Positions 1 through 42,518 of a stretch of DNA of 42,518 bases are shown here, one piece after another; the stretch's first letter is position 1, and each line of letters starts with the position of its first letter. The notes beneath the pieces were generated by a model. The model did not search any database. It saw only the letters and a list, made by a program, of their open reading frames with translations, and had not been told where the DNA came from. Location: assembly GCF_029882185.1 (NCBI RefSeq), contig NZ_JAOULD010000013.1, positions 1-42,518 of the forward strand, in the 5' to 3' direction. The DNA comes from Candidatus Nitrosopumilus sp. Its GTDB lineage: Archaea > Thermoproteota > Nitrososphaeria > Nitrososphaerales > Nitrosopumilaceae. The translations under genes and the position numbers were made by a program.

Positions 1-126
1 GTGCCATCAGAATTAGAATATGCTGAAGGGTATAGAGCAAGAATGGATGTTCTTGAAAGTAAAATGAAACCAATGGAAGAAACCTCATCTGGGGAAAAGA
101 AAGAAAACTATGAAGATCCGGATTAG
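1..126 (+). CDS. C-terminal end of an unknown protein (partial)
   Basis: An open frame runs from the first base to a TAG at 124-126, giving 41 residues rich in Glu and Lys and ending GlnThr-free and acidic (EDPD). The frame begins with GTG at base 1, so a complete short gene cannot be excluded, but it is more likely the tail of a gene that starts outside the window. The composition suggests a helical, charged terminus. No family is recognised. Confidence 0.5.
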   Translation: MPSELEYAEGYRARMDVLESKMKPMEETSSGEKKENYEDPD

Positions 127-192
127 TGATTTCAAATATTGCGAATCATAAGAAATAGTTAAATCAAAAAACTACATAGTAAAGACATAATC

Positions 193-603
193 ATGAATGC
201 TTTTCAAAAGATTTTTGATTGGAAGACGTATATTTTTACAGCACTAGCAGTCATATCTTTTTCAAATTTTGTGGCAGTATTATTTGGACAGACAATTCCA
301 GGAATCATTTTAACATTTTTTAAAATTGCTGGAGAATATGTAATTTTGGGAGCAGTGTTTATTTTTGCACTAGCATGGCTCTTAAAGGCAAAACCACATA
401 ATCGTCCAAAGAAATATGTAATAATCCCATTTGATGTGTTTGGAAAAAAGAGTACCATAGAAGGTATTAGAACAGAATTTACAACACATGATGTAGCATG
501 GAGTTTTATGAAGCAATACAAAGAATCATACCCATTTTACAACTTTGCACTAGTTTCAGATCTTCCAAAGTCAGACAAACCAACAATCTTCAGATACATC
601 TAA
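193..603 (+). CDS. Small two-helix membrane protein, unknown function
   Basis: This 136-residue protein has two hydrophobic segments, at about residues 13-34 and 42-64. They are followed by a basic stretch (KAKPHNRPKK) and a soluble C-terminal domain of about 70 residues. By the positive-inside rule the soluble domain is probably cytoplasmic. ATG at 193 is the only sensible start. It lies 36 bases before the DNA ligase gene on the same strand and may be cotranscribed with it. I do not recognise the family. Confidence 0.75.
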   Translation: MNAFQKIFDWKTYIFTALAVISFSNFVAVLFGQTIPGIILTFFKIAGEYVILGAVFIFALAWLLKAKPHNRPKKYVIIPFDVFGKKSTIEGIRTEFTTHDVAWSFMKQYKESYPFYNFALVSDLPKSDKPTIFRYI

Positions 604-639
604 TTCAGACTTTTATTCAAGATTACATAGAGAAAGGAA

Positions 640-2406
640 ATGGAGTTTGCAGTTCTATCTGAATCGTTTAACAAGATGGAATCTACGACAAAAAGATTGG
701 AATTAACACAAATCCTAGTAGAATTATTTAAAAAAACACCTCACGAAATAATTTCAAAAATAGTATATCTGATTCAGGGGAAGTTAAGACCAGACTTTGA
801 AGGAATAGAATTAGGTGTTGCAGAAAAACTTGCAATAAGGGCCATTTCAAAATCATCAGGCATTCCAATAAAAAAAATTGAAGACGAGTATAGAAAGGGA
901 GGAGACTTGGGGCATGCATCTTCAATAATTTTAGAACAAAAAACTCAAACTACATTTCTTGTAGAAGACATTACAGTAGAAAGGGTTTACGAAACACTAT
1001 TCAAAATTGCAAAGTTGGGAGGTTCTAGATCTCAAGACATGAAAATGAAATACATTTCTAGTTTGTTAAACGATGCAACACCTCTAGAAGCAAGTTTCAT
1101 TTTAAAAATTTTGCTGGGAACACTTAGACTAGGAATTGCAGAAAACACAGTAATGGATGCTTTAGCAGTAGCATTTTCAGGCAATAAAGAGAACAGGAAA
1201 AAACTACAACATGCATACAATGTTTCAAGTGATTTAGGCAAAGTTGCAGAAACAATTGCAACAAAAGGACTAGAAGGAATTGAAAAATTTGAAATTATTT
1301 TATTCAACCCAATTAGACCAATGCTAGCTGACAGAGTTAGAAGTGAAGAAGAAGCAATTGAAAAAATGGGGGATGAGTTTGCAGCAGAATACAAGCTAGA
1401 TGGGGAAAGAGTTCAACTACATATTGAAGGAGACAGAGTAGAATTATTTTCTAGAAGTCTAGAAAGAATTGAAAGGTATTATCCAGACATAATAGAAAAA
1501 ATTCCCAAGAACATTCAAGCAGACAACATTATTTTGGAAGCAGAAGCAGTAGCAATCAATGAGAACACAGGAGAATTTCTACCATTCCAAGAACTAATGC
1601 ACAGACGAAGAAAATACAAAATAGAAAAAGCTGTAACAGAGTATCCAATCACAGTAAACTTTTTTGATATTTTATATTGTAATGGGAAAAGTTGTGTAGA
1701 ATTAAGTTACAAAGAAAGAAGAGAAAAGCTTGAAAAACATGTCAAAGAAGACGAATTTGCAAAATATATCCCAATGAAGATAGTGAAAAACCAGAATGAA
1801 ATAGAAGACTTCATGGAAAACAGCATCAATGCAGGTAGTGAAGGGTTGATGTTAAAGATGCTAGACAAACCATATCAAGCAGGATCTAGAGGGAGTCACT
1901 GGTTAAAACTAAAACGAGAATACAGAAACGAATTAGGAGACAGTTTAGATCTTGTAGTAATAGGAGGATTTTTTGGTAAAGGTAGAAGAACAGGAAATTA
2001 TGGAACGTTGCTTTTAGCAACTTATGATGAAGATGAAGACACATTTCCAAGCATTTGTAAAGTCGGAACAGGATTTTCGGATGAATCTCTAGATCAACTG
2101 TATCAAATATTACATCCAAATGTTTCAATTAAAAAAAATCCTCGGATCATTAGTGAAATGGAAGCAGACGTATGGTTTGAACCAGAGTTGGTTATCGAGG
2201 TTGTTGCATCAGAAATTACACTTAGTCCAATTCACAAAGCAGCATTCAATACAATTCGAAAAGGCTCAGGTCTAGCTTTGAGATTTCCAAAATTTACAGG
2301 AAAGATCAGAGTTGAAAAAGCAGTTGAAGATGCATCGACTAATGAAGAAGTCATCACATTATACAAAGGGCAGAAAAAAGTAGCACATGATAAAAGTTTG
2401 ATGTAA
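640..2406 (+). CDS. lig: ATP-dependent DNA ligase
   Basis: This 588-residue protein seals nicks in DNA during replication and repair using ATP. The nucleotidyl-transferase motif I, EYKLDGER, lies at residues 250-257, so Lys252 should carry the AMP. Upstream is the alpha-helical DNA-binding domain (about 1-220). Downstream are the remaining adenylation motifs (for example GSEGLMLK near 403-410) and a C-terminal OB-fold domain containing the motif region SHWLKLKRE. Length and order match archaeal replicative ligases of about 560-600 residues. The ATG at 640 gives an N-terminus of normal length. No lesion is seen. Confidence 0.97.
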   Translation: MEFAVLSESFNKMESTTKRLELTQILVELFKKTPHEIISKIVYLIQGKLRPDFEGIELGVAEKLAIRAISKSSGIPIKKIEDEYRKGGDLGHASSIILEQKTQTTFLVEDITVERVYETLFKIAKLGGSRSQDMKMKYISSLLNDATPLEASFILKILLGTLRLGIAENTVMDALAVAFSGNKENRKKLQHAYNVSSDLGKVAETIATKGLEGIEKFEIILFNPIRPMLADRVRSEEEAIEKMGDEFAAEYKLDGERVQLHIEGDRVELFSRSLERIERYYPDIIEKIPKNIQADNIILEAEAVAINENTGEFLPFQELMHRRRKYKIEKAVTEYPITVNFFDILYCNGKSCVELSYKERREKLEKHVKEDEFAKYIPMKIVKNQNEIEDFMENSINAGSEGLMLKMLDKPYQAGSRGSHWLKLKREYRNELGDSLDLVVIGGFFGKGRRTGNYGTLLLATYDEDEDTFPSICKVGTGFSDESLDQLYQILHPNVSIKKNPRIISEMEADVWFEPELVIEVVASEITLSPIHKAAFNTIRKGSGLALRFPKFTGKIRVEKAVEDASTNEEVITLYKGQKKVAHDKSLM

Positions 2407-2473
2407 TCCGTGCTCAAAAAATATTAAAAACCATAGAGGATTTAAATTACCTCGTAGTTTTTTCATTTATGTT

Positions 2474-3127
2474 ATGTATAGCGGAGAGCTTGAAGTTCAA
2501 GCAAAAAGAAAGGCTATAGCAGTTTTACAAGACGAAATCAACAGAATTCTAAATGCATCCAGAGAGCTTGCAACACTTCCTGAATTGATGATGAAAAAAG
2601 ACAAATCTGGAATCAAAAACACACTAGAACAAATTTCAACAATTGAAGAAGAAGTGGAGAACTTGAGAAGGAAAATCACACGTGAAGTTGCAGATGTTGG
2701 AGGATTGATCATGAACAGAGAAAATCTTCTAAATACAGCATATACTATGGATGAAATTGCAGGTTACATCACAGGCATTTCATTCAAACTATCAAATGTG
2801 AAAATCACTACCCTGAAAAGTGCAAAGCTGGACCAAGACATTACAAAATTGATCGAATTGGTTGTAGATGAAGTTTACAAACTAAATGAAATCATTCGTA
2901 GTCTTAATACTAACACTGCTAATGCAATCGAGTTAGCTCAAGAAACTCAAACAATTGAAAGAGAAATAGATATCAAATACAGAGCAGCCACAATTAAACT
3001 TCTCAATGAAGTAACAAACACAAAAGAACTGTTATTGATCAAAGATGTAATAGAAGGAATTGAAGAAATGTCAGACAAATGTCAAAGAGTGTCAGATTCT
3101 TTTATTCTATTAGCATTAAGCCTATAA
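2474..3127 (+). CDS. PhoU-like protein (DUF47 family)
   Basis: This 217-residue, almost wholly alpha-helical protein has long amphipathic helices with repeated Glu and Lys residues. Its length and layout are typical of the DUF47/PhoU-like family (two three-helix bundles). Members bind metals and are often linked to phosphate transport, but no Pit or Pst gene is next to it here, so its role is open. An A/T-rich TATA-like element at about 2441-2449 lies 25-33 nt before the ATG and fits a short or absent leader. Confidence 0.8.
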   Translation: MYSGELEVQAKRKAIAVLQDEINRILNASRELATLPELMMKKDKSGIKNTLEQISTIEEEVENLRRKITREVADVGGLIMNRENLLNTAYTMDEIAGYITGISFKLSNVKITTLKSAKLDQDITKLIELVVDEVYKLNEIIRSLNTNTANAIELAQETQTIEREIDIKYRAATIKLLNEVTNTKELLLIKDVIEGIEEMSDKCQRVSDSFILLALSL

Positions 3128-3221
3128 TCAACCAAATTCTCACACTTTTACTTTATTTTAGTTTCTAAAAATACCTCATCTTATTAGAGAATTCATATAC
3201 AGAGAATTACATCCAATAATA

Positions 3222-3758
3222 ATGAAATGTGAATTAATTGAAAATAGAATCATAGTATGGGATATTGAAAATTCACGAAAACTTTTCAGCCAAGGATATT
3301 ATGGAAAACCAATTGGAATTCCAAAACCAAAAATTGAAGAAATAGATGCACCGCTAATTTTAGATCTTATAGAAGGACTGTATCTATTGGAAAATAAAAA
3401 AATCACAATTACAAAATCAAAACAAAAAATTTCAACAGAACAACTAGTTGAAATTTGTAAAAGCGAAGTTCATGAATTTGATAAAAAATATCTAGTATAC
3501 AAAAATTTCAGAGACAAAGGGTACATCATAAATCCGGGAATCAAATTTGGATGTGATTTTGCAGTTTATGAGAAAGGGCCAGGAATTGATCATGCGCCAT
3601 TTTTAATTCAAGTGTATACACGAAACGAATCAATTACTTCTACAGGGATTGTTTTGGCAGGAAGATTGGCATCATCAGTAAAAAAACAATTCATTCTGGC
3701 AATTCCAAAAGGCAAAGATAAAGTAGATTTCTTAGCGTTAGACTGGTGGAAAGCTTAG
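3222..3758 (+). CDS. endA: tRNA-splicing endonuclease EndA
   Basis: This 178-residue protein cuts tRNA precursors at the bulge-helix-bulge around introns. The C-terminal catalytic half has the expected layout: a Tyr-rich segment (KYLVYKNFRDKGY), a glycine-rich GIKFGCDF strand, the catalytic His in GIDHAPFLI, and the catalytic Lys in SVKKQF. Its size matches the short homotetramer or heteromeric alpha-type subunits. The same window holds an intron-bearing tRNA-Leu (41084-41184) that would be a substrate. The stop codon overlaps the end of the convergent gene at 3755-4132 by four bases. Confidence 0.95.
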   Translation: MKCELIENRIIVWDIENSRKLFSQGYYGKPIGIPKPKIEEIDAPLILDLIEGLYLLENKKITITKSKQKISTEQLVEICKSEVHEFDKKYLVYKNFRDKGYIINPGIKFGCDFAVYEKGPGIDHAPFLIQVYTRNESITSTGIVLAGRLASSVKKQFILAIPKGKDKVDFLALDWWKA

Positions 3759-4132
3759 ACAGACTTGATGTGGCCTGCTATTTTATCATAAATTTCAAAA
3801 AGTTCTTTTGTAATTCCAAAAGCAATATGATTGTCCCATTTACTTCTAATTCTAACTGCTTTTACAGTAGGTTCAACATAGATAGTGGCATCTTTAACAG
3901 ATTGTTTTGCTATCATTTCATTTAGTTCCATATCAGCATTTAGTTTTGATGCCAGACTACCAGAGCCAACCCATTCAACCTTTGCCACAGATTTTGAGGC
4001 AAAGTGACCTTTTGTGGTAAGTTTAGTTTTTGCAACATAATTATTATAATTACGGCCAGTTTCTTTTTTTACAATGAATTGAGCTTGAAATCTATCTAAA
4101 GCGCCCCATGGTAGTGGATTTAGATCTTGCAT
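3755..4132 (-). CDS. Conserved-looking protein of unknown function
   Basis: This 125-residue soluble protein has no membrane segment and no obvious metal motif. It has alternating beta and alpha potential, and a start (MQDLNPLPWGALDRF) that looks like a genuine ordered N-terminus. It follows the gene at 4135-4371 with only two bases between them, so the two form a likely operon. It converges on endA with a four-base overlap. I do not recognise the family, and the position beside endA does not by itself imply a tRNA role. Confidence 0.75.
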   Translation of the reverse strand: MQDLNPLPWGALDRFQAQFIVKKETGRNYNNYVAKTKLTTKGHFASKSVAKVEWVGSGSLASKLNADMELNEMIAKQSVKDATIYVEPTVKAVRIRSKWDNHIAFGITKELFEIYDKIAGHIKSV

Positions 4133-4134
4133 GA

Positions 4135-4371
4135 CTATCCCTTTTGAATTATTTGTACAACATCAATATTTGAATTCTTGATATCAATACATCCACGATT
4201 GGTTATCATTCTAGGTGTTTGAGCAAAATATCTACTATAGTAATCATCTTTTTCAACTTCATCAGTTCCAATTTCTTTGGATTCAGAATCAACTCCGATC
4301 TCTTTTAACATATCAGCAAATTTTTCAGGCCATGATTGATAGACAAATGTGTCTGACTCTGTATCATGCAT
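4135..4371 (-). CDS. Small acidic protein of unknown function
   Basis: This 78-residue protein is strongly acidic in its first half (many Asp and Glu, with SESKEIGTDEVEKDD) and has a more mixed C-terminal half containing one Cys (RGCIDI). It is the first gene of a two-gene minus-strand unit with the 125-residue protein that follows. The ATG at 4371 is the likely start. No family is recognised. Confidence 0.65.
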   Translation of the reverse strand: MHDTESDTFVYQSWPEKFADMLKEIGVDSESKEIGTDEVEKDDYYSRYFAQTPRMITNRGCIDIKNSNIDVVQIIQKG

Positions 4372-4432
4372 TATTTATCATCAATCATACCCACAAATAA
4401 AGATATCAAGAAAAACTACAGAGATCAATCAA

Positions 4433-4442
4433 ATTAAATATC
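4433..4442 (+). promoter_or_regulatory. TATA-like box for the SDR-hotdog operon
   Basis: The A/T run ATTAAATATC lies about 25-30 nt before the ATG at 4467. This is the spacing expected for a leaderless archaeal transcript. It supports ATG 4467 over the upstream TTG at 4452. Confidence 0.4.
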
Positions 4443-4466
4443 ACAGAAGTTTTGGTATGTTATCCA

Positions 4467-6236
4467 ATGTTAAAATTTCAAAATAAAATTGCTCTAGTTA
4501 CGGGAAGCGGCACTGGAATAGGTAAAGCCATTGCCACAAAATTCATTGAGGAGGGGGCCAGCGTAATTATTCTTGGAAGAAGAAAAGAACCACTAGAAGA
4601 AGCAGCAAAAGAACTAGAGGAAAAAATTCCCCAAAACAGCAATGCTTCAGTTAGAATTTTTGCAGGAGTAGATGTTGCAGATGAAGCAGCAATGAATAGT
4701 ATGTTTGATACATTAAAAAATGAAAATACAACAATAGATTACATAATTAATAATGCAGGAGTTTCAGGTCCTGTCACATGTTTTTCAAATGCTTCACTAG
4801 AAGAATTCAAAAGTACGATAGGCATTCATCTTACAGGAACATTCTGGGGTTCTGTACAAGCATTAAAAGTCATGAAAACAGGGGGCAAAATTATTACTAT
4901 CTCTACATTTTTCACAGAAGAAAAACCATTAGAACAAAGACCATATAGATTTAGAAGTCCATATACGGCATCACAAGGTGCAAAAAATAGATTAGCAGAG
5001 TTGATGTCTTGGGAATTAACAGATAAAGGAATCATTTCAATCGCAACAAATCCAGGACCAGTTCATTCAGATAGAATTTACAAAACAGTATATCCAAAAG
5101 CAGCAGCAGAGTTTATGAGAGTAAGTGGATTTGAAGACCTAATTCCAACTGAAGTAGATGAAGCAAATAAAGAATTACTTCCGTTATTAGGTGAAGATGA
5201 AAAGATCATTAAAGAAGGAATTGCCGCAGCTGTTGTAAAACTTGCAAATGGCAAAGATGTTTCAAAACTTACAGAGACATTTACTAATTTATTAAATAAA
5301 ATACAAATCATTGCAGAGAAAGTTCAAAATAATACATCACATATGATTGCAAATAAAGAATTTCTATCACAAGGACAAGTGGCAGAAACTGTTCTCAATT
5401 TATGTGATGATGAAATTGCAAAAATAATTAACGGTAAAGTAATTCCAGGAGATAGAGTATTTTATCCAGTTAAACCACATATTGGTACTGCAACACCAGG
5501 AGTTCATCAACCAGACTTTACAGGAAAAGCAGTTGTTTTTACAATTGATGCGACGGACAAGACAGATGCAGAACGAGTAGAATTTTTGGCACAACATGTA
5601 GAGAAGAATGGAGGAAAAGTAGCTTGTTTCATTTCACAAACAACATCATCAGAACTCCAAGAATACATCAGTAGTAAATTCCATTCCCACATAGTAGATT
5701 TGAAAAACCCAGAAGAAGTTGCCAGATGGCTAAACACCGCAAAAACCAACATAGGAGATATTTTAGGTGTAATTCATGTTACTGGAAACCTTCCAAACAT
5801 ACCAAAATTAACAGAAGTGTCAAGGGCAGAATGGGAATCATTAACTGAGAAATTCATTTCGACACCAGCAACTGTTGCACAAAGAGCATTAGAGCAATTT
5901 GTCCCAGGAGGAAGTAAAGATCCTCGTCTTTACAAAGATGCAAAAGGAGCAATCATGATAATTGGTCCAGATTTACCCATAGGTAAGAAAGTTACAGGAA
6001 CACAAAGAGCACAAGTAGAAGTTTTCAGAGGAGCACTAAGACCATTCACAACTACGGTCAATCAAGAACTAAGTGATGTTCTAAAATCAAAAATCAGAAT
6101 GTTTACAATTTTCCCAGGAACAGTGGACGGCTCAGAACCAAACAATCAAAAAATTGTGGATGCATTTAATTTCCTAGTATCAGATAATGCATTATCATCA
6201 GCAGAAATTATCTTTTGTGTTGATGAATCAAGATAA
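4467..6236 (+). CDS. Tandem short-chain dehydrogenase/reductase protein resembling the N-terminal half of malonyl-CoA reductase
   Basis: This 589-residue protein has two Rossmann units. The first has the SDR cofactor motif TGSGTGIG (12-19), NNAG (95-98), a candidate catalytic Ser146 and Tyr166. The usual YxxxK lysine is Gln170 (YTASQ). The second unit, from about residue 345, has no clear glycine motif or catalytic set and looks structural. The layout, with segments such as NPGPVHSDRI and a late GTQRAQVEVFRGAL helix, recalls from memory the N-terminal part of Chloroflexus malonyl-CoA reductase, which reduces malonate semialdehyde. A role in the 3-hydroxypropionate/4-hydroxybutyrate cycle is therefore only a hypothesis. 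I chose ATG 4467 because the longer frame starts at TTG 4452. It is followed two bases later by a hotdog gene. Confidence 0.85.
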   Translation: MLKFQNKIALVTGSGTGIGKAIATKFIEEGASVIILGRRKEPLEEAAKELEEKIPQNSNASVRIFAGVDVADEAAMNSMFDTLKNENTTIDYIINNAGVSGPVTCFSNASLEEFKSTIGIHLTGTFWGSVQALKVMKTGGKIITISTFFTEEKPLEQRPYRFRSPYTASQGAKNRLAELMSWELTDKGIISIATNPGPVHSDRIYKTVYPKAAAEFMRVSGFEDLIPTEVDEANKELLPLLGEDEKIIKEGIAAAVVKLANGKDVSKLTETFTNLLNKIQIIAEKVQNNTSHMIANKEFLSQGQVAETVLNLCDDEIAKIINGKVIPGDRVFYPVKPHIGTATPGVHQPDFTGKAVVFTIDATDKTDAERVEFLAQHVEKNGGKVACFISQTTSSELQEYISSKFHSHIVDLKNPEEVARWLNTAKTNIGDILGVIHVTGNLPNIPKLTEVSRAEWESLTEKFISTPATVAQRALEQFVPGGSKDPRLYKDAKGAIMIIGPDLPIGKKVTGTQRAQVEVFRGALRPFTTTVNQELSDVLKSKIRMFTIFPGTVDGSEPNNQKIVDAFNFLVSDNALSSAEIIFCVDESR

Positions 6237-6238
6237 GA

Positions 6239-6691
6239 ATGAAAAAATTTTCTGAATTCAGAGCAGGTGATTCATTTTATTCTACATGTAGTATTTCAGA
6301 TAAAGAGTTAGAAGAGTATCTAAAATTTTCAAGAGTAAAAAATGCATTTTTGGAAGAAAAACGAAAAGGGGAACAACATCTAGTTTCTGGAAGAGCAGCA
6401 CTGTCAAGAATGGAAGGAGAATTTACAAGATTAAGTCAGATTTATGGGAATGATATTATTTTAATCGGAACAAATGGAGATCCTGAATGGGAAAATAGGA
6501 GTACACGGTTTCTTAAACCACTATACACAGATGAAGTATTAAAATTAAAATTTACAGTATCTGAAAAAGAAGACATTGATAAGGAGTATGGTAAAATTTT
6601 TGTTGATTATGAAGGAACAAATCAGAATGATGAAACTGTTTTGATTTCAAAGAAAAATATTTATAGAATCAAAAAAGATCCACCAAGATAA
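6239..6691 (+). CDS. MaoC-like hotdog-fold protein
   Basis: This 150-residue protein has the outline of a MaoC/FAS1A-type hydratase: an N-terminal FRAGDSF strand, a central helix (GEQHLVSGRAALSRMEGEF), then RFLKPLYTDEVLKLKFTV, which matches the second conserved strand pair of the family. The hydratase motif with catalytic Asp and His (D-x-N-x-x-H type) is not visible where it should be, near residues 28-40 (LKFSRVKNAF). It may therefore bind an acyl-CoA-like ligand without hydrating it, or use other residues. It starts two bases after the SDR gene and is surely cotranscribed with it. Confidence 0.7.
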   Translation: MKKFSEFRAGDSFYSTCSISDKELEEYLKFSRVKNAFLEEKRKGEQHLVSGRAALSRMEGEFTRLSQIYGNDIILIGTNGDPEWENRSTRFLKPLYTDEVLKLKFTVSEKEDIDKEYGKIFVDYEGTNQNDETVLISKKNIYRIKKDPPR

Positions 6692-6751
6692 AATTCAAAG
6701 AAACACAATTGTCGGCCATTCCATCTGCATTCTATCTCCACGTAGTCACAA

Positions 6752-7513
6752 TTAGAAGGGAATTCCAGATAAAGAGTCAAAGAATAATTTTGCAGATGCA
6801 ATTAGAATTACAAGTGAAACAAGAATTTGAAGATAACGTTCCTTGATATCAAGTGATAGTCTTGCTCCAACCAAACCTCCAATAAAAGAACCAAACGCAA
6901 GTAACCCAGATTGAAGAAAGTCAGGATGACCTAACAAGCTGTGTACAACAACACCAGAGAGAGATGCAAACAAGAGAATCATTTGAGATGTAGGAGCAGC
7001 TTTTTTCATAGCCATTCCCATACCTGCCACCATTAAAGGAACAAAGATTATCCCACCACCTATGCCAAAAAATGAAGAAATAATTCCTGCAAAAAAGCTT
7101 GCACCAATAGCAAAAATCATTAATTGTTTAGATGTTTTTTTCTCTTTGCTTTCAATTTTTTTTCTCAAAAATATGTATGTAGCAGATGCAATCAATACAA
7201 ATCCAAACAATATTTTAAAAACATCGGGGGCGACATTAGTAGAAAACAATGCACCCAAAATAGTTCCAGGAATGGACAACAATCCAAGTTTAAGACCTAA
7301 AGAATATTCTATCCGTCTTTGTTTTGAATAGGAAATTGTAGATGCAATTGAATTACTTAATGCAGCAAATAGACTGTTGCTTGCAGCAACAGTTGGAGGA
7401 AATCCTAGAAATGTCAAAACAGGAACAACAATTATCCCACCACCAAGACCAATCATGGAACCTAAAACTCCAGCAGCAAATCCCAAAGGAATTAACCACA
7501 GTTGATCAATCAT
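6752..7513 (-). CDS. TauE/SafE (TSUP) family membrane permease
   Basis: This 253-residue protein has about seven to eight hydrophobic helices arranged as two related halves. Each half has the glycine-rich family signature: GVLGSMIGLGGGIIVVP near residues 15-31, and SSFFGIGGGIIFVP near 146-159. The family moves organosulfur or sulfite-like anions or small organic acids across the membrane; the substrate here is unknown. It starts at ATG 7513 and stands alone on the minus strand, with the gene at 7551-8171 ending 37 bases upstream. Confidence 0.92.
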   Translation of the reverse strand: MIDQLWLIPLGFAAGVLGSMIGLGGGIIVVPVLTFLGFPPTVAASNSLFAALSNSIASTISYSKQRRIEYSLGLKLGLLSIPGTILGALFSTNVAPDVFKILFGFVLIASATYIFLRKKIESKEKKTSKQLMIFAIGASFFAGIISSFFGIGGGIIFVPLMVAGMGMAMKKAAPTSQMILLFASLSGVVVHSLLGHPDFLQSGLLAFGSFIGGLVGARLSLDIKERYLQILVSLVILIASAKLFFDSLSGIPF

Positions 7514-7550
7514 GATAATATCAATCAGAGAATTGCATCATATAATTAAA

Positions 7551-8171
7551 CTACTTTAAGACGACCAATGTCTGTAAAACAGAATTTTCCTTAGAAGTTA
7601 TTTCCAAGATTATTTCATAGCCATTCAAATTATCAATTTTTGATTTGATGTTTCGTCCATCAGAATCAGAATAAAACTTCTGAGCAGATTCCAACCATGC
7701 AGTAATTGACGGATAATCTGCAGATTTTTCTTCCCAGCAATCACAAACAAGATTTTTAATCATAGTCTCAAATATTGCAGAAATTTCATCAGGATTAGAA
7801 TTCAAGGTTTTGGTTTCAATATTAGCTACTGCCATAATGGGTGATTGTATGTCACCTCCAAGGTTGATATTGCCAAGAGGAATCCCTTCAGAATCCAATA
7901 CCGCAGTAGTGGTGCAATATTCAACAGTGTGTGGAAGCCCATTTTCAAAAAATGTACAGTACTGACCAATGGTATGATCGGTGATGGGGGCAGGTGCAGA
8001 TACAAAAATATTTTGTTTTGTCAAAGAATCTTGAATTTTTTCAATATCATAATATGTAAACCCAGAATCATAGATGGGTTTTGGTTCAGGGGGTGTGTCA
8101 TATACAAGCAATGAAGATATAATTACAACTACAGACACGATAAAAATAGGAATTATGATTAACTTGTTCAT
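7551..8171 (-). CDS. Membrane-anchored extracytoplasmic protein, unknown function
   Basis: This 206-residue protein has an N-terminal hydrophobic helix at about 5-27 (signal anchor). A Pro-rich linker (DTPPEPKPIYDSG) then leads to an outer-face domain of about 165 residues. Four Cys residues (two near 92-106, then DCWEE-type CDCW near 143) could form disulfides. The C-terminal part has strand-like repeats ending LQTLVVLK. It lies 40 bases downstream of the DUF192 gene on the same strand. No family is recognised. Confidence 0.7.
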   Translation of the reverse strand: MNKLIIIPIFIVSVVVIISSLLVYDTPPEPKPIYDSGFTYYDIEKIQDSLTKQNIFVSAPAPITDHTIGQYCTFFENGLPHTVEYCTTTAVLDSEGIPLGNINLGGDIQSPIMAVANIETKTLNSNPDEISAIFETMIKNLVCDCWEEKSADYPSITAWLESAQKFYSDSDGRNIKSKIDNLNGYEIILEITSKENSVLQTLVVLK

Positions 8172-8211
8172 AGTTTGTAAATTTTTTATTCAAAGATAAG
8201 GTTTTGCAACA

Positions 8212-8703
8212 TTAAATTGAAATTATTGTCAACTTGGAATCTTTGGTAATATTATTTTGATCAATAAATCCAGAGGTTACTTCAAGAACATATAATGCTT
8301 CATTATCAGGGACGACGCTTTGACATGCAGTTATTTCTAATGCAGTTTTACAAGGAGGAACATTTTTTTCAATATGTACAATGTTTCCATTATGATCAAA
8401 CCAAATCATATCTAAAGGGAATTGCATGTTTAACATCCAAAGAGAATACAGTCCGGGTTCATCAAATACAAATATCATTCCTTGATCATAAGGCAGTTGA
8501 TCTTGGAACATCAATCCACGAACACGTCTTGGTTCAGAGTCTGCAATTTGTACTTCAAGTGCAATATCACCTATCAATATAGTACCTCTTGGAAATTCAA
8601 CAGATTCTAATTTACTATCACTAGGAAGAGTAAGCATTCCAATGACTCCAATTATCACAGCAGCTATGGTTATTGGAATTAATGCCTGAGCACGTGTAGT
8701 CAT
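8212..8703 (-). CDS. DUF192 family protein with N-terminal membrane anchor
   Basis: This 163-residue protein starts with a hydrophobic helix at about 9-26. A DUF192 domain follows: the family's strand signature (LEVQIADSEPRRVRGLMF), GMIFVF, then SLWMLNMQFPLDMIWFD and a late EVTSGFID. DUF192 proteins are small beta-barrel-like domains of unknown function found outside the membrane in many archaea and bacteria. It heads a minus-strand pair with the anchored protein at 7551-8171. ATG 8703 is the likely start. Confidence 0.9.
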   Translation of the reverse strand: MTTRAQALIPITIAAVIIGVIGMLTLPSDSKLESVEFPRGTILIGDIALEVQIADSEPRRVRGLMFQDQLPYDQGMIFVFDEPGLYSLWMLNMQFPLDMIWFDHNGNIVHIEKNVPPCKTALEITACQSVVPDNEALYVLEVTSGFIDQNNITKDSKLTIISI

Positions 8704-8834
8704 AGACAGTCTATTCTAATCCTTTTAAAATATGTTAGAGTATGTAATATTTCACCATCATTCAAACGTCAATAGTAATACTGGAAGATTCTCACTATAT
8801 CAGACAATTTAAGAACTCTAACGGTATAGATTTT

Positions 8835-9086
8835 GTGTTGGTCCATTATTTTATTAGTAAAATTAAGCACACAGCACAAAAACCAGCTTGTTGTATTAGT
8901 TGCCAAAAAACAGACCTTAAAGATGATGCAGTTTTAGCTACAACCGGACCATCTGAGAAATATGCAGACTATGTTCCATCAACTTTATGTCTATCTTGTG
9001 AAACTTTGATGATAATCACATCACATCCAGGTGCAGTAATAGGAGTGAATCACACAACAGGAAATCAGGTCACCGTACGAAACTGA
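8835..9086 (+). CDS. Small protein with two CxxC pairs
   Basis: This 83-residue protein has a Cys-rich knuckle CCISC near residues 19-23 and a second LCLSC near 52-56, which fits one zinc site. The rest is mixed. The start is GTG 8835 or TTG 8838. A TATA-like ACAATTTAAG at about 8804-8813 sits about 25 nt before GTG 8835 and favours a leaderless start there. No family is recognised. Confidence 0.6.
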   Translation: MLVHYFISKIKHTAQKPACCISCQKTDLKDDAVLATTGPSEKYADYVPSTLCLSCETLMIITSHPGAVIGVNHTTGNQVTVRN

Positions 9087-9164
9087 CAATACAAATTTTA
9101 GAAATTTCTACCAAATTATTTTATAGCACAGATCAGTTATATCGGTAAAACGTGTAATGAGATC

Positions 9165-9275
9165 ATGAGTATGCATTGTGAATGCGGTATTTGTGGAAAC
9201 AGAATTGAAAAAGAGTGCAATGCAGATGTTGTACTAATTTTCATGTACGTTCAGGATAGAAAATTTGTTGGTTAA
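9165..9275 (+). CDS. Tiny Cys-rich protein (36 residues)
   Basis: A short frame starts with ATG at 9165 and encodes CECGIC near its N-terminus, one more Cys, and a hydrophobic middle (VVLIFMYV). TTATAT at 9137-9142 lies about 25 nt upstream, the spacing of a leaderless archaeal promoter, which raises the chance that it is expressed. It could bind one metal ion. Evidence is only the motif and the promoter. Confidence 0.35.
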   Translation: MSMHCECGICGNRIEKECNADVVLIFMYVQDRKFVG

Positions 9276-9301
9276 TGACGGGAATTATTTTAACAGTATT
9301 T

Positions 9302-9640
9302 TTATTTCCTATTTTGAACATATGTTAGATTAATCAGAATCAAGACTGCAATATCATAATCTTCTTTTCCATTTCCAAATCTTTGAGTAATAATTTTTAC
9401 ACGATGTTTTTTCCCTTTTTGAATATCTTGAGTTAATGTTGTAGGTTTACCATTATCAAAAAATTTTGCAACAATCATTTTTCGTGAAGTATAGAAATTT
9501 TTTACCCCATCAAACTCTTCTTCAGTTTCAATATTGACCTGAATTATGGTTTCTTTTCCAACTTTTTTCTCAACATTTTCAACTTTTACTATAGTGAAAA
9601 CTCCTTTGTCATCTAGTTTTGAGAGTGAAAATTCAGTCAT
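9302..9640 (-). CDS. Small soluble protein, unknown function
   Basis: This 112-residue protein is rich in Lys and Glu and has a strand-like pattern: FTIVKVENVEKKVGKETIIQ, then RKMIVAKFFDNGKP, then HRVKIITQRFGNGKEDYDIAVLIL. It looks like a small beta-barrel or OB-like fold, but no family can be named. The last dozen residues (INLTYVQNRK) depart from the pattern, so the true end could have been altered. ATG 9640 is the start. Confidence 0.6.
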   Translation of the reverse strand: MTEFSLSKLDDKGVFTIVKVENVEKKVGKETIIQVNIETEEEFDGVKNFYTSRKMIVAKFFDNGKPTTLTQDIQKGKKHRVKIITQRFGNGKEDYDIAVLILINLTYVQNRK

Positions 9641-9737
9641 ATCTTCTCATCATCTTCCCATCGGTGTCAATATTATCGCATTCAGGCATAGACATCGAAG
9701 TCTGATCCTGTTTTATTAAACAAACCAACAGATTCAT
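9633..9737 (-). CDS. Possible 34-residue leader peptide or small protein
   Basis: A short frame starts at ATG 9737 and ends with a TGA at 9633-9635, eight bases into the next gene's start region, so the two could be translationally coupled. It encodes a hydrophobic start (MNLLVCL) and a polar, acidic end. No motif supports it beyond the overlap. Confidence 0.2.
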   Translation of the reverse strand: MNLLVCLIKQDQTSMSMPECDNIDTDGKMMRRYD

Positions 9738-9852
9738 AACAACTTTCAATTCTTCCTACTGATAATTATTTTGCTTTGAATTAAGAGACCAAGATTTAAA
9801 GAAACAAAATTAAATAAATTAGAATCAAATACTACAATATCATCTTCTAATA

Positions 9853-10203
9853 TTATATTACTGAATTCTTAAAATCACTAATCGAAGACATTGTATTTTT
9901 CGTCTGATGCCCAATGTCATGAATAGTAGCGCCATTGTATTTTTTGTCAAGATACCGTCCTGCAATAATCATCGGTCCTCCAATAGCACAAGTAACTCCA
10001 GTGGGTTCAGGTATCCATAACATCAAAAATCCAATTTTCTGTAATTTTTTACCAGGGGCAGGAGCTTTTTGAAGAGAACCTAATGAACGAGCAGTATGCT
10101 TGTCATCCATATTAGTCACCTCTGCATACAAATTTGCTCTTCGTTTTGCAGAATCTGAGAATTTTTTTAATTTATCTAGACGTTCCTTTAAGGGGTCAAC
10201 CAT
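9853..10203 (-). CDS. Conserved-looking protein with a short hydrophobic centre
   Basis: This 116-residue protein has a basic, helical N-terminal half (LKERLDKLKKFSDSAKRRA). A central Gly/Pro/Ile-rich stretch (IGFLMLWIPEPTGVTCAIGGPMIIAG near 57-82) could sit against or partly within a membrane. A polar tail follows. No family is recognised. It is divergent from the DtxR-type regulator at 10339, with a 135-base gap for promoters of both. Confidence 0.6.
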   Translation of the reverse strand: MVDPLKERLDKLKKFSDSAKRRANLYAEVTNMDDKHTARSLGSLQKAPAPGKKLQKIGFLMLWIPEPTGVTCAIGGPMIIAGRYLDKKYNGATIHDIGHQTKNTMSSISDFKNSVI

Positions 10204-10338
10204 TCCAACCTTGATTTAGAAAAAAATAGTTAAGAAACAAAGATCAACTACGGTCACACTCAAGTCAACAAAGAGTAACTAAATTCTACTCAAAAAGACA
10301 CTCAATTATACTAGATTTTATTTAGATACAAAGACCAC

Positions 10339-10803
10339 ATGAAATCTAAAAATTCCAAAAGGTTGGATTCAATCAAAGCAGCACACCAGTCAGAAAGAAC
10401 ACGTTCTAGTACAAGAATGGAAGATTATTTGGAAATAATTTCAGAATTAGTTGAATTGAAAGGATATGCCACAACATTAGATATTTCAAGATACATGCAT
10501 GTCAGTGCGCCAAGTGTTACCAAAATGCTTCAGAGATTAGATGAGAATGGATTTCTAGAATATGAAAAATATCATGGGATTAATCTAACAGAAAAAGGAA
10601 TAGAGATTGCAGAAGGAATAAGGCAAAAACACGGCATATTGTTGGAATTTTTTGAAATTTTAGGAGTAGGATATGATACAGCAAATCAGGATACCGAAGG
10701 ACTTGAGCATCACCTAAATCCCAAGACAATCAAACAGTTAAGAAAATTCATCACATTTTTGAAAGCAAATCCAAAGATCATTGAAAATTTTAAAAATCTT
10801 TAA
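10339..10803 (+). CDS. DtxR/MntR-type metal-dependent transcription regulator
   Basis: This 154-residue protein has the family's N-terminal winged helix (MEDYLEIISELVELKGYATTLDISRYMHVSAPSVTKMLQRL, residues about 27-67), then a wing (YEKYHGINLTEKG) and a helical dimer domain with HGILLEFFEILG. Candidate metal ligands include Met, Glu and the His pair in EGLEHHL. It lacks the C-terminal SH3-like domain, so it is MntR-sized. It likely represses metal uptake genes, but none lies beside it. Its 3' end overlaps the convergent PIN-ATPase gene by 14 bases. Confidence 0.88.
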   Translation: MKSKNSKRLDSIKAAHQSERTRSSTRMEDYLEIISELVELKGYATTLDISRYMHVSAPSVTKMLQRLDENGFLEYEKYHGINLTEKGIEIAEGIRQKHGILLEFFEILGVGYDTANQDTEGLEHHLNPKTIKQLRKFITFLKANPKIIENFKNL

Positions 10804-12610
10804 GGTAAATTTTGATATCGTTTTGTGATCTTGTAAAATCCATTAAAGCGCGTGCAACATCAGAACGTTTTGGTATTTTGATTTGTCCTTTTTTCCCAAT
10901 TCTTACAGATGCAATAAATTTCTCATTTGTGTAAATATCAGCATGCATTGAACTGAAATTTCTATTGACAGTCAACAGTAATGCAGTTTTTGATTCTGAA
11001 AAGTTAAAGGGTAAATCATTAGAAATTAACGAGATCTCATCAGATGATTTTTGAACTACGTCAATATGGACTCGAAGCAATTTTTCAATTTCATTAATGT
11101 TTGAGCCACCTCTACCAATTATTGCAGGAATATATTGTTCATCAACCATGACTTTGACTCTATTATCAGATAAAATTTCAACTTCCACACGTGGATCATA
11201 TCGTTTGAATGTTTCTTTGATTTTATCTTCAGCTAGTTTTTCAATTCCAACTTTATCTACCTTTTTTCCTACAGGAACAATGACATTTTCTTCACCAAAT
11301 GTGTAAATTTCATGTTCCAAAACATTATCTTCAAAATTCCTAATTTCAATTACAGGTCTTGCTAAATCAGATTCAGTCATTCCAGTTGGGACTTTGACCT
11401 TTAATTTCAAATCATATACTTTTTGAATTCCACCGTCTTTTACAAAAACTACAGTATCCAAAACATTTGGGATAATTCCAAGTTCGATTTTTCCAATAAA
11501 ACGTTGAATTGCATCTAATGGAGAATTTGCATGAATTACACCCACCATGCCAACTCCAGTCAATCTTAAATCAGCAAAAGTTCTAAAGTCTTCTTTTCTT
11601 CTTACTTCATCAAAAATTGTATAGTCAGGTCTTACAAGTAGTAAAATGTCTGCAGAGTTATCAAAACTTCCATCAAGTTTACTATATTGAGTAATCCCAG
11701 GATCAACTTGCAAATCACGTGGAGATTCAAATGTTTTTACAATTTTTCCTTTGTTATGATAAAAATTTGCAAGGCCAGAAGCAAGTGTACTTTTTCCAGA
11801 CCCAGGAGCACCTGAAATCACAATACCTTCTGCACTATCAGAGAATCGTTTCATTAATTTTTCAGAAATAGTATAATCATCAAGAGATAATTTTACAATA
11901 GGATGAACGATTGTAATCTCAAAAGATTCTGAGAAAGGAGGATATGTTATTGCAATTCTATAATCGCCATGTTGGACTACCGAGGCACCATTTTTAGAAA
12001 TCTCCAACGTACTAGAATCATGTACATTAACTACATCCAAAATCTGAGAGGAAATCATTTCCAAATAGTCTTTTGAAAGAATCTCATCATTTATCTTCGT
12101 CAACACAAATTCTCCAGGCTTGCCTTTTTTCCCCAATGGGTACTGATTTTCTTTAAGATGAATACTCATAGTGTCGAAATCAAAAAATTTTAAAAATTCC
12201 AAAGATTCATTTTTAACTTCTGGTTTTAAAAATACCGTTTCAACACCTTCTGCACGGGCAACTAAATGTTGGACATTGTCAGATGTGTACAATACAGCAT
12301 CATTCTGTTTGGCCATATCTACAATCAAGGAATCAATCCTGCCACTACTGGCAAGTTTTATGTCATCAGAGGAAGGATGAGAACCACTAACAACAACACT
12401 TAATCCATGACTTCCAGATAAAGATTTGAGTTTGTGAATTCTTTCTAATCCAATGAACCCTTGTTCTTTATTTTTTGATGCTTGGGATTGAAGTTCATCA
12501 AAAACAGATTGAGGTATTAAAATTTCAGAATTTCTAATACTTCCAGATTCAATTTGTGCAATTAATTGACCATTAATTATTACACTAGTATCAAATACAA
12601 TTTTTGGCAA
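10790..12610 (-). CDS. PIN-domain ATPase with KH domain (PINA-like)
   Basis: This 606-residue protein joins three parts. The first is a PIN nuclease-like domain (about 1-130, acidic residues Asp7, Glu39, Asp93 and Asp111). The second is a PilT/VirB11-type RecA ATPase with Walker A GAPGSGKST at 267-275 and Walker B acidic pair Asp334-Glu335. The third is a KH-like nucleic-acid domain with GRGG at 499-502. This is the architecture of archaeal PINA proteins. A Sulfolobus member is reported to act on Holliday junctions; that role is inferred here. The start is TTG 12610, supported by a TATA-like TTATAATAA about 25 nt upstream. Confidence 0.92.
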   Translation of the reverse strand: MPKIVFDTSVIINGQLIAQIESGSIRNSEILIPQSVFDELQSQASKNKEQGFIGLERIHKLKSLSGSHGLSVVVSGSHPSSDDIKLASSGRIDSLIVDMAKQNDAVLYTSDNVQHLVARAEGVETVFLKPEVKNESLEFLKFFDFDTMSIHLKENQYPLGKKGKPGEFVLTKINDEILSKDYLEMISSQILDVVNVHDSSTLEISKNGASVVQHGDYRIAITYPPFSESFEITIVHPIVKLSLDDYTISEKLMKRFSDSAEGIVISGAPGSGKSTLASGLANFYHNKGKIVKTFESPRDLQVDPGITQYSKLDGSFDNSADILLLVRPDYTIFDEVRRKEDFRTFADLRLTGVGMVGVIHANSPLDAIQRFIGKIELGIIPNVLDTVVFVKDGGIQKVYDLKLKVKVPTGMTESDLARPVIEIRNFEDNVLEHEIYTFGEENVIVPVGKKVDKVGIEKLAEDKIKETFKRYDPRVEVEILSDNRVKVMVDEQYIPAIIGRGGSNINEIEKLLRVHIDVVQKSSDEISLISNDLPFNFSESKTALLLTVNRNFSSMHADIYTNEKFIASVRIGKKGQIKIPKRSDVARALMDFTRSQNDIKIYLKDF

Positions 12611-12645
12611 GATCTTATCAGTTAGAATTATTATAATGCCCTAAA

Positions 12646-12759
12646 TTACTTTGCTAAAACATCGGCAATTGCTTTTAAGATAAGTATGAAATCAGAAGGT
12701 TTTGAAATATAAGATGACGCACCATTAGTCAAACATTCCTGGATAATTTTTTGATCATG
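12646..12759 (-). pseudogene. Remnant of a response-regulator receiver domain
   Basis: The minus strand encodes a 37-residue piece ending in a stop at 12646, with the receiver-domain end pattern GASSYISKP followed by a helix (FILILKAIADVLAK). An in-frame stop lies immediately upstream (12760-12762), and there is no phosphoacceptor half. It is therefore the last third of a REC domain, not a gene. It sits directly upstream of the PIN-ATPase gene. Confidence 0.6.
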
Positions 12760-12888
12760 TCATTTGTAAAGAGATTGTGGAAAAATATTATGAAAAAATA
12801 TGGGCGAAGTATTCCTAATCAAAGAGACACATTCTCAATTCCAAAAGAGGCATCTATTGGAAATCAAACACCACCACAATCTACTTAA
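12757..12888 (+). CDS. Possible 43-residue basic protein
   Basis: A short frame starts with ATG 12757 and ends at TAA 12886-12888. It encodes a basic N-terminal helix (KRLWKNIMKKYGR) and a polar, Pro-containing tail. There is no motif or clear promoter. It overlaps the end of the receiver remnant on the other strand. Confidence 0.2.
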   Translation: MSFVKRLWKNIMKKYGRSIPNQRDTFSIPKEASIGNQTPPQST

Positions 12889-12956
12889 AGAAAACATACT
12901 TTCAGAACTAAAATCACTCACACTCTTAACAAAATGGATATTTTGAGAATCAAAGC

Positions 12957-13097
12957 ATGGAAGAAATCAAGGCTAAAAACAAAGAGTTTTATGATAATTG
13001 TACCAAATATTTTGAATTTTTACGTAAAAAAGGCACTACAGACTATGATTTTGAAGACGAATACTATTTCACCATGCCTGCAATTTCAAGTCATTAA
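12957..13097 (+). CDS. Possible 46-residue acidic/helical protein
   Basis: A short frame from ATG 12957 to TAA 13095-13097 encodes a Lys-rich helix, then an acidic aromatic stretch (DYDFEDEYYF). It lies 40 bases before tldD. The residue pattern is less random than most mini-frames, but there is no family match or strong promoter. Confidence 0.3.
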   Translation: MEEIKAKNKEFYDNCTKYFEFLRKKGTTDYDFEDEYYFTMPAISSH

Positions 13098-13137
13098 GTA
13101 GCAGAAGATTTACGAACCACATCGAATTTTAGATAAT

Positions 13138-14550
13138 ATGAATTCAAGATTACAAGATTTTGCAGACAAGGCAGTCAAATATTCAGAAAAATTAGGAATT
13201 CAATATTGCGACGCCAGGGCAGAGCAACAAGAACAGAAATCAGTGTTAATAGAAAATAATGAAATAGAATACGTTAGAACAAATGATGATAGAGGAATAG
13301 GAATAAGAATTATCAAAGATGGAACTTGGAGATTTTTTTCAATTACTAACCCAGAGTCGTTTGAACAAATCAAAGAAAAGATAGAAAAATCAGTCAAAGA
13401 TACATACAATAGTGCAAAAAACAATATTGATCTTTATCCGAATATTTCAAATAAAACAAAAATTGATTATCCAGTTTTAAAAAAGCCTACACTAGAAAAC
13501 ATAATTAATTTAGGACTAGAAAGTAGTAAAATTATTTTAGATACCACAAAGATTATCAAGTCTATTGTTAATCCACAATACACAATCAATTCAAAATATT
13601 TTGTAAACACAGAAGGAGCAGAAATTGAACAAAATTTTACAGATACGATAGTAGAGATGGTTGCAGTAGCTCGTGAATCAGGAATTACACAGTCAATTAA
13701 CATAACAGAAGGAGGAAGAGGAGGTATAGAACAAATAACTAGCAAAAACAAAATCCAATGCAGTGCAAAAGAGATTTCAATAAAAGCGGCGCAATTGATA
13801 AATGCACAACTAGTAAAAGAAGAAAAAGCAACTCTAGTAATGAATCCAGATTTTGTTTCATTACTCACACATGAAATACTTGGACACCCATCAGAAGCAG
13901 ACAGAGTTTTGGGAAAAGAGATGGCATGGGCAGGAGGAACATGGTGGAAAAACAAACTGGGAGACAGAATAGCATCAGAAAACCTGAATGTCTTTGAGGA
14001 CCCAACTATCAAAGAAAGTTTGGGATGGTACTATTTTGATGACGAAGGGGTGGAAACTAAAAGAACGACCCTAGTGGAAAAAGGAATTTTAAAAAACCAT
14101 ATGCAAAATAGAGAAACATCAAAAATATTCAATTCCAACCCGACAGGTAATATGAGAGCTACAAATTATCGATTCATGCCTCTGATTCGCATGGCATGTA
14201 CATGCATAGATAACGGGGATTGGGACGTAAATGAAATGATCAAAGGAGTCAATCACGGATATTTGATTTCAAATATGAAAATTCCTTCAATCGACATGAA
14301 GCGATACAATTGGAGCATATCATGCCAGTATGCACAAAAAATCGAGAATGGTGAAATCACAGACATGTTAAGAGACGTCATAGTTATGGGTACAGCGCCA
14401 GAATTTTTTGAATCAATTGATGCATGTGGTAATGATTTTACAATCAGGCCAATTACTAATTGTGGGAAAGGAGATCCAATGCAATCAATGATAATGGGTA
14501 ATGGAGGTCCAACAATTAGAGGAACTGCAACAGTAAAGAGTGTCAATTAA
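13138..14550 (+). CDS. tldD: TldD-family zinc metalloprotease
   Basis: This 470-residue protein has the TldD/PmbA fold and the zinc motif HEILGH at residues 245-250 (His245, Glu246, His250), followed by PSEADRV, the family signature. Partners of this family cleave unstructured peptides, and in bacteria TldD works with TldE. No TldE partner lies in the window. ATG 13138 is the start. It is followed after two bases by the uracil-DNA glycosylase gene on the same strand, so the three genes to 15687 probably form one transcript. Confidence 0.95.
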   Translation: MNSRLQDFADKAVKYSEKLGIQYCDARAEQQEQKSVLIENNEIEYVRTNDDRGIGIRIIKDGTWRFFSITNPESFEQIKEKIEKSVKDTYNSAKNNIDLYPNISNKTKIDYPVLKKPTLENIINLGLESSKIILDTTKIIKSIVNPQYTINSKYFVNTEGAEIEQNFTDTIVEMVAVARESGITQSINITEGGRGGIEQITSKNKIQCSAKEISIKAAQLINAQLVKEEKATLVMNPDFVSLLTHEILGHPSEADRVLGKEMAWAGGTWWKNKLGDRIASENLNVFEDPTIKESLGWYYFDDEGVETKRTTLVEKGILKNHMQNRETSKIFNSNPTGNMRATNYRFMPLIRMACTCIDNGDWDVNEMIKGVNHGYLISNMKIPSIDMKRYNWSISCQYAQKIENGEITDMLRDVIVMGTAPEFFESIDACGNDFTIRPITNCGKGDPMQSMIMGNGGPTIRGTATVKSVN

Positions 14551-14552
14551 AA

Positions 14553-15146
14553 ATGAACCAAAAATTACAATCTATCAAACAAAATGTGATTGAATGTATA
14601 AAATGCGATCTATGTAAAACTAGAACAAATTCAGTTCCAGGTAAAGGGAATTTTAAGTCAAGTGTAATTTTTGTAGGTGAAGCACCTGGAAAAAATGAAG
14701 ATAAAAACGGAGAGCCATTCATAGGAGTTGCAGGAAAAAAATTATCAGCAGCACTAGAATCTGCAGGGGTTTCAAGAGAAGATGTATACATTACAAACAT
14801 TGTAAAATGCAGACCTCCAAAAAACAGAATTCCAACTTCAACAGAAAGAGAAACATGTCAAGATTATTTGAAACAAGAAATCTCCATCATAAAGCCCAAA
14901 ATCATTTGTATTTTGGGGAATACAGCATTTAATTCACTCTTAGGAGGATCAGAGATTACAAAATTCAGAGGAAAAATTGTTCTAAAAGACAATCAATTGT
15001 ATTTTTTAACTGTTCATCCAGCAGCTACAATTTACAATCAAGAATTAATCAAAGTGTTAAATAAAGATATTTTAAAATTATTTGATTTAATCACAGAGTT
15101 AAAAAATAACAAAGAAATTCAGATAGACATTGACTATACTACCTAG
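14553..15146 (+). CDS. udg: Uracil-DNA glycosylase, family 4 (iron-sulfur)
   Basis: This 197-residue enzyme removes uracil from DNA as the first step of base excision repair. It has the four Cys ligands of the [4Fe-4S] cluster (Cys15, Cys18, Cys86, Cys102), motif A GEAPG-NED (43-50) and motif B HPAA (155-158). The order and spacing are standard for family 4. It starts two bases after tldD and overlaps the following glycosylase gene by 17 bases, implying coupled expression. Confidence 0.95.
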   Translation: MNQKLQSIKQNVIECIKCDLCKTRTNSVPGKGNFKSSVIFVGEAPGKNEDKNGEPFIGVAGKKLSAALESAGVSREDVYITNIVKCRPPKNRIPTSTERETCQDYLKQEISIIKPKIICILGNTAFNSLLGGSEITKFRGKIVLKDNQLYFLTVHPAATIYNQELIKVLNKDILKLFDLITELKNNKEIQIDIDYTT

Positions 15147-15687
15147 AGAATTTTATTCAAAAGACACAGTTTCTGTAGCAAAGAATCTTTTAGGAAAAAA
15201 AATTATCAGAAAAATTGGAAGTAATGAAATTTCAGGAATAATTATAGAAACTGAAGCATATAGACATAAAGATGATCCTGCAAGTCATGCATTCACAAAA
15301 ATTACAAACAGGAACAAAGTGATGTTTGGAGAGGTTGGAATCGCATATGTGTATTTTACATATGGAATGTATTTTTGTTTCAATGTGGTAGCCAGAGCAC
15401 CAAAAACAAAGGCAGGAGCAGTGCTTATTCGTGCAATTGAACCTGAAAAAGGGGTGAACATTATGCAAAAAAATAGAAAAAATGCAAATTTAAAAAATCT
15501 TACAAATGGTCCAGGAAAGCTAGCACAAGCTCTTGCAATAACTAAAGAAGATTATGGTGCAGATTTGACAAAAAAATCAAAGTTATACATTACCGAAGGA
15601 ACAGTACCAAAGGAGATCACCACCTCACCAAGAATTGGAATTAGCAAAGCAGTTGACAATCTATGGAACTTTAAAATGAAAACCTAG
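15130..15687 (+). CDS. 3-methyladenine DNA glycosylase (AAG/MPG family)
   Basis: This 185-residue protein belongs to the alkyladenine glycosylase family, which removes alkylated purines and hypoxanthine. ETEAYRHKDDPASHA (about 40-54) carries the catalytic Glu42, and the family's YVYFTYGMYFCFNVV strand pair and NGPGKL loop are present. The start is TTG 15130, inside the end of the UDG gene; a later start would remove the conserved LPREFY strand. It ends against the convergent DedA gene, which it overlaps by four bases. Confidence 0.92.
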   Translation: MTILPREFYSKDTVSVAKNLLGKKIIRKIGSNEISGIIIETEAYRHKDDPASHAFTKITNRNKVMFGEVGIAYVYFTYGMYFCFNVVARAPKTKAGAVLIRAIEPEKGVNIMQKNRKNANLKNLTNGPGKLAQALAITKEDYGADLTKKSKLYITEGTVPKEITTSPRIGISKAVDNLWNFKMKT

Positions 15688-16316
15688 TCTTTGTTGTTTT
15701 CATCCAAAGTCCAAGGAGCAAACTTTCCAAGAATTTTTGCCCAATCTAATCTTAAAAGTAATATTATCACAGACGTCATCATGATACCAAAAACAATTAT
15801 GCCAATGTAAACAGGTGTTGCATCATCAACATTTTCAAGGAATGGTTCTACCAAAGATAACCCCAAATTATGTGAGATAAACACAATAGCGTAACTTAGA
15901 ACAATTTTTCCAGTTAATGTTGCAATAAAGAATCTCCTAGGACTGTATTTGGCTAATCCAAGAGGCACGTAGACTAGATCATCAGGGATTGGAGTTGCAG
16001 CAGCAAAAAATGCTGCGCCTGCACCATATCTTTTGATCAATCTTTCAAAGGGGCGCATTCTCTTTCGAGTTTTTTCATTGATTATTTTTCGTCCACCGTA
16101 ACTGACATAGAAAATTATTTGCTTTGCAACAGTCGCGGTAATTGCAGACACTAATGCCAAGATATGCAGATCATATTGATTGCCAACAGACATTGTTGCA
16201 AGAAGTAAAAATCCAGGCAGAGGCACAAAAGGGATCAAAGAACCAAAGAAATTGACTAGAGCTAAAAGTGAGTAACCGACATCAGGTGCAAAAGAGAACA
16301 AGTCAACAAAATCCAC
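15684..16316 (-). CDS. DedA/VTT-domain membrane protein
   Basis: This 210-residue protein has about five hydrophobic segments. It contains the VTT-family re-entrant pattern around PIPDDLVYVPLGLAKYSPRRFF (near 110-131), with a second proline-rich loop near the N-terminus (SLIPFVPLPGFLLLATM). DedA/VTT proteins are linked to lipid scrambling or proton-driven transport of lipid carriers. GTG at 16316 is the likely start. A second member of this fold is encoded at 40113-40733. Confidence 0.88.
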   Translation of the reverse strand: MDFVDLFSFAPDVGYSLLALVNFFGSLIPFVPLPGFLLLATMSVGNQYDLHILALVSAITATVAKQIIFYVSYGGRKIINEKTRKRMRPFERLIKRYGAGAAFFAAATPIPDDLVYVPLGLAKYSPRRFFIATLTGKIVLSYAIVFISHNLGLSLVEPFLENVDDATPVYIGIIVFGIMMTSVIILLLRLDWAKILGKFAPWTLDENNKD

Positions 16317-16405
16317 AAATCAGACTATTTTCAGGCTTTATTTAATTAAATCTAGAAGAGAGTCATACAATTCATTAAAATATCATCTGTTCAGAACATT
16401 ATCAA

Positions 16406-16783
16406 ATGTCAAAGAAAGATTTTGAAAAAATCTGTGATACAATAGCAGGAATAAGTCCATACATTCGATTTGTAGGCGTAATTGGAGAAAGTGGAGAGTT
16501 ATTAGCATACAAAAGAAGACCAGATTTACTTCCACTTTTAAATGAAAAAGACACACAGTATCAATTCTCACATATTGCCATTAAGACAGATTTGGAAGGA
16601 TTCTTTGATAAAAACTTGGGAGAAATTGAATTTGTTTGGGAAGAAAGGAAGAAAGTTCAAACCATTTCCTTTGCAATTAAAAAATCAAGAGTATGGATTT
16701 CAATTGATAAAAAAGTGATTAGATCTGAAATGCTAAGAATCATTGATTCATGTTTACCAATTGTGAAAAAATTCTCAAAATAA
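16406..16783 (+). CDS. Small alpha/beta protein of a thaumarchaeal-type family
   Basis: This 125-residue protein has a helix followed by a strand pair (RFVGVIGESGELLAYKRRP), a middle helix, and strands IEFVWEERKKVQTISFAI and VWISIDKK. The order resembles a Roadblock/LC7-like or profilin-like fold. Proteins of this kind occur in many copies in Nitrososphaerota, to my recollection, with unknown function. ATG 16406 is the start. A tiny zinc-finger gene follows at 16785. Confidence 0.75.
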   Translation: MSKKDFEKICDTIAGISPYIRFVGVIGESGELLAYKRRPDLLPLLNEKDTQYQFSHIAIKTDLEGFFDKNLGEIEFVWEERKKVQTISFAIKKSRVWISIDKKVIRSEMLRIIDSCLPIVKKFSK

Positions 16784-16784
16784 A

Positions 16785-16880
16785 TTGAAATGTCCTTATT
16801 GTGAAATTGATTTGGATTCATTAAGCATGACAGACGGATTAAAACACATACTTGAGCATAAAAAGAAAATACAAAATTAA
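16785..16880 (+). CDS. Tiny C2H2-type zinc-finger protein (31 residues)
   Basis: This short frame starts at TTG 16785, one base after the previous stop, and encodes KCPYCEIDL near the N-terminus and KHILEHKKK near the C-terminus. The C-x2-C ... H-x4-H layout is a complete C2H2 finger with a basic tail. It is probably translated with the upstream gene. The 40-residue protein at 40917 has a similar design. Confidence 0.6.
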   Translation: MKCPYCEIDLDSLSMTDGLKHILEHKKKIQN

Positions 16881-16907
16881 CATATTTGAGTAAGTCTAAC
16901 TAAAAGC

Positions 16908-17195
16908 ATGGAAGAATCAGACGAGATTCAAAAATTAATCAATGAAACAAATTTTAAAAAAACAAATTCAAAGAATTATGAAAAAATGAATGCAAAAGAA
17001 ATCAGTAAAGAATTAAGGACTATTATGAAATTTGAACAAGAAGCACATAAAAAAATCGAAGAGTTTGGAAAAACTCATGAAAATCAAGATCTGGTAGAAT
17101 ATGCTAAAATGATTTCTAGAAATACCACCGCAAGAGAAATTACAGAATTACAAGAGACATATTTAAAAAAAATTGATGAAGAATATCTAAAATAA
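16908..17195 (+). CDS. Small charged helical protein, unknown function
   Basis: This 95-residue protein is rich in Lys, Glu and Asn and is predicted to be almost all helix, probably a coiled coil (for example MNAKEISKELRTIMKFEQE). ATG 16908 follows the zinc-finger frame by 27 bases. It ends one base before the end of the convergent ABC ATPase gene. No family is recognised. Confidence 0.65.
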   Translation: MEESDEIQKLINETNFKKTNSKNYEKMNAKEISKELRTIMKFEQEAHKKIEEFGKTHENQDLVEYAKMISRNTTAREITELQETYLKKIDEEYLK

Positions 17196-17196
17196 G

Positions 17197-18132
17197 TTAT
17201 GTTACTTCTTCATATAACCAACATCTAACATAGCCAGTTTTAGTTTTAAATTTAGGTGGGAGTTCTTTGCATTTTTCAATAGATAGTGGGCATCTTTCCA
17301 GAAATCTGCACTGTGTTGGAAGGTCAAGCAAACTTGGAGGGATCCCTTTAATGTATTTTGGAGTGTTGTCGCTTAATGTGGGAATAGATTCCAAAAGACC
17401 TTGAGTGTAAGGGTGTTTTGGGTTTTTGTAAATTTGTTCTGAAGATCCAAATTCAACCATTTGTCCTCCGTACATAATACCAATTTTATCAGCAATTTCA
17501 GATAAAACTGCCAAATCGTGCGTAATTAGCATTAAAGACATGCCATCTTTTTTTAGAGATTTTAACAAATTGATTATCTGAGCTTGGATTAAAACATCTA
17601 ATGCAGTAGTAGGTTCATCGGCAATTACAAATTTTGGTTTTAAAAGCAAAGCCATTGCAATAACCACTCTTTGTTTCATTCCACCGCTTAATTCGTGAGG
17701 ATATTTTTTTAAAACATGCTCTTCAAGAGAAACGGAATTCATTGCCTCCAAAATAATTTTCTTTGAATCACCATCAAATTTGTGCTGTTTGAGGATTTCC
17801 ATGAATTGTTCATTTATTGTAAATACAGGATCCAAGGAATTCATAGCACCTTGAAATACCATAGAAATTTTCTTCCATCTTATTTCATCATTAAATTTAG
17901 ATTCATCCATCTCCAAAATAGAATTGTCATCAAAGATAATTTTTCCACTAGTACTATCTGAAAGCATTCGAATTAAGGACAAGCCTAATGTACTTTTTCC
18001 ACATGCACTTTCACCAGCAATTCCAATTGATTCTCCGGAATTTAACTCAAAATCAACATCATCTACAGCATAAACTGGTCCTTTTGATGATGAATATGTA
18101 GATGATAATCCATCGACTTTTAGAAGTGTCAT
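17197..18132 (-). CDS. Oligopeptide/dipeptide-type ABC transporter ATP-binding protein (OppD/DppD-like)
   Basis: This 311-residue ATPase has Walker A GESACGKST (about 40-48), the signature LSGGMKQRV and Walker B FVIADEPT. It also has the C-terminal OppD/DppD extension with the Cys-rich segment CRFLERCP...KC (the oligopeptide-ABC signature). Such subunits pair with an OppF-like ATPase, two permeases and a binding protein, but none of these lies next to it here. The rest of the operon may be elsewhere, or it may work alone. ATG 18132 is the start. Confidence 0.92.
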   Translation of the reverse strand: MTLLKVDGLSSTYSSSKGPVYAVDDVDFELNSGESIGIAGESACGKSTLGLSLIRMLSDSTSGKIIFDDNSILEMDESKFNDEIRWKKISMVFQGAMNSLDPVFTINEQFMEILKQHKFDGDSKKIILEAMNSVSLEEHVLKKYPHELSGGMKQRVVIAMALLLKPKFVIADEPTTALDVLIQAQIINLLKSLKKDGMSLMLITHDLAVLSEIADKIGIMYGGQMVEFGSSEQIYKNPKHPYTQGLLESIPTLSDNTPKYIKGIPPSLLDLPTQCRFLERCPLSIEKCKELPPKFKTKTGYVRCWLYEEVT

Positions 18133-18196
18133 AATATTCTTAGATCCAATCCTGAATTTTTATTTTGCACTAAGGGATATAAACAACATTATCGGA

Positions 18197-18727
18197 ATGA
18201 AAAAGTCGATTCGAATGAAATTACCAATTTGTGGCTTTGATGCAAAAAACGCAATTCTTTGTCCTCAGTGTGAAAACAAGGTAGAATCAGGAAAATTAAC
18301 CAAAGCAGATGTAGATGCATCAATGAATCTTGCAAATATTGCAAAATCAAATAAAGAAATTGAAAATTTTACATTATATTCATGCAAAGAATTTGATGGG
18401 AATTTTGTATTATCATTAGCAAAAAATGACATCATGATCATCAGACAAAGTCGTACATTATATCGAATATTACAGGAGCAATTCAAAGGGAAAATTTGGC
18501 TTGTGGAGGCAGATGAGACAGACAAGCGATTTATAGAAGATTTGTTCTTTCCAACTAAAATTTTATCAATAAATGAAGTATGGGCGCCAGGAGGAGTTCA
18601 AAAAACAAAGGCAGTAGTTTCAGGCAAATGGACTCCTAAATTTCCAATAGATACTGAAAAAGTCGTTCACATAGTCAAGAATGCCCGAAACCTTGACATT
18701 GAGATAGAATTCGAGGATAAAAGATAG
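18197..18727 (+). CDS. Archaeal NusA-like KH-domain protein
   Basis: This 176-residue protein starts with a Cys-containing segment (LPICGFDAKNAILCPQCENKV) that can bind a metal. A central alpha/beta part follows, then a KH-like region around APGGVQKTKAVV. This matches archaeal proteins annotated as transcription-factor NusA-like KH proteins; their function in termination or ribosome biogenesis is not settled. It lies two bases before aspS on the same strand, so the two are an operon. Confidence 0.75.
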   Translation: MKKSIRMKLPICGFDAKNAILCPQCENKVESGKLTKADVDASMNLANIAKSNKEIENFTLYSCKEFDGNFVLSLAKNDIMIIRQSRTLYRILQEQFKGKIWLVEADETDKRFIEDLFFPTKILSINEVWAPGGVQKTKAVVSGKWTPKFPIDTEKVVHIVKNARNLDIEIEFEDKR

Positions 18728-18729
18728 AA

Positions 18730-20016
18730 ATGGTTTTTGTAAAAACTCACGATATTTCAGAATTAAACCAAGATTTGATCGGCAAACAAGTTGTTTTGGG
18801 AGGATGGATTGAGGATTTAAGGAAATTGGGAAAAATGTCATTTATTACACTACGTGATGTATCAGGGATTTCACAAATTATTGTCAAAGGGGAGCTAAAT
18901 GACAATCTAGGGGAAATTAATCGTCAAAGTGTTGTAAGTATCAAAGGAATTGTACAAGAAACCAAAGCCCGAGATTTTGCATTTGAGATAAAGGCAGAAG
19001 AGATTGAAGTTTTAGGAAAAGCTATTCATCCATTGCCAGTAGATCCAATAGGAAGAATAGAAAGTAATATCGATACAAGATTAAATCATCGCGCATTAGA
19101 TATGAGAAATCAGAAGACAGCGTCAATTTTCAAATTACGTCATCATGTTTTACAATCATTACGAAAAACTCTGGTAGGAAAAAAATTCATAGAGATTACA
19201 ACACCAAAAATAATAGGAAGTGCTAGTGAGGGAGGAGCAGATTTATTTTCATTAGATTACTTTGGAAAAACAGCATATCTTGCTCAAAGCCCACAATTAT
19301 ACAAAGAACAAATGACAATTGGATTAGAAAGAGTGTTTGAGATTTCAAATTTCTATAGAGCAGAAAATTCCCACACAGGAAGACATTTGACAGAATTTAC
19401 TAGTATTGACATTGAAGCTGCGTTTATGGACTATGAAGATGTCATGAATGTTTTAGAATCACTTGTACTTGCAGTTTACAAAGATGTTTCAGAAAAATGT
19501 AAAACAGAACAAGAGGCAATTGAGCATGAAATTAAAGTTCCATCATCACCATTTGAGCGAATTACATATTCTCAGTGTATTGAAGAATTGAAAAAAAAAG
19601 GTGAAAAAGTAGAATTTGGTGATGATTTGCTTGACTCTCATCTTAGAATCATAGGAAGAAACCATCCAGGATTTTACTTTTTGACAGACTGGCCAATGAA
19701 ATTAAAACCATTTTACATCAGAGAAAAAGATGAAGATGCAACACTTTCGCGTTCATTTGATTTACAGTACGGATTTTTAGAATTATCATCAGGAGGAACA
19801 AGACTTCACAATCCCGAGATGTTGAAAGAGAGATTGAAAGAGCAAGGTTTAGACCCAACACAATTTGCAGACCATCTTAAAACATTCGATTGGGGAATGC
19901 CACCACATTCAGGATGGGGAATGGGTTTAGACAGATTAATGACCACAATTATCGGAATAGACAATGTTCGAGAAGTTGTGTTATACCCAAGAGATCCGGA
20001 TAGATTGAGTCCATAA
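18730..20016 (+). CDS. aspS: Aspartyl-tRNA synthetase
   Basis: This 428-residue archaeal-type class II synthetase has an N-terminal OB anticodon-binding domain (about 1-105), motif 2 (FYRAENSHTGRHLTEFTSIDIE) and motif 3 (GMGLDRL near 405-411). The lack of the bacterial insertion fits archaeal/eukaryotic AspRS. Position 28, where Trp or His has been tied to discriminating or non-discriminating archaeal enzymes, is Glu here. I therefore cannot say whether it also charges tRNA-Asn. It follows the NusA-like gene by two bases. Confidence 0.97.
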   Translation: MVFVKTHDISELNQDLIGKQVVLGGWIEDLRKLGKMSFITLRDVSGISQIIVKGELNDNLGEINRQSVVSIKGIVQETKARDFAFEIKAEEIEVLGKAIHPLPVDPIGRIESNIDTRLNHRALDMRNQKTASIFKLRHHVLQSLRKTLVGKKFIEITTPKIIGSASEGGADLFSLDYFGKTAYLAQSPQLYKEQMTIGLERVFEISNFYRAENSHTGRHLTEFTSIDIEAAFMDYEDVMNVLESLVLAVYKDVSEKCKTEQEAIEHEIKVPSSPFERITYSQCIEELKKKGEKVEFGDDLLDSHLRIIGRNHPGFYFLTDWPMKLKPFYIREKDEDATLSRSFDLQYGFLELSSGGTRLHNPEMLKERLKEQGLDPTQFADHLKTFDWGMPPHSGWGMGLDRLMTTIIGIDNVREVVLYPRDPDRLSP

Positions 20017-20090
20017 ACATCTCAAAATAACAATATCAAACAAATCCAGAGGATTTTTAAATTTCAACAACATGAATTGTGGAAATGAAT

Positions 20091-20315
20091 CTAACATTTA
20101 TCCCCACAGCCAAAATCATTTTTTTGGTTTGCCAACATTAATTGCCACAATTCTTGGTCAGTAAATCCTGCTTTTTTCTTTGCACAATCAAGGCAATAGC
20201 GTTCTTTAGGAAATAATGGATTTTCAATAAAATTCTCCTCTCCCAATACACATACTTTACAACCATCACCTGAACAAGTATACTGTTCTAAATGATTTTC
20301 ACAATTACATGTCAT
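20091..20315 (-). CDS. Small Cys-rich protein (probably binds zinc)
   Basis: This 74-residue protein has nine Cys residues arranged as CNC, CSGDGCKVC, YCLDC and a C-terminal CGDKC, enough for two metal sites. The middle is helical (TDQELWQLMLANQ). It is a single gene, divergent from 20440, with ATG 20315. No family is recognised; the many paired cysteines point to zinc or iron-sulfur binding. Confidence 0.7.
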   Translation of the reverse strand: MTCNCENHLEQYTCSGDGCKVCVLGEENFIENPLFPKERYCLDCAKKKAGFTDQELWQLMLANQKNDFGCGDKC

Positions 20316-20439
20316 TTTATCTGTTCTTTGTGGTATTGTTTACATATTTTTTATTTTCTAAATCATATTGATTATTTGAACTCAAGATAAATGATATAAT
20401 TTCCAATACGCTTAAGTTCATTATTATTCAATAAAATTC

Positions 20440-20688
20440 ATGATTGAACAAATCGATGCAAAAAAAGTCGTAGAAGTCATTGGAAACAATCTCATCGGAG
20501 TGTCTCACGATTCAAGCAGTTTTGCAAAATTGCCTGATTCATTTTGGGGATACTTTGCAAGAGGTCACGACAAAAAAGGAACATTTGGAGTAATTGTGAC
20601 TTATTCTGAAGAAGGTAAAGATGTAGATGAAATAATCAAAATGTATGAAGAATGGGCTGTAAAAAACAAGACCAAAAGTTCAGGATAA
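20440..20688 (+). CDS. Small soluble protein, unknown function
   Basis: This 82-residue protein starts at ATG 20440, about 35-40 nt after an A/T-rich stretch. It has a strand-helix pattern (KKVVEVIGNNLIGVSH, then GTFGVIVTYSEE, then helix VDEIIKMYEEWAVK). It ends exactly where the convergent 43-residue zinc-ribbon gene ends. No family is recognised. Confidence 0.65.
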   Translation: MIEQIDAKKVVEVIGNNLIGVSHDSSSFAKLPDSFWGYFARGHDKKGTFGVIVTYSEEGKDVDEIIKMYEEWAVKNKTKSSG

Positions 20689-20820
20689 TTATTTTGTTTC
20701 TTTGAGTAATTTACGATATCCATGGCACTCTTTACAGATAGGCTTTCCTTTGTATTTTGGATTTCCATCAGAAATTTTTAGTGTGCCGGGTACTGCTTTA
20801 CAAATACAACAAACAACCAT
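20689..20820 (-). CDS. Tiny zinc-ribbon protein (43 residues)
   Basis: The minus strand has a frame from ATG 20820 to TAA 20689 with CCICKAVPG near the N-terminus and CKECHGYRK near the C-terminus. This is two C-x2-C knuckles 24 residues apart, as in a rubredoxin-like or treble-clef ribbon. It abuts the end of the gene at 20440 with no gap. The layout and the Lys-rich tail make it a credible gene despite its size. Confidence 0.6.
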   Translation of the reverse strand: MVVCCICKAVPGTLKISDGNPKYKGKPICKECHGYRKLLKETK

Positions 20821-20900
20821 AGCATTATATTGAAAAATCCAATTAATAAAAATTGATATTTTCTGAAAATAAATAAATTCAAAGAAAAGAATTCAGGATA

Positions 20901-21257
20901 GTGTACAAATGTGATTATTGTGGATCATATTTTGGGGATAGAATATGCTACTTTTGTGAAAAAAGTTGTTGCACAAATTGTATGACTGATGATAGAACAC
21001 GTTGTAAGAACTGCTACATTCAAAAACGAAAATTAAGTCCAAGACAAATAATCAAGAAAAACAAATCTCTTTTGATTTTTGTAGTATTGTTGTGGCTGTA
21101 TGCTGTGTTTCCAGGCCCATTCATTCCAGGACTAGATCCTAGCTTTTACATGATTTCCGTGGTTGCTGCAGTGTTAATTATGATTCCAGTTGGATTTGCA
21201 ATGTTTTTTTGGTCACTGAATCCCCCTAAATCAGACATAAAAAAAAGAAAAGATTAG
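20901..21257 (+). CDS. Zinc-finger protein with two membrane helices
   Basis: This 118-residue protein begins with a treble-clef-like Cys cluster (CDYCGSYFGDRICYFCEKSCCTNC, then CKNC, within the first 37 residues). After a basic linker it has two hydrophobic helices, at about 52-70 and 82-105. The fold resembles short LITAF-like or AN1/FYVE-like cytoplasmic fingers attached to a membrane hairpin. The GTG at 20901 is the start. The function is unknown. Confidence 0.7.
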   Translation: MYKCDYCGSYFGDRICYFCEKSCCTNCMTDDRTRCKNCYIQKRKLSPRQIIKKNKSLLIFVVLLWLYAVFPGPFIPGLDPSFYMISVVAAVLIMIPVGFAMFFWSLNPPKSDIKKRKD

Positions 21258-21316
21258 CAAAAAATCAAATTTATTACACTTTTTGATGATTAACAAAAAA
21301 ATAGAATCAATTTTCA

Positions 21317-21416
21317 TGAATCTAAATTATGAAGTGTTTTTGCGGATGGTCCAAAACCAGAAAAAATACATGAATACATTCAGAAAATATCTGATCCTAA
21401 ATATTCTTGCCACTAG
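21317..21416 (+). pseudogene. Possible frameshifted small gene remnant
   Basis: ATG 21317 opens a frame (MNLNYE) that, after a one-base shift near 21333, continues as VFADGPKPEKIHEYIQK and ends KYSCH at a TAG (21414-21416). The second frame reads like real protein but has no start of its own. The evidence is codon texture only. Confidence 0.2.
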
Positions 21417-21433
21417 GTGGGAATTAAGATCAA

Positions 21434-21443
21434 TCTTAAATAT
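21434..21443 (+). promoter_or_regulatory. TATA-like box for the candidate RNA
   Basis: TCTTAAATATG at about 21434-21443 lies 25 nt before the outermost base pair of the folded element at 21462, the normal distance from an archaeal TATA box to the transcription start. Confidence 0.45.
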
Positions 21444-21461
21444 GATTTTGACTTAATAGTT

Positions 21462-21570
21462 ATGACGAGAAACTGTTGTTCTGCGTAGTAGGATGATAAG
21501 TCTGGAAAACACATCATGTTAGGAAATACGTCCTTGAATCAAACGTGTTTTCCACGTATCTCGTTGTTTT
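21462..21570 (+). ncRNA. Candidate novel structured small RNA (about 105-110 nt)
   Basis: The stretch folds into two nested helices. An outer stem pairs 21462-21470 (ATGACGAGA) with 21559-21567 (TCTCGTTGT), with two G-U pairs. An inner perfect 10-bp stem pairs 21503-21512 (TGGAAAACAC) with 21545-21554 (GTGTTTTCCA). A small hairpin, AGGA/TCCT at 21521-21534, lies in the inner loop. TATA-like sequence precedes 21462 by 25 nt, and TTTT follows the outer stem, as a terminator would. No plus-strand gene follows for 1.5 kb, so it is not a riboswitch. It does not match RNase P, SRP or tRNA. I could not check covariation. Confidence 0.45.
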
Positions 21571-21621
21571 ATAATTCAATTAAAAATAACTTCTAGATAC
21601 TAAACAGAAATTCATCTGAAA

Positions 21622-21774
21622 TTAATTTAGAGCAGATGAGTTTGTGTGAAGTAATTTAATTTGTATTTGAGCAAGTTGCGTAGGATTAAGATGGCATTCT
21701 GCACACTCTAGACTACAATAATCACTTACTCTATTCTCAAATACTTTACCACAAAATAGACACTTTTTTTCCAT
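21622..21774 (-). CDS. Small treble-clef zinc-finger protein (50 residues)
   Basis: The protein begins MEKKCLFCGKVFENR and continues DYCSLECAECH, a CxxC...CxxxC pattern seen in HIT/MYND-like and other treble-clef fingers. A longer frame opens at ATG 21822 with 16 extra residues. I prefer ATG 21774 because an ATTTTAATA box (about 21797-21806) sits 25 nt upstream, and the extra residues are AT-rich with no pattern. It converges on the candidate RNA. Confidence 0.55.
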   Translation of the reverse strand: MEKKCLFCGKVFENRVSDYCSLECAECHLNPTQLAQIQIKLLHTNSSALN

Positions 21775-21836
21775 TAGATAATTAGTACACTTTTCATTAT
21801 TAAAATATTGAATTTTTATCATATTTGAGAAGGAAT

Positions 21837-22284
21837 TTAGTATCTAAGAATAACTATTACAACCATCTTCCAATCAAAATATGGAGAAAGAGTCCGTTCT
21901 CTGGAAATTGTCTGCAACATCTACAAAGTATTTCCATATGACTTGACAATCTCTGCAAATAGAACATCCTGTTTTCTTATAAGCAAATCATCCATCCATT
22001 CAGAAATCATTGGGTCAGAGGTTATCTCGTGATGTTTGTTGAATTCTCTAAACTCGCAGTCTGGAAAAGAGAAATGATCCGAAGGGAGTCTAACTACATC
22101 ACCTCATTTTGAGAGTTTTTTGATGTAATTGTATACCGTATGTCTGTAGACTCTAATTGATTGTACGATCTCTGTAGATCTTAGCTGATATGGCCTATTC
22201 CCCTTTGCAAATAATCGGTTAATCTCCTCTAGGATGTCATCGGGAGTTGCTCTTTTTTCAGAGGGTCAGACGGCGGCGAGCCAT
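21837..22284 (-). pseudogene. Decayed helix-turn-helix protein gene
   Basis: The minus strand keeps protein-like reading over about 450 bases. It starts MARRRLTL at ATG 22284, shifts frame by one base, then continues SEKRATPDDILEEINRLF and a helix-turn-helix (RSTEIVQSIRVYRHTVYNYIKK). A TGA at 22104-22106 and a TAG at 21921-21923 then interrupt the same frame, which goes on to TAA at 21837. The lesions are three separate events, so the gene is dead. The first 30 bases (CGGCGGCGAGCC) are GC-richer than the surroundings, which may mark a transferred gene. Confidence 0.6.
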
Positions 22285-22440
22285 GTCTCATTCAAGCGTT
22301 GAAAAAATTTGGAAAAATACTGGAAATTATAAAAATAATGAAATGCTCACAAATCTACAAATTTAGTGTTTTAAAAATAAGAAAAAGATAGACTGGTTTA
22401 AGAAAACAAAGATGAAATCTTAAAATAAAAAACTTGTTGC

Positions 22441-22632
22441 CTATGCTGTTTTTTTGACTTGTTGTGCTGCTGGTCCTTTTTGACCTTCGCCTACTACAAA
22501 CTCGACTTTATCGCCTTCGTTGATGAATCCGTCAACATCTGATTTGTGAACAAACAGATCGTCTCCACCTTCTCTTTCAATAAAACCAAAGCCTTTAGTA
22601 CGGTTAAACCACTTTACGGTGCCTTGTTCCAT
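22441..22632 (-). CDS. Cold-shock domain protein
   Basis: This 63-residue protein is a single cold-shock domain with the RNA-binding motifs KGFGFI (RNP1) and DLFVH (RNP2) and the start [11 protein letters not shown]. It binds single-stranded RNA or DNA and may act as an RNA chaperone. Such bacterial-type proteins are found in a subset of archaea, including Nitrososphaerota. ATG 22632 gives the standard length. The gene stands alone upstream of the pseudogene region. Confidence 0.95.
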
Positions 22633-22695
22633 TTGATTCTAAAACAACTAACTCACTATATTAACTAAGATATCAAAATGAAATTAAACTGAAGA

Positions 22696-23007
22696 CTAGA
22701 AATCCTTTGGAATGTGATTATTTTCTTTAAGCCATTCAACTTGAGGCAAAGTAAATCTCCAAACAATATCACCACGTTCAGCATCTTTGAAATCCCAAGG
22801 AGCAATAATTACAATATCGTTATCTCTGATCCAAACTCTTCTCTTTAGTTTACCACGAATTCTTCCACGTCTAGTAATACCATCATCACATTTGATCATG
22901 ACATTTTCTCCTCCAAGCATTTTCAATACACGCCCAAAGAGTTCTCCTTCTTCAGGCAATCTAATTTCCTTTAATGCACTTTCATTTTTTACTTGGCGCT
23001 TACCCAT
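22696..23007 (-). CDS. eif1A: Translation initiation factor aIF1A
   Basis: This is an OB-fold initiation factor of 103 residues, which binds the ribosomal A site. It has the family signature GRVLKMLGGENVMIKCDDG, RIRGKLKRRVWIRDNDIV and WDFKDAERGDIVWRF. The frame is open further to 23076, but the added 23 residues (MHGFVGFLPENPIS...) are not family-like. ATG 23007 begins MGKRQVKNES, and a TATA-like GTTATATGC at about 23028-23036 is 25 nt upstream, so it is likely leaderless. Confidence 0.95.
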   Translation of the reverse strand: MGKRQVKNESALKEIRLPEEGELFGRVLKMLGGENVMIKCDDGITRRGRIRGKLKRRVWIRDNDIVIIAPWDFKDAERGDIVWRFTLPQVEWLKENNHIPKDF

Positions 23008-23027
23008 GATGTTTATCATCATGATGA

Positions 23028-23036
23028 GCATATAAC
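23028..23036 (-). promoter_or_regulatory. TATA-like box for aIF1A
   Basis: On the minus strand GTTATATGC lies about 25 nt before ATG 23007, which places the transcript start at or next to the codon. It lies inside the longer open frame and so argues for the shorter protein. Confidence 0.45.
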
Positions 23037-23109
23037 TGATAGGGTTTTCAGGAAGAAAACCAACAAAACCATGCATAAGAGATTTTTAGTCAAGATATAG
23101 AAATTAAAT

Positions 23110-23673
23110 GTGGAATTTCATTGTATAGAAGATTGTGCTCAATGCTGTATTGAAAGAGAGTACTATCCAAGTAAAAAATTTGGCAAAATAGGAGTGTTGA
23201 TTCTTCCAGAGGAAAAAGATAGAATTGAACAACTTGCAATCAAAAACAAATTAGAAATCAAAATTTTGCCAAGAGTGGGAATTTCTGAAAGAAATGATTC
23301 TAGCCCAAGTAAAGTTTTGGCATATCAATTAATGGGTTCTGAAAAAAATGGTAATACATGTCCGTTTTTAGATACAACCAGTGGAAAAAAATCACCGCAT
23401 GGTGGATATCCATGTAAAATTTACAACAAAAGACCATTAGCATGTACAGCATACCCTTTGATTGAATCAGAGCCAATAACACTGGATCAAAAATGTAAAT
23501 TCTGCAAAGAGCATGGAAATGCACATGCCAATCTAAATTCAGAAATAGAATCTCTTTTAAAAATTAAAGAAAAAATGATTCCCGAATTTCCAGTAATTTG
23601 GAGGTACGCCACAAACATTGGCGAGATTGAAGATCAAGAAGTGATGGATTCAGGATGGATTTTAGAAAAATAA
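23110..23673 (+). CDS. YkgJ-type Cys-cluster protein
   Basis: This 187-residue protein has the spaced Cys signature of YkgJ/UPF0153 proteins: HCIEDCAQCC near the N-terminus, then CPFLD, YPCKIYNKRPLACTAYP and CKFCKEH. These likely bind an iron-sulfur cluster or zinc. GTG 23110 is the start, as an in-frame ATG would cut off the first Cys. It is divergent from aIF1A with about 100 bases between starts. The reaction is unknown. Confidence 0.88.
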   Translation: MEFHCIEDCAQCCIEREYYPSKKFGKIGVLILPEEKDRIEQLAIKNKLEIKILPRVGISERNDSSPSKVLAYQLMGSEKNGNTCPFLDTTSGKKSPHGGYPCKIYNKRPLACTAYPLIESEPITLDQKCKFCKEHGNAHANLNSEIESLLKIKEKMIPEFPVIWRYATNIGEIEDQEVMDSGWILEK

Positions 23674-23742
23674 CATAGTACAATAAAGGAAATAAAGTAA
23701 ATTTAACCAAAAATACAAAAGGCATTAAGATTTTGTATAATC

Positions 23743-24239
23743 ATGAGGGAGGATGTAGGATCCAACCTATATAAAGTAGATCAAAAAATCATAGAAATTC
23801 TAAACGACAATGCAAGAACACCCTCAAAAGAAATTGCAGCAGAATTAAAAAAATCAGGGCATGATGTGTCAAATAGAACAATCAGAAAAAGGATAGAAAG
23901 ACTAGAGGAAAATGGAATCATCAAAGGATACAAAGATGTTCTAACAGATGTATCAGGGATAAATGAATATCAAGCAGTGTTGATGAAGATAAAACATTCA
24001 GAATCACTAGAATCGGTGAAAGAGTCTCAAAGAATTCATCACAAAATTAGATAAATATCTTCTAGTATCAGACATGGAAGGAGAATTGAAATATTTGTTT
24101 TGTTACAAGTAAACTCTGAAAAATCAAACATAACTCAAAAAAGGGTAGAAAATTTTCAGATGAATTAATAGATTACAGGATAAATGAAATAGACATTAAA
24201 GATGTGAATATTTTAAACATGTCCTTGTTTTTATTGTAA
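23743..24239 (+). pseudogene. Decayed Lrp/AsnC-family regulator
   Basis: The first 97 codons encode an intact Lrp-type winged helix (LYKVDQKIIEILNDNARTPSKEIAAELKK...NRTIRKRIERLEENGIIKGYKD) and end prematurely at 24054. In the next frame the ligand-binding RAM domain continues as SLKEFITKLDKYLLVSDMEGELKYLF, then is lost after a second shift; the tail (ELIDYRINEIDIKDVN) is in a third frame with an early stop. At least two frameshifts are needed, so a simple sequencing slip is unlikely. The first 103 residues may still be made as a DNA-binding fragment. Confidence 0.7.
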
Positions 24240-24703
24240 TATAGAATATTCAGACTCTGCAACAGCAATTGATTTTTTCACTTCATCAATCGTGAATGGT
24301 TTTTAGATAAATACAGAAACTTCAGTACTCAAAATATTGTGAATACATGCAGTATTTTTTCATCAGCTGTGATAACAATGATTTACAAATCAATTTTTTC
24401 TTTGAGTAATTTTGTACCAACAACATCACCTTCAAGATCAGGCAATCCTATATCAAGAAGCATTATAGGTTTCTTTGTTTTTAGAAATAATTCACCAGAT
24501 TCTTTAATTTTATTTTTAGATGTTTTTCCTTGACGAGTTTTACATTCACCTGCCAACATATACAATAAAGCAGATTTTAGTAATCCAGATTTTTTTAATG
24601 ATTCAGATTGTTCTAAAAGTAAGGTGTGAGATGTAATAAATTGTTTATTTTTAAGATGGGTTAGTGTAACTTCACAACTTGTTTTAGTATTCAACAGGAT
24701 CAC
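24231..24703 (-). pseudogene. Decayed response-regulator-like gene
   Basis: The minus strand from 24703 opens with an intact 106-codon frame: a Lys/Leu-rich helical part, then the receiver motif PIMLLDIGLPDLEGD, ending at a TAA (24383). Beyond it, pieces such as ITADEK and KPFTIDEVKKSIAVA, the normal end of a receiver domain, appear in different frames with stops between. The Asp phosphoacceptor strand, the Thr and the Lys regions are thus spread over at least two disruptions. Its 3' end overlaps the end of the Lrp pseudogene by nine bases. Confidence 0.65.
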
Positions 24704-24747
24704 TGAATTTTTTTCTATTATAAAATTTTAGAGCGACATATATAGAA

Positions 24748-25800
24748 TCAGGGATTGATTACTGCACGTCCAAGAATTTTTCGTGCTTTAAGATCCTCAA
24801 GAGCATTATTTGCCTCAGATAAAGAATATCGTTTAGAAATCACAGGATTGATTGTACCTTTTCGTGCAAGATCAAGAAGATCCACCATGTCATTGTAATT
24901 TCCAGTATATGCACCTTGAATGATTATGGATTTCATTGGAATGGTAACTAGCGAAATTTCTAAAGAGCCTCCAAAAAGTCCTACCAATACAAGATTTCCT
25001 CTTTTTCTTAAAACAGCTAAACTAGTTTTTACTGTTGGAGGAGCATTGACAAAATCAACTACACTGTCAGCGCCCTTATCATTACATATTGAGAGAATCT
25101 TTTTGACAGTTTCAGGATCTTTAGAGTTGACAGTGAAATGAGCACCCATATTTTTTGCAGTTTCTAATTTTGCATCATCCAAATCAACACAAATAATCTT
25201 AGCATCGGTAATGGCACTAGCAATTTGAACTCCCATTAATCCAAGTCCACCAGCCCCAACAATCACCAAAAACTCTGGTGAATTTTGGTTCGCCTTTTTG
25301 ATTGCAGTGTATGCAGTAAGTCCAGAGCAAGCAATCGAAGTAGCTGCGTCAGGATCAACACCGTCAAGTTTTGCTAAATATTTAGAATTAGGAATTAAAA
25401 CATAATCAGAATAACCACCATCTTGGAAAACACCCATAGATCTTGGAGCATCACATAGATTCTCATTTCCAACGTTACATGCAGGACATTCTCCACATCC
25501 AATCCAAGGATAAACGAGAACAGCATCCCCAATTGAAACATTAGAAACACCGTCACCTATTTGTTCAACAGTGCCAACAATTTCATGTCCGGGAGTTACA
25601 GGATATTTTACGCCCCTATCAGTGACTTTCATAAATTGACCATCACCTAGATCGTATCCCCCTTCCCACAAGTGCAAATCACTATGACATACACCTACAG
25701 AGGATACTTTGACTAGAACTTGAGGGCCTTGAGGTTTAGGATTTTCGGTTTCAGATAATGCAAGCGGCTCATTAGGGCCGGTGATCCTAGCTGATTTCAT
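24748..25800 (-). CDS. Zinc-dependent alcohol dehydrogenase
   Basis: This 350-residue medium-chain dehydrogenase has the GroES-like domain with the catalytic-zinc ligands in GVCHSDLHLW and PGHEIVG. A structural-zinc lobe follows (CGECPACNVGNENLC), and the Rossmann motif VGAGGLGLMG binds NAD(P). It is closest in style to the archaeal NAD-linked ADH of Sulfolobus. ATG 25815 is also possible, but a TATA-like AATATAAG at about 25821-25830 is 25 nt before ATG 25800, so I use the latter. The substrate is unknown; a role in the carbon-fixation cycle is not excluded. Confidence 0.93.
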   Translation of the reverse strand: MKSARITGPNEPLALSETENPKPQGPQVLVKVSSVGVCHSDLHLWEGGYDLGDGQFMKVTDRGVKYPVTPGHEIVGTVEQIGDGVSNVSIGDAVLVYPWIGCGECPACNVGNENLCDAPRSMGVFQDGGYSDYVLIPNSKYLAKLDGVDPDAATSIACSGLTAYTAIKKANQNSPEFLVIVGAGGLGLMGVQIASAITDAKIICVDLDDAKLETAKNMGAHFTVNSKDPETVKKILSICNDKGADSVVDFVNAPPTVKTSLAVLRKRGNLVLVGLFGGSLEISLVTIPMKSIIIQGAYTGNYNDMVDLLDLARKGTINPVISKRYSLSEANNALEDLKARKILGRAVINP

Positions 25801-25894
25801 AATGTGGTTTCTCATACTAACAATATAAGAGTTGACTGGATGTGAGAAAAAAATAGAGCCCTTAGATATTATTGAATAGGCAAAGAGTTATGAT

Positions 25895-26572
25895 GTGAGC
25901 GAAACTCAAACTCCAAATAGCATTTCTCAGGAACCAGTAAACATTCTGTTTAGTCCATCGGCAGTTGTTAAAAAAGATGTTTGGGAGATTGATCTTATTC
26001 AGATTTTGAATTTATTGATTAAGATTCTTGAAAAAACAGGAAAAAAAGATCTAAAGGTAGCAGGAATGGCTGCATTATCATCATCATTAATCTACAGAAT
26101 GAAAGTGGAAAGTATTTTTGCTTTACAAAAAGCTGCAATGGAGAAAAAGCCAATGCATCAGAGAACAGACATAGATATTGAATTAATTGATATTCCATAC
26201 AGACATGAATCTACATATCCAGTCTCATTAGATGATTTGTTAGGATTATTACAAAATCTAATTGGGACAATTGCAAACCCACAATCTAGACGCAATAAAT
26301 CATTGGAGATAGAACCTATCGAAGCACCAGATTTCCAAGAGTTTTTCATTTCACTTGAAAGCATAATTGGAAAGTATGAAGACTTGATAATGAAGAAAAT
26401 AGCAGCAGTGGGATTTGGTGTATTGCAAGACATTATTGCAGATTTGGATCAGGTAGATTCCATCAGATGTTTCTTTGCAGCATTATTTTTAGCAAGAGAC
26501 CAAAAAGTAGATCTAGAACAGGTTGACGATGACATTAAAATCATCCTTATGAAAGATGAGTTAGTGAATTGA
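25895..26572 (+). CDS. scpA: Segregation and condensation protein A
   Basis: This 225-residue protein is the kleisin of the SMC-ScpAB complex, which organises chromosomes. It shows the kleisin pattern: an N-terminal helix pair that contacts SMC (WEIDLIQILNLLIKILEKTGKKDLKVAGMAALSSSLIYRMK), a variable middle, and a C-terminal winged-helix (FFAALFLARDQKVDLEQ). GTG 25895 is the start. It is immediately followed by scpB, 17 bases on. No smc gene is in the window. Confidence 0.9.
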   Translation: MSETQTPNSISQEPVNILFSPSAVVKKDVWEIDLIQILNLLIKILEKTGKKDLKVAGMAALSSSLIYRMKVESIFALQKAAMEKKPMHQRTDIDIELIDIPYRHESTYPVSLDDLLGLLQNLIGTIANPQSRRNKSLEIEPIEAPDFQEFFISLESIIGKYEDLIMKKIAAVGFGVLQDIIADLDQVDSIRCFFAALFLARDQKVDLEQVDDDIKIILMKDELVN

Positions 26573-26589
26573 TCAAGGAGACAAAATAA

Positions 26590-27162
26590 TTGGCAAAAAT
26601 AGAGAATCCAGATGAAGCAACAGCAAGAATAGAAGCTGCATTGTATTCAGCAGGAAGGCCATTGAGAGTAGAAGACATAGTAAGAGCATCAGGTACAGAA
26701 TCAAGAACAAAAACTCTAGAATTGCTTGAAAGGATTATGAAAAAAACAAAGTCGGCATTCAAAGCATTGGAAATCATAATGCTTCCAGATGGTTCCTATG
26801 TAATGCAGCTAAAACCAGAATATAGTGCTACTGTCAAAAGATATGCATCAAAACCAGTTTTACCAAATGCGACACTCAAAACATTATCTTACATAGCATA
26901 CATGCAACCAATATCATCAAAACAACTTGTTGAAACAAGAGGATCCGGCGTCTATGCACATCTTAAAGAATTAAGACAGTTAGATTATATCAGTCATCAA
27001 AATGTGGGACGAATGAAAATATACACGACAACTGAAAAATTCCAAAAATATTTTGGAATTCAAGGAGACGTGGAAGATCTAAAACAGAGATTATTCTCCA
27101 AAGTAAGAAAAACTGCTAGTAGACAAACAGTTACTCCACAAATTGCTACAGAAGTAAACTGA
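26590..27162 (+). CDS. scpB: Segregation and condensation protein B
   Basis: This 190-residue protein has two winged-helix domains: residues about 7-80 (EAALYSAGRPLRVEDIVRASG) and 85-165 (LKTLSYIAYMQPISSKQLVETRGSGVYAHLKELRQLDYI). This is the arrangement in ScpB, which binds the ScpA kleisin as a dimer. TTG 26590 starts the frame and is followed by ALAKIENPDE-like helix content. It ends in a polar, Thr-rich tail. Together with scpA it forms a two-gene operon preceding the ribosomal gene cluster. Confidence 0.92.
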   Translation: MAKIENPDEATARIEAALYSAGRPLRVEDIVRASGTESRTKTLELLERIMKKTKSAFKALEIIMLPDGSYVMQLKPEYSATVKRYASKPVLPNATLKTLSYIAYMQPISSKQLVETRGSGVYAHLKELRQLDYISHQNVGRMKIYTTTEKFQKYFGIQGDVEDLKQRLFSKVRKTASRQTVTPQIATEVN

Positions 27163-27230
27163 GTAGATTTTTTACTTTATGGCTAATTTTTTGCGTTTTG
27201 TATAAATTAGAGTAATTCAGACATCATTTC

Positions 27231-27614
27231 GTGAAAAAATCCGTAGAGAACTTAGCAACCAGCAAGATCACTGGAGGAAGAAGAGTTCCATTAAGAATCA
27301 GAAGAAAATATGAAACTGATAGATATCCAAATGAACCAATTAACGGTGCTCAAATAACAGTTACAAGAGATGTTAGAGGTAAAAATAAAAAAACAGCTTT
27401 GAAAGCGATTGATTTTGTTAATCTAGCAACTGGAGATGCTAAAGTAAAGAAAACAAAAATCATTAAAGTATTAGACAATACAACAAACAATGATTACAAA
27501 AGACGAGGTATAATTACAAAAGGTGCAATTCTTGAAACACAAGAAGGAAAGTGTAGAGTAGTTTCAAAACCAGGACAAATCGGAATCGTCAACGCAATTT
27601 TACTAAAGGAATAA
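27231..27614 (+). CDS. rps8e: Ribosomal protein S8e
   Basis: This 127-residue protein is the small-subunit protein eS8, whose archaeal form is short. It begins with the family's SKITGGRRVPLRIRRKYE and ends with KGAILETQEGKCRVVSKPGQIGIVNAIL. GTG 27231 is the start. SRP19 follows after one base, so translation of the two may be coupled. Confidence 0.97.
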   Translation: MKKSVENLATSKITGGRRVPLRIRRKYETDRYPNEPINGAQITVTRDVRGKNKKTALKAIDFVNLATGDAKVKKTKIIKVLDNTTNNDYKRRGIITKGAILETQEGKCRVVSKPGQIGIVNAILLKE

Positions 27615-27615
27615 A

Positions 27616-27915
27616 ATGAAAGATTACGAGCATGTCGTAATCTGGTTGGATTATTTCAACAAGAATTTAAAAAAATCTAAAGGCAGAAGATTAGGATTAG
27701 AAAAATGTGTATTTGATCCTTCATTAAAAGAACTAATGGATGCCACTAAAGACAGTGGTTTTGAAATCACAGAGTCAGATGACAAAGTAAGATTCCCCAA
27801 AAGACCGTTTGTGAGGTCGGGCTATGTTATTGTGCCAAAAGGATCCTCGAAGACAAAAATTCTTAACAAAATTTCAGAAAAGTTAGTGTATAAAAGATCA
27901 AAGCAGACAAAATAA
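27616..27915 (+). CDS. srp19: Signal recognition particle protein SRP19
   Basis: This 99-residue RNA-binding protein stabilises SRP RNA and helps load SRP54. The family pattern is present: VIWLDYFNKNLKKSKGRRLGLEKC, then a helix, and FPKRPFVRSGYVIVPKGSSKTKIL. Its length fits archaeal SRP19. It begins one base after the S8e stop and is cotranscribed with it. It is separated from gar1 by a 74-base gap that carries its own A/T-rich promoter-like sequence. Confidence 0.95.
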   Translation: MKDYEHVVIWLDYFNKNLKKSKGRRLGLEKCVFDPSLKELMDATKDSGFEITESDDKVRFPKRPFVRSGYVIVPKGSSKTKILNKISEKLVYKRSKQTK

Positions 27916-27989
27916 AATCAAATCTAGCTCTTAGCTAAAGTAAAGTTGACAGAAGTCTATGATAAGAATATGGTAATTACTAATTCTAA

Positions 27990-28256
27990 TTGCAGGAGGT
28001 AGGCGAAATAATGCACCTAGCCGGTAGTGGCAGGGTAATCATTCAACTATCAAAAGAATTAGTTGAAGGACAGATACTCTGTGACGAAAAGGGAACTAGA
28101 GTTGCAAAAGTAAATGAAATGATAGGTCCAGTAAATAGGCCGTTTGCATCAGCAACGCCATTGACAAACAATATCAAAAAATACATTGGCAAAAACGTTT
28201 TTGCATCTCAAGAATCTCCTGCTGACAAACCAAAAAAATTTAGGAGAAGAAAATGA
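27990..28256 (+). CDS. gar1: H/ACA RNP protein Gar1
   Basis: This 88-residue protein is the Gar1 subunit of the pseudouridylation H/ACA particle. Segments VGEIMHLAGSG, KVNEMIGPVNRPFASATP and IGKNVFAS match the archaeal fold, and a basic tail (KKFRRRK) follows. The start is TTG 27990: the first strand (QEVGEIMHL) is needed for the fold. A GGAGGT at 27995-28000 would place a start at ATG 28011, but that deletes this strand. The stop overlaps the TFB start by four bases. Confidence 0.9.
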   Translation: MQEVGEIMHLAGSGRVIIQLSKELVEGQILCDEKGTRVAKVNEMIGPVNRPFASATPLTNNIKKYIGKNVFASQESPADKPKKFRRRK

Positions 28257-29209
28257 TGAACATATTAGAAAAACAAAACTGTCCTGAATGTAGATCTACA
28301 TTAGTAGATGACATGCAGAATGGTGAAATAATCTGTTCTGGTTGCGGCGTTGTCGTCGATGATCAGATTACAGATTTTGGTCCAGAAACAATAAGCTCAA
28401 ACTTTGAAGACAAGATGAAGCTTGCAAGAGCAACAGGACAAACAACCTATTCTCAACATGATTTGGGAATAACTACTGAGATTTCAATCAGTGCAAAAGA
28501 CTTTAGCGGAAAAACAATCAACCGGGAAGTCGCAGGTCAAATGAACAATCTCAGAAAGTGGCAACAAAGAGTAAGAGTTTCCACACCAAGAGAAAGGAGA
28601 TTAGCTAATGTTTTAGCAAAAATGGGCGAAACATGTGAAGGTCTTAATCTTTCAAAGAATGTTTTGGAAACTGCATCTATGATATACAGAAACTTGGATG
28701 GACATGTGGATGTAAAAGGAAAATCAGTAGTAAGCATAACAGCTGCTACAATTTACATGGCATGCAAACAATGTGATGTAGTAAGATCATTAGAAGAGAT
28801 TTGCCGAGGAATTTGTCCAGCAAAAGATGTTAAATCAAAAACAAAACTTGCAGCTAGATACTATAGAACCATGGTAATGGAAATGGGACAGTTACATGCA
28901 CCAGTTGTTACCATGGACAAATACATCTCAAAGATAGCAAACATGACACATACAGAGGTAAGAGTTGAAAGACTAGCCTTGGAAATTGCAGAAAAAACTA
29001 AAGACAGCAGTATTGCAGATGGAAAGGCTCCAAACGGAATTGCCGCAGCATATCTGTATGTGGCATCAGTTTTACTTGGACAGAACGTTCTACAAAGAGA
29101 CGTTTCAAGTATTGCAGGAGTCACAGAAGTCACTATCAGGAATAGATGTAAAGAAATTCTGACATGCTACAAACTCAAAATTACTTTGAGACCATCTCTG
29201 GCCAACTAA
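28253..29209 (+). CDS. tfb: Transcription initiation factor IIB (TFB)
   Basis: This 318-residue TFB recruits RNA polymerase to TBP-bound promoters. It has the N-terminal zinc ribbon (CPECRSTLVDDMQNGEIICSGCG, residues about 9-31), a B-reader/B-linker segment, and two cyclin folds (about 110-200 and 210-310) with the second repeat ending in a helix-turn-helix (QRDVSSIAGVTEVTIRNRC). It starts inside the gar1 stop (ATGA overlap), so the two genes are coupled. Nitrososphaerota usually have several TFBs; only this one is here. Confidence 0.97.
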   Translation: MMNILEKQNCPECRSTLVDDMQNGEIICSGCGVVVDDQITDFGPETISSNFEDKMKLARATGQTTYSQHDLGITTEISISAKDFSGKTINREVAGQMNNLRKWQQRVRVSTPRERRLANVLAKMGETCEGLNLSKNVLETASMIYRNLDGHVDVKGKSVVSITAATIYMACKQCDVVRSLEEICRGICPAKDVKSKTKLAARYYRTMVMEMGQLHAPVVTMDKYISKIANMTHTEVRVERLALEIAEKTKDSSIADGKAPNGIAAAYLYVASVLLGQNVLQRDVSSIAGVTEVTIRNRCKEILTCYKLKITLRPSLAN

Positions 29210-29218
29210 CCACACCCC

Positions 29219-29237
29219 CTCTTTTCATTTTATTATT
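29219..29237 (+). terminator. T-rich termination stretch after tfb
   Basis: A CT-rich run followed by repeated T stretches (CTCTTTTCATTTTATTATTT) lies directly after the tfb stop and before the sufC promoter. Such U-rich runs end transcripts in archaea without a hairpin. Nothing else explains the composition. Confidence 0.4.
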
Positions 29238-29265
29238 TAGATTAGGATTAGCTAAATTTCGTCGG

Positions 29266-29275
29266 TATTATATAG
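29266..29275 (+). promoter_or_regulatory. TATA box for sufC
   Basis: TATTATATAG ends 22 nt before the ATG at 29297, which fits a leaderless transcript beginning at or close to the start codon. No ribosome binding site is present. Confidence 0.5.
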
Positions 29276-29296
29276 AGAATCAGAATAATTCAGAAC

Positions 29297-30067
29297 ATGG
29301 CAGTCTTAGAAATCAAAGATCTTCACGTATCAAGAGAAGGTAAAGAGATTCTCAAAGGCGTCAATTTGAAAACAGGTCCTGGCGAAGTACACGCCATCAT
29401 GGGACCAAATGGTTCAGGAAAAAGTACGCTAGCATACACATTACTTGCACATCCAAAATACGAAGTTACAAAAGGAGATATTTTGTTAGATGGCGAGAGC
29501 ATTTTAGATTTAACAGCAGATGAAAGAGCAAAAAAAGGATTATTCCTAGGATTTCAATACCCAACTGAAGTTTCAGGGGTAGGATTTTCTCACTTTCTAA
29601 GAACAGCATATAATTCTCTGAGTAAAGCACTTGAAGGTGATAACAGAGAAGTATTCATCACAGTAAGAGAATTTCAGAAATATCTTAAAGAAAATTTGGA
29701 AAAAGTTGGATTGAAAGAAGAATTCCTTTCAAGATATCTCAACGAAGGTTTCTCAGGAGGAGAGAAAAAACGGGCAGAAGTATTACAAATGGCAGTTTTA
29801 AAACCAAAAATCTCTATCTTAGACGAACCAGATTCGGGACTAGATATTGATGCAGTTCAAGCAGTAGCTAAAGCAATCAGCAAGGTTGCAGATAAGGATG
29901 CAACAATAATCATAATTACCCACTATGCTAGAATTTTGAAATTCCTAGACAAGTTAGACTTTGTTCATGTATTTGCAAGAGGTAAAGTATTGAATACAGG
30001 TGATGCATCACTTGCAGACAAACTTGAAGCAGAAGGATATGAATGGGCTTTAGAACAATCAGCCTAA
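29297..30067 (+). CDS. sufC: Fe-S cluster assembly ATPase SufC
   Basis: This 256-residue ABC-type ATPase has Walker A GPNGSGKST, the SufC-type FSGGEKKRAEVLQM signature and Walker B ISILDEPDSGLDID. It works with SufB and SufD to build Fe-S clusters in the cytoplasm. In many archaea sufC is followed by sufB, but here the next reading frames belong to a DUF167 remnant and a HemQ-like gene. The scaffold subunits must be elsewhere. Confidence 0.97.
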   Translation: MAVLEIKDLHVSREGKEILKGVNLKTGPGEVHAIMGPNGSGKSTLAYTLLAHPKYEVTKGDILLDGESILDLTADERAKKGLFLGFQYPTEVSGVGFSHFLRTAYNSLSKALEGDNREVFITVREFQKYLKENLEKVGLKEEFLSRYLNEGFSGGEKKRAEVLQMAVLKPKISILDEPDSGLDIDAVQAVAKAISKVADKDATIIIITHYARILKFLDKLDFVHVFARGKVLNTGDASLADKLEAEGYEWALEQSA

Positions 30068-30100
30068 TCAAATTTAACCAGAATAATCTTTCAGAAACTA

Positions 30101-30308
30101 TTGATTTACAAAGTTACAGTAGAATTTTCTAAGGAATTTTTAGACATAGAAAAAAATCAAAATAAGAGTAAGAACAAAACCCGTCAAAGGAGAAGTAAAC
30201 AAAGAGATAATTAGAAAAATTGCAAAACATTTCAAAATATCGACAAGTTTAGTTCAAATAAAATCAAGACACAGATCATCTGAAAAAATCATCGAAATTC
30301 TAGAATAG
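30101..30308 (+). pseudogene. Frameshifted DUF167 (YggU-like) gene
   Basis: The frame from TTG 30101 reads IYKVTVEFSKEFLDIEKN, then loses sense. A one-base shift at an A7 run (30150-30156) gives the rest, IRVRTKPVKGEVNKEIIRKIAKHF...IKSRHRSSEKIIEILE, ending TAG 30306-30308. This is a complete DUF167 domain of about 68 residues if one A is removed. The lesion in a homopolymer could be a real mutation, slippage, or a read error. The function of the family is unknown. Confidence 0.7.
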
Positions 30309-30353
30309 ATAATCTAGTTTTTGTTTAAATAGGGTTTCAAAATTAAAAAGCAC

Positions 30354-31028
30354 ATGTCAGAAGAAAATAATCAATATTATTTTAATTTCTCATTTTTCAA
30401 AGTTGATCCTAAATGGAGATGGATGGCAGACCTTGCAAAAGAAGAATCTGCAAAAGAAGTCGAAAATGTAATTAATAATTCAGGAATCATGTATAGGACA
30501 TATTCAAATTTAGGACTAAGAGACGATGCAGATTTTTTGATTTGGTTTGCTGCAAAATCAGTAGAAGAGATTCAAAAAGTAATTGAGAAAATATACAAGA
30601 CAGTTTTTGGAAAATACATCATCCCATCAAGAACTTATTTGTCATGTACAAGACCATCCCTCTATGTCCAAGAACAAAAGGCTCACGGTTTTGTTACAGG
30701 TAGTGACCCAAAGAAACACGTTATAGTTTACCCATTTACAAAAACAAGAAAATGGTATCTACTGCCAAAAGAAAAACGCCAAGAAATAATGGATGAGCAT
30801 ATTGAAGTCAGTAAGAAATACCCACAAGTGGTTCTCAATACAACCTACTCCTTTGGAATTCATGATGAAGACTTTATGCTAGCATTTGAAGTAGACAACA
30901 TCAAAGATTTTCAAGATCTAATAATGGATTTAAGAGAAACCCAGGTCTCATCATATGTTAAAAATGATATTCCAATGATAGTGTGCGTGAAAAAAGATAT
31001 CGTCCCAATGATTTCCAGTTTAGGGTAG
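30354..31028 (+). CDS. Chlorite-dismutase/HemQ-family protein
   Basis: This 224-residue protein has the family's two ferredoxin-like halves: YFNFSFFKVDPKWRWM, then ADFLIWFAA, then YPFTKTRKWYLLPKEKRQEIM, and VLNTTYSFGIHDEDFMLAFE near the C-terminus. HemQ members decarboxylate coproheme to haem b. Its position a few kb from siroheme decarboxylase, hemA and hemB supports a haem role over chlorite removal. The proximal His cannot be fixed without an alignment. ATG 30354 is the start. Confidence 0.87.
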   Translation: MSEENNQYYFNFSFFKVDPKWRWMADLAKEESAKEVENVINNSGIMYRTYSNLGLRDDADFLIWFAAKSVEEIQKVIEKIYKTVFGKYIIPSRTYLSCTRPSLYVQEQKAHGFVTGSDPKKHVIVYPFTKTRKWYLLPKEKRQEIMDEHIEVSKKYPQVVLNTTYSFGIHDEDFMLAFEVDNIKDFQDLIMDLRETQVSSYVKNDIPMIVCVKKDIVPMISSLG

Positions 31029-31139
31029 AATTTAAAAATAATTTTAAATGAAAATAGGTTTAGTCAATTTAAAATCCAAATATCATGGATGCAAATCTTG
31101 GATAAACATAAATGATGAAATTTAAAATAAAAAATAGTT

Positions 31140-32138
31140 TTGAAGTATAATAAATTAGGAAAAACAGACATTGAGATTTCAGAAATAGGATTCGGAGCAT
31201 GGGCTATTGCTCTTGATTGGTGGGGTAAGAAGATTGATGAAGATGAAGCAAAAAGAATGCTCAAAAAAGCATACGATGTAGGAATTAACTTTTTTGAAAC
31301 AGGTGACTTGTACGGTAAAGGATTAAGTGAAAAATTGATTGGTGAAGTATTCAAAGACATGAGAGATGAAATTGTTATTTCGACAAAGTACGGTTATGAT
31401 TTTAGCAATGTTGAACAAATAGGACATAAAGAACTTCCACAAAGATTTGATGAAGATTACACTAGAATGGCATTAAGAAACAGTTTAGAAAGATTACAAA
31501 CAGATCATCTTGACATGTATGGTGTACATAACCCAAAACTAAAAGATGTGAGAAACAATTCAATATTCAATCTTCTAGATAGTTTCATTGAAGATGGCTC
31601 CATTAAGACATACCAAATTGCTCTAGGACCTGCAATAGGATGGACTCAGGAAGGTTTAGAAGCAATGGACAAATCCAACATTAGTGCAGTTCAAACAGTT
31701 TACAATATTTTAGAACAAACTCCAGGAAATGAATTGATGCAAAAAGCAGTGGAAAAGGATGTGGGAATTCTAGTCAGAGTCCCAGAAGCATCAGGTATTC
31801 TTACAGGCAAAGTTAATGCAGATACAAAATTTGATGATAATGATCATAGATCAGTTAGAAAAAGAGAGTGGCTCAAATCAGCATTGGAAAAAGTTGAACA
31901 ATTCAAACCAATTGCAGACAGGAATGGGTTAAGCATTACAGAATTTGCAATGAAATTCATGATGACAAAGAAAGGATTTGCAACAGTACTTCCAACTATG
32001 ATCAGCGAAGAAGAAGTTGTCAGTTATGCGGAGATATCAGATGGAAAATACATTTCAGATTCAGATATGAAAGAAATTGACGAGTTGTACAAGACTTGGC
32101 CTTCTTACGAATTAAAAGCAACTCCTCAGGCAAATTAA
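31140..32138 (+). CDS. Aldo/keto reductase
   Basis: This 332-residue NAD(P)H-dependent reductase has the catalytic tetrad: Asp and Tyr in FETGDLYGKG (near 54-63), Lys in ISTKYGYD, His in YGVHNP. The substrate is not evident. The start is TTG 31140 (KYNKLGKTDIEISEIGFGAW). It lies between the HemQ-like gene and a small zinc-bearing gene, with only seven bases to the latter, but has no known link to haem. Confidence 0.93.
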   Translation: MKYNKLGKTDIEISEIGFGAWAIALDWWGKKIDEDEAKRMLKKAYDVGINFFETGDLYGKGLSEKLIGEVFKDMRDEIVISTKYGYDFSNVEQIGHKELPQRFDEDYTRMALRNSLERLQTDHLDMYGVHNPKLKDVRNNSIFNLLDSFIEDGSIKTYQIALGPAIGWTQEGLEAMDKSNISAVQTVYNILEQTPGNELMQKAVEKDVGILVRVPEASGILTGKVNADTKFDDNDHRSVRKREWLKSALEKVEQFKPIADRNGLSITEFAMKFMMTKKGFATVLPTMISEEEVVSYAEISDGKYISDSDMKEIDELYKTWPSYELKATPQAN

Positions 32139-32145
32139 TTTCTAA

Positions 32146-32484
32146 ATGGACAATCCAATAGATTTTGAAAAAACACTAGAAATCATTGAAAGAATGATGT
32201 TTGCCAAGATAGGCAAATACAAAAAATGGGAATCAATAATTAAAAAAATTAGAAATTATCAAAAGTGGAGTCCAGAAGAATTAGAGTATTATTCAAACAT
32301 AACAAGAATTTACAAAGATTCAGGTATCACGCCCAGAAGCAAGATATACCACACAAAACTTTCAGAACTAGATGAAAAGCCACCATGTAAAGAATGTGGA
32401 GAGAGATCCCAATTTTATTGCAACATGAATGATCAATATTTTTGTACAATCCATGTCATAGGACATGATGAAAATGAATTCTAA
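32146..32484 (+). CDS. Small protein with C-terminal zinc-binding motif
   Basis: This 112-residue protein has a helical N-terminal part (Lys/Glu-rich, 1-80) and a C-terminal finger, CKECGERSQFYCNMNDQYFCTIHVIGHDE, with C-x2-C, two more Cys, and two His. That is a B-box- or UBP-like cluster. It follows the aldo/keto reductase by seven bases and overlaps the end of the convergent siroheme decarboxylase gene by four bases. Function unknown. Confidence 0.7.
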   Translation: MDNPIDFEKTLEIIERMMFAKIGKYKKWESIIKKIRNYQKWSPEELEYYSNITRIYKDSGITPRSKIYHTKLSELDEKPPCKECGERSQFYCNMNDQYFCTIHVIGHDENEF

Positions 32485-33530
32485 GATGCAGAAATTGTTT
32501 TTTCTAAGCTGAAAGAATTTTCTACAAAATATTCTACACGTGTTTTTTTGAATTCGCGAGAACTAAAGAGGATTTGATATTCATCAACATGTATTTGATC
32601 CTGAATTGTTTTTGCCATTTCATGTGCCTCATCATGTGTTTTGCAATGAATCATTGAAAATACATTGTAAGGCCAATCAGCATATGTTGGTCTTTCATAG
32701 CAATGACTTACTTGTGGGAATGAACCAAGAGTTTCACCCACTTTGGAGATTCTATCTTCAGGAACCTTCCATACAATCATACCATTAGCAGTAAAACCAA
32801 CCTGTCTATGTCTTAAGATAGCAGCAAATCTTCGCATGACACCTATGTCTTCATAGTATTTCATTTTTTCAAATAATTCATCCTCAGTAATTCCAAGATT
32901 ATTTGCAGCGTTTACAAAAGGCTCATCAATTATTTCCATATCTTTTTGTAATTCTCGGACAAAGTTTTTGTCTTCTTCAGTTGGAGTAAATTTTACATTT
33001 TTGATTTCTTTTTTCTCTTCACTTGGTGCAACGTCATGTTTTTTCTCATCTACCATGTCAAGTTTAACACCGATTTTGAATAGTTGTAGAGTTGGAAGCA
33101 TTCTTACTTTTTTGATTCCATTTAAAACATTGAATTTTTCAAGTTCTTCTTTCAAATCAGCGCCAGGAGGAACAGCCAAAGTAAACCAGAGATTGAATTG
33201 GTGATCTCGTTCATAATTATGACTAACCCCAGGGTGACGATTAATTTGATTTGCAACATATTCTAATTTATCGTCTTCAATCTCCATTGCCACAAGAGAG
33301 CTAGTATAACCCAGTTTTCTTGTATCAAAAATTGCACTTAGTTGTCTTAGAATACCATTTTCTTTAAGTTGGTTTAATCGTTGTTTGACGTCTTCAGGGG
33401 TAGTATCAAATTTTTTAGCGATAGCATCAAAAGGTCTTGTTACAAGTGGGAAAGTCCACTGAATCTCATTTAGAAGTTCTTTATCAGAATCATCCATAGA
33501 AGTCAATAATTCAAGAACTTGCTCATTCAA
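32481..33530 (-). CDS. ahbA/ahbB: Fused AhbA-AhbB siroheme decarboxylase
   Basis: This 349-residue protein has two Lrp/AsnC-like repeats (about 1-155 and 180-340), each with a winged helix and a RAM-like domain. Each repeat has the active-site pattern of Ahb subunits, with SHNYERDHQFNLWFT in the first and SHCYERPTYADWPYNVFSMIH in the second. In the siroheme-dependent haem route AhbA and AhbB together decarboxylate siroheme to didecarboxysiroheme. Here both lie in one chain. It is divergent from the precorrin-2 dehydrogenase gene. TTG 33530 is the assumed start, and M12 is an alternative. Confidence 0.88.
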   Translation of the reverse strand: MNEQVLELLTSMDDSDKELLNEIQWTFPLVTRPFDAIAKKFDTTPEDVKQRLNQLKENGILRQLSAIFDTRKLGYTSSLVAMEIEDDKLEYVANQINRHPGVSHNYERDHQFNLWFTLAVPPGADLKEELEKFNVLNGIKKVRMLPTLQLFKIGVKLDMVDEKKHDVAPSEEKKEIKNVKFTPTEEDKNFVRELQKDMEIIDEPFVNAANNLGITEDELFEKMKYYEDIGVMRRFAAILRHRQVGFTANGMIVWKVPEDRISKVGETLGSFPQVSHCYERPTYADWPYNVFSMIHCKTHDEAHEMAKTIQDQIHVDEYQILFSSREFKKTRVEYFVENSFSLEKTISAS

Positions 33531-33600
33531 TTAAAAATGTAGCTGGTAGTTTGTGCCTTGATTTTTAATACATAAATAGAAACCGAAGTCCTTTTGATCG

Positions 33601-34254
33601 ATGATAGTTGATCTAAATCTACAGGGTAAAAAAATAATCATCGTTGGAGGGGGAAATGAAGCCCAAAAGAGAATCAATTCAGTAATCAAGCAAGGATGTC
33701 ACATCACAGTAATCAGCGATTCAGTGAATTCACAAATCAACAAACTATCCAAAGCCAAAAAGATCACATTGCGAAAACAAAAAATTTCAGATACAAAATT
33801 TCTTTCAAAACTCAAACCAGATCTAGTAATCACAACAACAGATAACAAGAAAATCAATCAAAAAATTATCAATGATGCCAAAAAGAAAAGAATCATCGCA
33901 TACAGTTCAGATAATCCTGATGAAAGTGACTTTTCTAATCCTGCAATAATTAATTTTGAAAACATGATTCAGATTGCAATTTTTACCGGCGGAAAAAGCC
34001 CTGCAATGTCAAAGAAAATCAAAGACAGATCAGAGGAATTATTCAAAAAAATCATCAGCAAAGAAGACATTGCTCAAATTAAGATCCAAAAAAAAGCAAG
34101 GGAAATGGCCAAAGAGATGATAGCCACTCAAGAGCAAAGAAGAGAATGTTTGCATAGTATCATAAATGATAATGAGATTGATCAGTTAATAAAAGACGGA
34201 CAGGTGAAAAAAGCTGAAAAGCAAGCAATTACAATATTGAGGAATTGGAAATGA
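33601..34254 (+). CDS. Precorrin-2 dehydrogenase / sirohydrochlorin ferrochelatase-like protein
   Basis: This 217-residue Met8/CysG-N-type protein oxidises precorrin-2 with NAD and may insert iron, giving siroheme. The Rossmann motif IIVGGGNEAQKR lies at 13-24, then DLVITTTDNKKIN and FENMIQIAIFTGGKSPAMSKKIKD follow as in Met8. The middle carries the usual dimer and chelation region, though the catalytic Asp was not checked. It heads the hemA-hemB operon. The hemA start codon overlaps its stop (ATGA). Confidence 0.9.
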   Translation: MIVDLNLQGKKIIIVGGGNEAQKRINSVIKQGCHITVISDSVNSQINKLSKAKKITLRKQKISDTKFLSKLKPDLVITTTDNKKINQKIINDAKKKRIIAYSSDNPDESDFSNPAIINFENMIQIAIFTGGKSPAMSKKIKDRSEELFKKIISKEDIAQIKIQKKAREMAKEMIATQEQRRECLHSIINDNEIDQLIKDGQVKKAEKQAITILRNWK

Positions 34255-35516
34255 GTCAAAATATCATCAATGCACGGGTTACTTTTCGTAATTCACCAAT
34301 TCACATTCTAGAACAATTTACGATAAAAGACATAGAAAAAGCATATGAAGAATTCAAAAATCAATCAGGATTGGATGAATGTGTAATCATTCAAACATGT
34401 AACAGAATAGAATTATTTGGAAAATCTAAAACATATGACTCAGATAAAATCAAAAAAACATGGGCAGCAATTACAGGATTAGAAAAAGAAGCATTTAATG
34501 AAAATATTGAATTTGTCGAAAATCAAGAAGCATTACATCATTTGTTGAAATTGACCTCAGGATTAGATTCAATGGTGTTAGGCGAAGAGCAAATTCTAGG
34601 ACAAATAAAAAAATCCATCACATCTGCAAGAGAAGTGAAAGCATCAGGACAGCATCTTAACACATTGTTTGACAAAGCAATCAGAATAGGGACTAGGATT
34701 AGAAACTCAAGTGGAATCGGAGCAGGTGGAATTTCAGTGGGTTCCATGGCAGTAAAGCTTGCAGAAGAGAATATTGATGAATTAAAAACAAAAAAAGTAT
34801 TGTTGATTGGAACTGGAGAAGTATCCACACTAGTTGCAAAGTCATTGCAAAGAAGAGGCTATACTTTTGATGTCACAAGCAGGACATTGGGAAGATCAGA
34901 AGCGTTTTGTGAGACAATGGGAGGGAATCCTATAAAATTTGAAGAGGTTATTTCAGGATTTGACCACTATGATGTAATATTTGTGGCAACAACTGCACCA
35001 TATTTTCTTGTAACAAATGACAGAATTGCAGAAGCTATGAAAAACAAAAACAACGGAATGATGATTTTAGACTTGTCAAATCCCAGAACAGTGGATGAAA
35101 AAGTTGCAACAGTTGGAGGGGTCAAATTGATGAATTTAGATCAAATTGCAGAAATGGTAGAAAAGAACATGAATGCACGATTAAACAAGGTCAAAACCGT
35201 TGAAAATATAATTAATGAAGAAGTATCGGTATTAGAAGCCTCAATGAAAAGACTAGATGCAGAACCACTTGTAACAGACGTGTTCAAGAATATAGAGAAC
35301 CTAAGAGAAAAAGAACTGCAAAAAGCACTTCAAATGCTCAATGAAAAAGATGAAAAGAAAATCAAAATCATTGAAGAACTCACAAAAGCAGTAGTAGAAA
35401 GCATCGTGTCAACTCCAATGAACAATATTAGAAAAGCATCAGAGCAAGGAAACCCTGATGTGGTAGAGTTGGCAGGCAAACTCTTTGACTATAAAAAACA
35501 AAAACAAGTAGACTAG
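34251..35516 (+). CDS. hemA: Glutamyl-tRNA reductase
   Basis: This 421-residue enzyme reduces Glu-tRNA to glutamate-1-semialdehyde, the first committed step of haem synthesis. The nucleophile Cys50 lies in QTCNRIELF. The later LKLTSGLDSMVLGEEQILGQ and the Rossmann segment LLIGTGEVSTLVAKSL follow, with a helical dimer domain at the C-terminus. A frame to TTG 34245 adds two residues, but ATG 34251 gives the standard ATGA overlap with the upstream gene and is preferred. Confidence 0.97.
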   Translation: MSQNIINARVTFRNSPIHILEQFTIKDIEKAYEEFKNQSGLDECVIIQTCNRIELFGKSKTYDSDKIKKTWAAITGLEKEAFNENIEFVENQEALHHLLKLTSGLDSMVLGEEQILGQIKKSITSAREVKASGQHLNTLFDKAIRIGTRIRNSSGIGAGGISVGSMAVKLAEENIDELKTKKVLLIGTGEVSTLVAKSLQRRGYTFDVTSRTLGRSEAFCETMGGNPIKFEEVISGFDHYDVIFVATTAPYFLVTNDRIAEAMKNKNNGMMILDLSNPRTVDEKVATVGGVKLMNLDQIAEMVEKNMNARLNKVKTVENIINEEVSVLEASMKRLDAEPLVTDVFKNIENLREKELQKALQMLNEKDEKKIKIIEELTKAVVESIVSTPMNNIRKASEQGNPDVVELAGKLFDYKKQKQVD

Positions 35517-35546
35517 GATTATATTTTACCTAGAGAGAATTTTATC

Positions 35547-36527
35547 ATGTCATTTCCAACTAGACGTCTTCGTAGATTAAGGACATCTGATAAAATGAGA
35601 GAATTAGTTCAAGAAATAACTCTTTCTCCAAAAGATTTCATCTGTCCAGTATTTGTTCAAGAAGATTTGAGTGAAAGGGTCAAAGTTGAATCAATGTCAG
35701 AAATCGAAAGACTGCCATTAAAGGATGTGAATGAGGAGGTGAGTACAATAATAGATTTAGGAATACCTGCAATCATGCTTTTTGGAATTCCAACTAAAAA
35801 AGATGAAGTAGGAACTTCAGCTTTTGATGATAACGGAATTGTTCAAAAAGCAATTGTACAGATCAGGGAAAAATTTGGAGATAAAATAGTAATAATGGCA
35901 GATGTTTGTCTTTGTCAATTTACATCAACAGGTCATTGTGGAATTATTCAGGGAAATAAAATCGATAATGATATCAGTTTAGAAACACTTGCAAAAATTG
36001 CAGTAAGTCAAGCAAAGGCAGGTGTGGATACAGTATCACCATCAGCAATGATGGATGGTCAAGTTGCAGCAATACGAAAAGCACTTGACGATGAAGGATT
36101 TACAGATGTTTCAATAATGTCACACTCTGCAAAACATCGTTCAAACTTTTACTCACCATTTAGAGATGCTGCTGAATGTGCACCAAAATTTGGAGATAGA
36201 AAAACATACCAAGTTCCATTTACAAATGCCAGAGAAGCAATGATGGAAGTAGAAACAGACATTGATGAGGGAGTAGACATTGTAATGATTAAACCAGCAT
36301 TATCATATTTGGATTTAATTGCAGAGACAAGAAGAAAATACAATGTTCCAGTTTCAGCTTATAGTGTTTCTGGAGAATATGCTCTAGTAAAAGCTGCATC
36401 CCAATTAGGATATGTAAATGAGAAAGACATCACATTAGAAATTCTACATTCAATTAAAAGAGCAGGAGCAGACATGATCGTAACATATTTTGCAAAATCA
36501 GCTTCAAGATTCCTTCAAGAATCATGA
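35547..36527 (+). CDS. hemB: Delta-aminolevulinic acid dehydratase (porphobilinogen synthase)
   Basis: This 326-residue enzyme condenses two aminolevulinate molecules. The Cys-rich zinc site (Cys121, Cys123, Cys131 in DVCLCQFTSTGHCG) marks it as the zinc-dependent type. The Schiff-base lysines are Lys196 (SAKHRSNFYSPF) and Lys249 (MIKPALSYLD). ATG 35547 begins 30 bases after hemA. The stop overlaps the next gene by four bases (ATGA). Confidence 0.97.
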   Translation: MSFPTRRLRRLRTSDKMRELVQEITLSPKDFICPVFVQEDLSERVKVESMSEIERLPLKDVNEEVSTIIDLGIPAIMLFGIPTKKDEVGTSAFDDNGIVQKAIVQIREKFGDKIVIMADVCLCQFTSTGHCGIIQGNKIDNDISLETLAKIAVSQAKAGVDTVSPSAMMDGQVAAIRKALDDEGFTDVSIMSHSAKHRSNFYSPFRDAAECAPKFGDRKTYQVPFTNAREAMMEVETDIDEGVDIVMIKPALSYLDLIAETRRKYNVPVSAYSVSGEYALVKAASQLGYVNEKDITLEILHSIKRAGADMIVTYFAKSASRFLQES

Positions 36528-36835
36528 GAAACGACGAACGTTTTGAGATTCAGAGAGCATTTGATTTAATGCCACATGTAATAGGTGCAAGCTGGACTGC
36601 GGTTTGGTTTAGAATGAAAGGAATCAAAAAACCAACCAGAGAAGAATTCAGAGATAAAGCTATAGAATATTTGCAATTAGCCGAGCCCATCTTTGACTCT
36701 TACCCAAAAGAAGAAGAATTTGCAGAAATTATCAAATACATCGGATTTAGAAAGAATGAAGAATATGAGAAAATCAAAGCAGGAGAAAACAAAGAGATTG
36801 AAACACGCTACGACAGATACATAGATTATGGCTAA
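36524..36835 (+). CDS. Small helical protein at the end of the hem operon
   Basis: This 103-residue protein is helical and charged (FEIQRAFDLMPHVIGASWTAVWFRMKG, then EEFRDKAIEYLQLAEPIFDSY). Its ATG overlaps the hemB stop, so it belongs to the operon. I do not recognise it. A link to haem synthesis follows only from position. Confidence 0.65.
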   Translation: MRNDERFEIQRAFDLMPHVIGASWTAVWFRMKGIKKPTREEFRDKAIEYLQLAEPIFDSYPKEEEFAEIIKYIGFRKNEEYEKIKAGENKEIETRYDRYIDYG

Positions 36836-36843
36836 AATTGAAA

Positions 36844-37682
36844 TTATTCTAACACAATCAAAGTGCCTGTCATCATAGTATGATCAGGGTCACAATACAA
36901 TTTGTCTGGATTGTACGGCAGACCACAATAGAATGTAAAAACACCTGGAGTATCTGCAACAAAAGTTACAATATCTGTTCCTTCTCTTGGTTCAAGCATT
37001 TCGGAATTTACACCAAATTTTGGAATTGATAATGTGTGTGCATGCTTTCTTGGATTAGTAATCTCAAGAACCACAGTATCGCCTTGATTAACAATTATGA
37101 TATTTGGTTCCCATCTGTGTGTTCCACAAATGCTATTGCTTCTTTTCCACCTTCATTTTCGACTTCGGCATAGAACTCTACTTCTTCCATACTGATTTGG
37201 AATGTTCTAGTTTGAGGATCTTCATTAACAGGAATTGTTTGAGAAGATTGAGAACTCATCATTCCTTGACCCATCATGTCTGGACTCATCATGTGACCAC
37301 CCATCATATTTCCATTCATCATCATGTTGCTTCCCATCATCATGTTCATCATGTCTTGATTTGTCATCATGGAATCTATCATTCCTTGATGATTCATCAT
37401 TTGATTCATCATCTGCTGTTGCATTTGAGGATCATTCATCATGGTGTTCATCATTGGCCCCATCATCTGATTCATGTGTTGAGGATTAGACATCATCATA
37501 TCATGCATTTGTTGCATTGATTGAGGATCATTCATTATAGTATTCATCTACTGGTTCATGTATTGAGAATCATTCATCATTGGCATTGTAGAAGTTGTTG
37601 ATTGTAAAGCAACATAACCTATTCCTATACCTGCAAAAAATATACCAACGGCTACTCCAATTAAAATTCCCTGGTTAACCAA
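36844..37682 (-). pseudogene. Met-rich cupredoxin gene, disrupted
   Basis: Restored, this gene encodes a signal anchor from TTG 37682 (VNQGILIGVAVGIFFAGIGIGYVA), a Met/Asn/Gln-rich stretch, and a C-terminal blue-copper domain with NPRKHAHTLSI, FYCGLPYNPDKLYCDPDHTMM, and so Cys, His and Met ligands. A TAG at 37548-37550 (in place of a sense codon, possibly CAG) interrupts the Met-rich part. An extra dinucleotide in a TGTGTGT run (37116-37122) shifts the frame in the copper domain. A TATA-like ATTTTTAA is 25 nt before the TTG. Confidence 0.75.
37240..37560 (-). repeat. Low-complexity Met-rich coding repeat
   Basis: The minus strand codes for imperfect repeats of Met, Asn, Gln, Asp and Ser in groups such as MMNTMMNDPQ. 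On the plus strand this is an ATCAT-rich run. Met-rich regions bind copper(I) in other proteins. The periodicity is irregular, with no exact unit. Confidence 0.6.
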
Positions 37683-37782
37683 TAGAATGTATTTGAATTT
37701 TTAACATATTAGGTTGTTGAGCATAATCAAAAATGATTCTAAAAATCTAGAACGAATTTTATGTCTAAAAGATCTGAATTAG

Positions 37783-39408
37783 TCAACCTATCCCTTTTGC
37801 AATCCCATCTCGTCTTACTTCTGCAATTCCTTGAAATCCTTTGGAACTTTGTTTTTTAATTACGGCATGAATTGCGCCATGATAATATGAATAAGATTCT
37901 TTTAATTCTATTTTATACCCTAGTTCTGCTAAATAAGGAATTATACGATCATTAAATCGTTCTGCTTCTATGGTAATTTTGCCATCAACGGTACAATGAA
38001 TTCTTGGTTTGTCCATGGCATCATTTGGGCTAAGGCCTGAATCAATCATAGATGATATGAATTGGGCAGTTACAGTAGGGATTCTATCACTGCCAGGTGT
38101 TCCAAGAGTCATCCAAGATTTGTTTTTGTGAAACAATATAATAGGAGCAACTGATGTCCAAGGACTTGAATTTGGACGCAAATAATGAGGGTAATTGATA
38201 TTTTCATATTCAAAAGATGACATATAGCAATTATACAAAAACCCCAAACCGTCTGCTGCAGCTTTTGAACCATATACTAATTCAACAGATTGAGTAATTC
38301 CTGCAGAATTGCCTTCATCATCCATTACAGAAAGATGTGTAGTATCCTCATCATGGAATTTTACATTATTGTTGGATATCTGGATTCCATCAATGATTGA
38401 TTCGGATAAATGTTTGAGAAAAGACTTGTCAAATAATAATTTGTCATCAATTTGTTTGTATGTAGCTACATCATATGGACGTTGAGTACGAAATGAAAGA
38501 GATCTCCTGAATGTTTCTACCTAGTGATAAAATTCCAACCTGTTGTTTTTGATGGTGTTAGTAGGAAGTTGATTTAGTAGCATCAAAATAAGCAGCAATA
38601 TTCTGCCCACTGCGGGAGGAGGAAATGTTTTGACTGTCATGTTCCTGTGTTTTCCAACAAGGGGTTCACGTTCAATTATTTTTGGAATTAAAACTAGATC
38701 CTCTTCTCGCAGTAATCCATTATTTTTTTGCATGTCAGCATCTATCATTTTCGGAATTTTTCCATGATAAAATGATCTATATCTGTTTTCAGCAAGATAT
38801 GTCAATAATTCTGCCAAATCATCTTGGACAAAAAGATCTTTTGTGTCGTAAGGTGTTGTTCCATCTTTGAGAAAATACTTTGCTCCAGATTGAGACTTTA
38901 CTTTGTTAAAACTTTCTAGTTCACGTTGTTGCAAATCATGTTGAAGTGCTGTAATTCTGTATCCTTTTTTTGCAATCCTTATTGCAGGTTTTAGTATTTG
39001 AGCCCATTCAAGATTACCATATTTCTCATTCAAAAACCCCATAACTGCAACAGTGCTAGGAACTGTTGTGGACTTGTAGCCTATTGATCTATCCAATTTA
39101 TTTTTGAATTTACTAGGTAAAGCTAAAGAAGGAGCCCTAGTAGAGCCATCTATGCAAATTGTCTTTCCATTAATGTGAATTATTCCCATGGATTGACCTC
39201 CTATTCCAGAAGATTGAGGCTCACATACGCCTAATGCCAGAGCAGTGGCACATGCAGCATCGATTGCATTTCCGCCTTTTTTGAGCATTTCAACGCCTGC
39301 ATTTGTGGCATCAGGAAAGGCAGATGAAACCATCCCTTTTTTAGATTCTGAGAATTTATGATTACTAGTAGCCTGAAAAGATTTTTCAATTTTTTCTAAT
39401 AGATTCAA
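37783..39408 (-). pseudogene. Gamma-glutamyltransferase gene with one in-frame TAG
   Basis: The family sequence is continuous over about 540 codons from TTG 39408 (KKGMVSSAFPDATNAGVEML, GIGGQSMGIIHI, KTFPPPAVGRILLL) to the C-terminal subunit. A single TAG at 38521-38523 splits it, and the reading frame resumes without a shift (VETFRRSLSFRTQRPYD). The predicted self-cleavage Thr lies in DTTHLSVMD (38338-38343), downstream of the TAG. No other lesion was found. Such enzymes process glutathione-like gamma-glutamyl bonds at the cell surface. No signal peptide is evident. Confidence 0.75.
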
Positions 39409-39485
39409 TTGATTATTTCAAATTTTTAACTTATAACAATATTTTCATCAAAAATTATCAAATTTAGATAAGAGTTTTGATAAGG

Positions 39486-40112
39486 TCAGGTAGAAATTTC
39501 CTTTCTAAATTGTTTTAGAAATTCCCTGAGCACTTTAGTTCGCTTTTTTGCCTCAATTCTACCGGATTTTGTATTCATTAGTGAATCTAGTTTTAGTAAT
39601 TTTTGATAAAAATGATCCACAATCCATGTTTTGTCATCAGGAGATCTTGTTTTACAAAAAGGATCATTGAAATTGTAAAAAGGTCTTTTAAGAGAACCCC
39701 CTGTTGCAAAAACTCTTGCAATACCAATTGCACCAATAGCATCTAGTCGGTCAGCATCCTGGAGGATTTTTCCTTCAATTGTAAGAGGTTTTTTGTTTTG
39801 TGAAAAACTATGATCACGTATTGCTTCAGAAACAATAATTATTTCATTTTTAGAGAAATTGTATTTTTTTAAAATTTGTTCTGCTTTTTTTGCGCTATGA
39901 ATTGAAGATAATTTAGAACGTTTGTCAGATTTTGAATACGAAACAATGTCATGTAATAGTACTGCACAGAGGACTAATTTTTCATTTGCTTTTTCTTTTT
40001 TACATATTTTTTGAGCATTTTTGTACACTCTCATCACATGTTCAAAATCATGTGCAGAATCATTATCCATGATTTTTTTTACTTTATATTTTATAGAATC
40101 AATATCTTTCAT
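39486..40112 (-). CDS. HD-domain phosphohydrolase
   Basis: This 208-residue protein has the HD superfamily metal motif with His in AHDFEHVMRVYKNA, the HD pair in LLHDIVSYSK, and later DADRLDAIGAIGIAR, as in the YedJ/YpgQ-type hydrolases. It probably acts on phosphorylated nucleotides or similar substrates, but the substrate is unknown. ATG 40112 immediately follows the stop of the upstream DedA-type gene (zero gap), so the two form an operon. Confidence 0.9.
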   Translation of the reverse strand: MKDIDSIKYKVKKIMDNDSAHDFEHVMRVYKNAQKICKKEKANEKLVLCAVLLHDIVSYSKSDKRSKLSSIHSAKKAEQILKKYNFSKNEIIIVSEAIRDHSFSQNKKPLTIEGKILQDADRLDAIGAIGIARVFATGGSLKRPFYNFNDPFCKTRSPDDKTWIVDHFYQKLLKLDSLMNTKSGRIEAKKRTKVLREFLKQFRKEIST

Positions 40113-40733
40113 CTAAAATCTCCAAATTTTTGGTTTGACAAATTTTATTTTTCTTTGAGTTATTAAAAGAGTCCAATTGATAGATGCAAAAAGAATAATC
40201 AATGCTACGCCCGCACCATCAATCAATAAAATTCCAATTAGACGATCCTCAAACAATTCTAAGAAGGGGGTCAAAATAGCATTACCAGAATAAATCATGA
40301 CAACATATGAGATAGTTCTGCCAAACCAAAATCCTACATAGATACCCAAACTTTTTGCACGCATTAGACCATATGCGATAAACAACATATTACTTGGAAG
40401 TGGAGTTGCTCCAAACAGAAAAGATGCAATCATATAACCATATTTTTTTCGGTTCAGATAATCACCAATCACATCAAGATTAGTTTTTTGTTCTTCTGCA
40501 ACAAATCTTCTAAAGAGAACACTGATCTGCTTTAGAACAAATCTTCCAAGCGTAGCTCCTGTAGCTCCAACCATAGCAAGGATTACAACATTCAAAGTTG
40601 GATCAAGCAGATAAAATGAAGTCAAGATGATCCAGCTTGGGGGCATCAAAATTGGAGAGGCATTTACTCCAATTAGTACAAGGAAAACTCCAAAATATGA
40701 AAATTTTCCAAAAATTTCAAAAACATCTAACAT
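40113..40733 (-). CDS. DedA/VTT-like membrane protein
   Basis: This 206-residue protein has about five hydrophobic helices. It has the polar PLPSNMLFIAYGLMRA loop (about 114-129) and a start region GVNASPILMPPSWIIL, the paired loops of the VTT fold. It resembles the protein at 15684-16316 and is its likely paralogue. A lipid-related transport role is inferred from the family. ATG 40733 is the start. Confidence 0.85.
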   Translation of the reverse strand: MLDVFEIFGKFSYFGVFLVLIGVNASPILMPPSWIILTSFYLLDPTLNVVILAMVGATGATLGRFVLKQISVLFRRFVAEEQKTNLDVIGDYLNRKKYGYMIASFLFGATPLPSNMLFIAYGLMRAKSLGIYVGFWFGRTISYVVMIYSGNAILTPFLELFEDRLIGILLIDGAGVALIILFASINWTLLITQRKIKFVKPKIWRF

Positions 40734-40887
40734 CTTTCAAAAAATGTACTCTTTTTTTGCTTCTAAACCCTTGGATTTTAAAACAGTCATGAAAAAATTT
40801 TATTATGATCTAAAAAATTATAAAAATTACATCTTTTTTGAAACAATGATCATGTATTGTAAAAAATTGGATCAATCATGCAATATC

Positions 40888-40895
40888 CTTATAAG
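40888..40895 (+). promoter_or_regulatory. TATA-like box for the zinc-finger gene at 40917
   Basis: CTTATAAG lies about 25 nt before the ATG at 40917, the right distance for a leaderless transcript. It is among the cleanest such boxes in the window. Confidence 0.5.
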
Positions 40896-40916
40896 TAATT
40901 TATGCCTAATCTGACC

Positions 40917-41039
40917 ATGTCAGAGATGGTTTGGAAATGTTTTAGATGCAATTTATCATTCAAAGACGATCAAGTTGCTAAAATGCACAAGGATATTTCA
41001 GACCATTCGATTACAAGAGTAAAGACAATTGTCGCATAA
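40917..41039 (+). CDS. Tiny C2H2-type zinc-finger protein (40 residues)
   Basis: The frame from ATG 40917 encodes WKCFRCNLSF and MHKDISDHS: Cys-x2-Cys, then two His, with the hydrophobic Phe of a classical finger. A basic tail follows. A clean TATA box 25 nt upstream supports expression. The design matches the frame at 16785, so it probably represents a family of one-finger proteins. Confidence 0.6.
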   Translation: MSEMVWKCFRCNLSFKDDQVAKMHKDISDHSITRVKTIVA

Positions 41040-41083
41040 TTTCTAAAATTTTATAATAATTGACAATTTTAATTAAAATTTAA

Positions 41084-41184
41084 TGCAGAGGGTGGGATTT
41101 GAACCCACGAACTCCTGAGAGAAGGGATTTCCTATTTTATGGATCTTGAGTCCCTCTCGGTTGACCGGGCTTCGATACCTCTGC
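41084..41184 (-). tRNA. tRNA-Leu (CAA) with a 16-nt intron
   Basis: On the minus strand the acceptor GCAGAGG pairs with CCTCTGC, with an A discriminator; CCA is not encoded. The T stem is GTGGG/CCCAC with loop TTCAAAT. The anticodon loop CTCAAG-A gives CAA (plus positions 41146-41148, reading TTG codons). After position 37 a 16-nt intron lies at 41129-41144; exon 2 resumes at ATCCCT, which closes the AGGGA stem. A long variable arm fits Leu. EndA in this window should remove the intron. Confidence 0.92.
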
Positions 41185-41289
41185 AATGAGAGGGGGTATG
41201 GACCAATATTTCTCGATTACTATTTTAACAAATCTACAATCTGATCCATTATTTTGATAATTTTTTAACAAAGCTTTTAATCGTGTGAA

Positions 41290-41619
41290 ATGGTTTCAAA
41301 AATAATGTCAGAATTCATACCAATTTCCGAAGCAAAGAAAATGCGAAGTGGAGTTAATGTTGAAGCTGTTGTTAAAAGCAAAGGAGACGCTAGAACTGTG
41401 AATCTCAAAAGTGGTGGAACAGTAGATGTTTGCGATGCAATTATTTCTAACGGCGAAACTGATGAGGACCAAATGAAACTCACATTGTGGGGCGACGACA
41501 TCAAAGCAGTGAACGTAGGCGACAAAGTTGTCATTACAAATGGATATACAAACGAGTTCAAAGGTGAAGTGTCCTTAACCAAAGGCAAATTTGGCAAAAT
41601 GGATATCAATCCTCAATAA
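41290..41619 (+). CDS. OB-fold single-stranded DNA-binding protein (SSB-like)
   Basis: This 109-residue protein matches the single OB fold of Sulfolobus-type SSB: EAVVKSKGDARTVNLKSGGTVDVCDAIISN, then MKLTLWGDDIKAVNVGDKVVI, then GYTNEFKGEVSLTKGKFGKM. It lacks the acidic tail of the Sulfolobus protein. It may protect single-stranded DNA or bind RNA. ATG 41290 is used; ATG 41305 is equally good on promoter spacing. It overlaps the convergent gene by seven bases. Confidence 0.85.
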   Translation: MVSKIMSEFIPISEAKKMRSGVNVEAVVKSKGDARTVNLKSGGTVDVCDAIISNGETDEDQMKLTLWGDDIKAVNVGDKVVITNGYTNEFKGEVSLTKGKFGKMDINPQ

Positions 41620-42218
41620 TTTCTTTTATCATCTAAATTATTTTTCACATCTACTAAAATTATAATCACACTAATTATTGCAACTATAATACCTAAAACA
41701 AGTAAGAACCCAGAAATCAAGAGAGGGACAATCATATTCATTACAGGAGAGTCTGGATTTGAAAGAGCATCAGAATTTTCATTATATTCAGAAATCATCA
41801 AAATTACATTTACAGGATTAGGACCGGTGTTTTTAATTTCAAAATTAAGAGAATCAGACAGGGTAATTTCCAAGGCTTTAAATAAAATTGGTTCAAACAT
41901 TACAAATTCACCATAATCATCTCCAAAAATATTTGAAATTTTAATCAACAAAGCATCGCCCGAATTATAATCAATTATCTGAACCCCCCAAAGCAAGGAA
42001 GCGTCATATGAGGATACATCATATGTCACATATGTTAACTCGCCAGGCATGATTTGAATTTCACTAGTAATCTGATCAAACATCCCTTCAAACAAAGACG
42101 CCATGGAAAGATCATTTGGATCAGTGATGTTTGAGGGTACTGTAGAAACAGCTATAGTAAGTGAAATTGCAACTAAAACTAAACCAACAGTTGCAATTAT
42201 CAATCCACGTTTTTTCAT
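41613..42218 (-). CDS. Membrane-anchored protein with two helices, unknown function
   Basis: This 201-residue protein has an N-terminal helix (about 5-26, GLIIATVGLVLVAISLTIAVS), an outer domain of about 130 residues with beta pattern, and a C-terminal helix pair end (about 161-192, MIVPLLISGFLLVLGIIVAIISVIIILV). This layout suggests a type I/II anchored outer domain. The outer part has Ser/Asn-rich loops and no Cys. No family is recognised. The ATG is at 42218. Confidence 0.7.
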   Translation of the reverse strand: MKKRGLIIATVGLVLVAISLTIAVSTVPSNITDPNDLSMASLFEGMFDQITSEIQIMPGELTYVTYDVSSYDASLLWGVQIIDYNSGDALLIKISNIFGDDYGEFVMFEPILFKALEITLSDSLNFEIKNTGPNPVNVILMISEYNENSDALSNPDSPVMNMIVPLLISGFLLVLGIIVAIISVIIILVDVKNNLDDKRNY

Positions 42219-42282
42219 TTTAAAACAATAACACAGTACTCAATTTAACATCATGGAAAAGTTTTGAGATAGGAATTAAAGA

Positions 42283-42518
42283 TTATCGACGTCTAGACTT
42301 CTTTTTAGCTGCAGTCTTTTTCTGTGCGGGTTTCTTTTTAGCTGCAGTCTTTTTCTGTGCGGGTTTCTTTTTAGCTGCAGTCTTTTTCTGTGCTGGTTTC
42401 TTTTTAGCTGCAGTCTTTTTCTGTGCTGGTTTCTTTTTAGCTGCAGTCTTTTTCTGTGCTGGTTTCTTTTTAGCTGCAGTCTTTTTCTGTGCTGGTTTCT
42501 TTTTAGCTGCAGTCTTTT
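42283..42518 (-). CDS. Lys/Ala-rich repeat protein, C-terminal part (partial)
   Basis: The minus strand is open from the window edge to a TAA at 42283-42285. It codes for about seven copies of an 11-residue unit with the pattern KKPAQKKTAAK and ends in AKKKSRRR. The composition is like the tails of histone H1 and of bacterial or archaeal lysine-rich DNA-binding proteins. It would bind nucleic acid by charge. The start and any folded domain lie outside the window. Confidence 0.7.
   Translation of the reverse strand, partial: KTAAKKKPAQKKTAAKKKPAQKKTAAKKKPAQKKTAAKKKPAQKKTAAKKKPAQKKTAAKKKPAQKKTAAKKKSRRR
42302..42518 (-). repeat. 33-bp tandem repeat in coding sequence
   Basis: The 33-base unit recurs from 42302 at exactly 33-base steps (42335, 42368, 42401, 42434, 42467, 42500) to the window edge. 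The copies are almost identical. The two nearest the stop have GCGGG where the others have GCTGG. It continues beyond the window. It lacks spacers and encodes protein, so it is not a CRISPR. Confidence 0.9.

Follow-up and report, generated by a model that had tools for sequence, protein, structure and literature searches.

A small RNA gene with its own promoter

The window, which is the whole 42,518-nt stretch of DNA analysed, almost certainly holds a genuine, conserved small RNA gene on its plus strand, with a predicted transcript of about 109 nt (21462-21570) whose 5' end is placed from the TATA spacing and whose 3' end is placed from the T-run. The first-pass annotation had pointed out a TATA-like box and a terminal TTTT, and both are where it put them: the TATA box TTAAATAT (21436-21443, +) is near-invariant across the aligned loci, and the T-run (21567-21570, +), a likely termination signal, is conserved, each of its four positions being a T in 62-66 of 78 loci. 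As it had also noted, no ORF spans the region; downstream on the plus strand, the first ORF likely to be a gene begins at 23110.

The TATA box is flanked by a GATCA element 3 nt upstream (21428-21432, +) and by a conserved ATTTTGACGTA segment 3' of it (21445-21455, +; PWM of 76 loci), which reads ATTTTGACTTA in the window. With exact spacing, GATCA-N3-TTAAATA is present at 68/78 RNA loci, and at one other site in all of G183, the complete genome of 1,645,259 bp used for the target screen, which is N. maritimus SCM1 as judged from its S-layer protein, and which carries the RNA at 630613-630730 on the minus strand. The whole promoter block scores 49.1 bits at the G183 RNA and 8.5 bits at the runner-up site (PWM, 76 loci), and since the conserved block exceeds a plain TATA box, it suggests that a dedicated regulator may act here. 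The block (GATCA-N3-TTAAATAT-N-ATTTTGACGTA, 21428-21455 and homologues) is as conserved as the RNA itself; as it is unique in G183, a promoter regulon was ruled out.

Three covarying helices form a three-way junction

The RNA folds as a three-way junction, with a closing helix H1, a 5' hairpin H2, and a 10-bp helix H3 that carries a large loop. Two of these helices had been seen previously, and they stand as described: H1 (21462-21470 with 21559-21567, +) has 9 bp including two G-U pairs, and the stem of H3 (21503-21512 with 21545-21554) is a perfect 10 bp. The nested-stem fold proposed for them had missed the third helix, H2 (21472-21501, +; strands 21472-21484 and 21488-21501), whereas the "small inner hairpin" of that proposal turned out to be weak and clade-specific. 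The single-sequence fold has a free energy of -33.3 kcal/mol (z = -3.74), lower than all 200 of 200 dinucleotide shuffles.

In an alignment of 76 copies, 93.3% of the cells over all helices are paired (94% in H1, 95% in H2 and 91% in H3), vs 40-57% in slid controls, and 74 cells are changed on both sides, vs 21.6 in shuffles. Compensatory changes were found in all three helices, also by RNAalifold: the changes in H1 across loci include a G-C to A-U exchange, six pairs of H2 have double-sided changes, and so do five pairs of H3, for example GGAAAACAC/GTGTTTTCC to GGAAAGCGT/ACGCTTTCC. The tip of H2, UCUGCGU(C/A)GUAGA (21480-21492), is nearly invariant and contains an unchanging G-U pair, which would fit recognition by a protein; its invariant part, CUGCGU(C/A)GUAG, may be a site of protein binding.

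Distribution and genomic neighbourhood

A covariance model, the kind of search that had been proposed for relatives of the window, gave 116 matches in 87 of the 250 family genomes, in five genera and with one to four copies per genome; three of the 116 are weak (about 30 bits), among them the sole match of genus g39. The named carriers are Nitrosopumilus, Nitrosarchaeum, Nitrosotenuis and relatives, BLASTN likewise found relatives across the genus and further afield in the family, and no match was obtained outside the Nitrosopumilaceae in an order-level sample of 250 genomes. Three IMG/VR pattern matches, which would have pointed to a viral origin, failed the covariance model, as did the bacterial pattern matches, which are due to chance.

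The promoter block (~34 bp), the RNA and the T-run move as one unit into unrelated neighbourhoods, and with the covarying stems this bears out the earlier proposal of a stand-alone RNA with its own promoter and T-run. Flanking genes vary among lineages, and the downstream gene can be on either strand, often the opposite one. Because the neighbouring genes vary, the RNA is, as far as sequence can tell, a free-standing gene; across the loci there is no constant same-strand downstream gene of the kind that a riboswitch or cis-acting leader would have. The zinc proteins and the HTH remnant nearby, which had been named together with an accessory region, are incidental. A conserved 82-aa protein without Pfam match (20440-20688, +) is found family-wide and often adjoins the RNA through shared synteny; a functional tie was rejected, as the protein also occurs without the RNA, and in G183 lies 310 kb from it.

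The genome of the window itself has two copies of the RNA, the one described here and one at C58:10860-10995, which is 78% identical. This second copy (L273, G000:C58:5000-20000) adjoins a gene cluster at 2341-5302 which encodes a type-B DNA polymerase of the organellar or viral kind (PolB) and a HEPN protein, and which is possibly an integrated mobile element. As such neighbours occur at this copy only, a general link of the RNA with mobile elements was rejected. In another genome (G210:C91, L048), two diverged copies are found on the same strand, about 2 kb apart.

Copies at different places, one of them next to the PolB/HEPN cluster, might also be expected of a DNA-level inverted repeat, an IS end or a MITE without a functional RNA, which had been the main alternative in the first-pass annotation. 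We consider this next to impossible, given that the homology ends at the promoter and the T-run, both of which are conserved, that no terminal inverted repeats were found at the ends of the unit, that the compensatory changes are of the RNA type and include G-U pairs, and that the locations are mostly lineage-specific and stable.

The S-layer gene as candidate target

A candidate target was first noticed by inspection and tested afterwards. In G183, TAACATGA has AGGACGT, which is complementary to the second conserved segment of the H3 loop, within the next 40 nt at one place only, the start of a 1,735-codon gene. This gene encodes the S-layer protein NmSLP (match to PDB 8c8k by phmmer, E 1e-163), corresponding to Nmar_1547 (PMC11153153). 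The S-layer of ammonia-oxidizing archaea concentrates ammonium at the cell surface (PMC11153153). In the loci that could be read to the start, the S-layer start is AATAACATGAAYAACGA, with the exception of the SCM1 paralogue, which has AATAACATGTACAACGA. The TATA box of the S-layer gene starts 35 nt upstream of the AUG, and the mRNA would therefore have a leader of only 5-9 nt.

The loop of H3 (21503-21554, +) contains two segments complementary to this start, the division between them having been chosen after the match was seen. The first, S1 (21514-21521, +), is UCAUGUUA, the complement of UAACAUGA at the S-layer start codon, and is invariant in nearly all copies, with surrounding helices that vary by compensation. 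Its unpaired probability is 0.7-0.8 for the first bases and 0.34-0.5 at the 3' end, and an accessible, conserved segment complementary to a translation start is what would be expected of a trans-acting, base-pairing sRNA. With a leader so short, S1 would span both the 5' end of the mRNA and the AUG. The second segment, S2 (21527-21534, +), reads UACGUCCU in the window, the complement of AGGACGUA in codons 5-8 of the S-layer gene; taken generally, S2 is complementary to codons 2-8.

S2 differs between clades together with its target: in the main Nitrosopumilus clade UACGUCCU(A) faces (U)AGGACGUA, in the G006/G029/G048 clade UUUAYGU(C) faces GACGUAAA, in Nitrosotenuis CUAUUUCGUUGU and ACAACGAGAUAG form 12 bp, one of them G-U, and in Nitrosarchaeum UUCGUUAU faces AUAACGAA. 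Of 36 S2 segments, which are not mutually independent, 31 pair at p<0.05 relative to shuffled segments; S2 pairing is poor in L023, L029 and L144 (p 0.15-0.40) and marginal in L074 and L045. With regard to S1, pairing in the main clade is 8-10 bp only, and the flanking bases do not favour a longer duplex. At position +6 the Nitrosotenuis S-layer gene has a C with a G opposite in the RNA, and Nitrosarchaeum a U with an A opposite; by computed energies, Nitrosotenuis RNAs prefer the Nitrosotenuis-type start AACAACGAG by 1.6-2.0 kcal/mol, and Nitrosarchaeum RNAs the AATAACGAA type by 1.4-3.0 kcal/mol.

The first codons of the S-layer gene are themselves unusual: across the family, codons 3 and 5-12 hardly vary at synonymous sites (codon identity 0.94-1.00), compared with about 0.65 for codons 2 and 4 and mostly 0.3-0.7 past codon 18, which points to constraint at the nucleic-acid level. 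The identical start is present in two genomes where the RNA was not found (G204 and G059), so the RNA cannot be the sole cause of this conservation.

Averaged over the H3 loops of 15 representative RNAs that differ in loop sequence, the scores for the 2,495 candidate start regions of G183 put the S-layer gene first (mean z -4.56, next -3.57) and the S-layer paralogue sixth. For 39 loops, each compared with 2,281 other regions besides the S-layer start of its own genome, the summed-energy rank of the S-layer start was 0-28 (median about 7), and it was 0 for ten of them. When the H3 loop was scored against start regions as a single continuous duplex there was no clear leader, and TAACATGA by itself is not enriched at start codons genome-wide (4/1,520, with about 5 expected).

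The S-layer mRNA is thus probably the target, as judged from these sequence comparisons. It is unlikely, though it deserves consideration, that the RNA is a regulatory sRNA with another real mRNA target, or with several, and that the S-layer match is secondary or fortuitous: further start regions score as well (z -3.6 to -3.3), S1 is short and has 74 genomic matches in G183, and genomes lacking the RNA conserve the S-layer start just as well. However, no other gene tops the ranking across clades with different S2 segments, and both the species-matched preference and the turnover of S2 track the S-layer sequence.

A possible mode of action

We propose, with a probability of roughly 0.6, that the RNA is a trans-acting antisense sRNA which blocks access to the start of the nearly leaderless S-layer mRNA and would thereby repress or tune S-layer synthesis. 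A free-standing gene with its own promoter and terminator, as indicated by sequence conservation, is consistent with such a role. The RNA would be transcribed from its dedicated promoter and fold into the three-way junction, which would display the H3 loop; S1 would anneal to the opening bases of the S-layer mRNA and cover the very short leader and the AUG, while S2, further along the loop, would pair within codons 2-8. With both segments held, the start codon would be hidden and S-layer synthesis repressed, or at least tuned. The order of pairing is unusual, as the 5' part of the RNA (S1) pairs with the 5' part of the mRNA and S2 with the 3' part; using the two segments together would require a three-way junction with H3, and otherwise they may be used one at a time. 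What the comparisons show is a conserved, covarying RNA with its promoter, and a complementarity in two segments that ranks first over the genome and persists while S2 changes. We infer that the RNA is transcribed and binds in the cell, that S1 and S2 are used simultaneously, and that the mRNA is repressed and not protected. A more specific version, in which the two loop segments clamp the start codon in a 5'-with-5' intermolecular three-way junction and the RNA coevolves with the S-layer start as a dedicated S-layer control, is put forward tentatively, and we lean against it.

If the S-layer mRNA is the target, repression is quite likely, and repression of initiation the likeliest outcome, because the AUG is covered whenever S1 pairs; the main alternative is protection of the 5' end. 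It is improbable that the same pairing protects or activates the S-layer mRNA, be it by shielding its 5' end from exonucleases or by helping to recruit ribosomes, since with S1 on the AUG of a message almost without leader, initiation would usually be blocked. Protection would fit with a pairing that runs right up to the 5' terminus of the mRNA, and with the very high expression of the S-layer gene (PMC11153153). The antisense model leaves the H2 tip unexplained, although it is as invariant as S1, and this could indicate a structured RNA acting via a protein or ligand, with CUGCGU(C/A)GUAG as its functional site and no base-pairing target; this is very improbable, as it leaves unexplained how S1 and the changing S2 come to match the S-layer start.

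For 11 RNA-carrying draft genomes, no S-layer gene of the NmSLP type was found, possibly due to assembly gaps. On inspection of the alignment, the RNAs from three of the drafts lacking it (L072, L075 and L080) keep an S-layer-like S2, strongest in L075.

Relation to known RNAs

Masking of a translation start signal by an archaeal trans-acting sRNA that pairs with its mRNA is known from sRNA162 of Methanosarcina mazei, which covers a ribosome-binding site (PMC3510493); compared by description, sRNA162 differs in that its pairing region is a single-stranded linker and not a hairpin loop, and in its target and lineage. Binding to a target mRNA has also been demonstrated for s479 of Haloferax volcanii (PMC8155600), but this sRNA is crRNA-like, tied to Cas proteins and directed at a zinc-transporter mRNA, and its abstract mentions no three-way junction. 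Tan1 of marine group II Euryarchaeota (PMC5069720) is similarly an abundant, structured non-coding RNA of uncultivated marine archaea, but it is 229 nt long, comes from another phylum and has no known target.

Among bacterial antisense pairs, OxyS binds fhlA mRNA through two short loop segments, one of them over the start region, whereas in the RNA described here both segments are in one loop and pair in a 5' with 5' order; we know of no homology between the OxyS-type sRNAs and this RNA. Features of box C/D or H/ACA RNAs (RUGAUGA, CUGA, an ANA box after the hairpin) were absent from the conserved alignment positions on inspection. No prior report of the RNA was found in the literature searched, and no trans-acting sRNA with a proposed target in that on ammonia-oxidizing archaea. 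It represents a previously undescribed family of small RNA genes in ammonia-oxidizing marine archaea, which rank among the ocean's most abundant cells.

If the proposed interaction is correct, a conserved family that Rfam lacks would have a target precise enough to be tested, giving access to how the cell coat and ammonium uptake are regulated after transcription. It would also exemplify an sRNA that pairs at the very 5' terminus of an mRNA with almost no leader, a message type frequent in archaea. On the more specific version given above, there would further be dedicated RNA control, in ammonia-oxidizing archaea, of an S-layer thought to concentrate ammonium.

The comparison with Rfam that had been suggested gave no counterpart of the RNA at the gathering score: nine homologous loci had no match at E<=0.5, and a search of 21300-21700 at a lax threshold returned noise, with the best match at the RNA having an E of 2.8. 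Over the whole window only a tRNA was matched, of 101 nt at 41084-41184 (-), which was missed by ARAGORN and probably contains an intron.
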